DNA of 64,000 nt, taken from positions 62,001 through 126,000 of the forward strand of contig JAHDIK010000011.1 of assembly GCA_020630795.1 (NCBI GenBank). Direction: 5' to 3'. The position numbers and the translations under genes were made by a program. The DNA comes from Colwellia sp. Its GTDB lineage: Bacteria > Pseudomonadota > Gammaproteobacteria > Enterobacterales > Alteromonadaceae. Below the pieces are notes generated by a model. The model did not search any database and was not told where the DNA came from. It saw nothing but the letters and a program-made list of their open reading frames with translations. Shown here piece by piece: positions 1 through 64,000 of the stretch (position 1 is the stretch's first letter; each line of letters starts with the position of its first letter).

Positions 1-240
1 CATCACGTTATTCGAGGGACTAAAGCAGGGAGAACCAACGACAACCAACTTACAATATTCGACGGAGTTGGTTTTGCAATAGAAGACTACTCTGCCCTTA
101 GGTATATGTATAACCTAGTAAAAAACACAAACCAATTTCAACAGATTGAGTTAGTTGCTAGCCCCGAAAACCCGAGAAATTTATTCGGTTTATTAGATAG
201 CAGTAATATCAACCACGCTGATTGTAAAGGAGTTGCATAA
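1..240 (+). CDS. Ornithine cyclodeaminase, C-terminal part (cut by window edge)
   Basis: Frame 1 is open from the first base and encodes 79 residues before TAA at 238-240. The segment TIFDGVGFAIEDYSALRY matches the conserved C-terminal region of the ornithine cyclodeaminase/mu-crystallin family, which makes proline from ornithine with release of ammonia using NAD. The stop overlaps the next start by one base (TAATG), so it is translationally coupled to the CtlX-like gene. Together with the downstream amino-acid symporter this suggests an arginine/citrulline to ornithine to proline catabolic unit. The Rossmann domain lies outside the window, so the assignment rests on the C-terminus and the neighbours. 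Confidence 0.75.
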   Translation, partial: HHVIRGTKAGRTNDNQLTIFDGVGFAIEDYSALRYMYNLVKNTNQFQQIELVASPENPRNLFGLLDSSNINHADCKGVA

Positions 241-1160
241 TGGCACTTTTTCCTCAAGCTCCTTCAGCCGTTGTCATGGTAAGGCCTCATCACTTTAGCC
301 CAAATAAAGAAACCCAAAACGACAATAGCTTTCAATCAACACAAGCATTTAATTCAGCCGCTATTAAGCAACTTGCTTTCGAACAAGCGACGCAAGCTGC
401 AAAAACTCTTGAATCCCAAGGAATTACAGTACATATATTTGAAGATAACACATCAACTACGCCCGATTCTGTATTTCCAAATAACTGGTTTTCTACACAT
501 ACTGGTGGGCAGATCGCCATATATCCTATGTACGCTAAAAACCGTCGAAAAGAGCGCAGAGTCGATATAATAGAAACGCTAAAAGCACAATACCGTGTTC
601 AAGACGTTATTGATTATTCTGGCTTAGAATATGACAACCTGTATTTAGAAGGTACTGGAGCAATGGTACTCGATCATGTTGAAAGGGTTGCTTATGCAGC
701 ACGTTCAAAACGTACAGACTCACATGTATTAGAGCGATTTTGTTCTCACTTTAATTTTGAACCTATGCTATTTGATGCAGAAAACAAAGAAGGGATTCCT
801 GTTTATCATACTAACGTTTTGATGTGTATTGGTAGCGATTATGTGATGGCTGGATTTGACATGATCACCAACAATGATCGCAAATTCGAAATTATTAATC
901 GTTTTAAACGCGCAGGAAAACAAATCATTGCGTTATCTGAAAGCCAAATCGAAGCTTTTTGCGGTAATGCTCTGGAATTACAGGCTCAATCAACACGTAT
1001 ACTTGCACTTTCTGAACGTGCATATAAAGCACTAAACACCGAACAAATTACACTTTTAGAAAAAAGTGTTAAGTTAGTACCTCTAGATGTATCAGCCATT
1101 GAGCTAGCAGGAGGATCTGTAAGGTGTATGTTAGCAGGTATTCACTTGTCCAAGCGTTAG
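240..1160 (+). CDS. ctlX: CtlX-family amidinotransferase-fold hydrolase (citrulline/arginine utilisation)
   Basis: This 306-residue cytosolic protein has the guanidino-group-modifying enzyme fold related to arginine deiminase. Catalytic-type residues are visible: the FPNNWFS segment with Asp76 just before it, Glu137 in YLEGTG, His190 in YHTNV, and a C-terminal Cys296 in GGSVRCML. This is the expected order for a Cys/His/acid amidinohydrolase. The start overlaps the stop of the cyclodeaminase gene by one base. With that gene and the AGCS carrier, it probably removes the ureido or guanidino group of citrulline or arginine to yield ornithine. The exact substrate cannot be read from the sequence. 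Confidence 0.75.
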   Translation: MALFPQAPSAVVMVRPHHFSPNKETQNDNSFQSTQAFNSAAIKQLAFEQATQAAKTLESQGITVHIFEDNTSTTPDSVFPNNWFSTHTGGQIAIYPMYAKNRRKERRVDIIETLKAQYRVQDVIDYSGLEYDNLYLEGTGAMVLDHVERVAYAARSKRTDSHVLERFCSHFNFEPMLFDAENKEGIPVYHTNVLMCIGSDYVMAGFDMITNNDRKFEIINRFKRAGKQIIALSESQIEAFCGNALELQAQSTRILALSERAYKALNTEQITLLEKSVKLVPLDVSAIELAGGSVRCMLAGIHLSKR

Positions 1161-1219
1161 TTCGAATGTAGTTAATTTTTCAATTCGTTTATCGATTTTT
1201 CATTACAGAAGGAAGCAGT

Positions 1220-2632
1220 ATGATCAGTTTTATTGTCGACCCCATCAATAATATTCTCTGGGGCCAAGGTCAAATTTTAATTTATCTACTGCTTTTTGCT
1301 GGTTTTTGGTTTTCATTTAAACTGGGGTTTATACAGCTTCGCTATTTCAAATACATGTTTTCAGTCATGAAAGGCAGCACAACCTCCGACAAATCTGGTA
1401 TTAGTTCTTTTCAGGCCTTATGCACAGGGTTATCAGCGCGAGTGGGTACAGGTAACCTAGCAGGTGTTGCGATGGCTATTTCACTTGGTGGCAGTGGCGC
1501 TGTATTTTGGATGTGGGTGATTGCGCTTCTAGGAATGGCAACCGGGTTTGCCGAGAGCGTACTTGGTCAACTATATAAGGTACGAGACGATCATAAAGAG
1601 TTCAGAGGTGGTCCAGCGTATTACATTCGTTCAGGCTTAGGTAAACCTTGGTTAGCCATTTTATTTTCGCTGTGTTTATTTCTCGGTTACGGCATTAGCT
1701 TCAGCGCAATGCAAGCCAATACCATTTCTGATGCACTAAACAACACTTTTAACATTCCTAGCGAATATTCTGGCGCTATTATAGTATTACTTGCTGGGAG
1801 CATTGTAGCCGGAGGCCTACGTAGTATCGCGCGCTTTGCCGAACTCATAGTCCCTTTCATGGGGTTAGCGTTTATTGCCGTAGCCGTTGTTGTTACGCTT
1901 ATGAATATTCAACTATTACCCAGCATGTTTACTGATATTTTCTTGTCTGCCTTTGGCTTAACTGAAGCAGGTGCAGGTGCATTAGGCGCAGCGATTAAAA
2001 ATGGTATTCAGCGAGGTCTCTACTCAAACGAAGCGGGTGCAGGTAGTGTTCCTCACGCCGCTGCTGGAGCTTCACCAGTACCCAACCACCCTGTAGCGCA
2101 AGGCTATGTACAAATGTTAGGTGTATTTCTTGATACTATGGTGCTCTGTACCTGTACAGCGGTGGTTATTCTTCTTTCCGATATAACCATTAGCGGCGAA
2201 ATGGAAGGCATAAGAATGACGCAAAATGCTATGACAGCTCACTTTGGTAGCGGTGGTAATTATTTTGTTGCTGCGGCAATTACATTATTTGCGTTTACCT
2301 CTGTTGTTGCAAACTACGCTTACGCTGAAAGTAACCTACACCTTTTTAAATTGGATAATAAATTTGGCCGTATCACATACACTGGAGCATATCTATTTAT
2401 GGTGTATTGGGGAGCAAGTGCATCGCTAAAACAAGTATGGGGAATGGCCGACATGGCATTAGGATTAATGACTCTGGTAAATATATACGCCATTGTATTG
2501 CTAACACCTACTATCGTTAATTTAACCAAAGACTATCAAGCCAAATTAAAAAATGAAGAACAACCAACCTTTGTCGAAGCAGATGTAGAATTTCAGGGTA
2601 CAACTGAAGAAGGCGTATGGGCTAAACGTTAA
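1220..2632 (+). CDS. Sodium/amino-acid symporter, AGCS (alanine/glycine) family
   Basis: This 470-residue polytopic inner-membrane protein has the AGCS hallmark around residues 70-110 (GLSARVGTGNLAGVA followed by GLY/TRP-rich helices and FAESVLGQLYK). A second conserved stretch near residues 265-285 contains GIQRGLYSNEAGAGS. The family couples uptake of alanine, glycine or related small amino acids to sodium entry. An AGAAGGAAG ribosome-binding site lies just upstream of ATG 1220. It follows the CtlX-like gene by 59 bp on the same strand and is probably the permease of that catabolic unit. A strong hairpin follows the stop. The substrate is inferred only from context. Confidence 0.9.
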   Translation: MISFIVDPINNILWGQGQILIYLLLFAGFWFSFKLGFIQLRYFKYMFSVMKGSTTSDKSGISSFQALCTGLSARVGTGNLAGVAMAISLGGSGAVFWMWVIALLGMATGFAESVLGQLYKVRDDHKEFRGGPAYYIRSGLGKPWLAILFSLCLFLGYGISFSAMQANTISDALNNTFNIPSEYSGAIIVLLAGSIVAGGLRSIARFAELIVPFMGLAFIAVAVVVTLMNIQLLPSMFTDIFLSAFGLTEAGAGALGAAIKNGIQRGLYSNEAGAGSVPHAAAGASPVPNHPVAQGYVQMLGVFLDTMVLCTCTAVVILLSDITISGEMEGIRMTQNAMTAHFGSGGNYFVAAAITLFAFTSVVANYAYAESNLHLFKLDNKFGRITYTGAYLFMVYWGASASLKQVWGMADMALGLMTLVNIYAIVLLTPTIVNLTKDYQAKLKNEEQPTFVEADVEFQGTTEEGVWAKR

Positions 2633-2647
2633 TTAATACTCAATAAA

Positions 2648-2696
2648 AAACGTCGGAGTTACTCATCAGTTTATGATGAACAACCGTCCGACGTTT
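2648..2696. terminator. Bidirectional terminator-like hairpin between convergent genes
   Basis: Ten-base perfect arms (AAACGTCGGA at 2648-2657 and its complement at 2687-2696) enclose a second small stem (TCATCA/TGATGA at 2663-2668 and 2674-2679). An A run precedes and a T-rich stretch follows. It lies 15 bp after the symporter stop and before the end of the convergent M16 gene. Confidence 0.8.
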
Positions 2697-2764
2697 ATTT
2701 GATAAGCTACACAAGGTAACCTTATTTTTTCAGCTAATGCTTGTAAAGCTAGCCACTAACTACG

Positions 2765-5614
2765 TTATATTTTGTGGTTTATCACTTCATAACCTAATGC
2801 TTCAAGCTGAGGCTTTAATACACTAGCGTTACCTACCACAACCATTAGCATTTCATCTAAATTAAGATGCTTTTTAGCAAGGCTATTTATCTCTTCTAAA
2901 GTAATATTTTCAACAATATTCGCGCGAGTTTTAACAAAATCTGGCGCTAAGTCATGCTCTAATATTTGTGCTAAAAACCCAAGTTTAGCGCGTGGTGTTT
3001 CATATTTAAGTGCGTCTTTTTGATTAATTGCTTTACGCATGAACGCTAACTCTTCTGGTGTAATACCTTTTTCACCGTATTGCTTAATTTCTTTAATAAA
3101 TTCAACAATTGATTTATCTGTTACATCGGCCCTAACCTCTGCACTCGCGGTATACGTACCTGAAAGCTTATCCGCACTAAAGTATGAACGAGCGCCATAC
3201 GTATAACCTTTATCTTCACGTAAATTTAAGTTAATTCGGCTATTAAAAGCGCCACCAAGAGGGAAATTCATCAGGTAAGATTTGTAATACTCACCTGTTA
3301 TATCCTGTGTAATTGAACGTTTACCAATGCGTATCGCCGATTGCGCAGCTTCGTCTTTATTAACTAAATAAATAACGCCTGTTTTTGTATCTGGTTGAGG
3401 TAACTCAAGTGCCAGTTCAGCGCCTTTACCTTTCCAAGCATTAAAAATAGATAATTGATCATTCACTTCTTTCTGAGCAAGATCTGACACTACAATGATT
3501 TGCCCCCCTGCCGGTTTTACTTGCTTAGCATAAAATGCCTTTACGTCATCTAGCGTAACGTTTTGAATGGTTTGCTCGTTACCGTTGTGTGGCATTGACG
3601 CAATATTGTCAGCATGTAATAACTGCTTATATGCCGTAGACGCTAAGTACCCTGCGTTTTTCTTCGCATTAATCGCACCTTGAATAGCATTGTTTTGGTT
3701 ACGCTTAAACTCGCTTTCGATAAATGCTGGAGACATAAGCTTTTCGTTTACCAATGCCATTGTCGCATCAATATGTTTAGTTAATGCGTTTACATTAACT
3801 CTTAAATAATGATTTGATGCAGAAATATGAACCGAACTACCAAGCTTTTGCAAAGCTTTGCTCATGTCTTCTGCGCTGCGAGTTGTGGTAGATTCATTCA
3901 GCATTGCAGCAAGTAACGATACTAAACCAGCTTTATCTTTATTTTCGTAATAACGACCTGCAGGTATTTTAAGTAACAATGAGGTTGTTGGTGTTTCTAA
4001 ACTTTGTGTACCAAGCACTTTGATACCATTGCTTAATTGCCCATTCCACATTTGTGGTACATCAACCGCTTTGTTTGCACCTGCTGTAGGAATAACGCTG
4101 CGATCAAAATTATCAACCGCCTTTCTCACCGTAACATCTGTTTGTGCTATAGCTTTTGTATCAAATGTTCTAGGTTTTGGTGTAAAAGTATCTTTAGCGG
4201 CGATCATGTTTAAACGCCCCTTAGGTACTACGCTCATGATTACACCATGCTTACCTTTAATATATTGATTAAACACACGCATAACATCAGCTTTGGTTAC
4301 ATTAGCGTAGCGAGCGATATCTTGCTCAATGTAGTTTGGGTTTCCTTTAAAGGTTTGATTAGCAGCAAGTTGACTTACTTTGCCCGAAACACTTTGCAAA
4401 CCAAATACGAAACCTGATTCCATACTTGCTTTTGCCTTAATGAGGTCGTCGTCTTCAACGCCTCGTTCTTCAAACTCTACTAAGGTGTTGCGAATAACTT
4501 TTTCAATATCTGCTAACGACTTTCCTGACGCAGGATGAGGCAATGCAAACATATTAAAGGTACATGCTAATTCAGCACACGGATGATTAACCGACGCTTG
4601 TACCGCAATTTGGTTTTTGACAAGGTTTTTATATAACAGCGACGTTTTGCCACCACCTAAAATCGTTGATAACAAGTCGAGCGGCGCTTCGTCTTCATGG
4701 CGCACAGAAACGGTAGGGTACGACATGTAAATAAGTGGAAGGTGCACGTTGTCTTCCATTGAAATATAGCGATCTTCATTAATTTCAAATGTTGGCTTTT
4801 CAGGCATTTCCACTTCTGGCCCACGAGGAATTGAGCCAAAATACTTTTTGGTGAGCGCGAGTGTTTCTGCAACATTTATATCACCACCAATCGTTAACGT
4901 CGCATTATTTGGCCCATACCAACGTAAGAAAAACGCTTTTAAGTCGTTAACATCAACACGGTTTAAATCTTCCATGTAGCCAATTACAGGCCATGAATAT
5001 GGGTGACCTTCTGGATATAACGCTTGAGATACACGCTCATTTAATCGACCATAAGGTCGATTATCAATTCGCTGTCCACGCTCGTTTTTAACCGTTTCAC
5101 GCTGAACTTCAAATTTTTCCTGTGTTACAGCATCAACCAAAAATCCCATTCGGTCTGATTCAAGCCATAACATTTTTTCTAACTGATTCGCTGGAACCGT
5201 TTGAAAATAGTTAGTGCGATCGCTGTTTGTTGTACCGTTCATGGTACCACCAGCTTCAGTCACTAATTTAAAGTGCTGTTCATCTGCAACGTTTTCAGAA
5301 CCTTGAAACATCATGTGTTCAAAAAAATGAGCAAAGCCTGACTTACCAAGCTCTTCACGACCCGAACCAACATGATATGTTATGTCTACATGTACGAGTG
5401 GATCTGAATTATCTTCGTGAAGAATAACGGTTAGACCATTATCTAAAACATATTTTTGATACGGAATAACGGTTTCGTTACCTGTTTTCTTAACTTGCTC
5501 TACAAATGTTACGCCGGCAATTGTTGGCAACTCAACAGCTGTTTTAGCCGTATTTTGAGTATTTTCACACGCGGCTAAACAAGTCAGTAATAAAGGTATG
5601 GTCCATTTTTTCAA
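2765..5614 (-). CDS. M16-family zinc metallopeptidase, lipoprotein, duplicated domain
   Basis: This 949-residue protein has a lipoprotein signal peptide (LAAC lipobox, Cys16), so it should be anchored in the envelope facing the periplasm. The inverted zinc motif HFFEH is at residues 96-100, with the distal metal ligand expected around Glu178 (VKNERGQR). The C-terminal half, from about residue 520, is a second M16 fold without HxxEH, as in two-domain bacterial pitrilysin relatives. RYxFG/Y-like substrate-binding elements appear near residue 830 (GGAFNSRINLNLREDKGYTYG). It probably degrades peptides in the periplasm. It converges on the AGCS gene and has its own promoter region upstream. Confidence 0.9.
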   Translation of the reverse strand: MKKWTIPLLLTCLAACENTQNTAKTAVELPTIAGVTFVEQVKKTGNETVIPYQKYVLDNGLTVILHEDNSDPLVHVDITYHVGSGREELGKSGFAHFFEHMMFQGSENVADEQHFKLVTEAGGTMNGTTNSDRTNYFQTVPANQLEKMLWLESDRMGFLVDAVTQEKFEVQRETVKNERGQRIDNRPYGRLNERVSQALYPEGHPYSWPVIGYMEDLNRVDVNDLKAFFLRWYGPNNATLTIGGDINVAETLALTKKYFGSIPRGPEVEMPEKPTFEINEDRYISMEDNVHLPLIYMSYPTVSVRHEDEAPLDLLSTILGGGKTSLLYKNLVKNQIAVQASVNHPCAELACTFNMFALPHPASGKSLADIEKVIRNTLVEFEERGVEDDDLIKAKASMESGFVFGLQSVSGKVSQLAANQTFKGNPNYIEQDIARYANVTKADVMRVFNQYIKGKHGVIMSVVPKGRLNMIAAKDTFTPKPRTFDTKAIAQTDVTVRKAVDNFDRSVIPTAGANKAVDVPQMWNGQLSNGIKVLGTQSLETPTTSLLLKIPAGRYYENKDKAGLVSLLAAMLNESTTTRSAEDMSKALQKLGSSVHISASNHYLRVNVNALTKHIDATMALVNEKLMSPAFIESEFKRNQNNAIQGAINAKKNAGYLASTAYKQLLHADNIASMPHNGNEQTIQNVTLDDVKAFYAKQVKPAGGQIIVVSDLAQKEVNDQLSIFNAWKGKGAELALELPQPDTKTGVIYLVNKDEAAQSAIRIGKRSITQDITGEYYKSYLMNFPLGGAFNSRINLNLREDKGYTYGARSYFSADKLSGTYTASAEVRADVTDKSIVEFIKEIKQYGEKGITPEELAFMRKAINQKDALKYETPRAKLGFLAQILEHDLAPDFVKTRANIVENITLEEINSLAKKHLNLDEMLMVVVGNASVLKPQLEALGYEVINHKI

Positions 5615-5835
5615 CGTTATTGCTCCTATACAGAAATGCGGTGAGCATAAACACCCACGACTTAATTCGATTTTTATACGCTTATTAAAACTGAATTAAC
5701 GCGAATTAACCAGCATTTGACATGTTTATTTACAATTGAACAAACAGTGCACAGTTGCTGATTTTATTGTGTTACAAGGCCAAGCTAATCAATCTCTTTG
5801 GTTTTATTGTTTGTTTTATTGACAAAACACACGAA

Positions 5836-5854
5836 TGATATCATTATGATATCA
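5836..5854. promoter_or_regulatory. Tandem TGATATCA operator upstream of the SPFH gene
   Basis: Two identical 8-bp palindromes, TGATATCA at 5836-5843 and 5847-5854, are spaced 11 bp centre to centre (one helical turn), 27 bp before the SPFH start codon. Such tandem palindromic half-sites are the usual binding pattern of ribbon-helix-helix repressors. The gene after the SPFH gene encodes such a protein. Autoregulation is an inference. Confidence 0.55.
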
Positions 5855-5880
5855 CATCTGGTTTTTTAGGAAGATATTCA

Positions 5881-6747
5881 ATGATTGAAAAAGAAATTAA
5901 AGCGCCAAGCGGTATTCCAATGATTGCTGTAATTTTGGTCTTGCAAGTGGCGATGATCGGATTAACAATTTTTGCGATGGCAAACCACATTCCGGCACTC
6001 ATTATTGGCGGCATACTTTTCAACATTATTGTTGGTATTTGTTGGGCAGGATTCTTTATGGTTAACCCCAAAGAAGCCCGCGTTATGCAGTTTTTCGGAA
6101 AATATGCAGGCACAGTACACGACACCGGCTTACGCTGGGCAAATCCATTTTATACAAAAATGCGTGTGTCTTTACGTGTTCGCAATTTTGAAAGCAGTAA
6201 AATAAAAGTAAATGATAAAAACGGTAACCCAATAGAGATTGCTGCTGTAATAGTATGGGAAGTAGTCGATACCGCAGAAGCTGTATTTGAAGTAGATGAT
6301 TACGAAGATTTTGTTTCAATACAAAGTGAGTCTGCATTACGAAATTTAGCAACAACATACGCTTATGAAAATCATGAAGACGAAGAAGGCATAACACTTA
6401 GAAGTGATCCAACTGAAATTTCAAACGCCTTACAAGTTGAAGTACAAGACCGATTACAAAAAGCCGGCGTTAAAGTGGTAGAAGCTCGTATTAGCCACCT
6501 TGCTTACTCGCCAGAAATTGCAAACGCTATGCTGCGTCGACAACAAGCAATGGCAATTATATCAGCACGCCAAAAAGTAGTTGAAGGTGCGGTTGGTATG
6601 GTTGAAATGGCATTAACAAAACTGTCTGAACGTAACATTGTAGAGCTAGATAGCGAACGCAAAGCCGCTATGGTTAGTAATCTACTTGTTGTATTATGTA
6701 GCGACGATGCAGCGCAACCTGTTGTTAACACGGGTAGTTTGTATTAA
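5881..6747 (+). CDS. SPFH/band-7 domain membrane protein
   Basis: This 288-residue protein has two N-terminal hydrophobic segments (about residues 12-38 and 40-60), followed by an SPFH domain (about 65-245). Stomatin-like features include [36 protein letters not shown] and the conserved RxxAMA stretch near residues 218-225. SPFH proteins form large membrane-associated rings or scaffolds in bacteria. The ATG at 5881 is preceded by AGGAAG. The gene sits behind the tandem TGATATCA element and is followed 126 bp later by an Arc-like DNA-binding protein, so the pair is probably co-transcribed and self-regulated. Its cellular role is unknown. Confidence 0.85.
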
Positions 6748-6873
6748 TTGCCTACTTCTCGCCTATGAATAAAGCAAGTTATTAGGTATTCAATTGTTAT
6801 GTATCAGCTACAAGAATGTTACTAAACGTGGCGCTCTTGTGGCTTGTAAGTTTATTGTTATTTGGAGTATTAA

Positions 6874-7062
6874 GTGGCTAAAAAAGCGTATCCGCTCAGG
6901 ATCAATGAAGAAATACTTTCTGCGATGCAGCGCTGGTCTGACGATGAGTTACGTAGTCTTAATGCCCAAATAGAGTATGTACTACGCGATGCCCTTAGAA
7001 AAGCTGGACGTTCGAAGCCACCTGAAATTACGCCTATTGTTGACCCTGTTGAAGATAAATAA
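6874..7062 (+). CDS. Arc-like ribbon-helix-helix DNA-binding protein
   Basis: This 62-residue protein begins with a beta-strand-like YPLRINEEI followed by two helices (LSAMQRWSDDELRSLNAQIEYVLRDALRKA), the Arc/MetJ ribbon-helix-helix pattern. The C-terminus is a short acidic, proline-containing tail. The start is GTG at 6874, chosen because GGAG lies seven bases upstream (6863-6866) and the N-terminus fits the family. It is the second gene after the SPFH protein and is the natural candidate to bind the tandem TGATATCA sites at 5836-5854. There is no toxin-like partner, so a toxin-antitoxin reading is unlikely. Confidence 0.8.
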   Translation: MAKKAYPLRINEEILSAMQRWSDDELRSLNAQIEYVLRDALRKAGRSKPPEITPIVDPVEDK

Positions 7063-7261
7063 CCCAAAAATGTAGGAACAAAAGACAACGGTTATAATCA
7101 TCTGCGATACTTTTTTACGCTCCGCTCAACTCACCAATCTTCGCGCTTACCTTTTTCCACCTCAATCAATTTTTATTATTTATTACTAATTTGAAAGTTT
7201 ATTACGTTTTAAGTTTTGAGATTAACTATTAGTACTTACCTAATATCACTTTATTTTAGGC

Positions 7262-7351
7262 AAAAAAAAGCCGATGACAGAATCATCGGCGTATTAGCTA
7301 TGAGGAAAGCTAAAGTATACAATTATTACAACAAGCGTTCGCGTTAGGAAC
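7262..7351 (-). ncRNA. Candidate small RNA downstream of polA (the spf/Spot 42 position)
   Basis: On the minus strand a predicted transcript starting near 7351 is about 90 nt long. It opens with a 5' stem-loop (GUUC/GAAC arms, 7348-7351 and 7337-7340). It then has a hairpin TAGCT/AGCTA (7308-7312 and 7295-7299 read on the minus strand) whose loop exposes UUCCUCAU, complementary to a ribosome-binding site. It ends in a perfect 8-bp GC-rich stem (7283-7290/7270-7277, 5-nt loop) followed by eight U. In enteric bacteria spf (Spot 42) occupies this place downstream of polA on the same strand. I see no primary-sequence similarity to Spot 42, so this is a positional counterpart at best. Confidence 0.55.
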
Positions 7352-7357
7352 AAGTGC

Positions 7358-7414
7358 ATTATAGAGTAACAACTCTATAAAAGTAAAGCCCAAAATGTAA
7401 TTAATTTACATTTT
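7358..7414 (-). promoter_or_regulatory. Sigma70-type promoter of the candidate sRNA with two dyads
   Basis: On the minus strand TTTACT (7382-7387) and a perfect TATAAT (7358-7363) are separated by 18 bp. A perfect dyad TTATAGAGT/ACTCTATAA with a 4-bp centre (7359-7380) covers the spacer and most of the -10 box. A second dyad, AAAATGTAA/TTACATTTT with a 5-bp centre (7392-7414), lies just upstream of -35. The dyads could be operators. The upstream one resembles a CRP site but has one base too few between half-sites. Confidence 0.55.
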
Positions 7415-7453
7415 TTGTTTCTTTATTACTTTCAGTATACTTTATACGCTTTT

Positions 7454-10198
7454 TTAGTGCGCCTCGTCCCAATTATTTCCGATTCCGGCTTCAGCAATTA
7501 ACGGTACACTCAACGACACAGCGTCGTTCATCAACTCTACAAGCTTTTTCGTTGTGTCTTCTACAATGTCTTCATGAATTTCAAAAATCAATTCATCGTG
7601 TACCTGCATTGTCATTTTAATGCGTGGGTCTTGCTGTTCTTCAATCCACTTATCTACTTCTAGCATTGCTTTTTTAATAATATCGGCCGCTGTACCTTGC
7701 ATCGGTGCGTTAATTGCCGCTCGTTCTGCACCTTTTCTTCTCATGCCATTTTTAGACTTAATGTCTGGCAAGTACAATCGACGACCAAATAAGGTTTCAA
7801 CGTAACCATTTTCGGTCGCATTTTGACGCGTGTCTTCCATGTACTTTTGCACGTTAGGGTAACGTTCAAAGTATGTGTCCATATATTCTTGTGCTTGATG
7901 ACGAGGAACATCAAGTTGCTTAGCTAAGCCAAAGGCAGACATACCGTAGATAAGACCAAAGTTCACCGCTTTCGCACTTCTACGCTGATTCGTTGTAACG
8001 TCGTCTAAATCTACTGAGAATATTTCTGCGGCAGTCGCCTTATGCACATCAAGCCCATTACTAAAGGCTGATACTAAACCAGGGTCGTCAGACAAATGCG
8101 CCATAATACGTAGTTCAATTTGAGAATAATCTATCGCGACTATTTTGTGATTAGCTGGTGGAATAAACGCTTGGCGAATTTTTCGACCTTCTTCACTTCT
8201 GATTGGAATATTTTGCAAATTTGGATCTGTTGAAGATAGTCGCCCTGTGGCCGTAACCGCTTGGTGATAAGACGTATGTACTCTACCCGTTTTAGGGCTA
8301 ACTAATAAAGGAAGCTTATCTGTGTAAGTTGATTTGAGCTTGCTTAAACCACGGTTTTCCAAAATAACTTTAGGTAAAGGATAATCTAACGCTAATTCTT
8401 GCAATACTTCCTCTGCCGTTGAAGGAGCGCCTTTCGGTGTTTTCTTAATGACAGGAATTTTTAAGTCTTCAAACAATATCTTTTGTAATTGCTTAGGCGA
8501 ACTCAGATTAAAGCTTTGCCCTGCAATGTTATGCGCTTCAATTTCTAACTCATTTAATCGAGTACCAATTGAGTGACTTTGTTGGTCGAGTAAATCACTA
8601 TCGATTAATACACCATGCTGCTCCATTCTTGCTAAAACAGACAGCAATGGCATTTCAATTTCTTCGAATACTTTTTTCTGATCTGTAGACTTTGCTAACT
8701 TAGGGTAAATAGCTTCATGTAACCTTAACGTAATATCAGCATCTTCTGCTGCATAATGTCCGGCTTTGTCTATATCAATTTGATTAAACGTTAACTGCTT
8801 AGCGCCTTTACCTGCAATGTCTTCAAAATGTACGGTTTTATAACCGAGGTACTTCTCAGCTAATGCGTCCATGTTATGGCGTGTAGCAACACTATTTAAA
8901 CAATACGATTCGATCATGGTATCAAATACAATACCCTGCATTTCAATATCATAGTGGGCCAATACATTAGCGTCGTATTTTAAGTTTTGGCCTACTTTTG
9001 CGACATTTTTGTCTTCCAATAACGATTTTAATTGCTCTAAAACCCATGCAATATCAAGCTGCTCTGGAGCGCCAACATAGTCATGTGCCAATGGTACATA
9101 GGCTGCTTTACCTACTTCTACGCTGAATGACAAACCAACAAGGTCTGCTTTCATATATTCAACGCTAGTGGTTTCAGTATCAAAAGCGAAGTAGTCTGCC
9201 GCTTTAAGCTTTTCAAGCCATTGTTCAAATGACTCTTTTGTAAAAACAATATCGTATTCAGTGTCAATATTGCTGTCTGGTGTTGATTCTTCGTCGTCAC
9301 TAGCTTCTGAAGCATCATCCGACGCTACGTCACCTTTATTTAAATCGGCAAGTAAGCGACGCAATTCGTATTTAGTATAGAGTTCTTTAAGAATTTCAAC
9401 GTTACGTTCTTTTGGTGCTAATTGCTCTGCTGTAACTGGTAATTCAACGTCTAATTTGATGGTGGCTAACTCATACGATAGTGGTAATTGTTCAAGTGCT
9501 GATCGTAAATTTTCGCCAATTTTACCTTTTACTTTGTCTGCATTTGCAATCACGTTGTCTAACGTTTCATGTTCTAACAACCATTTAACGGCAGTTTTTG
9601 GTCCACACTTTTCAACACCAGGAATGTTATCTACTTTGTCTCCCATTAAAGCCAAGTAATCAATAATTTGATCAGGGCGTACGCCAAACTTCTCAATAAC
9701 GCCTGCAACGTCTAATTCAACGTTTGTCATGGTGTTAATTAAACGAACATGCTCAGTAACAAGCTGCGCCATGTCTTTATCGCCCGTAGAAATAACCGTT
9801 TCAATACCTGCGTCACTCGCTTGTTGCGCTAATGTTCCAATAACATCATCGGCTTCTACGCCTTCTATCACAAGTAAAGGTAACCCCATTGCTTCTACTA
9901 TTTGATGTAGTGGTGCAATTTGTGTGCGTAAATCGTCAGGCATTGGAGGACGATTAGCCTTATATTCAGGATAAAGGTCGTTTCTAAACGTTTTTCCTTT
10001 AGCGTCAAACACCACCACGATGTTTCCATTCGGATAGTCTTTTTTAAGACTTCCAAGCATGTTTAAAACACCGGTAATTGCACCTGTAGATTGTCCATCT
10101 GAGGTTGATAAAGCTTGTAAATAAGGAACATGATAAGCACGAAATAAATAAGACGAACCATCGACTAAAATAAGTGGGGATAACGTTGAAGTTGGCAT
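7454..10198 (-). CDS. polA: DNA polymerase I
   Basis: This 914-residue protein has full-length PolA architecture. An N-terminal 5'-3' exonuclease (LVDGSSYLFRAYH, DVIGTLA, GDKDMAQLV) spans about residues 8-290. The 3'-5' exonuclease around 320-510 retains FAFDTETTS, so proofreading should be active. The polymerase domain carries motif A (DYSQIELRIMAHLSDD), motif B (RRSAKAVNFGLIYG) and motif C (QVHDELIFE near residue 869). It serves in Okazaki-fragment maturation and repair synthesis. A Ser/Asp/Glu-rich linker (about 295-310) joins the nuclease parts. The long gap upstream contains two DnaA boxes, and an sRNA candidate lies downstream. Confidence 0.98.
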   Translation of the reverse strand: MPTSTLSPLILVDGSSYLFRAYHVPYLQALSTSDGQSTGAITGVLNMLGSLKKDYPNGNIVVVFDAKGKTFRNDLYPEYKANRPPMPDDLRTQIAPLHQIVEAMGLPLLVIEGVEADDVIGTLAQQASDAGIETVISTGDKDMAQLVTEHVRLINTMTNVELDVAGVIEKFGVRPDQIIDYLALMGDKVDNIPGVEKCGPKTAVKWLLEHETLDNVIANADKVKGKIGENLRSALEQLPLSYELATIKLDVELPVTAEQLAPKERNVEILKELYTKYELRRLLADLNKGDVASDDASEASDDEESTPDSNIDTEYDIVFTKESFEQWLEKLKAADYFAFDTETTSVEYMKADLVGLSFSVEVGKAAYVPLAHDYVGAPEQLDIAWVLEQLKSLLEDKNVAKVGQNLKYDANVLAHYDIEMQGIVFDTMIESYCLNSVATRHNMDALAEKYLGYKTVHFEDIAGKGAKQLTFNQIDIDKAGHYAAEDADITLRLHEAIYPKLAKSTDQKKVFEEIEMPLLSVLARMEQHGVLIDSDLLDQQSHSIGTRLNELEIEAHNIAGQSFNLSSPKQLQKILFEDLKIPVIKKTPKGAPSTAEEVLQELALDYPLPKVILENRGLSKLKSTYTDKLPLLVSPKTGRVHTSYHQAVTATGRLSSTDPNLQNIPIRSEEGRKIRQAFIPPANHKIVAIDYSQIELRIMAHLSDDPGLVSAFSNGLDVHKATAAEIFSVDLDDVTTNQRRSAKAVNFGLIYGMSAFGLAKQLDVPRHQAQEYMDTYFERYPNVQKYMEDTRQNATENGYVETLFGRRLYLPDIKSKNGMRRKGAERAAINAPMQGTAADIIKKAMLEVDKWIEEQQDPRIKMTMQVHDELIFEIHEDIVEDTTKKLVELMNDAVSLSVPLIAEAGIGNNWDEAH

Positions 10199-10298
10199 GA
10201 GAATTTTTAACTAACAGACAAATTTAAGCAAGAATGCCATATTCAGAAATTTGTCTCTACTTAATCGTAATAAATTAGTCACAAATAAACATGGAAAT

Positions 10299-10307
10299 TG
10301 TGGATAA
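10299..10307 (-). promoter_or_regulatory. DnaA box (perfect consensus)
   Basis: TGTGGATAA on the plus strand is the complement of the consensus DnaA box TTATCCACA. It lies about 100 bp upstream of the polA start codon. A second identical copy lies at 10441. Confidence 0.5.
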
Positions 10308-10440
10308 CTTTGTTGAAAACGTGAAAAAGCCACACAAAGATCTGATGACCGATATGCAAAAATACATTTAACTACATGTTATTACTGATAAAAATTATAT
10401 AGGAGTGCTTATATACACTTATTATTATTATTTTTAGTAA

Positions 10441-10449
10441 TGTGGATAA
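10441..10449 (-). promoter_or_regulatory. Second DnaA box (perfect consensus)
   Basis: This is an identical TGTGGATAA in the same orientation as the copy at 10299, 142 bp away. Two perfect boxes in one short gap suggest DnaA binding (polA control or a DnaA-titration site). Function is inferred. Confidence 0.45.
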
Positions 10450-10668
10450 ATAAATTATTTTGTGTATTAACTATTGGTTATTTTCTGAACCAACAAAATA
10501 ATTGAGACGAAAGATTACCAGATTTTGACGCTAATACCAGACAATTATTAAACTATTTTTAAAGATTTTTGACAGGCTTAAATAACAAAAAAACATAAGC
10601 GAGGAAACACAAGGGGTGTAGAAAATAGCAACAATATTTAAAGAGAATTTCACAAAAATTTAATATAA

Positions 10669-10741
10669 AAAATGAGATAATTACACACCATTAAAAATAA
10701 CATTTCGTTATTAACAATCTGCGTATAAATTATCTCATTTT
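10669..10741 (-). terminator. 14-bp inverted repeat; likely terminator of the DUF2780 gene
   Basis: AAAATGAGATAATT at 10669-10682 is perfectly repeated in inverse at 10728-10741, 30 bp beyond the stop of the minus-strand lipoprotein gene. The 45-bp interior holds another stem (AATAAC/GTTATT, about 10696-10711). Read on the minus strand, a T-rich run follows. It could also extrude as a cruciform. Confidence 0.5.
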
Positions 10742-10771
10742 AAGTGACAATATTTTTATAACGTTACGTGC

Positions 10772-11278
10772 TTATAAAAAGCTTAAGCCTTGCTTAAGTA
10801 ATGAGCCAGCTGAACCCATACCGTTTTGGTCTAAATAGCCAGTAAGCGTATCTACTAAAGGTAAAACTGTTTCTTTAGGTACACCAATTTTTTCGAATGC
10901 TGCATCTAAATAACCTAAGCTTGCTTTACCACCAGTTAATGAAGATGCTAAACCAGAAACTTCTGGTGCTTTCTCAATTAAGCTATCAACACCTGGAATT
11001 GCTTTACCTAATGATGCAAAATCATTTGAGCTTAAGTTACCTTGAGCCGCTTTAAAAACTGCACCCAACGCTGAAGAAGCTTTATCTTTAGGTAAACCTA
11101 GTTGCTTAGCTGCATAGTCTGCAATTAGGTTTTCTTTAGCTACATTTGCTACCTCAGTTAATGCTGAAGAAGCTGAATTTGTTACTTTGTCAGCGCTTGC
11201 ACTAGTGTCTAAAGACTGAGTTGCACATGCTGATAGTAATAATAATGACGATGATAATAAAATCGAAGTTACTTTCAT
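10772..11278 (-). CDS. DUF2780 lipoprotein
   Basis: This 168-residue protein has a clear lipoprotein signal peptide (LSAC lipobox, Cys18). A mature alpha-helical region rich in Ala, Gly and Leu follows, with the DUF2780-type pattern: AAKQLGLPKDKASSALGAVFKAAQG near residues 56-80 and LDAAFEKIGVPKETVLPLVDTLTGYL near 123-150. Proteins of this type are conserved in marine gammaproteobacteria. I know of no established function. A single-gene transcript is likely, with a hairpin after the stop and about 100 bp to the next gene. Confidence 0.75.
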   Translation of the reverse strand: MKVTSILLSSSLLLLSACATQSLDTSASADKVTNSASSALTEVANVAKENLIADYAAKQLGLPKDKASSALGAVFKAAQGNLSSNDFASLGKAIPGVDSLIEKAPEVSGLASSLTGGKASLGYLDAAFEKIGVPKETVLPLVDTLTGYLDQNGMGSAGSLLKQGLSFL

Positions 11279-11377
11279 GTTTTTTCCTTAATGAATATTA
11301 ACAAACCTATGGTTTTAATCTAAAACAACTGGCGCATAGTATACCTGAACTACCAGCAATAGTTTGAGTTAAAATAA

Positions 11378-11974
11378 CTAGGTAGGCTCGTTACCTAACT
11401 TCCATTTAATATTACAACCAATAGAAGCGATTTGCTTTTCGTCTACCGTGTTGCCCGCTACTAATGCATTTAATGCTTGTTTTAAATCTTCACCAGAAGC
11501 TTGTGCTTGCGAAGAGTCGTAATTACCTGACGAAATTCTATGCGGGCGCGTGCTATCAAACTGGCCTCGGTAAGCAAGTTTTTGCTCTGCATCAAAAACA
11601 AAAATGTCAGGCGTACAAGCTGCATCGTATGCATGGGCAATCTCTTGCGTCTCATCAAATAAATAAGGAAAGGTATAGCCTCTTAACGCCTTCTCTTCGG
11701 CCATTTTGTCAAAACTATCGGCTGGATAATTTTCAGTATCGTTACTATTTATCGCAACAAAAGCGACGCCTTTTTCCTGATAGCTTTTAGCAAGTTCAGC
11801 AAGAGCAGGTGCAATATGAATAACATATGGACAATGATTACATATAAATAAAACAACCAGCGCCTTTGCACCGGAAAAATCATTCAACGATGTATTCATG
11901 TTTTCAGTATTTTTTAAGTCAAAAAAAGGGGCTTGGGTACCTAAGTCCATCATTTTCGAGGCTGTCATCGCCAT
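11378..11974 (-). CDS. Thioredoxin-like redoxin (AhpC/TSA-TlpA type)
   Basis: This 198-residue cytosolic protein has a thioredoxin fold. The active-site-like motif FICNHCPYVIHI carries a CxxC pair (Cys-Asn-His-Cys). The strand AFVAINSND and the cis-Pro region AACTPDIFVFD complete the fold. ATG at 11974 is preferred over an in-frame codon ten residues upstream because GGAG sits about nine bases before it. The family reduces disulfides or acts as a peroxiredoxin-like reductase. The specific partner is unknown. The gene appears monocistronic. Confidence 0.8.
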   Translation of the reverse strand: MAMTASKMMDLGTQAPFFDLKNTENMNTSLNDFSGAKALVVLFICNHCPYVIHIAPALAELAKSYQEKGVAFVAINSNDTENYPADSFDKMAEEKALRGYTFPYLFDETQEIAHAYDAACTPDIFVFDAEQKLAYRGQFDSTRPHRISSGNYDSSQAQASGEDLKQALNALVAGNTVDEKQIASIGCNIKWKLGNEPT

Positions 11975-12110
11975 CTTGTTTTCTCCAACAAATTGAATAC
12001 GCAAAGTTTACTGAATATCAGGTGGAATATATACATTCAATATCATTAATATTTTGATGTTTATTTAACCATTTACAAATCACCTCATTTAGTAATATAT
12101 TACCCATCAC

Positions 12111-12122
12111 ATTGTTTACAAT
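12111..12122. promoter_or_regulatory. Variant of the agar-locus palindrome (ATTGTTTACAAT)
   Basis: ATTGTTTACAAT differs at one central position from the ATTGTTAACAAT element found in the agar locus. It ends 14 bp before the start of the propeller gene at 12137. A regulatory role is speculative because a single mismatch in an AT-rich region can arise by chance. Confidence 0.25.
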
Positions 12123-12136
12123 TAACAAAATAAATT

Positions 12137-13198
12137 ATGATTAAGTACACACTAACGTTTATCGTATTCATCGCATTTCATTTTAATGCAATTGCAAAAG
12201 AAGAATTAACAGTATTCAGAGAGTTAAATTCAGATACACCTCCAGCTAATATTGCAGTAAGTAATAGCGGTAGAATATTTATGAGCACGCATTTAGCTTA
12301 CAGTCCTCCGCATAAGGTCGTTGAAGTATTACCTGACGGAACATTTACCCCTTACCCCAAAGAAGACTTTTTCCCTCCACTCAACGGAGTTTTAGGTGCC
12401 ATTGTAGATAAGCACGATATATTTTGGTTTATCGACACTATTTGGGGAAAAGACGGTATGGGTCGTGTTATTGGTTGGGACACAAAAAAAGAAGAGTTAT
12501 ATAAAATATTCTATATTGCTCGTCCAATAGTTAACGATGCGTACATTCTAAACGACATGGCGGTTGACCGAGATAACGAAGCCATTTACATCACAGAAAC
12601 GGCAGACGCAAAAACATCAGCCTTATTAGTATTAGATTTAAAAACAGGGCTAGTAAGAAGAGTATTAGACGGTTCATTTGCAACGATTCCTGAAAACAAA
12701 GCGCTTGTGATAGATGGAACTACTGTAAAAATGCAAGGTAAGGAAGCTAGAGTTGGTGTAAACCCGATTACTATTGACGTAAATAACGAGTGGGTTTATT
12801 TCGCTCCCATGAGCGGTGAATCACTTTACCGTATAAAAACGTCTGCATTAAACAATAAAGAACTTACTCCAAAACAGCTGTTATCACATGTAGAAAATTA
12901 TGCACCAAGACCAATGGGCGACGGTATAACCATTGATGCAGACAACAATATATACGTGTCAGATTTAAGTAATAATGCCATCGGTGTAATAACTCCTGAT
13001 AGAAAGTACAAAATATTACACCAAGACAAAGGATTACTTAGCTGGGTGGAAGGGTTTTCAACCGCTGGTAAAGCCGGAATATATGCAACAACCAATCAAC
13101 TGCATAAGTCGCCAGCATTTAACAATGTAAAACCAACACCTAATAAATTCTACATTGTGAATTTTAAAGCACTTGGAGAAGCCACAATAGGAAGGTAG
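12137..13198 (+). CDS. Exported major royal jelly/yellow-type beta-propeller protein
   Basis: This 353-residue protein has a signal peptide of about 20 residues (cleavage expected after AIA) and a predicted six-bladed propeller. Family-like elements include NGVLGAIVDKHDIFWFIDT, YILNDMAVDRDNEAIYITET, GVNPITIDVNNEWVYFAPM and MGDGITIDADNNIYVSDL. The major royal jelly protein family is linked to SMP-30/lactonase-type propellers. Bacterial members are usually annotated as L-dopachrome-tautomerase-related with no proven reaction. It is monocistronic, convergent with the haem/DUF442 gene, and ends at a shared hairpin. Confidence 0.75.
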   Translation: MIKYTLTFIVFIAFHFNAIAKEELTVFRELNSDTPPANIAVSNSGRIFMSTHLAYSPPHKVVEVLPDGTFTPYPKEDFFPPLNGVLGAIVDKHDIFWFIDTIWGKDGMGRVIGWDTKKEELYKIFYIARPIVNDAYILNDMAVDRDNEAIYITETADAKTSALLVLDLKTGLVRRVLDGSFATIPENKALVIDGTTVKMQGKEARVGVNPITIDVNNEWVYFAPMSGESLYRIKTSALNNKELTPKQLLSHVENYAPRPMGDGITIDADNNIYVSDLSNNAIGVITPDRKYKILHQDKGLLSWVEGFSTAGKAGIYATTNQLHKSPAFNNVKPTPNKFYIVNFKALGEATIGR

Positions 13199-13226
13199 TG
13201 CGCACTATAGCTTTAGTCGTAAAAAA

Positions 13227-13256
13227 GGCGGTTTTTAAAAAAATAACAAAACCGCC
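13227..13256. terminator. Hairpin terminator between convergent genes
   Basis: GGCGGTTTT (13227-13235) and its complement (13248-13256) form a 9-bp stem flanked by A and T runs on both sides, so it can serve both the propeller gene and the haem/DUF442 gene. Confidence 0.75.
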
Positions 13257-13269
13257 AAACGACAAGAAA

Positions 13270-14232
13270 CTATTTTAGTAATGTAGTTACAACTTTCTCT
13301 AAGCTAGACAGACCTGAAGCTTTACCGATAGCTAATGATGCTGATTTTGACGCCCCTTTTTCATTAGCACTTAACGCTAATAGTGCCCCAACTCTATTTG
13401 AACTAGCGCAGTGCAATAACACTTTGCCATTAGCTTCATCAAGCAACTTCCTTACTTTACGACTGTTTTCAAAATTAATATCTTTCGCGCCAGCAATAGG
13501 TAGACTCACGTATTCAATTCCTAATTGATCAGCGACTTTTGCTTCATCAAATTTCATTTCTTTATCAGAACGTAAGTTAATAATACGTGTTATACCGGCT
13601 TCTTTTAGCTCTGCTATTTGGGCAATTGACGGCTGACCACCAACCCACAAGTTTTGATCAACTTTACGAAGATTTTTAACGCCTATATTTTTGTGTTGAT
13701 TTGCAGACCATTTCACACTAAAAATACCGCGTAGATCCCCTTCTTTATAACCTGTTGCTAAATCAGCAGGGTAATGCTTTTCGAGTGCCGAAGCGACGGA
13801 AGCATCAACAACATCTCCGTGACACGCTAAACACACTTTAGCCGTAGTAATTTTTTTAGCGTAGATCGCTTGGTTGTCACCAAATTCTTGATAATAGCTA
13901 TTAGCAGGTTGACTCTCCATATAGTCTAAAATAGTCGTTTGCATAGCATCAGGTTTGTTAATGGGATTGCGGTGCTTTTTACTCACTCGCTGTAATTCAA
14001 CATTGTACTTTTTAGACATTAATTGAGTGATAACAGGCGCTTCACTTTTACATACCTCAATAGCATTAACCGGGCCGCCTGATTTCATTGCTTGAACTAA
14101 TTTGCTTTTTAGTTCTCCTTGAAATTCATTAACAATAGCTTCGCTTTTTGAAATAACCATAGTGTCTGCATGAACCGCAGCGGTAAATACTGTGCCAATA
14201 ATGGCTATAGAAATAAGTTGTTTTTTATTCAT
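13270..14232 (-). CDS. Periplasmic haem (Tll0287/DUF3365-type) and DUF442 sulfurtransferase/phosphatase-like fusion
   Basis: This 320-residue protein has a signal peptide (cleavage near Ala22). The N-terminal half (about 25-180) is Tll0287/DUF3365-like and carries one c-type haem motif, CLACH at 134-138. The C-terminal half (about 185-320) is a DUF442 domain (NLWVGGQPS, ITRIINLRSDKE) with the thiolate loop HCASSNR at 274-280, the HCx5R arrangement of phosphatases and rhodanese-like sulfurtransferases. DUF442 is the domain linked to persulfide dioxygenases in Blh proteins. It is transcribed divergently from a FisR-like sigma54 activator, and a -24/-12 promoter and a dyad enhancer lie in between. 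I infer a periplasmic redox role in sulfane-sulfur handling. Confidence 0.75.
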   Translation of the reverse strand: MNKKQLISIAIIGTVFTAAVHADTMVISKSEAIVNEFQGELKSKLVQAMKSGGPVNAIEVCKSEAPVITQLMSKKYNVELQRVSKKHRNPINKPDAMQTTILDYMESQPANSYYQEFGDNQAIYAKKITTAKVCLACHGDVVDASVASALEKHYPADLATGYKEGDLRGIFSVKWSANQHKNIGVKNLRKVDQNLWVGGQPSIAQIAELKEAGITRIINLRSDKEMKFDEAKVADQLGIEYVSLPIAGAKDINFENSRKVRKLLDEANGKVLLHCASSNRVGALLALSANEKGASKSASLAIGKASGLSSLEKVVTTLLK

Positions 14233-14332
14233 GTTGAATCCTAACGGGTGAATTTACCAATAGCTAAACGCAGCGAGCATTTATAACTTTAATGAGTCAG
14301 TTGTATATTAACCATACTGAACTATTACTGTT

Positions 14333-14348
14333 AGCAAACGGCGTACCA
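14333..14348 (-). promoter_or_regulatory. Sigma54 (-24/-12) promoter for the haem/DUF442 gene
   Basis: On the minus strand the sequence is TGGTACG-CCGT-TTGCT. This matches the sigma54 consensus TGGCACG-N4-TTGCW with one mismatch and exact GG-to-GC spacing. It lies about 100 bp before the start at 14232 and 69 bp from the dyad at 14417, a usual enhancer distance. Confidence 0.7.
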
Positions 14349-14416
14349 TAAAACACAAAACAATAACCTGCTGTATTTTATATCTATTTTTTATAAGCTG
14401 TATTTACTCTATGCGC

Positions 14417-14438
14417 ATTTTGTCATTTATGACAAAAT
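14417..14438. promoter_or_regulatory. Perfect 22-bp dyad; likely enhancer (UAS) of the FisR-like activator
   Basis: Ten-base perfect arms (ATTTTGTCAT and ATGACAAAAT) flank a 2-bp TT centre, and a further half-site ATGACAA follows at about 14449. It lies upstream of the sigma54 promoter of the divergent gene and about 30 bp before the regulator's own start. It could therefore both activate the target and repress the regulator. Confidence 0.65.
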
Positions 14439-14469
14439 AAATACCAAAAATGACAATACACATCTTCTT

Positions 14470-15759
14470 ATGAAAAATGCCCAACAGCTTAGCCAAATGT
14501 TAGCCGCTTACGATGTACCTGCTATTTTGGTATCAGCACAGTATGAAATTATTGCGGTAAATTCTCATTACGAGAAAAAATTTGGTGTTTACAATTTAGC
14601 CGAAAAGCCAAAATGTTTTGCTGTATCACACGGCTATAATAAGCCTTGCGATCAAGAAGGTGAAGACTGCCCATTAATACCGGCATTAAAGTCTCGTAAA
14701 AAAGAAAAAGTGCTACACGTGCATCAATCTCCTCACGGGCGTGAGAACGTTAATGTAGAAATGATTCCAATATTTAACGATAACGGAGAACTTACCTTTT
14801 TCGTAGAACTGTTTAATCCTGTACCTTTAGCGAGCGGTGATCCTCTCAAACAAAAAATAGTGGGTGAAAGCCCGTCATTTAATAAGCTGCTATCAACCGC
14901 GACACGCGCGGCAAAAAATAACGTAAACATATTGCTGTTAGGAGAGTCGGGCACGGGTAAAGAACTGATTAGCCAACTAATACACTTATCGAGCGACAGA
15001 AAAAGCAGCCCTATGGTTACATTAGAATGTGCAGGGTTAAGCGAATCACTCATTGAAAGTGAATTATTTGGTCACAACAAAGGCGCATTTACAGGAGCGA
15101 GTATCGATAAAATAGGCTTAGTAGAATACGCCGATAACGGTACATTGTTTTTAGATGAAATTGGCGATATATCACTCGATACACAAGTAAAATTACTCAG
15201 GCTTATTGAATCAAAAACATTCAGGCGAGTTGGTAGTACAGAAGTGAGGACGACAAATTTTAGACTCATTTGTGCAACCCACCGTAACTTAAAAGCCATG
15301 GTAAAAAATGGCGAATTTCGATTAGACTTATACCACCGTATTAACGCGTTTCCCATCACAGTTCCCTCGCTCGCCGAACGTAAAGAAGACATACCGCATT
15401 TAGTTTCACACATTTTAAAAACACTATCTGCTAAGCATCAGTTAACCACTAACGCCATTAAATACCTTGCCACTCAGCACTTCGAAGGAAATATTAGAGA
15501 ACTCAAAAATATTGTAAATAGAGCAGTAATACTATGCGATAGCGACACAATACACACGTCACATATTAAAGAAGCGCTCGCGTTAGATGTTAACCAAGAT
15601 AATGTGTTAGTTAATCAAAATAACAATACGCTTTGTACGTTAAAAGAGTGGGAAAAAAGATACTTCGAAAAGCTCGAAGAAACCTATGAAAACAAAGATG
15701 ATATGGCAAAAGTTGCGGGAATAAGCTTGCGCACATTGTATAGAAAGCTAACGATGTAA
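14470..15759 (+). CDS. FisR-like sigma54-dependent activator (sulfane-sulfur sensor type)
   Basis: This 429-residue protein has three parts. The N-terminal PAS-like sensor carries Cys49, Cys60 and Cys67 (KPKCFAVSHGYNKPC, EDCPL). The spacing 11 and 7 equals that of Cys53/64/71 reported for FisR, which senses sulfane sulfur through these cysteines. The AAA+ domain has Walker A GESGTGKE (158-165), the sigma54-contact loop GAFTGA (205-210) and Walker B LFLDE (226-230), so it should be an active sigma54 ATPase. A Fis-type helix-turn-helix ends the protein (DMAKVAGISLRTLYRKL). It is divergent from the haem/DUF442 gene, its probable target. The sensed signal is inferred from cysteine spacing. Confidence 0.85.
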   Translation: MKNAQQLSQMLAAYDVPAILVSAQYEIIAVNSHYEKKFGVYNLAEKPKCFAVSHGYNKPCDQEGEDCPLIPALKSRKKEKVLHVHQSPHGRENVNVEMIPIFNDNGELTFFVELFNPVPLASGDPLKQKIVGESPSFNKLLSTATRAAKNNVNILLLGESGTGKELISQLIHLSSDRKSSPMVTLECAGLSESLIESELFGHNKGAFTGASIDKIGLVEYADNGTLFLDEIGDISLDTQVKLLRLIESKTFRRVGSTEVRTTNFRLICATHRNLKAMVKNGEFRLDLYHRINAFPITVPSLAERKEDIPHLVSHILKTLSAKHQLTTNAIKYLATQHFEGNIRELKNIVNRAVILCDSDTIHTSHIKEALALDVNQDNVLVNQNNNTLCTLKEWEKRYFEKLEETYENKDDMAKVAGISLRTLYRKLTM

Positions 15760-15779
15760 CGTTAAAAAATAAAAACAAT

Positions 15780-15808
15780 AGCCTATTACGTAAAATCAGT
15801 AATAGGCT
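15780..15808. terminator. Bidirectional hairpin between the FisR-like gene and gor
   Basis: Ten-base perfect arms (AGCCTATTAC at 15780-15789, complement at 15799-15808) have an A-rich flank on the left, which gives a T-rich tail for the minus-strand gor transcript. The opposite tail is weaker. Confidence 0.75.
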
Positions 15809-15836
15809 AACAATTTACTACTGTATAAGCATAAGC

Positions 15837-17189
15837 CTACATTGTGACAAATTCTTCGGCAGAGGTTGGATGTATCGCTATTGTATTATCAAAGTCTGCT
15901 TTGGTAGCGCCCATTTTCATCGCTACTGCAAACCCTTGTAATAGCTCATCACTACCGAAACCGATACTGTGAATACCGACTATTTTTTCTTCTTCACCTA
16001 CACATATTAATTTCATACGTGTTGGGTCACGGTAATCTTCAGTAATAGCTTGGTACAACGCGGTGAATTGTGAATTATATACCTTCACATTTTCTTCACC
16101 GTATTCTGCAAATGCTTCTTTTTCACTTAACCCTACGGTTCCAATAACAGGATGGCTAAACACAACTGTTGCAATGGTTGAATAATCTAGATGTTCGTCA
16201 GGTTTATTGTTAAATAAACGTTCACATAATCGGCGGCCGGCGGCCACTGCTACAGGCGTTAGTTGTGCTCGACCCGTATTATCACCAACTGCATAAATAT
16301 TACTTACGTCGGTATTTTGATATTTGTCTGCAGGAATAAATCCACGTTCATCTAACTCAATACCAGTAGCCTCAATATTAATATTGTCGGTTGCTGGTTC
16401 GCGTCCAATTGCCCATACCAATTTCTCAACAGGGCCTACTGTTTTGCCATTTTCTAAATGGATAGTCAGTAATCCGTCATCACCTTTTTCAACCTTGGTA
16501 GGAATACTATGCGTATGTAATGTTGGTCCATGTTTCGCCATTTGCTCTACTAATGTGTCGCTTAGCATGTCATCAAAACCACGTAATGGCTTTTCTTTAC
16601 GCACGAGCAAATGCGCCTGCGTACCAAGCGCATGAAACACGCCAGCTAATTCAACGGCAATATAACCCGCCCCTACTACAGCAACACTTTTAGGTTGCTC
16701 TGTTAACGCAAAAAAGCCGTCTGAGTCTATACCGTGCTCAGCACCTTCAATATTAGGAATACTTGGTCTGCCACCTGTAGCGATTGTTATATGATCTGCC
16801 GTGTACTGAGTACCATTAACTTCAACGGTATTGGCATTTACGAACGTTGCAAAACCATCAATAACGGTAACTTTATTTGCATCAAATCCTCTCTGATACG
16901 CGGCATGAATACGCTCAATATATGCTTCTCTATTGCTTACGAGTTTAGCCCAATCAAATGACTGTAGTGGCGCTTTAAAACCGTAGTCAGACGCAAACTT
17001 TAATGCATCGGAAATCTGACCTGCGTACCACATAGCTTTTTTAGGTACACACCCTACATTTACACATGTTCCACCGATATATTTTGCTTCAATTACCGCT
17101 GCTTTTTTACCTAATTTAGCCGCACGATTTGCAGATGCGATGCCGCCGCTACCGCCGCCGATAGAAATGTAGTCAAAATGTTGAGTCAT
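15837..17189 (-). CDS. gor: Glutathione-disulfide reductase
   Basis: This 450-residue flavoprotein is full length for Gor. The FAD-binding GxGxxG is at residues 11-16. The redox disulfide CVNVGC is at 42-47. The NADPH Rossmann motif [11 protein letters not shown] is near 173-183, followed by LLVRKEK, where Arg/Lys favour NADPH. The C-terminal catalytic HPTSAEE is at about 440-446. It reduces GSSG to GSH in the cytosol. It is monocistronic, ending at the hairpin at 15780. The start is ATG at 17189. The second-FAD motif [14 protein letters not shown] is intact. Confidence 0.96.
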
Positions 17190-17297
17190 AATGGTTCCGA
17201 TTAAATAGTTAAATGGATTATTGGTTAAAGACCTCGATTACCTGTTTGTAATTTCATTCTTTATTAACCCTTTATATGGGTTGATATGTTCAAAGAA

Positions 17298-20200
17298 TCA
17301 AGACGATGCGAGTAACGGCTGTTTATTTTGTGTGACAAGGTAATCACTAAGCTCTTCAAACGGTAAAGGTCGACTATAAAAATAGCCCTGTATATCTCTA
17401 CATTTAAGCTGACTTAAATAATCAAGTTGCTCCTGTGTTTCAACACCTTCTGCAATACACTTCATGTTCAACCGTTTCGCCAGTACAACAGTAGCATCTA
17501 CTATCGCTTCGTCGGCACTGTTTACGTTAATACCTGATACGAAAGTGCGATCAATTTTAATAATTTGCAGCGGTAATTGTTTTAAATACGACAATGAGGA
17601 ATAACCCGTGCCAAAGTCATCGAGTGCTAATAAAATGCCGAGTGCTGATAGCATATTCATAATTTTTATGGCTTTTTCTGGCTCAGAAATTAGTACACTT
17701 TCTGTAACTTCTAGCTTTAACGCACTCGCTGGTAAGTCATGCTTAAATAACTGCTTTTTAATGAAAGGCACAAGGCTATCTTTAGCAAAGTGTAAAGGTG
17801 AAAGGTTAACAGAAAGAAATAGCTCTTCATTGGTTTCACGCCATTTAGCAAGGTCTCTCAACCCTCGGTCAATAGCTTGTTCTGTCATTTCAACAATTAA
17901 ACCCAGTTCTTCAGCGATAGGAATAAAAGTTAAAGGCGGAATTAATTTTTCAGGCGTTTGCCAACGCAACAACAATTCAAAACCAATAGGCTTTTCAATT
18001 GCCGAATCAACAATTGGCTGATAGTGATTAACAAACTCGTTTTTACTCAATGCTTGTTTCAAATTAGATTCTACCTGCAAGCGTGAATTTGCTTCGTAAT
18101 TCATTCGTTTAGTAAAAAACTGAAACGTATTTCGCCCTAATTGTTTTGAATAGTACATTGCAACATCGGCATTACGGAGAAGTTCATCGGAATTTCGAGC
18201 ATCATCAGGATACAACGCAATACCAATACTTGCGCCTACGCTAACTACGTTACCGTTTAATGTGACAGGCTTACCTACGGCTTCAATTAATTTTTGAGCA
18301 ATACTGCCAAGCTGCGAATTACCTTTAAAATATTCAAGTAAAACGACAAATTCATCGCCACCAATACGTGCAATCGTGTCATCTACCCTTAAAGTGTTCG
18401 TAAGTCTTGCGGTAACTTCTTGCAACAACAAGTCACCACAATCATGCCCTAAGGTATCGTTAATTTGTTTAAAACGGTCTAAATCAATAAAGAATAACGC
18501 AATTGAGGTATTTTTGCGTTTTGAATAATCCATGGCGTGCTTGATTCTTTCAAGCAATAATGAGCGATTGGGTAAGTTGGTAAGATGATCGTAATTTGCT
18601 AAATACCTTAGCTCTTGTTCGGCAAGCTTTTGCGCAGAAATGTCTGAAAAAACACAAATGTAGTGCAATTGGTTATTCGCTTCGTTACGGCTGACCGTAA
18701 TATTTACAATAACGTGATATTCGTCACCATCGTCTGTAAAGACGAGTTCTTCACTCTTCCAATGCTCGCCTTCTTTTAAACGAGATAAGACTTTACGATA
18801 TTGATCGCGTTTCTCTTGGGTAAAGCCAAACAATTTATCGCTGAATTCAAACTCCTCATTCTCCCAGCCAAACACTTCACACAACGATTTATTGGCCGTT
18901 ACACGCGTGAAATTTTCACTAATAATAAACACCCAATCTTTGGTTTGTTTGAATGCATCGCCGTAATACAAAGCGCGTTCTTCTGAAGCCTTAGTATCTG
19001 TAATGTTGGTATACGATCCAGTAATTCTGATTGGTTCTCCGTCACTTGATACTTCAACAATTTTGCCCAAGTCTTTGTACCATAGCCACTCGCCTTTCTT
19101 ATTTTTTAAACGATAGGTACATGTGAAGCTGTCGTTATCAGACTCGTTATGTAGGAAAATCTGCCAACGTGATAAAAAGTCTTCTTTGTCTTCAGGGTGA
19201 ATTAACCCAACGTGCTCTCTAAACGGGTATGAGTCTTTAAAGTCTGCGTAACCTAGGTCTTGAGATGCTCGCTTACCAAACATTAAGTTGTCATTGGCTT
19301 GCCAATCCCATACCTCACTATTACTCCCCGTCAACGCAAGTTGAAGTCGATTTTCTCTAAATTTAACCTCTTCATGTGCATTAATTAATTCGACACGTTG
19401 CTTTTGTCGTTTATGAACCCATGCACCGATAAAATAAGCAGCGATAATACAATAAATAAGATAAGCAATTGGAGATGCCCATGGAGCATAAGATACCGAA
19501 AAAATAATTGTTGTTGGCGCTGAAAATTCACCTGTTACAGGTGATTCAGCTCTAATTTCTAGAACGTGTCTGCCTGAGGATAAAAATGGAAAGGTAATGC
19601 TATTTTCGTAAGTTAAAGGATATTGAACATCATCATTACCTTTAAGCTTATATTCATAACGTATTCGTTCAGTATTACCAAAAATAAGCGTAGAAAAGTC
19701 AACGCGAATACCTATATCGTCATAGGCCAGCTTAATAGGTACGTCAGTATTTAAAATAAGCGGCAAATCTAAATCCCTCGATAGTGCACTCACATTAGTT
19801 ACAGTAACCGAGAAGTCTTCATTCGCTTGTAGTTGTTTTAACTTTAGCGGTTCAAAAATACTGACACCAGACATGCCTCCATAGATAAACCTCCCCTTAG
19901 AAAAGTCAGACCAAGCACCACCATTAAATTCATTGTTACTAAAACCGTGTTTAGTATTAAAGTTTCTAAAATGATGAGTTTTACTGTCCATGAAAAACAA
20001 ACCATCATGACTAGAAAACCATAGGTCTCCGTCTGAATCTACCTGAACACCGTAGATATTATTATCGAGAATAGAGTTAGTGCTTGAATAATGATATTTT
20101 GGGGTAAAATCTGGTAAAGACAAACCGATAATGCCTTTACCTAAAAAGGTCATCCAAAACACATTATTTTCATCAATCAGCCAATTATCAATATACGTCC

Positions 20201-21875
20201 ACTCGGTTAGGTTCGCCCTAGGATGGGTATAAAGCAGGCTAGATTCACCCGTTAACGTATCAACTCCCCATAACGAATCATTATTTGAAAACATTAACAT
20301 TGAACTGTCAGGCAAAAAACCTAATAAATTGGTAATGTCTTGCTCAACCGTTCTATAATTTAGATCTTTTGCGATATCAAAGGTATGCTCTACAACCTGT
20401 TCAGATAACGATATTTTAAAAATGCCCTCTTCTGTTGCGAGCCAAATGTTTTGATTGTCATCAACCGAAAAAGATATATATGCGCCTGAAAGTAGCTTTG
20501 TTATTTCTTCTGAATAAGCATTATCAAGTAATTCAAGGGTCGACGTATCAAAAAGTTTAACGCCTTCGTATGTGCCCAATAACAAAACATTGTCATCATA
20601 ATATTCCATATGGAAAATATGGTTAGCTCCATAAATTTCCTTATTGGTTTTATTCACCAAATACGATTCAACTGCATGAGTAGTACTATTAACTAGATTA
20701 AGCCCATTGGCAGTTGCGACCCAAAATGCATCACTGTTTTGGCGATCAGGAACTATTTTCCATACTTCATTGAAACTCAAACTACTCGGGCTATTTTTTT
20801 TATAACGATAATTTGTCACCAATTCACTAGATGATTGCCAAAGATATAAACCTGATGCACCAGTTCCTAACCAAAACATGCCTTTATTATCAATAAATAC
20901 CGACCTAACCGTATCGTCCGACACGTCGTCATATACATCAGAATAACCGAACAAGTAATCAAGCTGCTTCTTCTCATAATCAACAATGAGTAACCCTTGG
21001 TTAGCCGCTACGTACAAGTTCTTAACATTGTCAAAGAACTGCCATGTTGAAATTCCTTCAGCAAGTTTTACATATTCTGGGAGATCGGTGCGTTGGTGAT
21101 AATAATCATCTAAAAACGCGATATCCAAGCGAGAAATACTGGTAAATGAGCCTATATACAGATCATTTTCATGTGCGTGCAACGTATATATTTTTGTTTC
21201 ATCGGCGGCTGTATTGCCATTTTTAGAAGACGTTATAGAAGGAAGTTTGCGCCACTTTTTTTCTTGTTTATTTAACGCAAAAATTCCCGCAGAGGAACCC
21301 ACAATCAAATAGTTTTTATGCTCTAGAAATTCAGTAATATTCGCGTTACCAGGAAGGTCTAGCGACATATCCGCCACTAACGACGCTTTATTATCGTGTT
21401 CATCGTATTGATATATATGCTTTGACGTCGCAATCCATATTTTTTGATTGCTGTCTTCGATCATGTGAGATACATATTGGTTTTTATCGAGGCTAGTTTG
21501 TGCAATTACCAGCTGATATTTATTAGTTATTGGGTTGTAGTTATATATTCCTTTGTCGTACACATTAACCCAAAGTAAACCTTTAGAGTCTTGTTCAAAC
21601 ACTTCAATAGAGAAATTGTCAAAGTCATCGTCTGGCCCTTCAAGCAGTTTAAAGGTGTATCCGTCATAAATATTTAACCCACCATCAGTACCAATCCATA
21701 TAAAACCAGACGAGTCTTGAACAACCGAATTTACCGTACCTTGAGATAGGCCATCTTCAACGGTTAACGTTGATAATTTAAGGTTGTTTACGTTCGCAAC
21801 TGCAGTAAACGTAAAAAGCCCGTTCATCACGAACAGGCAAAACAACATAAAAAAGCTACATAAAAACTTAAACAT
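17298..21875 (-). CDS. Membrane sensor with two-component-type propellers, PAS-PAS-GGDEF-EAL
   Basis: This 1525-residue protein has a signal peptide (residues 1-28). Fourteen or so regulator-propeller repeats (GxIWIGTDGGL-type) and a Y_Y_Y domain fill about 30-785 in the periplasm, with one membrane helix near 795-815. Two PAS domains follow (about 835-955 and 960-1085), the second with a PAC-like tail. GGDEF is intact near residue 1173 and an RVDD inhibitory site lies five residues before it. The EAL domain reads FELLLRW near 1297, with Glu kept and Ala replaced by Leu, and has intact DDFGTGYSSL. It probably controls cyclic-di-GMP in response to an external ligand, possibly a polysaccharide product. 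The ligand is unknown. Confidence 0.92.
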   Translation of the reverse strand: MFKFLCSFFMLFCLFVMNGLFTFTAVANVNNLKLSTLTVEDGLSQGTVNSVVQDSSGFIWIGTDGGLNIYDGYTFKLLEGPDDDFDNFSIEVFEQDSKGLLWVNVYDKGIYNYNPITNKYQLVIAQTSLDKNQYVSHMIEDSNQKIWIATSKHIYQYDEHDNKASLVADMSLDLPGNANITEFLEHKNYLIVGSSAGIFALNKQEKKWRKLPSITSSKNGNTAADETKIYTLHAHENDLYIGSFTSISRLDIAFLDDYYHQRTDLPEYVKLAEGISTWQFFDNVKNLYVAANQGLLIVDYEKKQLDYLFGYSDVYDDVSDDTVRSVFIDNKGMFWLGTGASGLYLWQSSSELVTNYRYKKNSPSSLSFNEVWKIVPDRQNSDAFWVATANGLNLVNSTTHAVESYLVNKTNKEIYGANHIFHMEYYDDNVLLLGTYEGVKLFDTSTLELLDNAYSEEITKLLSGAYISFSVDDNQNIWLATEEGIFKISLSEQVVEHTFDIAKDLNYRTVEQDITNLLGFLPDSSMLMFSNNDSLWGVDTLTGESSLLYTHPRANLTEWTYIDNWLIDENNVFWMTFLGKGIIGLSLPDFTPKYHYSSTNSILDNNIYGVQVDSDGDLWFSSHDGLFFMDSKTHHFRNFNTKHGFSNNEFNGGAWSDFSKGRFIYGGMSGVSIFEPLKLKQLQANEDFSVTVTNVSALSRDLDLPLILNTDVPIKLAYDDIGIRVDFSTLIFGNTERIRYEYKLKGNDDVQYPLTYENSITFPFLSSGRHVLEIRAESPVTGEFSAPTTIIFSVSYAPWASPIAYLIYCIIAAYFIGAWVHKRQKQRVELINAHEEVKFRENRLQLALTGSNSEVWDWQANDNLMFGKRASQDLGYADFKDSYPFREHVGLIHPEDKEDFLSRWQIFLHNESDNDSFTCTYRLKNKKGEWLWYKDLGKIVEVSSDGEPIRITGSYTNITDTKASEERALYYGDAFKQTKDWVFIISENFTRVTANKSLCEVFGWENEEFEFSDKLFGFTQEKRDQYRKVLSRLKEGEHWKSEELVFTDDGDEYHVIVNITVSRNEANNQLHYICVFSDISAQKLAEQELRYLANYDHLTNLPNRSLLLERIKHAMDYSKRKNTSIALFFIDLDRFKQINDTLGHDCGDLLLQEVTARLTNTLRVDDTIARIGGDEFVVLLEYFKGNSQLGSIAQKLIEAVGKPVTLNGNVVSVGASIGIALYPDDARNSDELLRNADVAMYYSKQLGRNTFQFFTKRMNYEANSRLQVESNLKQALSKNEFVNHYQPIVDSAIEKPIGFELLLRWQTPEKLIPPLTFIPIAEELGLIVEMTEQAIDRGLRDLAKWRETNEELFLSVNLSPLHFAKDSLVPFIKKQLFKHDLPASALKLEVTESVLISEPEKAIKIMNMLSALGILLALDDFGTGYSSLSYLKQLPLQIIKIDRTFVSGINVNSADEAIVDATVVLAKRLNMKCIAEGVETQEQLDYLSQLKCRDIQGYFYSRPLPFEELSDYLVTQNKQPLLASS

Positions 21876-22211
21876 AAAACCCGAGCACTACCAACATATT
21901 TAGTATTTTTCTCACGTCTAATTCATCCATAAATTGCGTAATATTATTCTATTGATTTAATGGTATTAATTTTTGGTTATTTATAAGTTAGCATTCCATT
22001 TTTAACATAAATAAAAGGGATATACCAAACTGCGTATTAAATCTCACATATTCGTGAGAACGTATTCAATATAAGCATAGTTAATTTTTGAGAAATATCA
22101 TTAAATTTAGATATTTATATCAAGTACTGGGGTATTGCTTTATTTGTCCTTGAAATGAAGCCAATTCGTTATTACATATAGAGTAAGTATTTCTATAAAG
22201 GTCAACAATCG
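21876..22211. other. 336-bp divergent promoter region with a TCTCAC/GTGAGA dyad
   Basis: This AT-rich region separates the divergent sensor gene and prlC. It contains an inverted repeat TCTCAC-N6-GTGAGA at 22042-22059, about 150 bp before prlC, which could be an operator. The half-sites are in the wrong order for a CRP site. No reading frame or RNA structure of note was seen elsewhere. Confidence 0.5.
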
Positions 22212-24260
22212 ATGACAAATCCATTACTTGTACAAACTGCTTTACCTGAATTTTCAAAAATCAAACCAGAACACGTAAAACCTGCCGTTGAACACGCTAT
22301 TTCAGAGTGTAAAAAAGTTATAGATAATGTGTTGTCGTCTACAACTGAATTTACATGGAAAAACCTTGTTGAACCTATTGACGAAGTAGGCGATAAATTA
22401 GGTAAATTATGGTCTCCTGTATCACACATGAACTCGGTTGTTAGTAGTGATGAACTGCGCGACGCGTACGAGTCATGCTTACCTATACTGTCTGAATACA
22501 GCACATTCGTTGGCCAACATAAACCACTGTATGAAGCATACCAACAGCTTGCAGAAAGCAAACACTATCAATCACTTAATGTTGCTCAAAAGAAAGTAAT
22601 TGACGATACATTACGTGACTTTAAATTGTCTGGCATTGCCTTAGAAAAGTCTCAACAAGTCCGTTACGGTGAAATTGTTACGCGCTTATCTGATCTCAGT
22701 TCGCAATACAGCAACAATGTATTAGATGCTACTCATGCGTTTACAGTAAATATAACCAATGAAGACGAATTGTCTGGCTTGCCAGACAGCGCAAAAGAAG
22801 CAGCTAAAGCATTAGCGCAAGAAAAAGAACTTTCAGGTTGGTTGTTCACGTTAGATTTTCCGAGCTACTTACCTGTAATGACATACTGCGATAACCGCGA
22901 TCTACGTGAAAAAATGTATCATGCGTTTTGTACTCGTGCATCAGATCAAGGGCCAAACGCCGGTGAATTCGACAATAGCGACTTCATGCTAGAAACACTG
23001 CAATTAAGGCACGATCTTGCAGTGTTGCTAGGTTTTGAAAATTACGCAGAAAAATCAATCGAAACTAAAATGGCGGCTAAAACAAGTGAAGTTATTGGTT
23101 TTCTTGAAGGTTTAGCAGCCAAATCAAAGCAACAAGGCGCCAAAGAAATACAAGAACTAACAGAGTTCGCTAAAACCATCACGCCAAATGGCGACGAATT
23201 ACAAGCGTGGGATTTACCTTATTATGCAGAAAAGCTAAAACAAGAACGTTACGCTATTTCCGACGAAGAATTACGCCCATACTTCCCTGAAAGCAAAGCC
23301 GTTTCGGGATTGTTTGAAGTAGTAAATCGCTTATTTGGTTTAACCATTACACAACGTGATGACGTTGATACTTGGCACGAAGATGTGAAGTTTTTTGATG
23401 TATTCGACGCAAACAATAACCAAAGAGGCAGCTTCTATTTAGATCTTTACGCGCGTTCCAAAAAGCGTGGCGGCGCATGGATGGATGATTGCGTAGGTAG
23501 AAGACAAACAGTAAATGGCGATATTCAATTACCTGTTGCGTACTTAACGTGTAACTTCAACAAACCAGTAGGTAATAAGCCGGCTTTATTTACGCACGAC
23601 GAAGTTGTTACCTTGTTCCATGAATTTGGTCACGGCATTCATCACATGCTAACGCAAATAAATGAAAGCGGCGTGTCAGGCATCAACGGAGTTCCATGGG
23701 ACGCTGTAGAACTACCAAGCCAATTTTTAGAAAACTGGTGTTACGAGCCAGAAGCACTTGCCTTTATTTCAGGCCACTACGAAACTGGCGAACCTTTACC
23801 TGCCGACATGCTGGAAAAAATGCTTGCGGCTAAAAACTTCCAGTCTGCAATGCAAATGCTTCGTCAACTAGAATTCAGTTTATTCGACTTCAAAATGCAC
23901 ATGAACTTTAATCCTGAAGCAGAAAATACACATTATATTCAAAACACATTAAATAAAGTGCGTGAACAATATGCGGTAGCTAAAGCGCCTGAATTTAACC
24001 GTTTTCAAAACGGGTTTAGTCATATTTTTGCTGGTGGATATGCTGCGGGTTATTACAGTTATAAATGGGCAGAAGTTCTATCAGCAGATGCATTTTCGAG
24101 ATTTGAAGAAGAAGGTGTATTTAACAAGAATGTTGGCCGTGATTTCTTAAATAACATCTTAGAAAAAGGTGGTTCAGAAGAGCCTAGCGATTTATTTGAA
24201 GCATTTAGAGGCCGAGAACCTAGCATTGAGGCATTACTTCGCCATAGCGGCATAAAATAG
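22212..24260 (+). CDS. prlC: Oligopeptidase A (M3 metallopeptidase)
   Basis: This 682-residue cytosolic peptidase has the length and N-terminus of PrlC/OpdA (NPLLVQTALPEFSKIKPEHVKPAVEHAI). The zinc motif HEFGH is at 470-474 (TLFHEFGHGIHH), with the downstream Glu ligand in VELPSQFLENW. The C-terminus HIFAGGYAAGYYSYKWAEVLSAD carries the substrate-binding Tyr/His residues of M3 enzymes. It degrades oligopeptides, including cleaved signal peptides, in the cytosol. It is monocistronic and a strong hairpin follows 12 bp after the stop. Confidence 0.96.
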   Translation: MTNPLLVQTALPEFSKIKPEHVKPAVEHAISECKKVIDNVLSSTTEFTWKNLVEPIDEVGDKLGKLWSPVSHMNSVVSSDELRDAYESCLPILSEYSTFVGQHKPLYEAYQQLAESKHYQSLNVAQKKVIDDTLRDFKLSGIALEKSQQVRYGEIVTRLSDLSSQYSNNVLDATHAFTVNITNEDELSGLPDSAKEAAKALAQEKELSGWLFTLDFPSYLPVMTYCDNRDLREKMYHAFCTRASDQGPNAGEFDNSDFMLETLQLRHDLAVLLGFENYAEKSIETKMAAKTSEVIGFLEGLAAKSKQQGAKEIQELTEFAKTITPNGDELQAWDLPYYAEKLKQERYAISDEELRPYFPESKAVSGLFEVVNRLFGLTITQRDDVDTWHEDVKFFDVFDANNNQRGSFYLDLYARSKKRGGAWMDDCVGRRQTVNGDIQLPVAYLTCNFNKPVGNKPALFTHDEVVTLFHEFGHGIHHMLTQINESGVSGINGVPWDAVELPSQFLENWCYEPEALAFISGHYETGEPLPADMLEKMLAAKNFQSAMQMLRQLEFSLFDFKMHMNFNPEAENTHYIQNTLNKVREQYAVAKAPEFNRFQNGFSHIFAGGYAAGYYSYKWAEVLSADAFSRFEEEGVFNKNVGRDFLNNILEKGGSEEPSDLFEAFRGREPSIEALLRHSGIK

Positions 24261-24272
24261 TTATAAACAAGG

Positions 24273-24303
24273 TATATGGAGGCTTTCAGGAAGCCTCCAT
24301 ATA
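24273..24303 (+). terminator. prlC terminator
   Basis: A 13-bp perfect stem (TATATGGAGGCTT at 24273-24285, complement at 24291-24303) with a 5-nt loop starts 12 bp after the prlC stop. The T run after it is weak, so termination strength is uncertain. Confidence 0.75.
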
Positions 24304-24427
24304 TTAAATTTCACTTTTCAACGTAAAAAACAGATTAACCACTCCCAACTCGCGCCGATTTTTTTTTATTATTGGCCGAATATTTCCTACCTTAAATTTC
24401 AATAATCCGGATAAGATTGATCAGTAT

Positions 24428-24439
24428 ATTGTTAACTAT
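24428..24439. promoter_or_regulatory. Variant palindrome ATTGTTAACTAT upstream of the haem-protein gene
   Basis: This differs by one base from the agar-locus element ATTGTTAACAAT and ends 23 bp before the start codon at 24463. It might place the haem-protein/TIM-barrel pair in the same regulon. The evidence is weak. Confidence 0.25.
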
Positions 24440-24462
24440 CTTTCTAAAATTAGTGGCCGCTT

Positions 24463-27400
24463 ATGTTTAAAAAACTGTTCATCACACTTATTTGCGTATA
24501 TTCGCAAGGTATTACAGCCGAAGTAATGACGTTGCGCGATATTGAAAATAGAATGGATAGTTTCAATCTTCCAAAGAATATGGAAATTAACCTTTGGGCC
24601 GACCCTTCTCACACCCAAAACCCTGGCTATTTCAGCTTTGACTCTAAAGGTCGACTAATGATCGCTGAGATTTACAGGGTAGATCAAGGTGTCGATGATA
24701 TAAGACGATATAACAAAAATTTATCGATAGCAGATGTGGAAATTGAAACATTAGAAGACCGCTTCAAAATGTACCATGACTTTAAAGATCAGCTACCCGA
24801 AGGACAATTCAGTAACACGTCAGACAAAATTCGCTTTGTATCAGACACAAATAATGATGGAAAAGCGGATAGGTCTACCCTATTTGCCGACGGTTTTAAC
24901 GATCTATTGGATGGTTTAGGTGCTGGCATAATAGAACGAAACGGCAAAGTGTATTACACCAATATTCCTCATTTATGGCAGTTAGAAGATCACAATAACG
25001 ATGGAATATCAGATAAAAGAACATCACTACAAAGCGGCTTTGGAACACGAGTTAGTTTTCTAGGTCACGATATGCACGGCCTAATTTGGGGTCCAGAAGG
25101 ACGTCTATATTGGTCAATCGGTGATAGAGGTTATAGCTTTACTACCAAAGAGGGAAAAAAAATTCATGGCCCAAATTTAGGTGCTGTTTTTCGCTCAAAT
25201 GCAGATGGTTCGAATATTGAAATTTACTACAACGGTTTACGAAACCCTCAAGAACTAGTTTTTGACGAATTCGGAAACCTATTTACCGCAGACAATGATG
25301 GCGACCATGGAGATTTTGAGCGCATCAACCATCTTATTGAAGGTGGTGATTCAGGCTGGCATGCAGGTCACCAAAGTATCATGAGCTTTACTAATAGGTT
25401 TAATCTGCGTTCTTCAGAATATACTGGCGAACAAACTATTCCAGTAGCGTGGCTGGTTAATGATATGTCATTACCAAGAAACAACAACCAACCTCAATTC
25501 ATGCTACCAAGTATTGGGCAACTTTATACAGGCCCTTCCGGATTAACATATAATCCAAGTAATTATTTAGGCGAGAAATGGCGCAAAAGCTTTTTTATTG
25601 CACATTATGGTGGTTCAGCTTCTGGATCTTATGTCAGTACATTTAAAAATACTGAAAACGGTGCCTCGTTCCTTGCTGGTACAGTTACTGATTTTATTAG
25701 AGGCATAAATGTTACCGACGTTGATTTTGGGCCTGATGGACGATTTTACCTTTCTGAATTTAATTTTGGTGGATGGAAGCCCAAAAATGAAGGCGCAATA
25801 TATGCGTTAAGCAACCCGAATATAGACTACAACCAGAAACAAACCCATAAAAAATATCATCAATTATTAACGAGTGACTTTTCTCAAAAAACGTTAAGCA
25901 TGCTTAACGAATTACTTTCAATTGATCATCAAACCATTCGTCAACGTGCTCAGTTTGCAATGGCCGATCGTGGGGCCGATGCATTACGCTTTTTTAAAGC
26001 AAACGCATTAAACTTCTCCGCTGATACGTATAGTAGAATTCATAGTATTTGGGGTGTTAGTCAACTCATTAGAAATAACAAAGCTGATTTATCAGTACTA
26101 AAACAGCTTTTACCGCTACTAAACGATACCAACGACCAGGTACGGATTCAAACCGCTCGTGTACTAGGAAGTCATAAAAGTGTATTTGCTGAGTCAGCAC
26201 TTATCAAAGCACTTAACGACAAACACAACCAAGTCGCTATGTATGCAGCTTATGCGTTAGGAAAAATACAATCTAAGTTTGCGGTCAAACCAATTATCAA
26301 TAAATTAGATAAAATAAAAGATAAAGATTTATGGTTAAGACATGCTCTTACCATGGCCTTAAAAGGTATTGATAAAAAACATTGGCTCAGCTACAAAAAA
26401 CATCCATCTAAGGCTGTACGCTTAGGTATATTGCTATCACTTCGCTTACTTAATGATAACGACATCGCTTATTTTCTTAATGATAAAGATCAAGCGCTTG
26501 TTGATGAAGCGATCATAGCAATTGATGACAAATCACTTACCAGTGTAAGAACCAATGTTGCATCACTCCTAAGCCCAAACATGCGACACAACACACAAGC
26601 AGAAGCGTATATACATCATAGAATTATTAACGCTAATTTTAACGAAGGTCAGATTGAGAACGCAGTCAATTTATTAAAATATGCCGCATCTCCTATCGTT
26701 CCCGATAGGTTAGCCGCCGAAGCTCTTGCTGCTATTGAAGGTTGGCAGAATGTTAATCCTATAGATACCGTAACAGGGCTGCCAACACTCGCAAATAAAA
26801 AGCGCGCCAATATTACGTCTACAATTAAAAAACTAATACCTGACGTATTAGCAATTGCAAAAGATAAGGCACTCATACAAGCAATGAGAATTGCAGGCCA
26901 AGTAAACTATATATTACCTATTACATTGTTAGAAAAAATATCAACCGATATCAATGCGAACATTGAAATACGTGAACAAGCGCTTGAATTAATTCAAGCG
27001 AACTTTAGAGAAAAAGCAGCGCCTATAGCGACTAAAATGCTTTCAGAGTCATCTAGTAAAATTCGCTCAATAGCATTAAGAAATTTATTCATTAATGATA
27101 AAAATCGCGCCCTAGCGATTGCCAATGGCTATTTAACGTCAACATCCATTATCAACCAAAAAATAGCGTTGTCTTTATTGGGTAATAATACCAACGACAA
27201 TATAGACAATGCGCTTGTTACTAAACTCAAACACTTAAATCAGCAAACGCATGAACCTGCAATCACCCTTGAATTATTAGCCGCTGCAGAAAAAAGTAAC
27301 AATAAAGAAATTCAACAGCTACTCAAAAAATACAACGATAAATTAGCTAAATCTGATGTAACTACACAATTTGCAAGTACCTTAATCGGAGGTGATAAAG

Positions 27401-27828
27401 AAAAAGGTAAAGCATTAGTTTTTGGAGGAGGTGCTGCACAGTGTATTCGTTGTCATACCATAAATGGTGATGGCTCTTTTGTGGGGCCTGACTTATCGAG
27501 TATCGGTAAACAACACAATGTTCAATACTTATTAGAGGCGCTCGTTGAACCTAACAAGGCAATTGCTCCCGGCTTTGGCGTTATGACACTAACAATGAAA
27601 AGTGGCGAAACAGTTTCTGCCCTATTTTTTGGTGAAACAGAAAAAAGCATCACACTTGGTAAAGACCAAGATAGCAAAAAAGAATATTTAAAAAGTGAGA
27701 TAGAAACAATACAACGCCCAGTATCAGGTATGCCACCTATGCGTTATATACTGACTAAAACACAAATTAGGGATATTTTATCCTACTTAAAAACCCTTAA
27801 AAGTGACCCTCGTCCGACCGGTCATTAA
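24463..27828 (+). CDS. Exported PVC-type haem-binding protein: sorbosone-dehydrogenase-like propeller, HEAT repeats, cytochrome c
   Basis: This 1121-residue protein has a signal peptide (about residues 1-19). A propeller related to glucose/sorbosone dehydrogenases fills about 40-450, with [59 protein letters not shown] and [12 protein letters not shown]. HEAT-like helical repeats span about 470-940. The C-terminal cytochrome c domain has CIRCH at 994-998 and a likely axial Met near MPPMRY. The arrangement is best known from planctomycetes and verrucomicrobia. It probably oxidises a sugar in the periplasm and passes electrons to the respiratory chain. It is followed 34 bp later by a TIM-barrel lipoprotein. 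The substrate is unknown. Confidence 0.85.
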   Translation: [1121 protein letters not shown]

Positions 27829-27862
27829 TCACAAATATAATAGTTAAGCATAAGGAAACAGA

Positions 27863-28732
27863 ATGAAAAAAATACTCGGTATACTATGTATTGCACTTAA
27901 CATTAGCATTTTGTCTGGTTGTAACAATACGATAAAAAGCCCTACAGCTGAGCCAACTCTAAAAGTACCTCCAGTAAGTGTTCAGTTATGGTCGGTTAGA
28001 GATAAACTTAAAAACGATTTTAAAGGCACATTAAAACAACTTGCCGACCTAGGTTTCGAAGGGGTGGAATTTGCAGGTAATTATGGACCATATAGCGAAG
28101 ATCCAGAAGGCTTGAAAGCTTATTTAACCTCAATAGGATTAAAAACAAGTGGCGCGCACCTAAACGTTAAAAAGCTAAAAAGTGAAAATAGCGAAGATTT
28201 GCTTAAGTTTATTCAAGCATTAGACGCAAAGTATGTATTAATATCTTCAGATCACCGAGCGTGGAGTGCTGACGGCATTAATAGCCTTGTTTACGATCTA
28301 AACGTACTAACACCAAAAGTAGCCAAGTATGGTTTACAGCTAGGTTATCATAACCATGATCAAGAATTTGACGATTACCAAAATACAACATTCTGGGATC
28401 ATATCGCTAAAAACACCCCTCAAAGTTTTGTACTACAAATGGATGTTGGCTGGGTAAATTATGCAGGTAAAGACCCTGTAGATTACCTTAAACGCTACCC
28501 TGCACGTACACAAACAACGCACATAAAAGTACGTACTCACAAAGGTTCAAATCAAAGTCCTATCATTGGCAAAGACGGATACGATTGGGCAACGCACATA
28601 AAACACAACGTTAAAGTTGGCGGCACAGAGTGGCTAGTATTAGAGCAAGAAGAATACCCTAATGGATTAGACTCGATGCAAACAGTTGCTCAATCTAAAA
28701 AAGGGTTAGACGCGGTTATAAGCTCACTTTAA
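27863..28732 (+). CDS. Sugar phosphate isomerase/epimerase-type TIM-barrel lipoprotein
   Basis: This 289-residue protein has a lipoprotein signal (LSGC lipobox, Cys20). The mature part is an AP-endonuclease-2/xylose-isomerase-like barrel: SVQLWSVRDKLKNDF, LADLGFEGVEFAG, LGYHNHDQEF, LQMDVGWVNYAG, THIKVRTH and WLVLEQEEY. Conserved Glu, His, Asp and Glu residues suit a divalent metal. Recently described relatives act as 3-keto-glycoside lyases or hydrolases, which would fit an oxidising haem partner upstream. It shares an operon with the PVC-type haem protein and carries a clear terminator. The reaction is inferred from fold and partner only. Confidence 0.8.
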   Translation: MKKILGILCIALNISILSGCNNTIKSPTAEPTLKVPPVSVQLWSVRDKLKNDFKGTLKQLADLGFEGVEFAGNYGPYSEDPEGLKAYLTSIGLKTSGAHLNVKKLKSENSEDLLKFIQALDAKYVLISSDHRAWSADGINSLVYDLNVLTPKVAKYGLQLGYHNHDQEFDDYQNTTFWDHIAKNTPQSFVLQMDVGWVNYAGKDPVDYLKRYPARTQTTHIKVRTHKGSNQSPIIGKDGYDWATHIKHNVKVGGTEWLVLEQEEYPNGLDSMQTVAQSKKGLDAVISSL

Positions 28733-28747
28733 ACCCAACCTTTCATA

Positions 28748-28775
28748 CAAGAACACGTAAATGAGCGTGTTCTTG
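28748..28775 (+). terminator. Terminator of the haem-protein/TIM-barrel operon
   Basis: Perfect 10-bp arms (CAAGAACACG at 28748-28757, complement at 28766-28775) with an 8-nt loop are followed by a T-rich run, 15 bp after the stop. Confidence 0.85.
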
Positions 28776-28898
28776 TTTCTTCTCTCGCTTTTCCCCTTCT
28801 AATAAATAAAATAATTTCTTTGTTAAAAAACCAATACCTTTTATTATTCGTATTAATGTCTTCATTTCAGTTACACGTGTTCAAGGTATATAAAAATA

Positions 28899-29591
28899 AT
28901 GGAAAAAATCCAAGCCATTTATCAACGCGCTTCAGAGCGTAAAGGTGGAAACGAAGCACTCGATTTACTTTTGTCTGATATAGCATATCCAACCGATGTG
29001 TTAAATGAGCTAAGCGACGACAGAGCGCTTTCGGCTTTCACCAAGAAAATATTTCAATCTGGCTTTGTTTGGCGTGTAGTTGAAAACAAATGGGACAATT
29101 TTGAAGAGCTATTTTTCGATTTCAATATTGAAAAAATATTAATGATGCCTGAAGAGATGTTAGAAAAAAAAGCAAGCGATCCCAAAATAATACGTAACTA
29201 CAACAAAGTTAAAACGATTAAAGACAACGCTCAAATGATTTTTAACGAGCAACAAAACGGGCATAGCTTTGTAGAATTTATCGCTAACTGGCCATCAAAC
29301 GACATTATTGGTTTATGGGCGTACCTTAAAAAAAATGGCCAACGTTTGGGTGGCAATACAGGCCCTTATAGCCTTCGCGCCATGGGTAAAGATACGTTTT
29401 TACTCTCTCGAGATATAGAAAGTTACTTTAGAGCTCACGACATTATTTCAGGTGGTTTACAAACAAAATCTAGCCTACTCGCTATTCAAAACACATTTAA
29501 CGAATGGCAAAAAGAATGCGACTTATCACTCGCACAAATTAGCCGTTTAGTTGCCTTTGCAACTGGCGACAATCACATACAAGTTGAATAA
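28899..29591 (+). CDS. DNA-3-methyladenine glycosylase I family protein
   Basis: This 230-residue cytosolic protein resembles the Tag family of helix-hairpin-helix glycosylases: [51 protein letters not shown] and [20 protein letters not shown]. It is longer than E. coli Tag and lacks the obvious Cys/His zinc snap at the termini, so it belongs to a diverged branch. It should excise alkylated adenine from DNA. Only one base separates its stop from the rsmJ start, which indicates coupling. Confidence 0.7.
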
Positions 29592-29592
29592 T

Positions 29593-30384
29593 ATGAATAC
29601 TCACCATATTGGTGTTGCCTACATTGACAGAACCGACGTAGATTTAGCAAAAAAAATAGCGCAACAATGGCAGCTAACCTACATAGGTGACGTAGCTTCT
29701 AGCCACAAACATCCCGATCTACAATTTATTCTGCAAGTTAATTTTCAAGTACTTGAGCTAATAAAAATAGACGAACCAAAACTCACGCCAATCAAGGTAG
29801 ACTTTGTTGAAGGAGCCGTTGCACACCGTCGTAAATTTGGAGGTGGCAGAGGTCAAGACATTGCCAAAGCTGTGGGCTTAAAGCATGGTTTTACACCGCA
29901 CGTACTCGATGCGACTGCCGGCTTAGGAAGAGATTCATTCGTACTCGCATCTTTGGGTTGCCAAGTAACCATGTTAGAACGTAATCCAGTAGTGGCAGCA
30001 TTGCTCGAAAACGGACTTGAACGAGCAAAATTAAATGAAGACGTAGCGACAATCGCTAACAATATGTCGTTAGTTCACAGTTCACTGATTGACTCACACC
30101 CTGAATCAATAAAACCTGACATTATTTATCTAGACCCAATGTACCCACATAAAGAAAAGTCGGCTGCTGTAAAAAAAGAAATGCGAGTATTTCAAACACT
30201 CGTGGGGGAAGACTTAGATGCCGATGGTTTATTAGCGCCAGCATTAGCACTGGCAACATACAGAGTTGTGGTAAAGCGCCCTACTTATGCGCCCCCATTA
30301 GCCAATAAAACACCATCAACATCAATCAAAATGAAAAAGAATCGTTTTGATGTATACGTAAATCAAGGAATACCAAAAATTTAA
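29593..30384 (+). CDS. rsmJ: 16S rRNA (guanine1516-N2)-methyltransferase
   Basis: This 263-residue protein starts at ATG 29593, one base after the preceding stop. An in-frame upstream codon would overlap the glycosylase gene and is less likely. The SAM-binding motif [17 protein letters not shown] is near residues 112-128. The catalytic-type DPMYP is near 184-188, and [11 protein letters not shown] lies toward the C-terminus, all as in RsmJ (YhiQ). It methylates G1516 of 16S rRNA in the cytosol. It is coupled to the glycosylase gene. The 168-bp gap after it shows no clear structure. Confidence 0.93.
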
Positions 30385-30552
30385 AATAAACTCAATTCAG
30401 ATTCTACAAAATATACATTCAAAAATTTTCACGTGAAGATAGTACCCAATAAATTATTTTGATTAACATCCACAATTTATTGCGTTTGTAATTTAAGCCA
30501 ATAACCCTAAAATCCGCTTCATTAGATAAACTACATTGATAAAGGTTATACG

Positions 30553-31191
30553 ATGAAAACATCTCCTAAAAACTCAACCAACTTAATAATAATCGTATTT
30601 TTATTATTAAGTTTTTTTATTGCTCAAGTTGCAATGGCCGGTAACACGATAGCGCCAGCCAAAAAAATAGAACAATTATTCTCTAAAATAGAGCAAGAAG
30701 TGAATACTTTAAAACATAAACAAGTATTCAATAAACAAGAGTTAAAGCAACTTCTTAATCAGCATTTAATGCCAGAAGTTAACAATCGCTACTTTGCTTT
30801 AAAAGTACTAGGAAAGCATGTTAAAACTATGGATGACAATCTAAAGCGTGGCTATGTTAACGAATTAGAAAATCAACTTATGCATAGCTATGCTAACTTA
30901 TTATCAAAATATAATAACGAAAAAGTCCTAGTAACCAGTGAAAAGATTTCTTCAAATAACAAACATGCACAAGTTGCGATCAATGTTATAAACCAGCAAA
31001 AAACAGTTAGTGCGGTTATTAAATTAAACAAAAATAGTGAAAATCAGTGGTTAATTTTTGATATTGTCATTGAAGGTATTAGTTTATTGCAATCTAAGCA
31101 AAGTGAAGTTCAGTCTAGTATTTCCAAAATAGGAATTGAAAAAACACTAGAAAAGCTTAAAGAACTAAACTTAAAACAAACAAACTCATAA
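30553..31191 (+). CDS. MlaC/Ttg2D-like periplasmic lipid-binding protein, stand-alone
   Basis: This 212-residue protein has a signal peptide (cleavage near AMA, residue 29). The mature region resembles the MlaC fold: LMPEVNNRYFALKVLGKHVKTM, LENQLMHSYANLLSKY, and the C-terminal FDIVIEGISLLQSKQSEVQSSISKIG, which matches the MlaC lipid-pocket signature. MlaC shuttles phospholipids between outer and inner membranes. Here there are no mlaFEDB genes nearby. Instead it is 18 bp upstream of an MscS-type channel gene and probably co-transcribed. It may be a specialised lipid carrier linked to membrane tension. Confidence 0.75.
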   Translation: MKTSPKNSTNLIIIVFLLLSFFIAQVAMAGNTIAPAKKIEQLFSKIEQEVNTLKHKQVFNKQELKQLLNQHLMPEVNNRYFALKVLGKHVKTMDDNLKRGYVNELENQLMHSYANLLSKYNNEKVLVTSEKISSNNKHAQVAINVINQQKTVSAVIKLNKNSENQWLIFDIVIEGISLLQSKQSEVQSSISKIGIEKTLEKLKELNLKQTNS

Positions 31192-31209
31192 AGGGCAAAG
31201 GAACCAAGG

Positions 31210-32061
31210 TTGTTAAACAAATTAGTTCATATAAGTAATGAATTCTTCGCTTTAGTATCGCCAATATTCAGTAACAAATTATTTGTTACTGTTTTTGTTA
31301 TTGCCACGATATTTTTAGTGAAGCTGTTAATCATTTCTCTCATAAAAATACGTTTCAACAAAAACAAACGTTCAAAAATTAATATAGTAAACAATTTAGT
31401 AACCATCATATTACTTATTGTAGTATGTAACATTTGGGCATACGAGATACAAAAATTTGCATTCTCAATTGCCGCTTTTATTGTAGCGATAGTGTTGGCA
31501 ACAAGAGAGTTTATACAGTGCTTTATTGGCTTTTTATATATTATTTCAAGTAGGCCATACAGAACAGGCGATTGGATACAAGTCGGCGATTATTATGGAG
31601 AAGTACACTCGACAGATTGGATGAAATTAACACTTCTAGAAGTAAATATTGACGCGTACGAATACACAGGAAAAACATTATATTTACCTAATAGTAAACT
31701 TATAACGTCTTCCATTAAAAATTTAAATTTTCTGCGCAGATACGCAATGCATCATTTTATTATTACGCGTGATGCTAGTGTTAATCCATTTAGTTTTATC
31801 GACGAGTTATACGAGAAAGCCCATAGCTATTGCGCTGATTTTAAAGATGTCGCTTGTCGTTACAATCAATTAATAGAAAGCCGATTAGACGTAAATATAG
31901 CGGGTCCGGAACCCCATATTCAGGTAGCAACATCTGACATTGGAGACACTCAAGTATTGTTTACTATTTTTTGTCCAACGGAACTTGCTATGCAAATAGA
32001 ACAAAAACTAACATCAGATTTTATGTCTATGTGGTTTGAACAAAAAAACATTACACGATAA
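31210..32061 (+). CDS. MscS-family mechanosensitive channel-like protein
   Basis: This 283-residue protein has membrane helices at about residues 20-40, 55-75 and 80-110. The third continues into the conserved MscS pore and beta domain: VLATREFIQCFIGFLYIISSRPYRTGDWIQVGDYYGEV, then LPNSKLITSSIKNL. The start is TTG at 31210, the first usable codon after the MlaC-like stop, with AAAGG eight bases upstream. No ATG lies before the first helix. The C-terminal cytoplasmic part is divergent from E. coli MscS. Pairing with an MlaC-like gene is unusual. Confidence 0.78.
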   Translation: MLNKLVHISNEFFALVSPIFSNKLFVTVFVIATIFLVKLLIISLIKIRFNKNKRSKINIVNNLVTIILLIVVCNIWAYEIQKFAFSIAAFIVAIVLATREFIQCFIGFLYIISSRPYRTGDWIQVGDYYGEVHSTDWMKLTLLEVNIDAYEYTGKTLYLPNSKLITSSIKNLNFLRRYAMHHFIITRDASVNPFSFIDELYEKAHSYCADFKDVACRYNQLIESRLDVNIAGPEPHIQVATSDIGDTQVLFTIFCPTELAMQIEQKLTSDFMSMWFEQKNITR

Positions 32062-32080
32062 TCAAAACAATACGAGATAA

Positions 32081-32116
32081 AACAAGCATTCGGGTACAAC
32101 AATAAGAATGCTTGTT
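32081..32116. terminator. Hairpin between convergent MscS-type genes
   Basis: Perfect 11-bp arms (AACAAGCATTC at 32081-32091, complement at 32106-32116) have a 14-nt loop, 20 bp past the plus-strand stop. Flanks are A-rich on the left, suiting termination of the minus-strand operon. Confidence 0.6.
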
Positions 32117-32160
32117 ACTTTGAACTAAAAAATATAAAAATATGAAGATTAAATTTTTAC

Positions 32161-33036
32161 TTATAAATCGCGTTCATTTTTAATGATTATTGCACCATCC
32201 AAATGTACATCCCTTTGTGGGAACGCAATAACAATACCGTTTTCTTCAAACAATTCATCAATTCTAAAACGAATATTACTACGTACTACCCTCAGGCCGC
32301 CTTCAACACCTGAATGGATCCAAAAGGTTGTTTCAAAAACCAACGAGTTATCGCCAAAATCTTCAAAAGAAACTATTGGTTTTGGTTCACCTAAAACTTC
32401 TTCTTGCTCGACCGTAGCTTGCATAATTAACTCTGCAACTTTTTTAGTTGACGTTCCGTAGGCCACACCAACTCTAACTGAAGTACGCACTAATTTATCA
32501 ATTAATGTCCAATTCACTACGGTATTTTCTAACAATTTACTATTAGGGATAAGTAGGTGCACACCATCAATTCGTCTAATTCTAGTAGACCTTGTATTAA
32601 TTTCTTCTACCGTACCTTTAGTCGTTTCAACTTCTAAAAAGTCACCTATTCTAATTGGCTTTTCCCACATTAATATCCAACCGCTAATGAAGTTGTTTAT
32701 AATGTTTTGTGCGCCAAAACCAAAACCAATGGCTATAGCACCCGACAAAAACGCAAAAGCAGTAATAGGAACATTAATTAAGTCTAATGTAGTAATAACC
32801 AATACAATAATCGCAACCACATAAAATAAGCGTTGCAACAAATGAATAATATTTGGGTCTGTATTTCTTAACACTAAACGTTTAGTTACAAACTTAACAA
32901 ATAGTCTCGTTAACCAGTATCCAACAATTAACACTATTGGTATTAATACCACATTACCTATGGTAATTGACTGCTCACCAATCGTCATAATGTGGGTATT
33001 TAGAAAATTTTGTATTTTATCTAATGTCATAATCAC
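32161..33036 (-). CDS. MscS-family mechanosensitive ion channel
   Basis: This 291-residue protein has three membrane helices (about 25-45, 65-85, 90-120). The third runs into the canonical AIAIGFGFGAQNIINNFISGWILMWEKPIRIGDFLEV. The beta domain contains VEEINTRSTRIRRIDGVHLLIPNSKLLENTVVNW. These are strong MscS signatures. It is the last gene of the rimK-aspartoacylase-RimB-mscS operon, 15 bp after the RimB-like gene, an arrangement that ties a tension-gated channel to glutamate-ligase biology. Confidence 0.92.
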   Translation of the reverse strand: MIMTLDKIQNFLNTHIMTIGEQSITIGNVVLIPIVLIVGYWLTRLFVKFVTKRLVLRNTDPNIIHLLQRLFYVVAIIVLVITTLDLINVPITAFAFLSGAIAIGFGFGAQNIINNFISGWILMWEKPIRIGDFLEVETTKGTVEEINTRSTRIRRIDGVHLLIPNSKLLENTVVNWTLIDKLVRTSVRVGVAYGTSTKKVAELIMQATVEQEEVLGEPKPIVSFEDFGDNSLVFETTFWIHSGVEGGLRVVRSNIRFRIDELFEENGIVIAFPQRDVHLDGAIIIKNERDL

Positions 33037-33051
33037 TTACCTTTAGCGAAG

Positions 33052-33501
33052 TTATTCTTCAAAATTATGCAAAACATTCATGAATACTTTAGCGGGATCC
33101 ACTAAAAATTTTTCACCAAGCCCTTCCCGCCCAAGTAACATTAAGTAATTCATATCCGAACGATCGGTTAAGGTTATTTCAATATCCCATATTTCAACTC
33201 CAAGGCGTATTGCAGTCTTAATCACATAACGCTGCTCTGACGTTCCATTTGACGACTTTACCTTTCTAATGTCACTAATTGCAGCGTTACACTGTACTAA
33301 GCGATTTACATTGTGAATATCAGGGTGAATATCAAATTCAACAAACGGCTTACCTTCTTTTATATATTTTCTAATGTTATCAACATGTAATGAAGACGTT
33401 TTAGCTCCTGTGTCTACCCTCACCTCAAGTTCATCAATCCCTAGCTCAGGTAACGCTATCGTTTCTAGTCTTCCTACAATTTTTTTATCCATTGTTGACA
33501 T
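33052..33501 (-). CDS. rimB: RimB-like retropepsin-type protease (ATP-dependent zinc protease family)
   Basis: This 149-residue protein has the aspartic-protease-like motif VDTGAKTSSLH near residues 29-39 and ends with LLGREGL, as in the DUF785/RimB family. RimB works with RimK and RimA in control of ribosomal protein S6 glutamylation in Pseudomonas. ATG at 33501 has GAGGAGG shortly upstream. It lies between a succinylglutamate-desuccinylase-like gene and mscS in one minus-strand operon. Confidence 0.8.
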   Translation of the reverse strand: MSTMDKKIVGRLETIALPELGIDELEVRVDTGAKTSSLHVDNIRKYIKEGKPFVEFDIHPDIHNVNRLVQCNAAISDIRKVKSSNGTSEQRYVIKTAIRLGVEIWDIEITLTDRSDMNYLMLLGREGLGEKFLVDPAKVFMNVLHNFEE

Positions 33502-33528
33502 ACTTCAACCTCCTCGCATCAGTCATCA

Positions 33529-34554
33529 TTAGTTTATCATCTCGCCATCTGGCAAAATGTTATCTATCGCGACTTCAATATTTTCAGCAATTTTACTGTC
33601 ATCTTCCGAAAAATAAGCAATATGAAACATGGCCTCTCCCTCTTGAACAAGTGGAATATTTTGTCGACCAATTAAAATACCCGATCGACTAGCGACCACA
33701 ACATCAAGCACTTCCCCTAATGGATCACCAATTTCAGCTAATACTTCACCTTTAACAACTTGATCCCCCAAACTTACCATGTTATTTACAATGCCACTCG
33801 CAGTAGCTCGATGCCAACTGCTACTTTTAGCAATATAAGGTTCAACAAACTTCTTTTTACTACGTTTTTTGCGCATCAACGTTAAGTATTGGAGTACATT
33901 TTCAATTCCTTTAATTCCAGTACGAATAGAATATTCGTCAAATCTCAAAGCTTCTCCTGCTTCATACAGTAACACTTTAGTGTTATTGGCTACTGCCGCC
34001 TCTCTCAATGAACCATCAACTAAGTTGGAATTGATAATGACTGTCGCTGCAAAGACTTTCGCTAATTCTTTCGTTTCTTCATCGCCAATATCGGCTCTAA
34101 TTTGAGGGAAGTTAGAGCGGTGAATTGCCCCTGTATGTAAATCAATCCCATAATCACAATGCTCAGCAATTTCTTTCATAAAAATATGCGCTACACGTGC
34201 GGCTAATGAACCTTTTGAAGAGCCTGGAAAGCAACGATTTAAATCGCGCCTATCTGGCATATATCGACTTTGGTTAACGACTCCGTAAACATTTACCATG
34301 GGAACACATATGAGTGTCCCACGAATAATTTTGAAGTTTGGCTGACTTAGCAAACGCCGTATAATTTCAATGCCATTCAATTCATCTCCGTGAACGGCAG
34401 CACTAATAAAAACCGTAGGTCCTGCCTTTTTTCCACGAATGATATGAACAGGTAATGAAACATCTGCATCTGTATATAGTTTAGCTACAGGAATTTCAAT
34501 TTTCTTGTCTTCGCCTGGCAGTATGTCTACTCCGCCTATACACAAAGCTTCCAT
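33529..34554 (-). CDS. Succinylglutamate desuccinylase/aspartoacylase family amidohydrolase
   Basis: This 341-residue zinc carboxypeptidase-fold protein has metal-binding HGDELNG near residues 55-61 and RDLNRCFPG near 102-110. Another ligand His is in DYGIDLHTGA near 139. The C-terminal beta barrel contains GQVVKGE-like and GEVLDVV strands that resemble a biotinyl-like fold. The family removes acyl groups from amino acids or peptides. In the rimK operon it might trim glutamyl or acyl groups from RimK products. It sits 9 bp after rimK. Confidence 0.85.
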   Translation of the reverse strand: MEALCIGGVDILPGEDKKIEIPVAKLYTDADVSLPVHIIRGKKAGPTVFISAAVHGDELNGIEIIRRLLSQPNFKIIRGTLICVPMVNVYGVVNQSRYMPDRRDLNRCFPGSSKGSLAARVAHIFMKEIAEHCDYGIDLHTGAIHRSNFPQIRADIGDEETKELAKVFAATVIINSNLVDGSLREAAVANNTKVLLYEAGEALRFDEYSIRTGIKGIENVLQYLTLMRKKRSKKKFVEPYIAKSSSWHRATASGIVNNMVSLGDQVVKGEVLAEIGDPLGEVLDVVVASRSGILIGRQNIPLVQEGEAMFHIAYFSEDDSKIAENIEVAIDNILPDGEMIN

Positions 34555-34563
34555 TTACGTCTC

Positions 34564-35469
34564 CTAACCTTGTCCGCGCGTTCTGTTTAGTCTATTTTTA
34601 GGGCTTTTTTCAATAAATTCAATAATCATACCTGCAACATCTTTTTCGGTTGCACTTTCTATACCCTCTAACCCTGGAGACGAATTAACTTCCATAACCA
34701 TAGGCCCATTTTGAGATTGTAATAAATCAACCCCACACACATTTAATCCCATAACTTTAGCCGCATTTACGGCTGTTTCTCGTTCAGCTTTCGTTAATTT
34801 AACAATTGTTGCTGAACCGCCACGGTGTAAGTTTGAACGAAATTCTCCTTCAGCACCTTGACGCTTCATTGCAGCAACAACTTTGCCTCCTACAACCAAG
34901 CAACGAATATCGGCTCCACCAGCTTCTTTAATATACTCTTGAACCAAAATATTTGCTTTAAGCCCCATGAATGCTTCAATAATACTCTCCGCAGCTTTTG
35001 CTGTGTCTGCTAACACAACACCGATCCCTTGTGTACCTTCTAGAAGCTTTATAACTAATGGCGCACCACCAACATTCTTAATCAAATCTTTAATATTATC
35101 AGGCTTGCTTGCGAAACCAGTCCGAGGCAAACCAATACCTTTTCTTGATAACAGCTGCAATGAACGCAATTTATCTCTGGAGCGACTGATCGCTACAGAT
35201 TCATTCACGTTAAAAGTGCCCATCATTTCAAACTGACGCGCGACAGCAGTACCATAAAATGTAATTGAAGCACCGATTCTAGGAATTACAGCATCATAAA
35301 ACGGTAACTCTTCACCATGATAACGAACTGTCGGACGACTGCTCGTAATATCCATATAGCAATGTAAAGTATCAATAATGTCTACTTCGTGTCCCCTAGC
35401 CTCAGCTGCTTCTTTCAAGCGCTTTGTAGAATATAGTTTTGCGTTGCGCGATAAAATTGCAATTTTCAT
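34564..35469 (-). CDS. rimK: RimK-type alpha-L-glutamate ligase (ribosomal protein S6 modification)
   Basis: This 301-residue ATP-grasp ligase has an N-terminal [26 protein letters not shown]-like [22 protein letters not shown]-binding [15 protein letters not shown] near residues 139-153, and C-terminal [28 protein letters not shown]. These match RimK, which adds glutamates to the C-terminus of ribosomal protein S6. It is the first gene of a four-gene minus-strand operon and is divergent from an HdfR-like LysR regulator. Confidence 0.93.
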
Positions 35470-35616
35470 AATGTTCTCACTCTCTTTATATTAATTTCAG
35501 GTTTAAAACTGAAGAAAAATCTCTTCGCATTTTTGATAAATGGAGTGTAGACTCAAATCAATACACAATAAAATTCATTATTTTACTTGTTTTGACAAAA
35601 AAAATTGATTGGATGA

Positions 35617-36468
35617 ATGATGAAAATAGAATTACTTAAAACATTTTTAGAGGTTAGCCGAACACTTCATTTTAGAATTTCTTCTGAGAATCTATTTATT
35701 ACTCAATCGGCCGTTAGTGCACGCATTAAGTTACTCGAAGAAGACCTTGGAGTTTTGCTATTTGACCGCAGCCAAAAACACCTAAAATTAACACCTGAAG
35801 GGCATCGACTCATTAAACACGCAAATGAGTTAATTTTCATGTGGCAAAAAGCAAAACAAGATGTTGCTATCGCAGAAGGCAACAATATGCAACTGGTAAT
35901 AGGCTCTATGATGTCTATTTGGGATATAGTGCTACAAGATTGGCTCCTAAAAATTCACCGCAATATCGAAGACTGTAGCTTATTTACAAGTACATCAAAT
36001 CCGCTAGATTTAAGAAAAAGCTTACTAAATAGAGTAATTGATATTGCGTTCTTATTCGAACCAAATCATATAGAAGATATTATTTCCGAAAAAGTAACAA
36101 CGGTTCCATTACATCTTGTTTCGACAGAAGTAGAAGACACAAGCAAGACATACGATTTAGACAATTTTGTTATGGTTGACTATGGTGAGTCTGTTAACTC
36201 AAATTATATACGTGACTATCATGAAGCTCCTGCAGCTAAACACTACATGAGCCAACCAACTATCGCATTAAACTTTATTTTAGATGGGGGTGGAAGCGCG
36301 TACTTACCGAGGCAATTGACGTTTGAACATGTTAGAAGTGGTAAATTATTTCTAGTAGAAAATGCTCCTGTTTATTCTCGTGAAATATATGCAAGCTACC
36401 TTGCTAAAAGCCAAAAAATAGACATTATCGAACAAGCACTCAACTTGTTCCCTTATGTAGACATATAA
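35617..36468 (+). CDS. LysR-family regulator, HdfR type
   Basis: This 283-residue protein has an N-terminal winged HTH of LysR type (LKTFLEVSRTLHFRISSENLFITQSAVSARIKLLEEDLGVLLFDRS). The effector domain is shorter and HdfR-like (NNMQLVIGSMMSIWDIVLQDWLLKI). HdfR represses flhDC in E. coli and activates other genes. Here it faces the rimK operon across 147 bp, so it may control that operon. Two consecutive ATGs (35617, 35620) are possible starts. Confidence 0.88.
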   Translation: MMKIELLKTFLEVSRTLHFRISSENLFITQSAVSARIKLLEEDLGVLLFDRSQKHLKLTPEGHRLIKHANELIFMWQKAKQDVAIAEGNNMQLVIGSMMSIWDIVLQDWLLKIHRNIEDCSLFTSTSNPLDLRKSLLNRVIDIAFLFEPNHIEDIISEKVTTVPLHLVSTEVEDTSKTYDLDNFVMVDYGESVNSNYIRDYHEAPAAKHYMSQPTIALNFILDGGGSAYLPRQLTFEHVRSGKLFLVENAPVYSREIYASYLAKSQKIDIIEQALNLFPYVDI

Positions 36469-36599
36469 ATAATCTTATGCCACATATTTAGAAATAGAAT
36501 AAACAGCTCACACTACTCAAACTATTTAACCTAAAAATAATTTACATAATATGAACTGTTTAAAATTTATCTTAATAAAGCATGAGTTTGAATAACTCG

Positions 36600-36824
36600 C
36601 TAAAATTTATTAACTTCTAATTCATCATTAACACACTGAATCATATAAAAATTTAAATCTATTTTTTCAATTTTTTCTTCTTGTGCTAATGCTTTGCACT
36701 CTCGAACTACTATTTCAACGATGCTGGTTGATGCTTTTTTAAAAGTATTTTTTTCTTTAGCAATAACAGGAAAAATCAACATTAGAGCCACTGATAAAAT
36801 ACTTAGCTTATTCCTTATTGACAT
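36600..36824 (-). CDS. Small exported hypothetical protein
   Basis: This 74-residue protein has a plausible signal peptide (residues 1-22, ending VIA). The mature peptide of about 50 residues contains two cysteines (VRECKAL and IQCVNDE), which could form a disulfide in the periplasm. Its start overlaps the stop of the upstream gene by one base (TAATG), so the two are translationally coupled. I do not recognise the family. Confidence 0.6.
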   Translation of the reverse strand: MSIRNKLSILSVALMLIFPVIAKEKNTFKKASTSIVEIVVRECKALAQEEKIEKIDLNFYMIQCVNDELEVNKF

Positions 36825-37042
36825 TAATGTTGAAACTCACCATAAAGCGTATCGATTTCTCGCGATAAACGTCTTCTCTCTTCGAGAGAATCAAGCCTTC
36901 TCTTTATTTCAAGTTTCTTTTTTACTTTTTGTTTAATAGCAATTTTATTCTTTGAGCCATACGCAATTTCAAAACCTGAAATTCCGGTTTCTAAATACGA
37001 ATCATCGTCAAAGTTTGCATCATCATATTCATTAATATTCAT
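36824..37042 (-). CDS. Small acidic/basic hypothetical protein, resembles PA3496-type family
   Basis: This is 72 residues if translated from ATG 37042. That start is preferred over an in-frame ATG eight codons upstream because AAAGGAAA lies just before it. The N-terminus is acidic (EYDDANFDDDSYLE). The C-terminus is a charged helix (KKKLEIKRRLDSLEERRRLSREI) that recalls the small PA3496-like family linked to envelope integrity. That resemblance is loose. It is coupled to the exported small protein gene downstream. Confidence 0.6.
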   Translation of the reverse strand: MNINEYDDANFDDDSYLETGISGFEIAYGSKNKIAIKQKVKKKLEIKRRLDSLEERRRLSREIDTLYGEFQH

Positions 37043-37179
37043 TTCGTTTCCTTTAAAATTCGACATTGAATTCCAAGAAATAATGTGACGAAATATACAA
37101 TAAGGAAAGTGAAATATTTTTAGATTTTTAATAAATATTTTTGATTAATCATTAAAAGATATGAAAGTTAGAAGGAGCG

Positions 37180-38142
37180 TTAAAACCATTTATTTCGTCT
37201 AAATAGCCAAACTTGAACAATTACAACAACAACTAAAAACAATACAAACAACCCAAATGCGTTGCTGTTGTCAACGCCTGGCACTCCACCCACATTTATG
37301 CCAAGCAATCCGGTTAAAAAACCCAAGGGTAAAAAAACCGCAGCTACAATTGATAATACGTACATACGATTATTCATTTGTTCATTTAGGCGATTGGTTA
37401 CTTCCTCTTGAGTAACGCCAGCGCGGTCTCGAATAGAATCTAAGTCTTCCACAAACCGTATCAGCTGATCTGTCACTTCTCTTAAACGAATTTTTTCTTC
37501 GCTTGAGAACAAAGATATTTTTTCACTCAGGAGTTGCTGCATAGCCTCACGTTGTGGTGATAAATATCGGCGTAAAGATATCACTTGTCGGCGCAAATCA
37601 GCCAATACACTTCTAGACGAATAATTTTCACTAGCAAGAACTTCTTCTTCAATTACTGAAACTTTATCTTCCAAGTCATTAATCGTATCAGTCATCCTCG
37701 CCATTAATCGCTCAGTTAACTGAACAATAAGTTGCGCTGGAGAATTGGGGCCTTGTCCATGTTGAAGGTCGCTTACAATATCAGTTACCGATAATAGTGG
37801 ACGTTTTCTAGTACTGACTACACGATTTTTTTCAACCCAAAGTCGAATTGAAACCATATCTTCAGGATCACTGTTTGGAGAAAGGTTGACGCCTCTTAGA
37901 GATATTAATATCCCATCATTTACAATTGTTGCTCTAGGTCTTGTTTCTTCGCTTATTAACGCATTTACAACGATGGGGCTTAATTCACTTTCATTTTCCA
38001 ACCAAGCTTGAGTATCTGCTAAGCTATAGTCAAAGTGCAGCCAAGATGAACTAGTTATATCAACTTTTTCATGATTTTCGATACTTATAGCTTTATCATT
38101 TTCAACAAAATAAAAACCATAAAGTAAGCCTGTATTTTCCAT
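37180..38142 (-). CDS. zntB: Zinc transporter ZntB (CorA family)
   Basis: This 320-residue protein has a large cytoplasmic domain, a long coiled-coil (about residues 140-250) and two C-terminal membrane helices. The ZntB-type loop GINVGGVPG lies between them, in place of the GMN of magnesium CorA. WLHFDYSL, RPLLSVTDIVSDL and the C-terminal WLFRRNKWF are also typical. ZntB moves Zn2+ across the inner membrane, coupled to protons. It is monocistronic. Confidence 0.93.
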   Translation of the reverse strand: MENTGLLYGFYFVENDKAISIENHEKVDITSSSWLHFDYSLADTQAWLENESELSPIVVNALISEETRPRATIVNDGILISLRGVNLSPNSDPEDMVSIRLWVEKNRVVSTRKRPLLSVTDIVSDLQHGQGPNSPAQLIVQLTERLMARMTDTINDLEDKVSVIEEEVLASENYSSRSVLADLRRQVISLRRYLSPQREAMQQLLSEKISLFSSEEKIRLREVTDQLIRFVEDLDSIRDRAGVTQEEVTNRLNEQMNNRMYVLSIVAAVFLPLGFLTGLLGINVGGVPGVDNSNAFGLFVLFLVVVVIVQVWLFRRNKWF

Positions 38143-38269
38143 ATATCACCTACGAAAATTTAAATAGATTTATTGGAGAAAAAGAAGTGTGTTCATTACT
38201 GAATGTGAACCTATACACAGCTAGCAACGCAATAGATGCCATGCATTAAAACGTAGATTTTTGTATAAG

Positions 38270-38752
38270 CTATAAATTACTTAAATCTTTCCATTCATCG
38301 TCATTTAATATTTTTTCAGCGTCTAACAAAATAAGCAGTTCGCCATCTTTATTTGAAACACCATCAATAAACTTGGCGGTTTCATCGTTACCTACATTTG
38401 GCGCAATATCTACTTCACTCGCTTTTACACTAATAACTTCTGCAACACTGTCTACAAGAATACCAACAATTTGACCCGCAGCTTCCAAAATAACAATTCG
38501 CGTATTGTCGGTAACTTCAAGCTCTTCTAAACCAAAACGTTCTCGAGTGTTTAATACACTAATCACGTTACCACGCAGGTTGATAATACCTAACACATAG
38601 CTTGGAGCACCGGGGATAGGAGAGATTTCACTGTAACGCTGTATTTCTTGTACTTTTAAAACAGGAATACCATAACTTTCACCACTTAGTCTAAATTTTA
38701 CCCATTGAGTGGTTTCGTCTTTTTGGTTAGCTTCAGTTGCAAAATTGCCCAT
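38270..38752 (-). CDS. cheW: CheW-domain chemotaxis adaptor
   Basis: This 160-residue protein starts at ATG 38752, where GGAG is six bases upstream. An open frame extends 14 codons further but lacks a ribosome-binding site. The CheW fold is evident: WVKFRLSGESYGIPVLKVQEI, PGAPSYVLGIINLRGNVISVLNTRERFGL, VGILVDSVAEVI and LLILLDAEKIL. It couples receptors to CheA. It is divergent from the chemoreceptor gene at 39059, so the pair forms a small chemosensory locus. Other che genes are absent here. Confidence 0.92.
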   Translation of the reverse strand: MGNFATEANQKDETTQWVKFRLSGESYGIPVLKVQEIQRYSEISPIPGAPSYVLGIINLRGNVISVLNTRERFGLEELEVTDNTRIVILEAAGQIVGILVDSVAEVISVKASEVDIAPNVGNDETAKFIDGVSNKDGELLILLDAEKILNDDEWKDLSNL

Positions 38753-38921
38753 GTGTAACTCCGTAGCAAACATAACATACAAGAAAAATAGCAATAAAAT
38801 TACTATTACAAAATTAGATTACGCACCTTCACATAATCAACTCCAAAACTCAACTGAATCCATCTTATTTCAATTGATTTAGCACAACTCAAACGTAAAA
38901 TAAGCATGAAAAAACACCGAC

Positions 38922-38933
38922 ATTGTTAACAAT
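38922..38933. promoter_or_regulatory. Perfect ATTGTTAACAAT palindrome between cheW and the chemoreceptor gene
   Basis: This is the same 12-mer as the element in front of the agarase and AHG-operon genes about 12-23 kb away. It lies 126 bp before the chemoreceptor start, upstream of the PHO box. It may place chemotaxis under the agar regulator, or it may be chance. Confidence 0.4.
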
Positions 38934-38992
38934 ATGTAAAACCAGATCACGCATTTTTAACAACTAGCAAAAATAATCAAACAAAATTAAAT

Positions 38993-39026
38993 TTGTCATA
39001 AAATTGTCATAAAAAGCAGAAATAAT
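38993..39026 (+). promoter_or_regulatory. PHO box with correctly placed -10 element
   Basis: Two perfect tandem copies of TTGTCATAAAA (38993-39003, 39004-39014) give 7-bp TTGTCAT units at 11-bp pitch. This is the architecture of a PhoB-binding PHO box (CTGTCAT-N4-CTGTCAT). AATAAT at 39021-39026 lies 10 bp after the second unit, the usual -10 position in PhoB promoters that lack a -35 box. Confidence 0.65.
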
Positions 39027-39058
39027 TCAGCCAATCAAAAGTCCGTCTGGCTCCTATT

Positions 39059-40993
39059 ATGCGCGTTTCTCAATTTTTTAAGTTGTCTAGCATCGCTATT
39101 TTTACCTTCGCCCTTATATTTACGATGACACTATACTGGGTGTCAAACGCATACAAAACGAGTCGTATTGATAATCAGCAATATCAAGACATAAAAACAC
39201 TCGCGTCAATCAAGTTAAATAGAATTATCAACACCTACTTACAAACTGGAGATGCCACGTTATTAGCGGACGCAGACGTTGTTTTAAAACAAATATCAGC
39301 GCAAGCTAAAAACATTACGATTGACGGAATATCTAACAAAATCAACGAGCAAGTTGCATCGATTCAACTGTTACTTTCTACAAAAATTAGAGCGCTTGGT
39401 AAACTCAGCGGAGATCCCGCTGCTATTTTAAGAAACAACGAACAAAACATTAGTGGCATCAATAGCGATTTGAAAAAATACCTTAACCAAACTGTCATAA
39501 TACCTAACGATCAAAAACAAGTTTATAGCGATTTGCTCTTTAGTCTTTCAAATCAATTAGTTGAATTAATCAATTTGCGCGAAAAAGCTCTAGTAAATAA
39601 TAACGTACAAAAATCCGTTAATTTTGCAGTAGACAACTTAGCCATTACCTCACAAAAGTTAGCTCAATTTCCTGCATTAGCAATATTTGAAGCTGTAGAA
39701 GATGAAGATGACCTTAGTTTTGATGAAGACGAAGAACCTACGGACTTAAGCGAAGAAGCGATTGATGAACTTCAATCGCTGGTAAATCGCTACAAAAGCG
39801 AGCTTTCATCAACCTTAAAAACACAAGATAAGCAGTTACACACTAAACAAGAATTAGTCACTCAGTTAAACACACTTGAACAAACAATTACTCTCGGTGA
39901 GAAACACGTAATTGAGCAACAACTACTTACAGAAAGTAGCACACAACGTATAACGATAGGCTTAGTGGTGTGTTTAGTTATTTATTTGCTCATAAACCAC
40001 TTTTTACAACATAAAATTATTAGTAAACCGTTACAGCTATTACGAAACAGCTTTGTGCAGCTAGTTGATACTGGCAACGTAAGCAATATCACAGGTATAT
40101 CTGACAAAACCGAGCTGGGTGAAATATCAACAAGCTTTAACAAATTGGTTGCGATGCTAGGTGAGCAAGACAAAGAAAAAGCACAACAGCTCAGCGTGGT
40201 TTCAAACGCACTAAACACCATGGAAAATCAAGCAAACGCCATAAATAACACATCAGGTGAAGCAAGCGCCCACGTACAAAACGTTAAGCACCTCATGTTA
40301 ACTCTGAGCCAAGCCACAGACGTAGTTAACGGGCTATCACATCAAGTAGTAGAAAATGCAAAAAATACGCAAAACGCGATGGGTACAAGCCAAGAGCATG
40401 TAACACAAGTGATTGTTGCTAGTGAACAAACAAACGTGGCAGCGCAATCAAGTAAACACGAAATACTTCAACTAACAGAGTCGGTAAGCAGCGTAACAAG
40501 CATTATAGAAGTAATAAGTTCGATTGCCGACCAAACCAATTTACTTGCCTTAAATGCAGCTATTGAAGCAGCACGAGCCGGCGAACACGGACGAGGATTT
40601 TCAGTAGTGGCAGATGAAGTAAGACAACTTGCAAGCAAAACACAAGACTCTCTTACCCAAATCAGCGACCGCTTAACGCAATTAGAGTCAGCGAGTAAAA
40701 GTATTGAAAACACCATACTAGGTATCGAAGAAGCCTCAACCAAACAGCATAATATTGCCAATCAATTAAAGGTAAATGCTGAACAAGTAAGTGAACACGC
40801 TAAAGCGTCTGCCACCGTTGCTCAAGACACATTAGGGCAAATTACTATGCAACGTGAGCAATACTTAGTATTTGAAAAAGCGATGACGCAAGTAAACAAT
40901 CAAGTCGATCAGTCTAAACAACTTGCAGAGATCATTGTTAACGATGTAAAACGCCAAGTCATTGATATTAATACCACGCTAAAAATTGCGTAA
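39059..40993 (+). CDS. Methyl-accepting chemotaxis protein
   Basis: This 644-residue receptor has an N-terminal membrane helix (about 10-30), a helical periplasmic ligand domain (31-295) and a second helix (about 298-318). The ligand domain contains an acidic insert ([15 protein letters not shown], near 222-236). A HAMP domain spans about 320-375. The signalling tip [31 protein letters not shown] is near residues 495-525. No CheR/CheB pentapeptide is seen at the C-terminus. A PHO box precedes it, suggesting induction under phosphate limitation. The ligand is unknown. ATG 39059 lacks a good ribosome-binding site. Confidence 0.9.
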
Positions 40994-41089
40994 TTCTGAT
41001 AACTTTTTTCATGTTATAAAGCGATTTTCAGCAGCATAAAACTCAATAATCTTCTAAAATAGTAAGAGTATTTACGAAAGGTTATATAA

Positions 41090-41257
41090 ATGAGTAAATC
41101 CTTATGCAAATGGAAAAAAAAGGAAATAGATAAAGGCCTACACGAATTGGCACATATTGTTGATAAGCCCCGCTTTATCTGCAAAGATTGTGCACGTTGT
41201 GCGCATAGTAAAGGCTTTTTATGCAAACCTATAAAACTTCCATTATCTAACGACTAA
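41090..41257 (+). CDS. Small Cys-rich conserved protein (55 aa)
   Basis: A 55-residue frame starts at ATG 41090 after AAAGG and ends at 41257, 11 bp before the peroxiredoxin start. The sequence opens MSKSLCKWKKKEIDKGLHEL and contains FICKDCARCAHSKGFLCKP. Cysteines at 6, 31, 34, 37 and 45 suggest a metal-binding knuckle. Start context, codon use and length suit a real gene, and similar short CKWKKK proteins are, as far as I recall, common in Vibrio and Shewanella. No function is known to me. It may be co-transcribed with the peroxiredoxin. Confidence 0.65.
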   Translation: MSKSLCKWKKKEIDKGLHELAHIVDKPRFICKDCARCAHSKGFLCKPIKLPLSND

Positions 41258-41268
41258 CAAGGACCAAC

Positions 41269-41742
41269 ATGATCAAACAAAATGATGTAATGCCTGTAGG
41301 ACAATTACAAGAACTTAAAAACGGCGAAATGCTAACACATAACACTGCTGAATTATTCGCGAATAAAAAAGTGGTATTGTTTGCAGTACCGGGCGCGTTT
41401 ACTCCAACCTGTTCGGTTTCTCACTTACCGGGTTACGTTGTGTCTGCTGACGAATTAAAAGCCAAAGGTATTGATCAAATTATTTGTTTATCGGTTAACG
41501 ATGCGTTTGTAATGAGCGAGTGGGGTAAAAGCCAAAACGCTGAAAATATTTCAATGTTGGCAGATGGCGATGGCAGTTATACCAAAGCACTCGGTTTAGA
41601 AATGGACACGGCTGGTTTTGGTGGCATTCGTTCTCAACGATACGCCATGATCATCAACAACGGTGAAGTAACTAACTTACATGTTGAAAAACCAAAAGAA
41701 TTTGAAGTAAGTAACGCCGAAAGTATTTTAAACACACTTTAA
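41269..41742 (+). CDS. Peroxiredoxin (Prx5/glutaredoxin-dependent type)
   Basis: This 157-residue cytosolic enzyme has the peroxidatic motif PGAFTPTCSVSHLPGY (Cys48). The Prx5-like features VNDAFVMSEWGKSQ and MLADGDGSYTKALGLEMD also appear. It reduces peroxides using glutathione/glutaredoxin or thioredoxin, which fits with gor elsewhere in the window. A fused glutaredoxin domain is absent. AAGGA lies before ATG 41269. Confidence 0.92.
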   Translation: MIKQNDVMPVGQLQELKNGEMLTHNTAELFANKKVVLFAVPGAFTPTCSVSHLPGYVVSADELKAKGIDQIICLSVNDAFVMSEWGKSQNAENISMLADGDGSYTKALGLEMDTAGFGGIRSQRYAMIINNGEVTNLHVEKPKEFEVSNAESILNTL

Positions 41743-41753
41743 TTAATCTTAAT

Positions 41754-41772
41754 AGTAACGATTATCATTTTT
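41754..41772. promoter_or_regulatory. Putative Fur box upstream of ferritin
   Basis: The 19-bp segment around AACGATTATCATTTTT matches the Fur consensus GATAATGATAATCATTATC at 13 of 19 positions by hand alignment. It sits about 110 bp before the ferritin start, right after the peroxiredoxin stop. Confidence 0.35.
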
Positions 41773-41880
41773 TATATAATTGTTTTTATTGAAGTTTTTA
41801 CTTAAATAGCTTGAAAGAGGTTGGCGCTAAGTGCAAAATATACACTTTAAAAATCCTTCTTCTAACATTTGGAGCAAAAC

Positions 41881-42414
41881 ATGTTAAAACCTGAAATGGT
41901 TGAACAGCTAAACACACAAATTAATTTAGAGTTTTACTCTTCAAACTTATACCTGCAAATGAGCGCATGGTGTGAAGAACAAGGTTTTGAAGGCGCAGCA
42001 GAGTTTATGCGTAAACATGCGTTAGAAGAAATGGACCACATGACACGCTTATTTACCTACGTAAGTGAAACAGGTGCATTACCAATTTTAGGTGCGATTG
42101 ATGCGCCACCGCATGAATTTGAATCACTTGCTGACGTATTCGAAAAAACATATGAACATGAATGCTTAATTACAGAACGTATTAACTCGCTAGCGCATCA
42201 AGCATTTACGAATCAAGACTATTCTTCGTTTAACTTTTTACAGTGGTATGTTGCCGAGCAACACGAAGAAGAAACGTTATTTAAAAGCATTTTAGACAAA
42301 ATTAACTTAGTAGGTCACGACGGACACGCATTATTCTTTGTAGACAAAGATCTTGCTGAAATGGCGAAAGCTGGTGGAAGTAATGGCAGCATAATGACAG
42401 ACAACGCACAATAA
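41881..42414 (+). CDS. ftnA: Bacterial ferritin FtnA
   Basis: This is 177 residues from ATG 41881, with GGAG seven bases upstream. A TTG four codons earlier overlaps that ribosome-binding site and is rejected. The ferroxidase-centre residues are conserved: [52 protein letters not shown]. It should form a 24-subunit iron store in the cytosol. A possible Fur box lies upstream and a good terminator follows. Confidence 0.95.
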
Positions 42415-42449
42415 GCGCCCTGCCAATAAGTTGTTACTAACCTATAAAT

Positions 42450-42484
42450 AATGCCCTAGTTAACTTTATGTTCGCTAGGGCATT
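42450..42484 (+). terminator. ftnA terminator
   Basis: AATGCCCTAG at 42450-42459 pairs with its complement at 42475-42484, followed by TTT. It lies between the convergent ferritin and DUF4397 genes and could act both ways. Confidence 0.8.
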
Positions 42485-42507
42485 TTAGTATTTACTCGTG
42501 CAAAACT

Positions 42508-44022
42508 TTATTTAGCTTGTTCAATCATTTTAACTGAATAGCCTGTTACTGAATTCTCGTCGTTTTCTATCACAACAAACTGATCTGTCGACTCTTCATC
42601 TAACACTAGCTCAAAACTCGACAATACAATATCACTACTATCTACATCAGCTATTACATACACTTGATATGTATTATTAAGTAAATTGATTGACACTGGC
42701 TCAGCATAGGTTACAAATTTATTGTTGTATGCAGTACTTATCGTTTCATCACTTCTTACAAAATAAAGCCTGACGTAATTAAAATCATCACTGTCTACTA
42801 AATTAACCAACGACATATTATGGTCGTAAATACTTTCACGGGTGCTGTTGTCTACCACCAACGAATTCACTTTAATTTCAACTTCATCCACTAAGCCGTC
42901 ACCGTTTTCGTCTACGTCGCCATCACCATCGTGATCTACGTTTTCTTCATTAACATAGAAGAACACCGTTTTATTTGCGTTTTCAGTTAAGCTAAACAGG
43001 TGATTACTTAATAACGATGTGCTGTTGTCATTCGTTAACACATCAAGACTATAGTCGCCTTTATCTAAGATTATCGATTCGCTATACGCTCCTAATGCAA
43101 GGCCTTCAACGTCAGCCTCTTCATCAACACCGTTAATGAAGATATCGAGTGTACCGTCGTAGCCAGACAATAATTCATGATGCTTAATACCGTTGTAAAC
43201 GCTAAATTTAGCTTCAGCTTCTGCGTCTAAAAACTCTTGAGTTGAAGAGTTCGATACTTTGTCGATAGCATAGGGAGACGTACCCGCACCATTGTTTTCA
43301 CGCACCACCATTACATATTGAGATGGGTAACTAAACGCAATACTATTTGACTGATACAGCACCTCTGTACTACCTGCTTCGGTAATATAAAATACATAGT
43401 CTTCTTGGTCGTATTTAGTATTATCTGACAGCTCGGTATAGCTATAAGAACCAATAAGTTGCGCTTCGTTAAACGTTTCATCATCGTTAGACATGTAAAC
43501 ATCAACAGGCGCTGAATCAGCATGTATATTCAATATACGCATATTAAACAAATCGTCATCGGAGTCGTCTTCATCATCGATTTTTTCAATGTTGTAAATG
43601 TTAACCATAGGCGCATCAATACTTTCGCTCGCCACAATAAACTGAATTTTGTCTTTGCTTACGTTAATTTCACCTTCGTACACAATTTCTAGATCATCGC
43701 GGTCATTACTATCATCATCTTGCCAAGCAAGCTCAATCGCATAATTTTCTGTGTTTATTTCGTAATTAGTTAACGACCTTGTATATTCAACGCCATCAAA
43801 TGTCAGTTCAATGTGGTCATCGTCTTCATCGGTTAGATCTTCATCAATGGTAAGAAAAATAGCAGGAGCGTTTTTAGACGCATTATAAAAATTAACATAA
43901 CCTGTAGCATCATCCTCGCTATCAGAACCTCCGCACCCCGTTAGCGCCAGCAAACAACAAGATCCAACCATTACATAACTTGAATTGATAATCAGAGAAG
44001 AAGGTTTTTCGAAAAACTTCAT
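42508..44022 (-). CDS. DUF4397 lipoprotein
   Basis: This 504-residue protein has a signal peptide ending in a lipobox (LTGC, Cys30) and GGSDSEDD after the Cys. Two DUF4397-like Ig-type domains are suggested (GYVNFYNASKNAPAIFLTID near 42-60; FSVYNGIKHHELLSGYDGTLDIFING near 273-298). An acidic Asp/Gly repeat near 362-380 (DHDGDGDVDENGDG) looks like calcium-binding dockerin-type loops. It is strongly acidic, as is common for cell-surface proteins of marine bacteria. Function is unknown. It is monocistronic. Confidence 0.75.
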   Translation of the reverse strand: MKFFEKPSSLIINSSYVMVGSCCLLALTGCGGSDSEDDATGYVNFYNASKNAPAIFLTIDEDLTDEDDDHIELTFDGVEYTRSLTNYEINTENYAIELAWQDDDSNDRDDLEIVYEGEINVSKDKIQFIVASESIDAPMVNIYNIEKIDDEDDSDDDLFNMRILNIHADSAPVDVYMSNDDETFNEAQLIGSYSYTELSDNTKYDQEDYVFYITEAGSTEVLYQSNSIAFSYPSQYVMVVRENNGAGTSPYAIDKVSNSSTQEFLDAEAEAKFSVYNGIKHHELLSGYDGTLDIFINGVDEEADVEGLALGAYSESIILDKGDYSLDVLTNDNSTSLLSNHLFSLTENANKTVFFYVNEENVDHDGDGDVDENGDGLVDEVEIKVNSLVVDNSTRESIYDHNMSLVNLVDSDDFNYVRLYFVRSDETISTAYNNKFVTYAEPVSINLLNNTYQVYVIADVDSSDIVLSSFELVLDEESTDQFVVIENDENSVTGYSVKMIEQAK

Positions 44023-44215
44023 GGGTATTCCTTAAAATAAAAAAGTAACAACGCGCTGTAGAACTCTTTACACGACATTAAGTTCACAAAGGTTGCGTAC
44101 CTTTACGTTTATTTACATACCCTATGCACTTCTTTACATTGGCCCTAAAAACAACAACCTCGCTCAGCGTAAGTAACTCACGTATAATATGCAGCAACTT
44201 ATTGTTTTAATTTGA

Positions 44216-45409
44216 GTGATTATTTTGGTTACAACTGACGTATTAATTATTGGTGCTGGGGCTGCTGGTTTAATGGCTGCAGCTACTGCTGGCTATAGAG
44301 GAAAAAACGTTACCGTTGTAGACATGGGTAAAAAGCCCGGACGAAAAATACTCATCAGCGGCGGTGGGCGTTGTAATTTTACTAACGAAAACCCAACGCC
44401 TGATAATTACTTATGCCAAAACCCTCATTTTGTAAAATCAGCCTTAAGTCGATATAGCGCGCAAGACTTTATTGAATTAATAGAGCGACACGGCGTTGAA
44501 TATCATCACAAAACATTAGGGCAGTTATTTTGCGATAACAGTGCGCAAGACATTGTCGACGTATTGATGACCGAATGTGAATGGGCAGGCGTGAATGTAC
44601 AATTGCGCAGCGAAGTATCAAGCGTTACAAAAGTAAACGACGGCTTTTTAGTATCAACAACAACCGACCAATACCAATGTAAATCGCTTATTGTAGCCTC
44701 TGGCGGATTAACCATGCCAAAGCTTGGTGCTACACCTATAGGCTACAAAATTGCGGAACAATTTGGTTTAAATGTATTACCAACCACGGCTGCACTTGTG
44801 CCGTTTACCTTACACGATTTTGACAAAGAACGTTTTGATGGCCTGTCTGGTATCAGTATTCCAACCACAGTTACCAGCGAAAGCGGCGTAACATTTAAAG
44901 AAAACATTCTCTTTACTCACCGAGGCTTATCAGGCCCTGCAATTTTACAAATATCTTCGTTTTGGCAAGCAGGCCAAGGTGTGAGCATCAACCTGCTACC
45001 AGAACGCTCAATTACCGACGAGGTTAATGACTGGCGCGAAAGCAACCCGAAAAAATCATTAAAGAATATGCTCGCCACTCTTCTCCCCAAAAGCTTCATA
45101 GAAGCAATGGTTAGTCAAAATGAAATTATCGACAAAGCTATTAATCAGCTAAGCAAATCAGAAGTAGATGCGCTAAGTGTGTATTTACACCAATGGCAAA
45201 TAAAACCCAATGGTACCGAAGGATATCGCACCGCAGAGGTAACTTTAGGAGGCGTAGACACCGACGAACTCAGCTCTAAAACGTTTGAAGCAAAAAAAGT
45301 AGAAAACCTATACTTTATCGGTGAGGTAATTGACGTAACGGGTTGGCTAGGCGGCTATAATTTTTCGTTTTGCTGGGCGGCTGGTGTCGCATGTGGTTTA
45401 GCGGTTTAA
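44216..45409 (+). CDS. YhiN/HI0933-family FAD-dependent oxidoreductase
   Basis: This 397-residue flavoprotein has the N-terminal Rossmann VLIIGAGAAGLMAAATAG, then GKKPGRKILISGGGRCNFTN, and C-terminal EVTLGGVDTDELSSKTFEAKKVENLYFIGEVIDVTGWLGGYNFSFCWAAG. These are hallmarks of the HI0933 family. The role is not established. The start is uncertain: GTG 44216 or the later TTG 44225, since no ATG is suitable. A small conserved gene follows 18 bp later. Confidence 0.88.
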   Translation: MIILVTTDVLIIGAGAAGLMAAATAGYRGKNVTVVDMGKKPGRKILISGGGRCNFTNENPTPDNYLCQNPHFVKSALSRYSAQDFIELIERHGVEYHHKTLGQLFCDNSAQDIVDVLMTECEWAGVNVQLRSEVSSVTKVNDGFLVSTTTDQYQCKSLIVASGGLTMPKLGATPIGYKIAEQFGLNVLPTTAALVPFTLHDFDKERFDGLSGISIPTTVTSESGVTFKENILFTHRGLSGPAILQISSFWQAGQGVSINLLPERSITDEVNDWRESNPKKSLKNMLATLLPKSFIEAMVSQNEIIDKAINQLSKSEVDALSVYLHQWQIKPNGTEGYRTAEVTLGGVDTDELSSKTFEAKKVENLYFIGEVIDVTGWLGGYNFSFCWAAGVACGLAV

Positions 45410-45427
45410 TCCTAAGAAATACTACGA

Positions 45428-45736
45428 ATGAAAAAACTATCAAAAGTACAACTAAAGCAACAAGCGGCCGTAATGGACGTAGCAACAAAAATAGAAGAAC
45501 AAGCTTTTAACGAGCTAACGGGAATGGAAGAATGCTGGTTTGATATGGATTATGACGCCTTTCCTGGCTCGTTACTGGTAAGACTGCAGTTTAAAACAGA
45601 AAGCGACATGCAAAATGCCAAACCAGAGTTATTAATCTGGCAAAAACGTTTAAGCGGTTTGTTATTGAAAAAAGGTATTTTACTTAAAGATATGCGTAAA
45701 CACTTAGTATTTACGCTAGCAGAAGATGATGAGTAA
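45428..45736 (+). CDS. Conserved hypothetical protein (102 aa)
   Basis: This small soluble protein has an N-terminal basic helix (KLSKVQLKQQAAVMDVATKIEEQAF), a core FDMDYDAFPGSLLVRLQFKTESD, and a C-terminal helix with RLSGLLLKKGILLKDMRKHLVF. Composition and placement 18 bp behind the YhiN-like gene support a real, co-transcribed gene. I do not recognise a family with known function. Confidence 0.7.
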   Translation: MKKLSKVQLKQQAAVMDVATKIEEQAFNELTGMEECWFDMDYDAFPGSLLVRLQFKTESDMQNAKPELLIWQKRLSGLLLKKGILLKDMRKHLVFTLAEDDE

Positions 45737-45772
45737 ATAGCTCTCTAATTTAATTGGTTAAAGCACATAGAC

Positions 45773-47104
45773 TTAACTCCCCATTACATTTAAACCACAT
45801 ACTCGAATTAAATTACCTGTTATGCCTTGTGATTGAGGCGACGCGATAAATGATATCGTTTCAGCTACATCTATAGGTAATCCCCCTTGCGATAATGCAC
45901 TCATTCTTCGCCCTGCAAACCTTGTAAATAAGGGTATTGAGGCCGTCATATCTGTTTCAATAAAACCAGGAGCAACAGCGTTTATTGTAATATGTTGATC
46001 AGATAACTGCTCTGGCATGCTTTCAATCATACCAATAACACCTGCTTTTGATGTTGCATAGTTAGTTTGCCCAACATTACCGGCAATACCACTAATAGAA
46101 GACACGCACACTATTCGTCCATGATTATTAATACACTGGTTATTAAGCAAATGCGTATTAATGTTTTCTATACTCGTTAAATTTACTGCCAAAACTTGAT
46201 CCCACTGTTCCTCTCTCATAGACACCAACATTTTGTCGCGTGTTATACCCGCGTTATGCACTACAATGTCGACAGCACCTGCAATTTTTTTGATCGCACC
46301 CTCGATTAATTGCGGCGAATTTTCATCCGTGATATTTGCGAAAATGGCTTCACCACCTATCGATTGCATGACACTTGTTAGTTGTTGAGCTTGTGGCATG
46401 TCTAAACCAATAACTTTTGCACCATCACGCGCTAATGTTTTGGCTATATCAGCGCCAATTCCTCGCGATGCACCAGTTACCAATGCTACTTTTCCTTCCA
46501 GAGGTTGTTGCCAATTGCCACTCGCTTTATCGTTAGATAAATAATTGTTGAGAGTAACAACTTGTCCGTTAACGTAGGCGCTGCGATACGACAATAAGAA
46601 ACGGAGTGGAGAGGCAATATTTTGCTCAATACCATTATGCGTATAAATTAAATTAGCGGTAACTCCTTTACGCCCAACTTCTTTCGCTATTGATTTTATA
46701 AAACCAACCAAACTTCGCTGCGCTGTAGCCTTTTTACTGCTTAAACAGTGTTTAGGGTCAATTCCAATAACGACAATTTTACCGCTAGCATTAACTTTTC
46801 TAAGCGTAGCATTAAAGAAACGATAAAGTGATTTAAGCTCGTCTACTGATTGAATATGAGTAGCGTTATACACAACGCCACCATACTTTTCGCTATCCGA
46901 GGCAGTCACAATATTACCATCTAGAATTTGAGCTAAGTGCTCACATGCAGGTTGTGATGAGCATTCATTCACCAATATGTTTTCGACCAAAGCAGAGGTG
47001 TTGTTATCAACTCTTTTTAATGCGGGAGGAATAGGTAAGCCGAGCACCTTTAGTAGCTTATTACCTAGTGGAGACTGGCTAAATTGCATGTACTTGTCTG
47101 CCAT
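45773..47104 (-). CDS. Two-domain FabG4-like 3-oxoacyl-ACP reductase (SDR)
   Basis: This is 443 residues from ATG 47104 (MADKYMQFSQ), chosen because GGGGA lies eight bases upstream. Residues 1-205 form a degenerate N-terminal SDR-like domain. Residues 206-443 are a complete [54 protein letters not shown] with the YxxxK pair, and a C-terminal GLNVMG tail. This high-molecular-weight FabG type uses NADH for beta-ketoacyl reduction. It is the distal minus-strand gene behind the sugar porter, across a terminator, so a link to agar use is doubtful. Confidence 0.88.
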   Translation of the reverse strand: MADKYMQFSQSPLGNKLLKVLGLPIPPALKRVDNNTSALVENILVNECSSQPACEHLAQILDGNIVTASDSEKYGGVVYNATHIQSVDELKSLYRFFNATLRKVNASGKIVVIGIDPKHCLSSKKATAQRSLVGFIKSIAKEVGRKGVTANLIYTHNGIEQNIASPLRFLLSYRSAYVNGQVVTLNNYLSNDKASGNWQQPLEGKVALVTGASRGIGADIAKTLARDGAKVIGLDMPQAQQLTSVMQSIGGEAIFANITDENSPQLIEGAIKKIAGAVDIVVHNAGITRDKMLVSMREEQWDQVLAVNLTSIENINTHLLNNQCINNHGRIVCVSSISGIAGNVGQTNYATSKAGVIGMIESMPEQLSDQHITINAVAPGFIETDMTASIPLFTRFAGRRMSALSQGGLPIDVAETISFIASPQSQGITGNLIRVCGLNVMGS

Positions 47105-47200
47105 GAACATATTCCCCGTGAGCAAGAGTTTTTAAAGGCTATGCGCCTAATATTAAAAGTGCTTGCATGATTAACGATGAAAGCACTTTATTCAAGTGAT

Positions 47201-47227
47201 AAAAAAGCCCCAACATAAGTTGAGGCT
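47201..47227 (-). terminator. Terminator after the sugar porter gene
   Basis: Read on the minus strand, AGCCTCAAC (47219-47227) and GTTGGGGCT (47206-47214) form a 9-bp stem with one G-U pair and a 4-nt loop, followed by six T. It lies 45 bp after the stop. Confidence 0.85.
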
Positions 47228-47271
47228 TAACAATCTATTTATTTACTCTAATTCGAGTAATAAAAACTAAC

Positions 47272-48846
47272 CTATTTTACGGCTAACTCTTGCTCTATTT
47301 CTTCTATGGTTTTGTTTTTAGTTTCAGGTATCACTTTGTATGAAAACAACAACCCAATAACACAACAAACAAGGTATAAACCAAAGGTTGAAACAGCTCC
47401 CATGTTTTCAAGCTGCCATGGGAAGAATAACGGAACCACAACGCCACCAAATACACTCGCAACAAAACCACATAATGGAATAGCAACAGCACGTACTTTC
47501 GTGGTGAATACTTCAGACAATAAAATCCAAACCACTGGGCCTAATGAAAAATTATATGCACACTGAAAACTAATAATACCAATCAGCACCATAATACCGT
47601 TAATAGACGTAGCAGCCGTCATTATGCTGCTTTCAAATTTAACAAAACTCTCGCGCCCTATTTGGCTTTCTACCGCTTGTTTAAACTCAAAATCAGACGC
47701 ATATTGCACATTTAATAAAGGCTGTAATAAATCCATGTCTATAGATTCTTTCAGTACCATTACTGTTTCAGCCGTTAACATGTAAGTTGCGTTAAAAAAG
47801 CCTAGCGTAACTAAACCTAAACTAGCAATCGCCCAAATTAATCCACCTAATAAAATAGGCCTTCTACCAAGTTTATCGATAAATACGAGCGCTAAAACCG
47901 TGAAAAACAAACCGATACCACCCACCATTACGGTTTGGCCAAACGCCGAGCTTTCACTGCCACCTAACTGTGAAAAAATAGTAGGCATATAAGCTAAAAC
48001 AGCATTCATTCCTGTCATTGGTTGAATAATCGTTACCACCACACCAATAATTAATGCCGTACGCATGGTAGGTGTAAGTAACAATTTAAACTGCTGAGCT
48101 AAAGAAAGTGTGTGATGGTCGGTATCATCTAAGCTATGAACAATCTCATTAAGCTCTTGCTCCAAATGCTCTGGCTCTGTAATTTTGGTGAGTGCTTTTT
48201 TCGCTTTTGCGTCTTTCCCGTTTAGCGCTAACCATCGAGGGCTTTCAGGTACAATAAACAGCGCGATAAACCACAATAATGCTGGTAAAATTTCTGCGCC
48301 TAACATCCAACGCCAAGCATTGTCGGCATGTAAACCAATAGCATTCGCCCAATCAGCGCCCTGTTCTGTTGCATTAATAACGTAATAGTTAAAAATTTGC
48401 GCAACAAAAATACCTATTACAATATTAAGTTGATTTAACCCAACCAGTTTACCGCGAGATTTAGGTGGAGCGATTTCACCAATATACATAGAAGCTAACG
48501 ACAAAGAAGCAAATGCTAGGCCTCCTAAAAACCGAGACCAAAATAAAAAGTCTGCACTTGGCGCATAAGCTGACCCAATAGCTGACAATGTATAGAGTGC
48601 TGCAATAACTAACGCCGTGTTTTTACGGCCAAATCGATCAGAAAAATAACTCGTACAAATAAGACCAACTAACGCGCCCCACCCTGGGCCAGAAACAATG
48701 TAACCAACTTCGAGTGCACTTAACCCAAACTCGGTTGTAATGGTTTTAATAGTGCCTGATATCAACACAATATCTAATCCAAATACAAAACCACCAAAGG
48801 CAATGATTAATGAATATAGAAAAGCGTTTTGAGTGGGTGTTAGCAT
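47272..48846 (-). CDS. Sugar-porter MFS transporter (agar-sugar uptake candidate)
   Basis: This 524-residue protein has twelve predicted membrane helices and sugar-porter signatures: DRFGRKNTALV after helix 2, PESPRWLALNGK after helix 6, IDKLGRRPILLGG, and PETKNKTIEEIEQEL at the C-terminus. QPMTGMNAVLAYMPTIF matches the helix-7 sugar-binding motif. It lies 73 bp behind the GH117 gene across an attenuator-like hairpin, so it probably imports galactose, AHG or small neoagaro-oligosaccharides, coupled to H+ or Na+. Substrate is inferred. Confidence 0.92.
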   Translation of the reverse strand: MLTPTQNAFLYSLIIAFGGFVFGLDIVLISGTIKTITTEFGLSALEVGYIVSGPGWGALVGLICTSYFSDRFGRKNTALVIAALYTLSAIGSAYAPSADFLFWSRFLGGLAFASLSLASMYIGEIAPPKSRGKLVGLNQLNIVIGIFVAQIFNYYVINATEQGADWANAIGLHADNAWRWMLGAEILPALLWFIALFIVPESPRWLALNGKDAKAKKALTKITEPEHLEQELNEIVHSLDDTDHHTLSLAQQFKLLLTPTMRTALIIGVVVTIIQPMTGMNAVLAYMPTIFSQLGGSESSAFGQTVMVGGIGLFFTVLALVFIDKLGRRPILLGGLIWAIASLGLVTLGFFNATYMLTAETVMVLKESIDMDLLQPLLNVQYASDFEFKQAVESQIGRESFVKFESSIMTAATSINGIMVLIGIISFQCAYNFSLGPVVWILLSEVFTTKVRAVAIPLCGFVASVFGGVVVPLFFPWQLENMGAVSTFGLYLVCCVIGLLFSYKVIPETKNKTIEEIEQELAVK

Positions 48847-48873
48847 AGTAAACTACCTACTTTATTATGATGT

Positions 48874-48904
48874 AAAAAAGCCACCCTAAACGTATTAGCG
48901 TGGC
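48874..48904 (-). terminator. Terminator/attenuator between GH117 and the sugar porter
   Basis: Arms of ten bases with one mismatch (48880-48889 and 48895-48904) have a 5-nt loop and are followed on the minus strand by TTTTTT (48879-48874). With only 27 bp left before the porter start, porter expression probably depends partly on read-through. Confidence 0.65.
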
Positions 48905-48919
48905 CTATTATGATTAAAT

Positions 48920-50002
48920 TTAGCTTCCAGTATTTTGGAATGTACCTGCGTCTAACACCTGCTTTCTTGGCTTAAACTTGCAAATGTAATTCCAGTTCCA
49001 GCTTGCGTCGTATTTATGGCAAAGTCCCCATGAAATACCCGGTGCTGGTAATGTATTTGGTTCTTCTACTCGATATAAACCAATCGCTTCTGGTGCGCCT
49101 TTAACATGTGCTTTTATGTCAAAGTTAATACCATCAGGGGCAAATTGTACTGTGTTTTTTTCTGGTCCATCTGTTGTTAGCAATGATGCGACCCCACCTT
49201 GGTAATTCCACACAACGACTTCGTGTCCACTGTTTGAAATAGGGTTATATTCTGACTTTACATAAGGTCCATGTACGTTGTCGGCTATTGCAACACCATG
49301 TTTGATTTCTCGGCCACCAAAATTCATGCCTTCACCCATCGTTTCACCTTTGTAATAAAGATAAAACTTGCCATTAACAACTAGCAAACATGGATCATGT
49401 ACTTTATGGCTATCAAAACTACCTTTGCTTTTTACATGAAAACGGTTGTCTTCATCGCCTAACCATTCACCGTCTTTTGACGGACTTAAAATAGGCTCTG
49501 GTGATTTAGTCCAAGGACCATAAGGTGAGTCTGCCGTTGCAAGCGCAATTTCTTCGTATTGGCGATTGTTATATGGATACTGAACCGATTGATAAACAAG
49601 GTAGAATTTATTTTCATGCTTAAGTACTTCAGGTGTAAAAACCGCTCGGTCGTCATATGCACCTGCTTCCCCACGCTCAATGGCTACACCTTCTTCTTTC
49701 CAAACTTCTCCGTCTTCCGACGACGCATGCCATACCTCAGTTAAATCCCAAGGAAACACTTTATCGTTAGGGTTATCAGAACCAAAACCTACTGTTTCAC
49801 CTTCACCTTTTGTGTACCACACATGGTATTTACCATCAGACTCAATAACTGATGAAGGATCACGTCTTATTACACCTTCTTCAAACGCAAAGTCGCCTTT
49901 TAATTCTTGTACATCAAATTCAGTAAGCCATTCAGACGTTTTTGAATCGTAACCACGCTCTATAGCTCTTTGACTCGCTAAACTTAATTTTTTGTTTTGC
50001 AT
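48920..50002 (-). CDS. GH117 alpha-1,3-L-neoagarobiose hydrolase
   Basis: This 360-residue five-bladed propeller enzyme has no signal peptide, so it is probably cytosolic. It has the GH117 N-terminal swap motif SxAxxR (Ser7-Leu-Ala-Ser-Gln-Arg12). Signature stretches include [20 protein letters not shown] with Asp48 as a candidate base, [20 protein letters not shown] and [23 protein letters not shown]. The C-terminus has [18 protein letters not shown]. It cleaves neoagarobiose to D-galactose and 3,6-anhydro-L-galactose. It is divergent from the NHL propeller gene, with the TTGTTAACAA element in the shared region. Confidence 0.92.
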
Positions 50003-50334
50003 AACAACCTCAAGTATTTCTGTGTGCTAACAATATTGTCGTATTGAGCGTTGTGAATAGGGTAATAAACATTGCGAAAATTCACGCGACTTAATCGCTC
50101 ACGACTTTTTAATCCATATTAATCATGTTACCTTAATAGTTATATTTTGTTAACAATTAAATATTTTGTTATTTAATATCTATTACAATTAATCGAATAA
50201 AAATAGCGCGTTATTCATTAAATCAATAAGTTACTATCACAAAGGCTTTTGCAATTAAAAGCAACTTATTTGATTAGCCTAGCAATTATTTAAGCATAAA
50301 ACCTACATATATAGGGTTACACACCAAGGTCACC
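50003..50334. other. 332-bp divergent control region between GH117 and the NHL propeller gene
   Basis: No coding frame is present. It contains the TTGTTAACAA core (50147-50156) and a 10-bp palindrome ACAATATTGT at 50030-50039, 28 bp from the GH117 start, built from the same half-sites. The remainder is AT-rich and should hold both promoters. Confidence 0.6.
50146..50157. promoter_or_regulatory. Agar-locus operator copy (TTTGTTAACAAT)
   Basis: The core TTGTTAACAA is perfect and the outer base differs at one position from ATTGTTAACAAT. It is placed about midway in the divergent GH117/NHL region. Confidence 0.5.
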
Positions 50335-51438
50335 ATGAAAAATACAACACATAATCACGCTTCATATCTAGCCTTAACCGCACCTAAAAACGGTAAATCT
50401 CCACACGACACAATTGTAGGTAGTGGCGATTTTAAATATCGCGTTGATTGCCTATGGGGGTTGCTCAATAGCAATAAATACCCTGTAGAAAATTGCCATA
50501 GCCTAGCAGTAGACTCAAACAACCGAATTGTTATGGTGACCGACAACCCTCAAAACAATGTGATCATATATAATCAAGATGGTAGCTATCACGACAGTTG
50601 GGGAACCATGTTTCCTGGAGCACACGCAGGAAAAGTAGTAAATGAAAATGGTGAAGACTTTATTTACATTGTAGACAGTGGTTGGATTGTAAACCGGCAC
50701 TGGGACGGCGTATCAACCGACAAGTGGGACTCGCCTTACAACAAAGTTATCGCGCAAGCAGGCTTTGTTGCTAAGCTAACACTTTCGGGGCAACTCGTTT
50801 TTACCATTAGCCACCCGCAAACCATTGATATTTACACACCAGACATGCCTTTTCGCCCTACCGACATTACCGCAGCACCCAACGGCGATTTATATGTGAT
50901 TGACGGTTATGGCTCAGATTATGTTATTCAATATGACGCACAAGGCCGATATATCAGACATTGGGGCGGCCATAACAATCAAGACACTCATTACAATTTA
51001 TCTAATGTTCATGGTATTGAACTTGATACCAGAAACCCAAACCAACCTGTTTTAATGATTGGTTCACGTGGTGAACAAGCTATCAAGTCATACTCGTTAA
51101 CAGGTGAATACATAAGCACATTAAAAGTACCTGGCGCATGGATTCATGGCCCTACATTTAAAAACGATTATTTTTATAGCCCTGTATGCTGGGCTGATAT
51201 CAACAACAACAATGCTGGCAAATCAGGCTTTATCAGCATTTTTGATAAACATAATAAACTTGTTACCAACATAGGCGGCACACAGCCAGAGTACGTTAAC
51301 AACGAATTACAACCAATATCGACAACGTGGGATGTATTTACGCATTGCCATGGTTTGTGTTTAGACAACGACGAAAATTTATATGTTGGACAATGGAACA
51401 ATAACAAAAGTTACCCATGGAAATTATCGAGATTGTAA
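50335..51438 (+). CDS. NHL-repeat six-bladed propeller protein (peptidyl-amidoglycolate-lyase-like)
   Basis: This 367-residue protein has no signal peptide and has NHL-type blades: HSLAVDSNNRIVMVTDNPQNNVIIYNQDGSY, PTDITAAPNGDLYVIDGYGSDYVIQYDAQGRYIRHWGG, NVHGIELDTRNP and HCHGLCLDNDENLYVGQW. The closest resemblance is to the lyase part of peptidyl-alpha-hydroxyglycine alpha-amidating enzymes, but that chemistry is improbable here. It lies between the GH117 and GH50 genes and is bracketed by the locus palindrome, so it probably acts on an agar-derived sugar or lactone. Function is unknown. Confidence 0.75.
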   Translation: MKNTTHNHASYLALTAPKNGKSPHDTIVGSGDFKYRVDCLWGLLNSNKYPVENCHSLAVDSNNRIVMVTDNPQNNVIIYNQDGSYHDSWGTMFPGAHAGKVVNENGEDFIYIVDSGWIVNRHWDGVSTDKWDSPYNKVIAQAGFVAKLTLSGQLVFTISHPQTIDIYTPDMPFRPTDITAAPNGDLYVIDGYGSDYVIQYDAQGRYIRHWGGHNNQDTHYNLSNVHGIELDTRNPNQPVLMIGSRGEQAIKSYSLTGEYISTLKVPGAWIHGPTFKNDYFYSPVCWADINNNNAGKSGFISIFDKHNKLVTNIGGTQPEYVNNELQPISTTWDVFTHCHGLCLDNDENLYVGQWNNNKSYPWKLSRL

Positions 51439-51459
51439 ATGAACAACGCTGTGCAATAT

Positions 51460-51513
51460 TTGACATTAACCGTAGATAGCTTCAATATGGTGAACAGCAC
51501 AATTGTTAACAAT
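51460..51513 (+). promoter_or_regulatory. GH50 agarase promoter with downstream operator
   Basis: A consensus -35 TTGACA (51460-51465) and a weak -10 CAATAT (51483-51488) are 17 bp apart. The perfect palindrome ATTGTTAACAAT (51502-51513) lies just past the predicted transcription start, a position typical for repression. The agarase start codon is 75 bp further. Confidence 0.55.
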
Positions 51514-51588
51514 CACCAATATACAAAGTAAATATAAAAATATTTTTGGCTGAATATCGCACTAAAAATTAAAATATAGAGAGAAACG

Positions 51589-53916
51589 ATGAAACCACTT
51601 AAATCATTGCTCATGTTTTCAGCAGCTGCATTAGCAGCAGGTTGTCAATCTGACCCTCAACAACAAACACAACAAAACACACAACAACCTGCCCCGTTGC
51701 TACAAATAGCTACATTTAACCAAGAATCACCTCTTGTTAATTTGTCGTACGCTAACGCAGAAGGTTCTATCAAAAATAACGAGCTAAGCGTAAAGTTTAA
51801 TAATACAAACAACACGTATACCGATATAAGCATAGAGCCTAAAACTGCATGGGACTGGAGCAAATTTGAAGATTTCAATTTAGCGTTTGATATTGCGAAT
51901 AAAGGTGATCGTTCAACACAAATTTATTTAGACATAACTGACGGTAATGGCGATAACTACACACGTTCAGTGAGTGTTCCTCAAGGCGACTTTAAAACCT
52001 ACTACGCAAAAATGAAAGGGCACGATCTAGCAACGCCAGAAGGTGAAGACGGTGTAGAGCTTAACTTCACGTCTGGTTTACGCTCTAACCCTGATACGTG
52101 GGCGAGCAACGAAATACAATTTATTTCATTGTGGGGTAAGAAAAACTTAGATCTTACATCAATCAAAAAAATACGTATTAGTGTTCAACACGCCCTATTT
52201 AATAAACAAATTCAACTTAAAAATATTAGGCTACGCGCTAATCCTAAAATGGATGAAGCATTTTTAACCAATATTGTTGATGAGTATGGGCAAAATACTA
52301 AACAAGAATTTGTAGGTAAAGTATCTTCTGACGCTCAACTTATCGAAGAGAAAAACGCTGAACGACAAGGCTTTATTGATCACCAACCCAAAGACCGCTC
52401 TAAATTTGGTGGTTGGGCATCAGGTCCTAAACTCAAAGCGACTGGATATTTCCGTACTGAAAAAGTGAATGGCATTTGGTCATTAGTAGACCCAGAAGGC
52501 TACATCTTTTTCTCGTCGGGTATTGCAAATACTCGCTTATCTAACACATCAACAATGACAGGTTACGACTTCCCTAAAGCAGCTATTGAGCAGAAGAAAT
52601 CGACAGATGTAACACCTGAAGACTCACAAGGTCTTAACCGCGTACCAAATTCAGCTGTACCTGCTCGTTTTGAAGCGTCATCAACACGAAAAAACATGTT
52701 CACATGGTTGCCTGACTACGATGCAGACTTAGGTAAACATTACGGTTACCGTCGTAGCGCACACTCAGGGCCTCTAAAGAAAGGCGAAACATACAGCTTT
52801 TACTCAGCCAACTTAGAACGTAAATACGGTGGCGAGCCGGGTGGTTTTATGAAAGCGTGGGAACAAACAACGCTAGATCGTATGACATCTTGGGGCTTTA
52901 CGTCTTTTGGTAACTGGGTAGATCCTGCTTTTTACTCAAACGAACAAGTACCATACTTTGCTAATGGTTGGATAGTTGGCGACTTTAAAACAGTATCAAG
53001 CGGCAACGACTTTTGGTCGCCTATGCCAGATGTATTCGACCCTAAATTTGAAGAGCGTGCAATGCACACCACCAGCGTAATTGCTGAAGAAGTACAAAAT
53101 TCTCCGTGGTGTGTTGGTGTGTTTATTGATAATGAAAAAAGCTTCGGTCGCTCTGAAACTATTCAAGCACAATACGGCATCGTTATTCATACACTTAAAC
53201 GTGATGGAGCTGACGTACCAACTAAAGCTGAATTTACTCGCTTAATGAAAGAGAAATATGCAAGCATTGATAAGTTAAACAAGGTTTGGAAAAAGAACGT
53301 TGCTAGCTGGGATGATTTCAACAAAGGCGTTGATTCAACAATTAACTCTGACGCTCAAGTAGAAGATTACTCAATACTATTAGAAGCTTATGCAACAAAA
53401 TACTTCAGTGTAGTACATAAAGCGGTAACTAAGTATTTGCCTAACCATATGTATATGGGCGCTCGTTTCCCTGGTTGGGGCATGCCAAAAGAAGCCGTTA
53501 AAGCAGCAGCTAAATATGCTGATGTAATGAGTTACAACTCATACAAAGAAGGTTTACATCATAAAAAATGGGAATTCTTAAAAGACGTTGATATGCCAAG
53601 TATTATTGGTGAATATCATGTAGGTGCAACTGACAGTGGTTTGTATCACCCAGGACTTATTCACGCAGCTAACCAAGAAGACCGCGCGAGTATGTATGAA
53701 GACTACATGAACTCAGTAATTGATAATCCTTACTTTGTTGGCGCACATTGGTTTCAATACATAGATTCGCCACTAACGGGTAGAGCGTATGATGGTGAAA
53801 ACTACAACGTTGGTTTTGTGTCAGTAACCGATACACCGTACACACCACTTATAAAATCAGCGCGTAAGATAAACGAGTCTATTTACACTCGTCGATATAA
53901 AAATATCAATAAGTAA
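51589..53916 (+). CDS. GH50 beta-agarase, lipoprotein
   Basis: This 775-residue protein has a signal peptide with a lipobox-like AAGC (Cys19) and a Gln-rich linker (residues 24-34). The N-terminal domain (about 38-220) looks like a carbohydrate-binding jelly roll, common in GH50 enzymes. The GH50 TIM barrel spans about 275-770 (GIWSLVDPEGYIFFSSGIANTRL). The acid/base is probably Glu516 in VFIDNEKSFGRSE and the nucleophile Glu675 in PSIIGEYHVGA. Their spacing matches the family. It should release neoagarobiose or neoagarotetraose from agarose at the cell surface. It is controlled by the locus palindrome, and a terminator follows. Confidence 0.93.
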   Translation: MKPLKSLLMFSAAALAAGCQSDPQQQTQQNTQQPAPLLQIATFNQESPLVNLSYANAEGSIKNNELSVKFNNTNNTYTDISIEPKTAWDWSKFEDFNLAFDIANKGDRSTQIYLDITDGNGDNYTRSVSVPQGDFKTYYAKMKGHDLATPEGEDGVELNFTSGLRSNPDTWASNEIQFISLWGKKNLDLTSIKKIRISVQHALFNKQIQLKNIRLRANPKMDEAFLTNIVDEYGQNTKQEFVGKVSSDAQLIEEKNAERQGFIDHQPKDRSKFGGWASGPKLKATGYFRTEKVNGIWSLVDPEGYIFFSSGIANTRLSNTSTMTGYDFPKAAIEQKKSTDVTPEDSQGLNRVPNSAVPARFEASSTRKNMFTWLPDYDADLGKHYGYRRSAHSGPLKKGETYSFYSANLERKYGGEPGGFMKAWEQTTLDRMTSWGFTSFGNWVDPAFYSNEQVPYFANGWIVGDFKTVSSGNDFWSPMPDVFDPKFEERAMHTTSVIAEEVQNSPWCVGVFIDNEKSFGRSETIQAQYGIVIHTLKRDGADVPTKAEFTRLMKEKYASIDKLNKVWKKNVASWDDFNKGVDSTINSDAQVEDYSILLEAYATKYFSVVHKAVTKYLPNHMYMGARFPGWGMPKEAVKAAAKYADVMSYNSYKEGLHHKKWEFLKDVDMPSIIGEYHVGATDSGLYHPGLIHAANQEDRASMYEDYMNSVIDNPYFVGAHWFQYIDSPLTGRAYDGENYNVGFVSVTDTPYTPLIKSARKINESIYTRRYKNINK

Positions 53917-53941
53917 TCAGGATTACATTCCTCGAAACTAC

Positions 53942-53969
53942 AAAGGCCTCTTATTTGAGGCCTTTTTTT
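53942..53969. terminator. Agarase/IclR shared terminator
   Basis: Perfect 9-bp arms (AAAGGCCTC at 53942-53950, complement at 53957-53965) have a 6-nt loop and a run of seven T. It lies between the convergent agarase and IclR genes. Confidence 0.9.
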
Positions 53970-53977
53970 ATCGTACG

Positions 53978-54757
53978 TTAATACCCTAACTGCGCAGCAA
54001 TTTGTTGCGCAGTTTCTACTATGCATTTTTTCACATCGTCATCGTTAACATCGCTACCAAATGCACTATTGAGCGACGACATAGAAAGCGCGGCAATGAC
54101 CTTACCTTCAGGCTTACCAACTAACGTAGCAAAGTCATAAACCCCTTTCGTTATATCGCTATCTGCCCCCAAAAAACCCTCATGTTTGATATTGTCTAAT
54201 TTCTTTATCAATGCTTTTTTCTTGGCCGACGAAAACGCTAAGTACTCTTCATCTCGTTCTAAAATCATCTCTCTAACCGCTTCTTTGCTATTTGCCAACA
54301 GTACTCTGCCAGCGACTATACTGCGTGTAGGAAATAAAGCGCCTTCTGTAATGTTTAACGATACTGAGCTGTGACTTCTTGCTTGCACTAACACCATGGT
54401 TTGACTTTGATACAACACCCATAAATGGCATGACATTCCCACCTCTACTGCTAAATCTTCCATCAGGGGTAAGGCGTATTGGCGTAACTGATCAACGGGC
54501 GAAATAGAATGCGATAAATTATAAAGTTTAAGCGATAGTCGATACCTGCCAGATACCTCATCTCGTAATAAGTAACCTTTATGCACTAAGGCTACGAGCA
54601 CGCGATAAATTTCATTTAAATTTCGGTCTAACCCCACTGCTATTTCAGACTGCTTTAAAGGCCTTCCACGAGCTGATAGAAACTCTAGCACCTCAAATGC
54701 TTTGTCTATTGCTGGAACCGCATACTTACTATTTGATTTATGAGTCGGTGCTGCCAT
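53978..54757 (-). CDS. IclR-family transcriptional regulator of the agar locus
   Basis: This 259-residue protein has an N-terminal winged HTH (VPAIDKAFEVLEFLSARGRPLKQSEIAVGLDRNLNEIYRVLVALVHKGYLLRDE). The IclR effector domain follows (LPLMEDLAVEVGMSCHLWVLYQSQTMVLVQARSHSSVSLNI and a C-terminal AALSMSSLNSAFG). It is the only regulator inside the agar locus. It is divergent from the dioxygenase gene, and the longest palindrome copy (54862-54877) lies in between. It is the natural candidate to bind that element, probably as a repressor relieved by AHG or KDG-type metabolites. The ligand is inferred. Confidence 0.93.
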   Translation of the reverse strand: MAAPTHKSNSKYAVPAIDKAFEVLEFLSARGRPLKQSEIAVGLDRNLNEIYRVLVALVHKGYLLRDEVSGRYRLSLKLYNLSHSISPVDQLRQYALPLMEDLAVEVGMSCHLWVLYQSQTMVLVQARSHSSVSLNITEGALFPTRSIVAGRVLLANSKEAVREMILERDEEYLAFSSAKKKALIKKLDNIKHEGFLGADSDITKGVYDFATLVGKPEGKVIAALSMSSLNSAFGSDVNDDDVKKCIVETAQQIAAQLGY

Positions 54758-54861
54758 TTCAAACCTATTTAAAAAGCGCCATTTTTAGCGACAAAAACTT
54801 TTATATATAAAAGTTAATTTACAATATGAAATATATTTGCATTAAACATAGCTCCGATCAA

Positions 54862-54877
54862 GTATTGTTAACAATAC
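54862..54877. promoter_or_regulatory. 16-bp perfect operator palindrome between the IclR and dioxygenase genes
   Basis: GTATTGTTAACAATAC is a perfect 16-bp palindrome and the most extended copy of the agar-locus element. It sits 20 bp before the dioxygenase start codon and 105 bp from the regulator start, so it can serve both genes. Confidence 0.65.
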
Positions 54878-54896
54878 ACAACTATTGGAGTTAAAA

Positions 54897-55661
54897 ATGA
54901 CAAACCAGTTACTGTTAACCGATGAACAAATTAACAACTTTAACCGTGACGGATACGTTATCGCTAAAGGGTTTTATAACAACGAAGAAATCACCCGTTT
55001 ACAAGAAACAGCGTTTAACGACGAAAACCTATATAAAAATGCGTGGGACAAAAAAGACGCGTCTGGCACGGTAAGTAAAGTATGTTTATGGCAAGAACTG
55101 GGAGACGACTTCTACAGCATGTTTTCGCGTGGACGACGACTTGCTGATTCAGTTGAAAAAATATTAGGCGAACCAGTATTTCACACAACCAGTAAAATTA
55201 TGATGAAAGAACCATTTGTTGGCGGTGCGTGGGAATGGCATCAAGATTATGGTTACTGGGCAAATGACAACTACCACTTATACCCAAAACTAGTGAGTTG
55301 TATGATTGCCATTAATAAAGCCACTATCGAAAACGGTTGCTTACAAGTATTAAAAGGCTCTCATCATATTGGTCGTATTAATCACAATAAAACGGGCGAT
55401 CAAAAAGGTGCAGATATGGAATTTGTTGATGAAGCAATGAAGCACCACGAATTAGTCAATGTTGAATTGGAGCCAGGAGATACGTTGTTCTTTCATTGTA
55501 ATTTATTGCATAAATCTAACCAAAACCGTTCTGCTGATCCTCGCTGGGTACTTATTCCTGCTTACTGTGCTGAAAGCGCAAAGCCTTTTAAAGAGAACTC
55601 GTTGAAATACTCACCGTTAGAAAAAGTTGAAGATAACGCGATTTTAGACTGGAAAGCGTAA
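54897..55661 (+). CDS. Phytanoyl-CoA dioxygenase-family Fe(II)/2-oxoglutarate oxygenase
   Basis: This is 254 residues from ATG 54897. A TTG four codons upstream overlaps GGAG, which is the ribosome-binding site for the ATG. The iron facial triad is visible: HQD in AWEWHQDYGYW, then the distal His in LFFHCNLLHKSNQNR, with the 2OG-binding Arg nearby (ADPRW). It lies within the agar locus with its own operator copy. Family members hydroxylate diverse small molecules. A role in opening, demethylating or otherwise modifying agar sugars is speculative. Confidence 0.85.
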   Translation: MTNQLLLTDEQINNFNRDGYVIAKGFYNNEEITRLQETAFNDENLYKNAWDKKDASGTVSKVCLWQELGDDFYSMFSRGRRLADSVEKILGEPVFHTTSKIMMKEPFVGGAWEWHQDYGYWANDNYHLYPKLVSCMIAINKATIENGCLQVLKGSHHIGRINHNKTGDQKGADMEFVDEAMKHHELVNVELEPGDTLFFHCNLLHKSNQNRSADPRWVLIPAYCAESAKPFKENSLKYSPLEKVEDNAILDWKA

Positions 55662-55679
55662 GTTAAAATAGGTGCGTTA

Positions 55680-55722
55680 ATTGTGGTTCAACAAACAACG
55701 TGACGTTAAGTTGAACCACAAT
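55680..55722. terminator. Long hairpin between convergent genes
   Basis: Perfect 13-bp arms (ATTGTGGTTCAAC at 55680-55692, complement at 55710-55722) contain a small inner stem (AACG/CGTT). There is no strong T run, so it may be a weak bidirectional terminator. Confidence 0.55.
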
Positions 55723-55770
55723 ACTCATTCATTAATCCAATGAGTTAACTTACTACAGGCCAATAAATAG

Positions 55771-57015
55771 TTAACCAAAAATAGCGCGAATTAACCCTAT
55801 TGCTTGCTCGACACTTTTACCGTCTTTTACTTGGTTCACAATGGAGTCACGCTTACCTTGTAAATATTCAGGTAAATCATCTTCCATTAGTGCTTTATCT
55901 ACTAACATTTCAGCTGATTCTTTGGTTCGCTTTTTAGGTGCAGCTTTTGACGTACTGGTCACTTTTTTATGCGCTTTATCACGCATACGCACGTAATTAG
56001 AATTTAGTGCTAAATCAGCATCGGCAAACAAAAATAAATCAATAAGTACGGCGCGGTTTTTCCAAAGCGTAAGCTCAACGTTATCATTCACTATCTCAGA
56101 TATAGTTTCATCTGCTCCACCTGTTATAGGCTCATCTACTAAACTAGGTTGAGATTGATGCCACCACGCAAATGTTCGTAATGTGCCAATCATGTCATGC
56201 CAGTATGAAGAGAAGTCGGTGTTTTTCATTTTTGCTATCGACAAACCTTGGCACAAAATATCAATTTTATTGTTGTTTAACGCAATAAATTGGTCTGGTC
56301 TTCGCATTGCTAATAAGCGAGTTGCCGCAGCTAATGGCGGAGTATTATTCTGACCTTTTTCTGGCGTGTAATCGTTAAATATACGCTTAAAGTCTTTAAC
56401 GAAATTTTGATAGTGATCGTAAGTAACATCACCCGTTAACGGAATATGTGCTAGCGCAACGTCAAATTTCTCTGGTAATTGCTCAATTAATAGATGAAAA
56501 ACTTTCGCGCCTTTGGTACTGGCAAACCACTCAACGTCAAAATTATACAGGCTGTAATCGTGCTGACTTGTGTGCTTACCCACAAACGTTAAACGGTCCT
56601 CAATAGGTAAATCAGCTAACGCCGTTTCACGAATACTCTCAATATGATTTAACAAACGTAATCGTTCATCTAAAGCGTGAACAGTTGATTGCTGTTGAAT
56701 AAAGTCTGCATAAATAGGCCACGGAGCAATACGCGCCATTTTAAATTGGCTAATGGTGTAACCTGTTTCAAGAACACCTTGTAACTTTTTTAACGGTACA
56801 AGTTGTTCGTCTTCTAAATAGTCCATATTCAGGTCTTCACGGCATAACCTAATAAGCTCTCCACACCATCCAAGAAAATCATCCGGTCGATTATCGACTT
56901 TTATCGCCATTAAATTTAAAGCAAGTGATGGTATATATTTAAGGGCATTTTGATACACCTGATTTTCGGCGGTAGACAAAGACATTTTTACAGGTAAAGA
57001 CAGCAGTTTTCTCAT
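55771..57015 (-). CDS. Unknown 414-residue protein inside the agar locus
   Basis: This soluble, mostly helical protein has no signal peptide. Notable segments are FLGWCGELIRLCREDLNMDYLEDEQLVPLKKLQGVLETGYT (residues 47-88), LLAMRRPDQFIALNNNKIDILCQGLSI (about 236-262), which resembles a module seen in some restriction-type proteins, and a basic Lys/Ser/Ala stretch near 347-366 (KKVTSTSKAAPKKRTKESAE). It ends with a short helical domain (LPEYLQGKRDSIVNQVKDGKSVEQAIGLIRAIF). It is isolated between hairpins. I do not recognise its function, and it may be unrelated to agar use. Confidence 0.7.
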   Translation of the reverse strand: MRKLLSLPVKMSLSTAENQVYQNALKYIPSLALNLMAIKVDNRPDDFLGWCGELIRLCREDLNMDYLEDEQLVPLKKLQGVLETGYTISQFKMARIAPWPIYADFIQQQSTVHALDERLRLLNHIESIRETALADLPIEDRLTFVGKHTSQHDYSLYNFDVEWFASTKGAKVFHLLIEQLPEKFDVALAHIPLTGDVTYDHYQNFVKDFKRIFNDYTPEKGQNNTPPLAAATRLLAMRRPDQFIALNNNKIDILCQGLSIAKMKNTDFSSYWHDMIGTLRTFAWWHQSQPSLVDEPITGGADETISEIVNDNVELTLWKNRAVLIDLFLFADADLALNSNYVRMRDKAHKKVTSTSKAAPKKRTKESAEMLVDKALMEDDLPEYLQGKRDSIVNQVKDGKSVEQAIGLIRAIFG

Positions 57016-57201
57016 TGGATATTTATAAACTCAGATACAGTGTTTAGCGCTAGAGTACGCGAAAAAAAACGCGGATCATACGCACTTATAACGCTATTGC
57101 AATCTTTGAATAAGTAGAAATTATTTTTTAATGTTGTCTGCGCTTTTACCATACAAAAACAGCTGTAAAAGAGTACGGCTTTGGCGTACTTTTTAGCAGA
57201 C

Positions 57202-57236
57202 AAAAAAATAGCGACTAAATAAATTTAGCCGCTATT
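57202..57236 (-). terminator. Terminator of the AHG catabolic operon
   Basis: On the minus strand 13-base arms (57224-57236 and 57207-57219) pair with one G-U and a 4-nt loop, followed by a T run (57208-57202). It lies 44 bp after the aldehyde dehydrogenase stop. Confidence 0.85.
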
Positions 57237-57279
57237 AAATCCGATTCGGGGGAAACCAATTCGGAAAAGCCTGTGTTAT

Positions 57280-58731
57280 TTAAGGTGTTTCTTTTAAATA
57301 AACTGTTTTCTTTTCAAGATACTGCTCAAGACCAAATTTACCGTCTTCACCACCAAAGCCACTTTGCTTCCAACCGTTATGGAAACCTTGATGCTGTTCG
57401 CCCATACCGCGATTGATATAAACTTCACCAACTTCTAAGTCGCTGATTGCTTTATTAATATCAAAGAAGTTTTGCGTGTAAATATAAGCACTTAAACCGT
57501 AAATACTGTCGTTACAGAACTCTATAGCTTGGTCCATGTCTTTTACTTTGATAATAGGCAAAATTGGGCCAAAAGTTTCTTCGTGAACAGCAATATTGTC
57601 TTGTTCAACGTCAACCAATAGCGTTGGCTCGTACCAGCAACCACCTTCGTATCCACTAACTTCAGCTGTTTTTCCGCCTGTTGCTAGCGTAGCGCCTTGT
57701 TTAAGGCTTTCTTTTACGATGTGATCGATGTTTTCTATTTCACGTTGGTTACACTTAGGACCCATTTCTGTTTCTGGGTTCATCGGGTCGCCAACTTTTA
57801 AAGCTTTAACTTTTGGAACAAACTTGGCCATAAAGTCATCGTAAATGCTTTCTTGAACGTACAAACGCTCAACACAAGTACATACTTGACCACAGTTAGC
57901 GAAACGTCCCCAAAGAGCACCTTCAACTGCGGCGTCTAAATCAGCATCTTCCATAACAACCATTGGCGCTTTACCACCAAGCTCAAGCATTACCGGTGTC
58001 ATATATTCAGCAGATGTTTTGTAAATTTGTTTACCGGCTACAGTAGAACCTGTCATGGTGATCATTTTAGTAATTGGGCTTTCACATAGCGCTTGCCCTA
58101 CTACCGAACCTGAACCGTTAATTACGTTTAATACGCCAGCAGGAATACCTGCTTCATTTGCTAAACGACCTAACTCTGTTGTTGCTAATGGTGTTTCTTG
58201 AGTAGGTTTTAATACAATACTGTTACCCGTGATCAATGCAGGACCAATTTTACGACCCGCTAGTGCTAACGGAAAGTTCCACGCCGTAATACCAACAATT
58301 ACACCACGTGGTACTTTGTGAATGTATATTTTTTCATTTTCATTGTCTGACGGTAAGATATCGCCTTCTATTGTTAACGCATTATCACAAGCGTAATCAA
58401 TAAACGTAGCTGTTACGTCAACTTCCATCTCAGCTACTGATAATAATTTACCTTGTTCTGCAACGAGCATTGGCGCAAGAATGTCTTTGTTTTCACGAAT
58501 TTTATTCGCAAAGTTACGAAGAATATTTTGACGTGTTCGAGCCGTCATTTTTGCCCAAGATTTTTGAGCCTTATCAGCAACTTCTAGTGCGTGTTGTGCA
58601 TCTTCAGCACAACCCTTTGGAATAGCACCAATAACTTCGCCTGTTGACGGACTTAAGATATCAATTTTGCCGTCAGCCGCTGATGAAATGTATTCACCGT
58701 TTATAAAATTTACGTTGTTTTGGAATTTCAT
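57280..58731 (-). CDS. AldA-like aldehyde dehydrogenase; probable 3,6-anhydro-L-galactose dehydrogenase
   Basis: This is 483 residues from ATG 58731, four bases after the SDR stop, with GGAG inside the SDR tail. ALDH signatures are present: [33 protein letters not shown], catalytic Glu in [11 protein letters not shown], catalytic Cys in [16 protein letters not shown], and [13 protein letters not shown]. It resembles E. coli AldA throughout, including [17 protein letters not shown]. Given the GH117 and cycloisomerase partners, it probably oxidises AHG to 3,6-anhydro-L-galactonate with NAD(P). It is the last gene of a four-gene operon. Confidence 0.85.
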
Positions 58732-58735
58732 GGAA

Positions 58736-59500
58736 TTATCTCCCCATCCATCCGCCATCTACTAATAAGATAGCACCGTTAACATAACTTGCAGCTTCAG
58801 AAGCTAAGAATACTGCAGGTCCTTTAAAGTCTTCTGGGTTACCCCAACGACCTTGTGGAATTCTTCCTAAAATAGCATTTGCTCTTTCAGGGTCATTACG
58901 AAGCGCTTCTGTATTGTCTGTATCAATATAACCAGGAGCAATGGCATTTACATTAACACCTTTACCAGCCCATTCGTTTGACAATGCCATAACTAATTGA
59001 CCAATCGCACCTTTACTTGCCGCATAACCTGGAACGGTAATACCACCTTGGAATGTTAATAACGACGCAGTAAATATAATTTTACCTGCACCACGCTCAA
59101 CCATGTCTTTACCAATTTCACGGCTTAGAATAAATTGAGAATTTAAGTTAACGTCAATCACGTTGTCCCATAAATCATCGCCATGTTCAGCTGCAGGTGC
59201 ACGTAAAATTGTTCCAGCGTTATTCACTAATATATCTATTTTAGGAAAGTCAGCTTTTACCGATTCAATAAACGCATACAAGGCTTCACGGTCACTAAAA
59301 TCACACTGGTAACCCTTAAAGTTTTTACCAAGTGCTTTTACTTCTTTTTCTACTTCAGAACCTTCAAGCTCTAAACTTGCAGAAACACCAATAATGTCTG
59401 CGCCAGCTGCCGCTAAACCTAATGCGATACCTTTACCAATACCACGTTTACAGCCTGTAACTAAGGCTACTTTACCTTCTAAACTAAATTTTTCTAACAT
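58736..59500 (-). CDS. KduD-like SDR; probable 2,5-diketo-3-deoxygluconate reductase
   Basis: This 254-residue SDR has the cofactor motif [12 protein letters not shown] (residues 15-26), NNAG at 93-96, catalytic Ser146, Tyr159 and Lys163 (YAASK), and C-terminal [15 protein letters not shown]. It resembles 2-dehydro-3-deoxy-D-gluconate 5-dehydrogenase KduD. In the published AHG route an SDR reduces 2,5-diketo-3-deoxygluconate to KDG. The operon position, between a Zn alcohol dehydrogenase and the AHG dehydrogenase, fits that step. Direction and substrate are inferred. Confidence 0.82.
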
Positions 59501-59506
59501 GTGTAA

Positions 59507-60532
59507 TTAACCTTCTACGTTACAAGCAACTAAAGCTTTCATACCTTGTGGATTATTGTCCATTGAAGCAAATGCATCGCCAATGCTGTTTAATGGCGTT
59601 ACTGAGCTAATAAACTGTTCAATATCAACTTTGCCTGATGCAATAAGTTCAATTGCCCAATCATAATCAGCCGCTTCGTATACTCGAGCACCTAATAACT
59701 CAAGCTCTTTCCAGAAAAATTGGAATAAATCTATTTCAGGCGCTTGTGAGTGAATAGCTACCATAACAATACGTGCACGACGACCTGCAACTTGGGTCAT
59801 CGCGTCAATAGCAGGTTTAACACCTGATACTTCGAATACTACGTCGGCACCCTTAGTACCTGTCCATTCTTCAACATAGGCTGCTAGATCTTCTTCGATA
59901 GGGTTAACTGATTTAACACCTAACTTTTCAGCAAAAGCACGACGACTTTCATTAGGCTCAGACACTAATACTTCTGCACCTACACTTTTAGCAACAGCCG
60001 CCACTAACTGACCAATAGGGCCACCACCTAGCACTACAACCTTTTCACCTGCTTGTAAGCGTGAACGGCTAACATCGTGACAAGCAACAGATAATGGCTC
60101 GATTAACGCGCCTTGTTTCAGGTCAACATTCGCTGGTAGTTTATGTAAAGTACGCGCTTTAACAGTCCAGTTTGATTGAAATGCACCGGGAGTGTCGATA
60201 CCCATAAACTTCAAATTTTGACAGATATGCGTGTTACCAGATTCACACGTTGGACATTCACCACACCAGTCAAGTGGGCGAACAACCACTCGGTCACCAA
60301 TAGCAAAACCATTAACCCCTTCACCAATTTCTGTCACAGTACCTGACATTTCATGGCCAATTGTTTGTGGTGGATTAACTCGAGCATCCATAACCCCGTG
60401 ATAAATGTGCATGTCGGTTCCACAAATACCTACGTAACCTACCGCAAGTTTTACTTCACCAGCTTTTGGTGCACTTTCTTCAGCTTGAACGAGATCAAAG
60501 CCTTTATTACCGATATAGCGAGCAGCAATCAT
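59507..60532 (-). CDS. Zinc alcohol dehydrogenase; probable L-2-keto-3-deoxygalactonate 5-dehydrogenase
   Basis: This 341-residue medium-chain dehydrogenase has catalytic zinc ligands Cys37, His60 and Glu61 (GICGTD, TIGHEMSG). Structural zinc cysteines are at 90, 93, 96 and 104 (DWCGECPTCESGNTHIC). The NAD-binding motif is VVLGGGPIGQLVAAVA. It lies 6 bp upstream of the SDR and 10 bp downstream of the cycloisomerase, tightly co-transcribed. The family includes sugar-acid and polyol dehydrogenases. Context suggests oxidation of L-KDGal at C5 ahead of the SDR. The exact substrate is inferred. Confidence 0.82.
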   Translation of the reverse strand: MIAARYIGNKGFDLVQAEESAPKAGEVKLAVGYVGICGTDMHIYHGVMDARVNPPQTIGHEMSGTVTEIGEGVNGFAIGDRVVVRPLDWCGECPTCESGNTHICQNLKFMGIDTPGAFQSNWTVKARTLHKLPANVDLKQGALIEPLSVACHDVSRSRLQAGEKVVVLGGGPIGQLVAAVAKSVGAEVLVSEPNESRRAFAEKLGVKSVNPIEEDLAAYVEEWTGTKGADVVFEVSGVKPAIDAMTQVAGRRARIVMVAIHSQAPEIDLFQFFWKELELLGARVYEAADYDWAIELIASGKVDIEQFISSVTPLNSIGDAFASMDNNPQGMKALVACNVEG

Positions 60533-60542
60533 TTTATTACCC

Positions 60543-61655
60543 TTAAGACTGTTTTATTAAATATTGACCAAGTAGAGCGTCGTCAAATACTACGCCTGTT
60601 CCAGCTACATTAGGTGCAATGGCTCTTCCGTTTTCATCTAACTGAAGAGGATGTTTTGTGTATTCGTCGATTGGAAATGAATGCACTTCCAAATAGCCCG
60701 CATGTGGTTGAGAAGCCAATAATGACACGTGAAGTTCGTGCATTCCGTGGCTACACAGCGGTAAATTGTTTTCTTTGGCTACTTTAGCAACACGTAAGAA
60801 CCCTGTAATTCCGCCGATATTTGAAGCGTCGGGCTGTAAATAACTTAATTTAGCTTGCGCAATGGCATAACCAAATTCATGCAATGTATGCAGGTTCTCA
60901 CCCATTGCTAGAGGAATGTTTATATTGTCAGCTATTTGAGCGAAACCTAAATAATCATCTGGAATCGTTGGTTCTTCAAACCACGTGATGTCGTATTGCT
61001 CAATCGCTTTACCAAATGTTATTGCTTGTTCTACTGACAGCGAATAGTTCGCATCAACCATAAATACTTTGTCTTGACCGATTAACTCACGCACCGCTGC
61101 AACGCGCTCTACATCTTCTTGGTAGTTGTCTTTTCCGACCTTAATTTTTACGGCATTAAAACCACGGTCTAAGTAACCTTGAATATTCTTGAGAAGTTTT
61201 TCTTGAGAGAAATTAAGATCGATGCCACCGGCATAACACGCCGTTGTATTATTTGCGCCACCTGCTACTTTCCATAATGGAAGATTTTCACGCTTACATC
61301 GAATGTCCCACAATGCGATATCAACTGCCGACATAGCAAAGCTTACAAGGCCACCACGACCAACATAATGAAGATGCCACTCCATTTCATCCCATATACC
61401 TTCTATATCAGCAGCACTTTTCCCTATAATCATAGGTTTGTATTCATCTACTAATAATGAGTATATAGCGCGACCACCTTTTCCTCCGGTGTAGGTATAT
61501 CCAACACCTTCTTGGCCATCAGCACAAATAACTCTACAAACAATTAATTCAAAATGAGTGTGATCGCCATGCTTAGCATCGGTTAATACTTCAGATAATG
61601 GCACTTGGTAATATTCAACTTTTACCTGTTGAATTATGTTTGCTAAATCACTCAT
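60543..61655 (-). CDS. Enolase-superfamily 3,6-anhydro-L-galactonate cycloisomerase (probable)
   Basis: This 370-residue mandelate-racemase-type protein has an N-terminal cap (residues 1-130) and a barrel with KxK (Lys170, Lys172 in VKIKVG). The metal ligands are Asp201 (MVDANYS), Glu227 (WFEEP) and Glu253 (GENLH), and a catalytic His303 lies in CSHGMHE. All catalytic residues are intact. The AHG-galactonate cycloisomerases of agar degraders belong to this superfamily and open the anhydro ring to give 2-keto-3-deoxy-L-galactonate. It is the first gene of the operon, directly behind an operator overlapping its -10 box. A sugar-acid dehydratase is the alternative. Confidence 0.82.
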
Positions 61656-61676
61656 GAATAGTCTCTCTCAAAGTCA

Positions 61677-61714
61677 ATTGTTAACAATCTACATGAGCAA
61701 AGGTAAGATGTAAA
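61677..61714 (-). promoter_or_regulatory. AHG operon promoter overlapped by the operator palindrome
   Basis: On the minus strand TTTACA (61709-61714) and TAGATT (61686-61691) are 17 bp apart. The perfect palindrome ATTGTTAACAAT (61677-61688) overlaps the -10 box and extends toward the transcription start, 22 bp before the cycloisomerase start codon. The arrangement strongly suggests repression. Confidence 0.65.
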
Positions 61715-61913
61715 GTACAAAAATTATTTTTTTTTGCCTAAAGCCCTGTAAAAATGGGCAAGTCTTCGAAAATGTCTAATAGTACGTAAATATTATTTAC
61801 TGATAAAAAACAGGTAAATACTGAATAATTACCTTGAGGTAAACCACTTAGTTTTACATAAAGAGGGATACTAGGTAGTATATACTTAACATTTACCAAT
61901 CAGGCATATCAAA

Positions 61914-63020
61914 ATGAACCCTTTTAACTATGACAAACTCGTCTCATTAAAAGAATTTTGCGGTAGAGAAGATGAACTTAAAAAAGTCGCCAACATTGTA
62001 AAAGGTAAAAATAATGTGTTGATGTACGGGGATCGACGTTACGGAAAAACTAGCCTGATCAAAAAAACGTTTAGTTTGTTACCAACCGATATATTTTCGG
62101 TGTATATCGACTTGTATGACATTGTCGATGAAATGGACTTTGCACAATCGTTATATAACGCCGTAATAGATGCTATGCCGTTTTCGCTTGAAGATAAGTT
62201 TTTAAAATTTGGCGATATATTTAAACGACTCAACGGTGTAAGCCTTACACCAACAAAATCATTTGAAGGAGTATCATTAAAACCTGACATTAGAGGCAGA
62301 GATTTTGATGAACTTTTAGAATCAGCTTTTGAAGGGTTAACTCGTTTATGTGAAAAAAACAAATACTCGCATGTTGTTCTCGCCTTAGATGAATTTCAGC
62401 AAATTAAAGAAATTACCAATATAAAAATTGATGCTAAGTTACGTAAAATTGCTCAACGTAACCCTAATGTTTGCTTTATATTTAGTGGCTCAAAACGCAA
62501 TATGCTAAGAGCATTAGTGTCGAGTCAAAATAGTCCTTTTTATGGTATGACTACCCCTATTGTTGTTAAAGGTATTAATAGTCCAGACATTCAAACCTAT
62601 TGTGAAAAAAAATTAGACGCAAGGTTTGTTAATAATAGTTTTACTTATCTTTACGATGAAGTACGGGGACAAACCCGCCTACTTTTACAACTTTGTTATC
62701 GACTATATTCAGATCAGATAAACCATATAACGATGAATGATGCTGAGCACGTACTCAGTGGATTAATTGAAGACTATGATGATGAATTTAGAGAACGTTT
62801 TATGCGATTTCCTAACGGCCAAAAAAAAGTGTTTAAGGGCATTGTGTTAAGTAAAGGCAACAAACTGTTTTCGAACAAAGTACTTAAAGGTATAAATGCA
62901 TCAAAACAAAGCTTAAACCAGGCCGTGTCAGCACTTGAGAAACAAGACGAAATAACTAAAACAGGTGAAGGGTGTTACCAAATAAACGACGTACTATTTC
63001 AGTTATGGTTAAGCCGATAA
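61914..63020 (+). CDS. Archaeal-type AAA+ (STAND-like) ATPase
   Basis: This 368-residue protein begins CGREDELKKVANIVKGKNNVLMYGDRRYGKTSLIKK, the ATPase_2 Walker A (residues 39-47). Walker B is VVLALDEFQ (Asp159-Glu160), with sensor-like FIFSGSKRNML. The C-terminal about 90 residues (VFKGIVLSKGNKLFSNKVLKGINASKQSLNQAVSALEKQDEITKTGEG) form a winged helix. These proteins occur singly in many bacteria with unknown targets. No toxin or effector is adjacent, so defence is not indicated. A small CWC protein gene follows 41 bp later. Confidence 0.82.
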   Translation: MNPFNYDKLVSLKEFCGREDELKKVANIVKGKNNVLMYGDRRYGKTSLIKKTFSLLPTDIFSVYIDLYDIVDEMDFAQSLYNAVIDAMPFSLEDKFLKFGDIFKRLNGVSLTPTKSFEGVSLKPDIRGRDFDELLESAFEGLTRLCEKNKYSHVVLALDEFQQIKEITNIKIDAKLRKIAQRNPNVCFIFSGSKRNMLRALVSSQNSPFYGMTTPIVVKGINSPDIQTYCEKKLDARFVNNSFTYLYDEVRGQTRLLLQLCYRLYSDQINHITMNDAEHVLSGLIEDYDDEFRERFMRFPNGQKKVFKGIVLSKGNKLFSNKVLKGINASKQSLNQAVSALEKQDEITKTGEGCYQINDVLFQLWLSR

Positions 63021-63061
63021 GCTATAATAATTATGAGTATTAATGATCGGGAGAAGCTGAA

Positions 63062-63253
63062 ATGAACCCAAATGAACTCACCTGCCCACTGTGTAAAAGC
63101 AGCAATCAATGTGGCGTAAATAACAACGAAGATTGCTGGTGCGTAAGTAAAACCGTGCCGAAAGACTTAGTGAAACAGTTACCGCCAGAACAAGTAAATA
63201 AAACGTGTATTTGCGCTAACTGTATCGATGAATACAATCGCCTAACGCGTTAG
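63062..63253 (+). CDS. Cysteine-rich CWC-family protein
   Basis: This 63-residue protein has a zinc-ribbon-like pattern: CPLCKSSNQCG, DCWCVSKTVP with the CWC signature, and ICANC toward the end. These small proteins are common in gammaproteobacteria and have no assigned role that I know. The stop overlaps the end of the convergent MBL-hydrolase gene by four bases. Confidence 0.8.
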   Translation: MNPNELTCPLCKSSNQCGVNNNEDCWCVSKTVPKDLVKQLPPEQVNKTCICANCIDEYNRLTR

Positions 63254-64000
63254 TTTTTCCACCATGGTTGTGTAGGTTCAACACTGTTTATTGATATTAC
63301 CTGACCCATTATCGGTGTTGAAAGCATCACACCTTTTTCAACTGCGGCAGCAGAAATACGATCAAACGGTTCACGCCAGCCATGAAATGCTAGGTCAAAT
63401 GTACCATTATGAATAGGCATTAAGTGCTTACCTTTTAGGTCGATATGCGCTTGAAGGCTTTCTTCAGGCAGCATGTGGATAGTCTCCCAGTTTCGATCAT
63501 AAGCGCCGGTTTCAATCATGGTTAAATCAAACGGGCCATACTTTTCACCAATTTGTTTGAATCCATCAAAATACCCTGAGTCGCCACTAAAATATACGCT
63601 GCTACTTTCCGACTGAATGACATATGACGCCCATAACGTTTCGTCTTTATCAAACAGCCCTCTACCCGAAAAATGTTGGGTAGGTGTCGCGGTAACAGTC
63701 ACGTTATCAAACGAGATAGATTGCCACCAATCGAGCGCCTTAATACTAGCCTTTGATACTCCCCATTTAGCTAAATATTTATCGACACCTAAAGGCACAA
63801 TAAAAGTCTTCACTTTTTTAGCTAAACGTTTAATGGTGTCTTCATCAAGGTGATCATAATGGTCATGGCTAATAATTACACCATCAAGATCAGGTAAATC
63901 ATCTAGTGCAATAGGCGGTTGATGAAAACGTTTTGGCCCGATAAAACTAAACGGTGATGCGCGCTCACTAAACACGGGATCAATCAGCCACTTTTGCCCA
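63250..64000 (-). CDS. MBL-fold metallo-hydrolase, NAPE-PLD-like (cut by window edge)
   Basis: The minus-strand frame is open to the right edge (KWLIDPVFSERASPF continues upstream), so the N-terminus is missing and a GTG inside this stretch is not the real start. The metal motif HDHYDHLD near the edge, YFSGDSGYFDGF, and LMPIHNGTFDLAFHGWREPFDR fit the N-acyl-phosphatidylethanolamine phospholipase D-like/UlaG-like branch of the beta-lactamase fold. It probably hydrolyses a lipid or cyclic phosphate ester. The substrate cannot be read from the sequence. Confidence 0.85.
   Translation of the reverse strand, partial: GQKWLIDPVFSERASPFSFIGPKRFHQPPIALDDLPDLDGVIISHDHYDHLDEDTIKRLAKKVKTFIVPLGVDKYLAKWGVSKASIKALDWWQSISFDNVTVTATPTQHFSGRGLFDKDETLWASYVIQSESSSVYFSGDSGYFDGFKQIGEKYGPFDLTMIETGAYDRNWETIHMLPEESLQAHIDLKGKHLMPIHNGTFDLAFHGWREPFDRISAAAVEKGVMLSTPIMGQVISINSVEPTQPWWKN

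Follow-up and report, generated by a model that had tools for sequence, protein, structure and literature searches.

A conserved small RNA gene beside polA, apparently of a new family, with a HexR-like promoter box and a loop complementary to prpC

The gene of Spot 42, spf, is located between polA and engB; it is repressed by CRP-cAMP, and the RNA is induced by glucose. HexR is a KDPG-sensing regulator of sugar catabolism, and prpC encodes 2-methylcitrate synthase, an enzyme of propionate breakdown.

Other small RNAs (sRNAs) have been described at the same place. In Pseudomonas, ersA lies between polA and engB (PMC8575079). The sX13 RNA of Xanthomonas is also encoded at polA, is said to be without similarity to Spot 42 and directs its C-rich loops at G-rich motifs close to starts; its authors raised the question of sRNAs at the polA locus in other bacteria (PMC3771888). 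In Aliivibrio salmonicida, VSsrna24, of about 60 nt, shares the intergenic region of spf and lies downstream of it, is repressed by glucose and was called limited to the Vibrionaceae (PMC3295665). The sibling sRNAs NmsRA/NmsRB and NgncR_162/163 of Neisseria possess a UC-rich anti-Shine-Dalgarno loop in the second stem-loop, and prpB and prpC are among their reporter-proven targets (PMC5362039, PMC9973317).

The RNA described here is encoded in a window of 64 kb, the whole stretch of DNA that was analysed. According to the published descriptions, it is similar to ErsA and sX13 in being encoded at polA, and to the Neisseria siblings in its two copies, its anti-Shine-Dalgarno loop and its candidate prp targets. 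However, sX13 folds into three stem-loops and acts independently of Hfq (PMC3771888), and the Neisseria siblings belong to another class, with polA unmentioned in PMC5362039. Among the matches listed, no description of the window RNA was found in the open-licence literature.

The sRNA gene and its conservation

Downstream of polA, the window harbours a predicted sRNA gene on the minus strand, with a start about 100 nt past the polA stop codon. An earlier note on this DNA had pointed out a candidate sRNA, unnamed and at the locus of Spot 42, with a TATAAT hexamer, a predicted transcript of 90 nt, a hairpin loop and a terminator with eight U, and all of these parts are present beside polA (Table 1). 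The promoter, TTTACT-18-TATAAT (7387..7358, minus strand), is of the sigma-70 type. The loop hairpin corresponds to UAGCU-UUCCUCAU-AGCUA, and its loop is a predicted anti-Shine-Dalgarno seed (CUUUCCUCAU including the flank). The fold of the RNA was better than that of 200 out of 200 shuffles (z -3.98). Taken alone, neither consensus scan was better than chance, with 3 promoters found vs 4.0 expected and 2 terminators vs 1.4; the gene is taken as real because promoter and RNA are conserved together, and not because of these scans.

Table 1. Features of the sRNA gene and its upstream neighbour in the window
Feature	Position	Strand	Basis or remark
Predicted sRNA transcript, about 90 nt	7262..7351	-	5' end inferred from promoter and conservation
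HexR-like box TGTAAATTAATTACA (this strand)	7396..7410	-	centre at -52 from predicted start
-35 hexamer TTTACT	7382..7387	-	consensus scan; kept as CTTTAC in relatives
-10 hexamer TATAAT	7358..7363	-	consensus scan
Palindrome TAGAGT-nnnn-ACTCTA	7362..7377	-	between -35 and -10; possible operator
5' hairpin GUUC..GAAC, variable loop	7337..7351	-	alignment covariation
Conserved single-stranded UUGUUGUAAUAAUU	7321..7334	-	conservation in copies
Hairpin with loop UUCCUCAU	7295..7312	-	fold, conservation, covariation; prpC pairing
Intrinsic terminator, stem 7290-7270 (9 bp), U8 tail	7262..7290	-	scan and covariation
polA, upstream neighbour of the sRNA, same strand	7454..10198	-	

The promoter palindrome, TAGAGTnnnnACTCTA, has no other exact match in its own genome; one mismatch is found at the second copy of the gene and at six other places, which makes eight places in total vs five for the reversed control. 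It is retained in many, not all, copies of the window RNA, and its genome matches gave no recognisable regulon. Convergent with the sRNA gene, an open reading frame of 62 amino acids lies at 6874-7063 on the plus strand; by eye it resembles an Arc-type DNA-binding protein, and it had no NCBIfam match.

The nearest named genome found was that of Pseudocolwellia agarivorans QM50, whose polA is 89% identical. The search with a stretch of 151 bp, comprising promoter and RNA, covered 40 genomes including the genome of the window; ten matched, the own one counted, so that the stretch was found in 9 of the 39 others, at E<1e-11 and with 72-87% identity. A covariance model of the window RNA built from 14 copies (R1), a check that the earlier note had proposed, revealed the RNA in 88 of 295 genomes and 18 of 52 genera of the family. 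Sixty-seven of the carrier genomes gave two matches, one gave three and twenty gave one; at least two of these twenty, the own genome (G000) and G002, hold a more diverged second copy.

An alignment of 34 matches fitted to the structure, six of them at E>0.1, had two-sided changes in 14 of the 17 stem pairs and 97.1% of the cells paired; none of 500 shuffles was as good, and sliding the pairing partner dropped the paired cells to 48% or less. On the unfitted alignment of 14 rows (A3), six of the 17 pairs had two-sided changes. All four pairs of the 5' hairpin showed such changes on the fitted alignment and none did on A3, in which this stem hardly varies. The conservation of stems and promoter among relatives, on which the earlier note had made its candidate depend, is therefore found, and the unit is in all appearance a real and conserved sRNA gene, apparently of a new family of a known kind.

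Copies of the RNA and relation to Spot 42

In the genome of the window, engB lies away from polA, and a second copy of the sRNA gene (G000:C20:34112-34241, outside the window) adjoins it. The same division of two copies between polA and engB was present in six of eight genomes inspected (G000, G002, G005, G009, G015 and G023), with the engB-side copy up to about 2 kb from engB. G014 and G003 break this rule, as their first copy is without polA in the stretch examined. In G010, a single copy lies between polA and a convergent engB, in the order of Spot 42 loci, and in G001 one copy was seen, by polA. In a Thalassotalea locus (L067), two tandem, near-identical copies are found beyond polA, at 8890-8983 and 9362-9454. 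A tree of 32 RNAs, with 5 of its 29 inner branches well supported, was compatible with a single clade of the polA-type copies (p 0.47).

No Rfam family reached its gathering score anywhere in the window. At the sRNA site, the six Rfam matches up to E=10 did not include Spot 42 (RF00021), in agreement with the remark of the earlier note that the sequence does not resemble it. The best sub-threshold match at the site was frnS, with 23.6 bits against a cut-off of 60, and was taken as chance.

RF00021 was found in 85 of 197 genomes of the order, 59 of them above the cut-off. In the family it was found in 57 of the 295 genomes, belonging to 16 genera, with only one genome above the cut-off, and it finds nothing in G000 at E<=0.001. 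The only genus common to both RNAs is g45, through one weak Spot 42 match (G292, E 9.5e-4), which lies far from the copies of the window RNA in that genome. Many genomes of the family are without either RNA at the thresholds used, in searches whose stricter filters at this scale lose weak matches.

Similar to Spot 42, the window RNA is encoded beside polA, toward engB, it has a HexR-like box near -52, and a role in carbon metabolism is presumed. However, its body does not match RF00021, and the genera of the two RNAs differ except for the one weak overlap. Judged by its sequence, the window RNA is not Spot 42.

The HexR-like box and the neighbouring sRNA X

HexR is published with the motif TGTAATTAAATTACA, and sites that lie upstream of a promoter are regarded as activating (PMC11906056). 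The box of the window differs from this motif by one mismatch on the plus strand and by two on the minus strand; in the genome of 3.9 Mb, a single mismatch is found at four places, the box included. The second place lies between hexR (NF008451, 525 bits) and zwf; of the other two, one precedes a cysJ-like gene and one is at a locus that by eye resembles a polysaccharide synthesis locus. Sites with two mismatches are present at gapA and gltB. Nonetheless, the motif with up to two mismatches is not enriched (39 places vs 47 for the reversed pattern), and two-mismatch counts carry no weight because the reversed control gives more.

In relatives, polA-type copies retain the box. With four mismatches or fewer at its place, it was present in 29 of 30 copies with a CCUC loop, the exception being L214, and in one of seven copies with a CCCC loop (L034), all seven of which possess a TTTAGAG-type box; these counts come from 38 rows, of which one misfit row was dropped.

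The box is also seen in front of Spot 42. The best HexR-like match falls between -50 and -53 for 55 of 70 Spot 42 promoters, and the mean best distance is 3.1 vs 5.5 in shuffles. At -50 to -53, two mismatches or fewer were found in 25 promoters and four or fewer in 59, where many promoters come from related genomes and many of the four-mismatch matches are not clearly above shuffles. Promoters with a HexR-like match upstream of GTAGGGTA include those of L230, L231, L243, L185 and L173. These matches suggest control of Spot 42 itself by HexR. The box of the polA-type copies may stem from spf or may have arisen in place. The open-licence literature found to join HexR with Spot 42 consists of Neisseria work only. 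The Neisseria sRNA Bns1 was described as unchanged on hexR deletion, and as raising, not lowering, the prp operon (PMC4423775).

Beyond Spot 42, on the same strand and toward engB, a second predicted sRNA, here called X, was present at 28 of 30 Spot 42 loci of the family, which were the best-scoring ones of the RF00021 search (exceptions L218 and L243). X was discovered because all five sub-threshold R1 matches outside the Colwellia-like group (L172, L175, L176, L186 and L125; E 0.12-0.91) fall on it, downstream of Spot 42 and on its strand. It is also found in Rheinheimera (L123, 9285-9371) and Arsukibacterium (L125, 9133-9218), and L220 (1774-1859) is another example. In X, the box TTTAGAGTAAATACTT and a TATAAT-like hexamer precede a 5' hairpin, which is followed by ACCCUGUUGAU, a hairpin whose loop contains UUCUCCCC, and a terminator. 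In 11 loci checked, neither the window RNA nor X matched Rfam at gathering score.

Ten loci of Pseudoalteromonas (L073, L074, L075, L077, L079, L083, L100, L107, L108 and L127) possess X and are without the Spot 42 start, GTAGGGTA, within 1.5 kb of polA; their X has a longer linker and no upstream TTTAGAGTAAA box. In Photobacterium marinum (L084), a promoter with GTTTAGAGTAATTACTTTA is located at the place of X downstream of Spot 42, and the sequence that follows looks different.

X is similar to VSsrna24 in its place downstream of spf, and the matching region of three Vibrio loci has UCUCUCCC or UCUCCC before a terminator, a C-rich core that is alike by eye. However, VSsrna24 is about 60 nt long, and a narrow covariance model of the X body (R2) had no match up to E=5 in the Vibrio loci L116, L119 and L129. 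R2 finds one of the 197 genomes of the order at E<=0.001, which is no census of X.

Promoters and RNAs of 25 X loci, with the terminators left off, were combined into a profile that was searched against 0.54 Mb of loci of the Colwellia-like group. All of its ten best hits fell on box-bearing copies of this group; the best had E 3e-6, seven were at E<0.05, and the remaining three (E 0.07-0.46) span the promoter only. The engB-type copies, to which these hits belong, possess an X-type promoter box, TTTAGAGTAAA-CTT. The window copy, which has the HexR-like box in place of this X box, was not hit. The reverse profile, built from nine box-bearing copies, puts X loci first (best E 2.4e-4); the fifth hit falls in L185, where an X-like unit is seen. 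The bodies of the window RNA and X alone gave no significant mutual match between sequence profiles. A common layout of 5' hairpin, UGUUG and AGCU hairpin with a C-rich loop is visible in an alignment of the two, and is weak in covariance models; R2 finds only one group copy of the window RNA, at E 0.031. Because the bodies alone give no significant match, the kinship rests on promoter, RNA and place together, and from these the window RNA appears related to X.

Candidate targets and origin of the window RNA

The pattern TGAGGAAAG followed by ATG was found at 48 places in 12 genomes, vs 9 for the reversed pattern. It is present at prpC in five of these genomes (G000, G023, G167, G180 and G218), and prpC is the only gene at which it was seen in more than one genus, open-frame starts being judged by eye. 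A prpC gene was detected in eighteen out of twenty carrier genomes searched. Their prpC start regions pair with the loop at a mean of -14.0 kcal/mol, vs -8.7 for 305 control genes; the Mann-Whitney p value of 5e-9 is not a clean one, because the rows are related and not independent. TGAGGA is present at prpC in 11 of the 18 genomes. The pairing is weak in G003, G230, G229 and G002, and TGAGGA is missing at prpC of G001 and G002, which are both other members of the genus of the window. G006 has TGAGGAA at prpC, though R1 found no RNA there.

Against the same carrier prpC genes, the loop of X remained at control level (-9.4 vs -9.5), and the window loop gave -8.3 with prpC of 20 Spot 42-type genomes, vs -8.9 for controls. 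Three genomes of g18, which possess X instead, have a prpC with AACGGGGAGAA, complementary to the loop of X (-20.6 to -24.8), and a prpB with CAAACGGGGA, the complement of the same loop; in one of them, G383, prpC carries the full AAACGGGGAGAAG, also complementary to it. Over the 20 Spot 42-type genomes, the X loop gave p 0.22 with prpC. In the 12 genomes where X was seen, the mean with prpC was -13.5 vs -10.6 (50 controls, p 0.10), and with prpB, in nine of the 12, it was -16.1 (p 5e-4, after the fact and with related rows). As a target in the Colwellia-like group, prpB was rejected, since carrier genomes did not surpass those that lack the RNA (p 0.11, 18 vs 17). The prp operon is thus a candidate target in which prpC is best supported, by evidence that is good but not decisive.

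The loop had been described in the earlier note as directed against ribosome-binding sites, and the complementarity to prpC fits this prediction. The note had also thought of sugar metabolism in agar degraders. A link to central carbon metabolism is supported by the HexR-like box and prpC; a special tie to agar degraders is not, the RNA being present in 18 of 52 genera. Its suggestion of a diverged or unrelated riboregulator was right in that the RNA is not Spot 42, and missed both the usual two copies, on the polA and engB sides, and the kinship with X.

The match at prpC might reflect a conserved Shine-Dalgarno sequence only, the sRNA being real and its true targets others. Common descent keeps orthologous start regions alike, the motif occurs in G006 although no RNA was detected in that genome, and it is missing in G001 and G002, which belong to the genus of the window. 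However, the complementarity at prpC reaches beyond the GAGG core, prpC and prpB of the three g18 genomes with X carry complements of the loop of X, and the window loop pairs with prpC of Spot 42-type genomes no better than with controls, so that we regard this explanation as rather unlikely. The unit could also be mainly the 3' end of polA, with a promoter that serves little and an RNA that is a by-product of the polA mRNA. Since no other minus-strand terminator is found between polA and 7290 (scan of 6500-8000), the polA mRNA may indeed end at the sRNA terminator. Nevertheless, conservation is found in promoter, box, 5' hairpin and loop region, whereas the terminator stem varies in sequence, and a second copy with its own promoter lies away from polA; a mere by-product is therefore highly improbable.

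A further alternative is an ortholog of Spot 42 whose body diverged in place beyond recognition, without help from X. This would be in agreement with the same place and strand beside polA, with the box at -52, where 55 of 70 Spot 42 promoters have their best match, and with the single copy of G010 in the order polA, RNA and convergent engB. Nonetheless, G000 has no RF00021 match at E<=0.001, none is seen at the site up to E=10, the engB-side copies combine a like RNA body with the promoter box of X, and X stands next to true Spot 42 in relatives. The idea, which came from synteny and promoter, was given up because X is seen beside true Spot 42, and we consider it improbable.

We judge it probable, instead, that the window encodes a trans-acting sRNA of an undescribed family, a duplicate at the place of Spot 42 that has a HexR-like box and a loop blocking the Shine-Dalgarno sequence of prpC. 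This family would have had its ancestral place between Spot 42 and engB. A duplication in the Colwellia-like group would have followed, one copy staying near engB and the other taking the place on the polA side, and Spot 42 would have been lost. The polA-side copy would be transcribed from its own sigma-70 promoter under the HexR-like box, and therefore its level should follow the KDPG-sensing regulator; HexR may bind this box, as an activator or as a repressor. The exposed loop UUCCUCAU would cover Shine-Dalgarno sequences, possibly with the help of Hfq, and so block the translation of catabolic genes, prpC first, which is how the NmsR/NgncR siblings of Neisseria act on prpB and prpC (PMC5362039, PMC9973317).

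A more specific reading joins these steps, and we propose it tentatively, at somewhat less than an even chance. Spot 42 would have been displaced by the duplicate of its neighbour, under a HexR-type box that is found near -52 in many Spot 42 promoters as well, and the loop and the prp sites would have changed together between lineages, AAACGGGGAGAAG with CUUCUCCCCGUUU and AUGAGGAAAG with CUUUCCUCAU.

One lineage seems to have swapped Spot 42 for another RNA at the polA locus. The surprise, if true, would be that Spot 42 was displaced by the duplicate of a neighbouring sRNA gene at one of the best known sRNA loci. The data further indicate that X, a predicted sRNA not listed in Rfam, accompanies Spot 42 in many genera, and that many Spot 42 promoters carry a HexR-like box of their own. 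The window RNA comes with a candidate regulator, HexR, and a candidate target, prpC, and the variants of its loop and target form a natural series.
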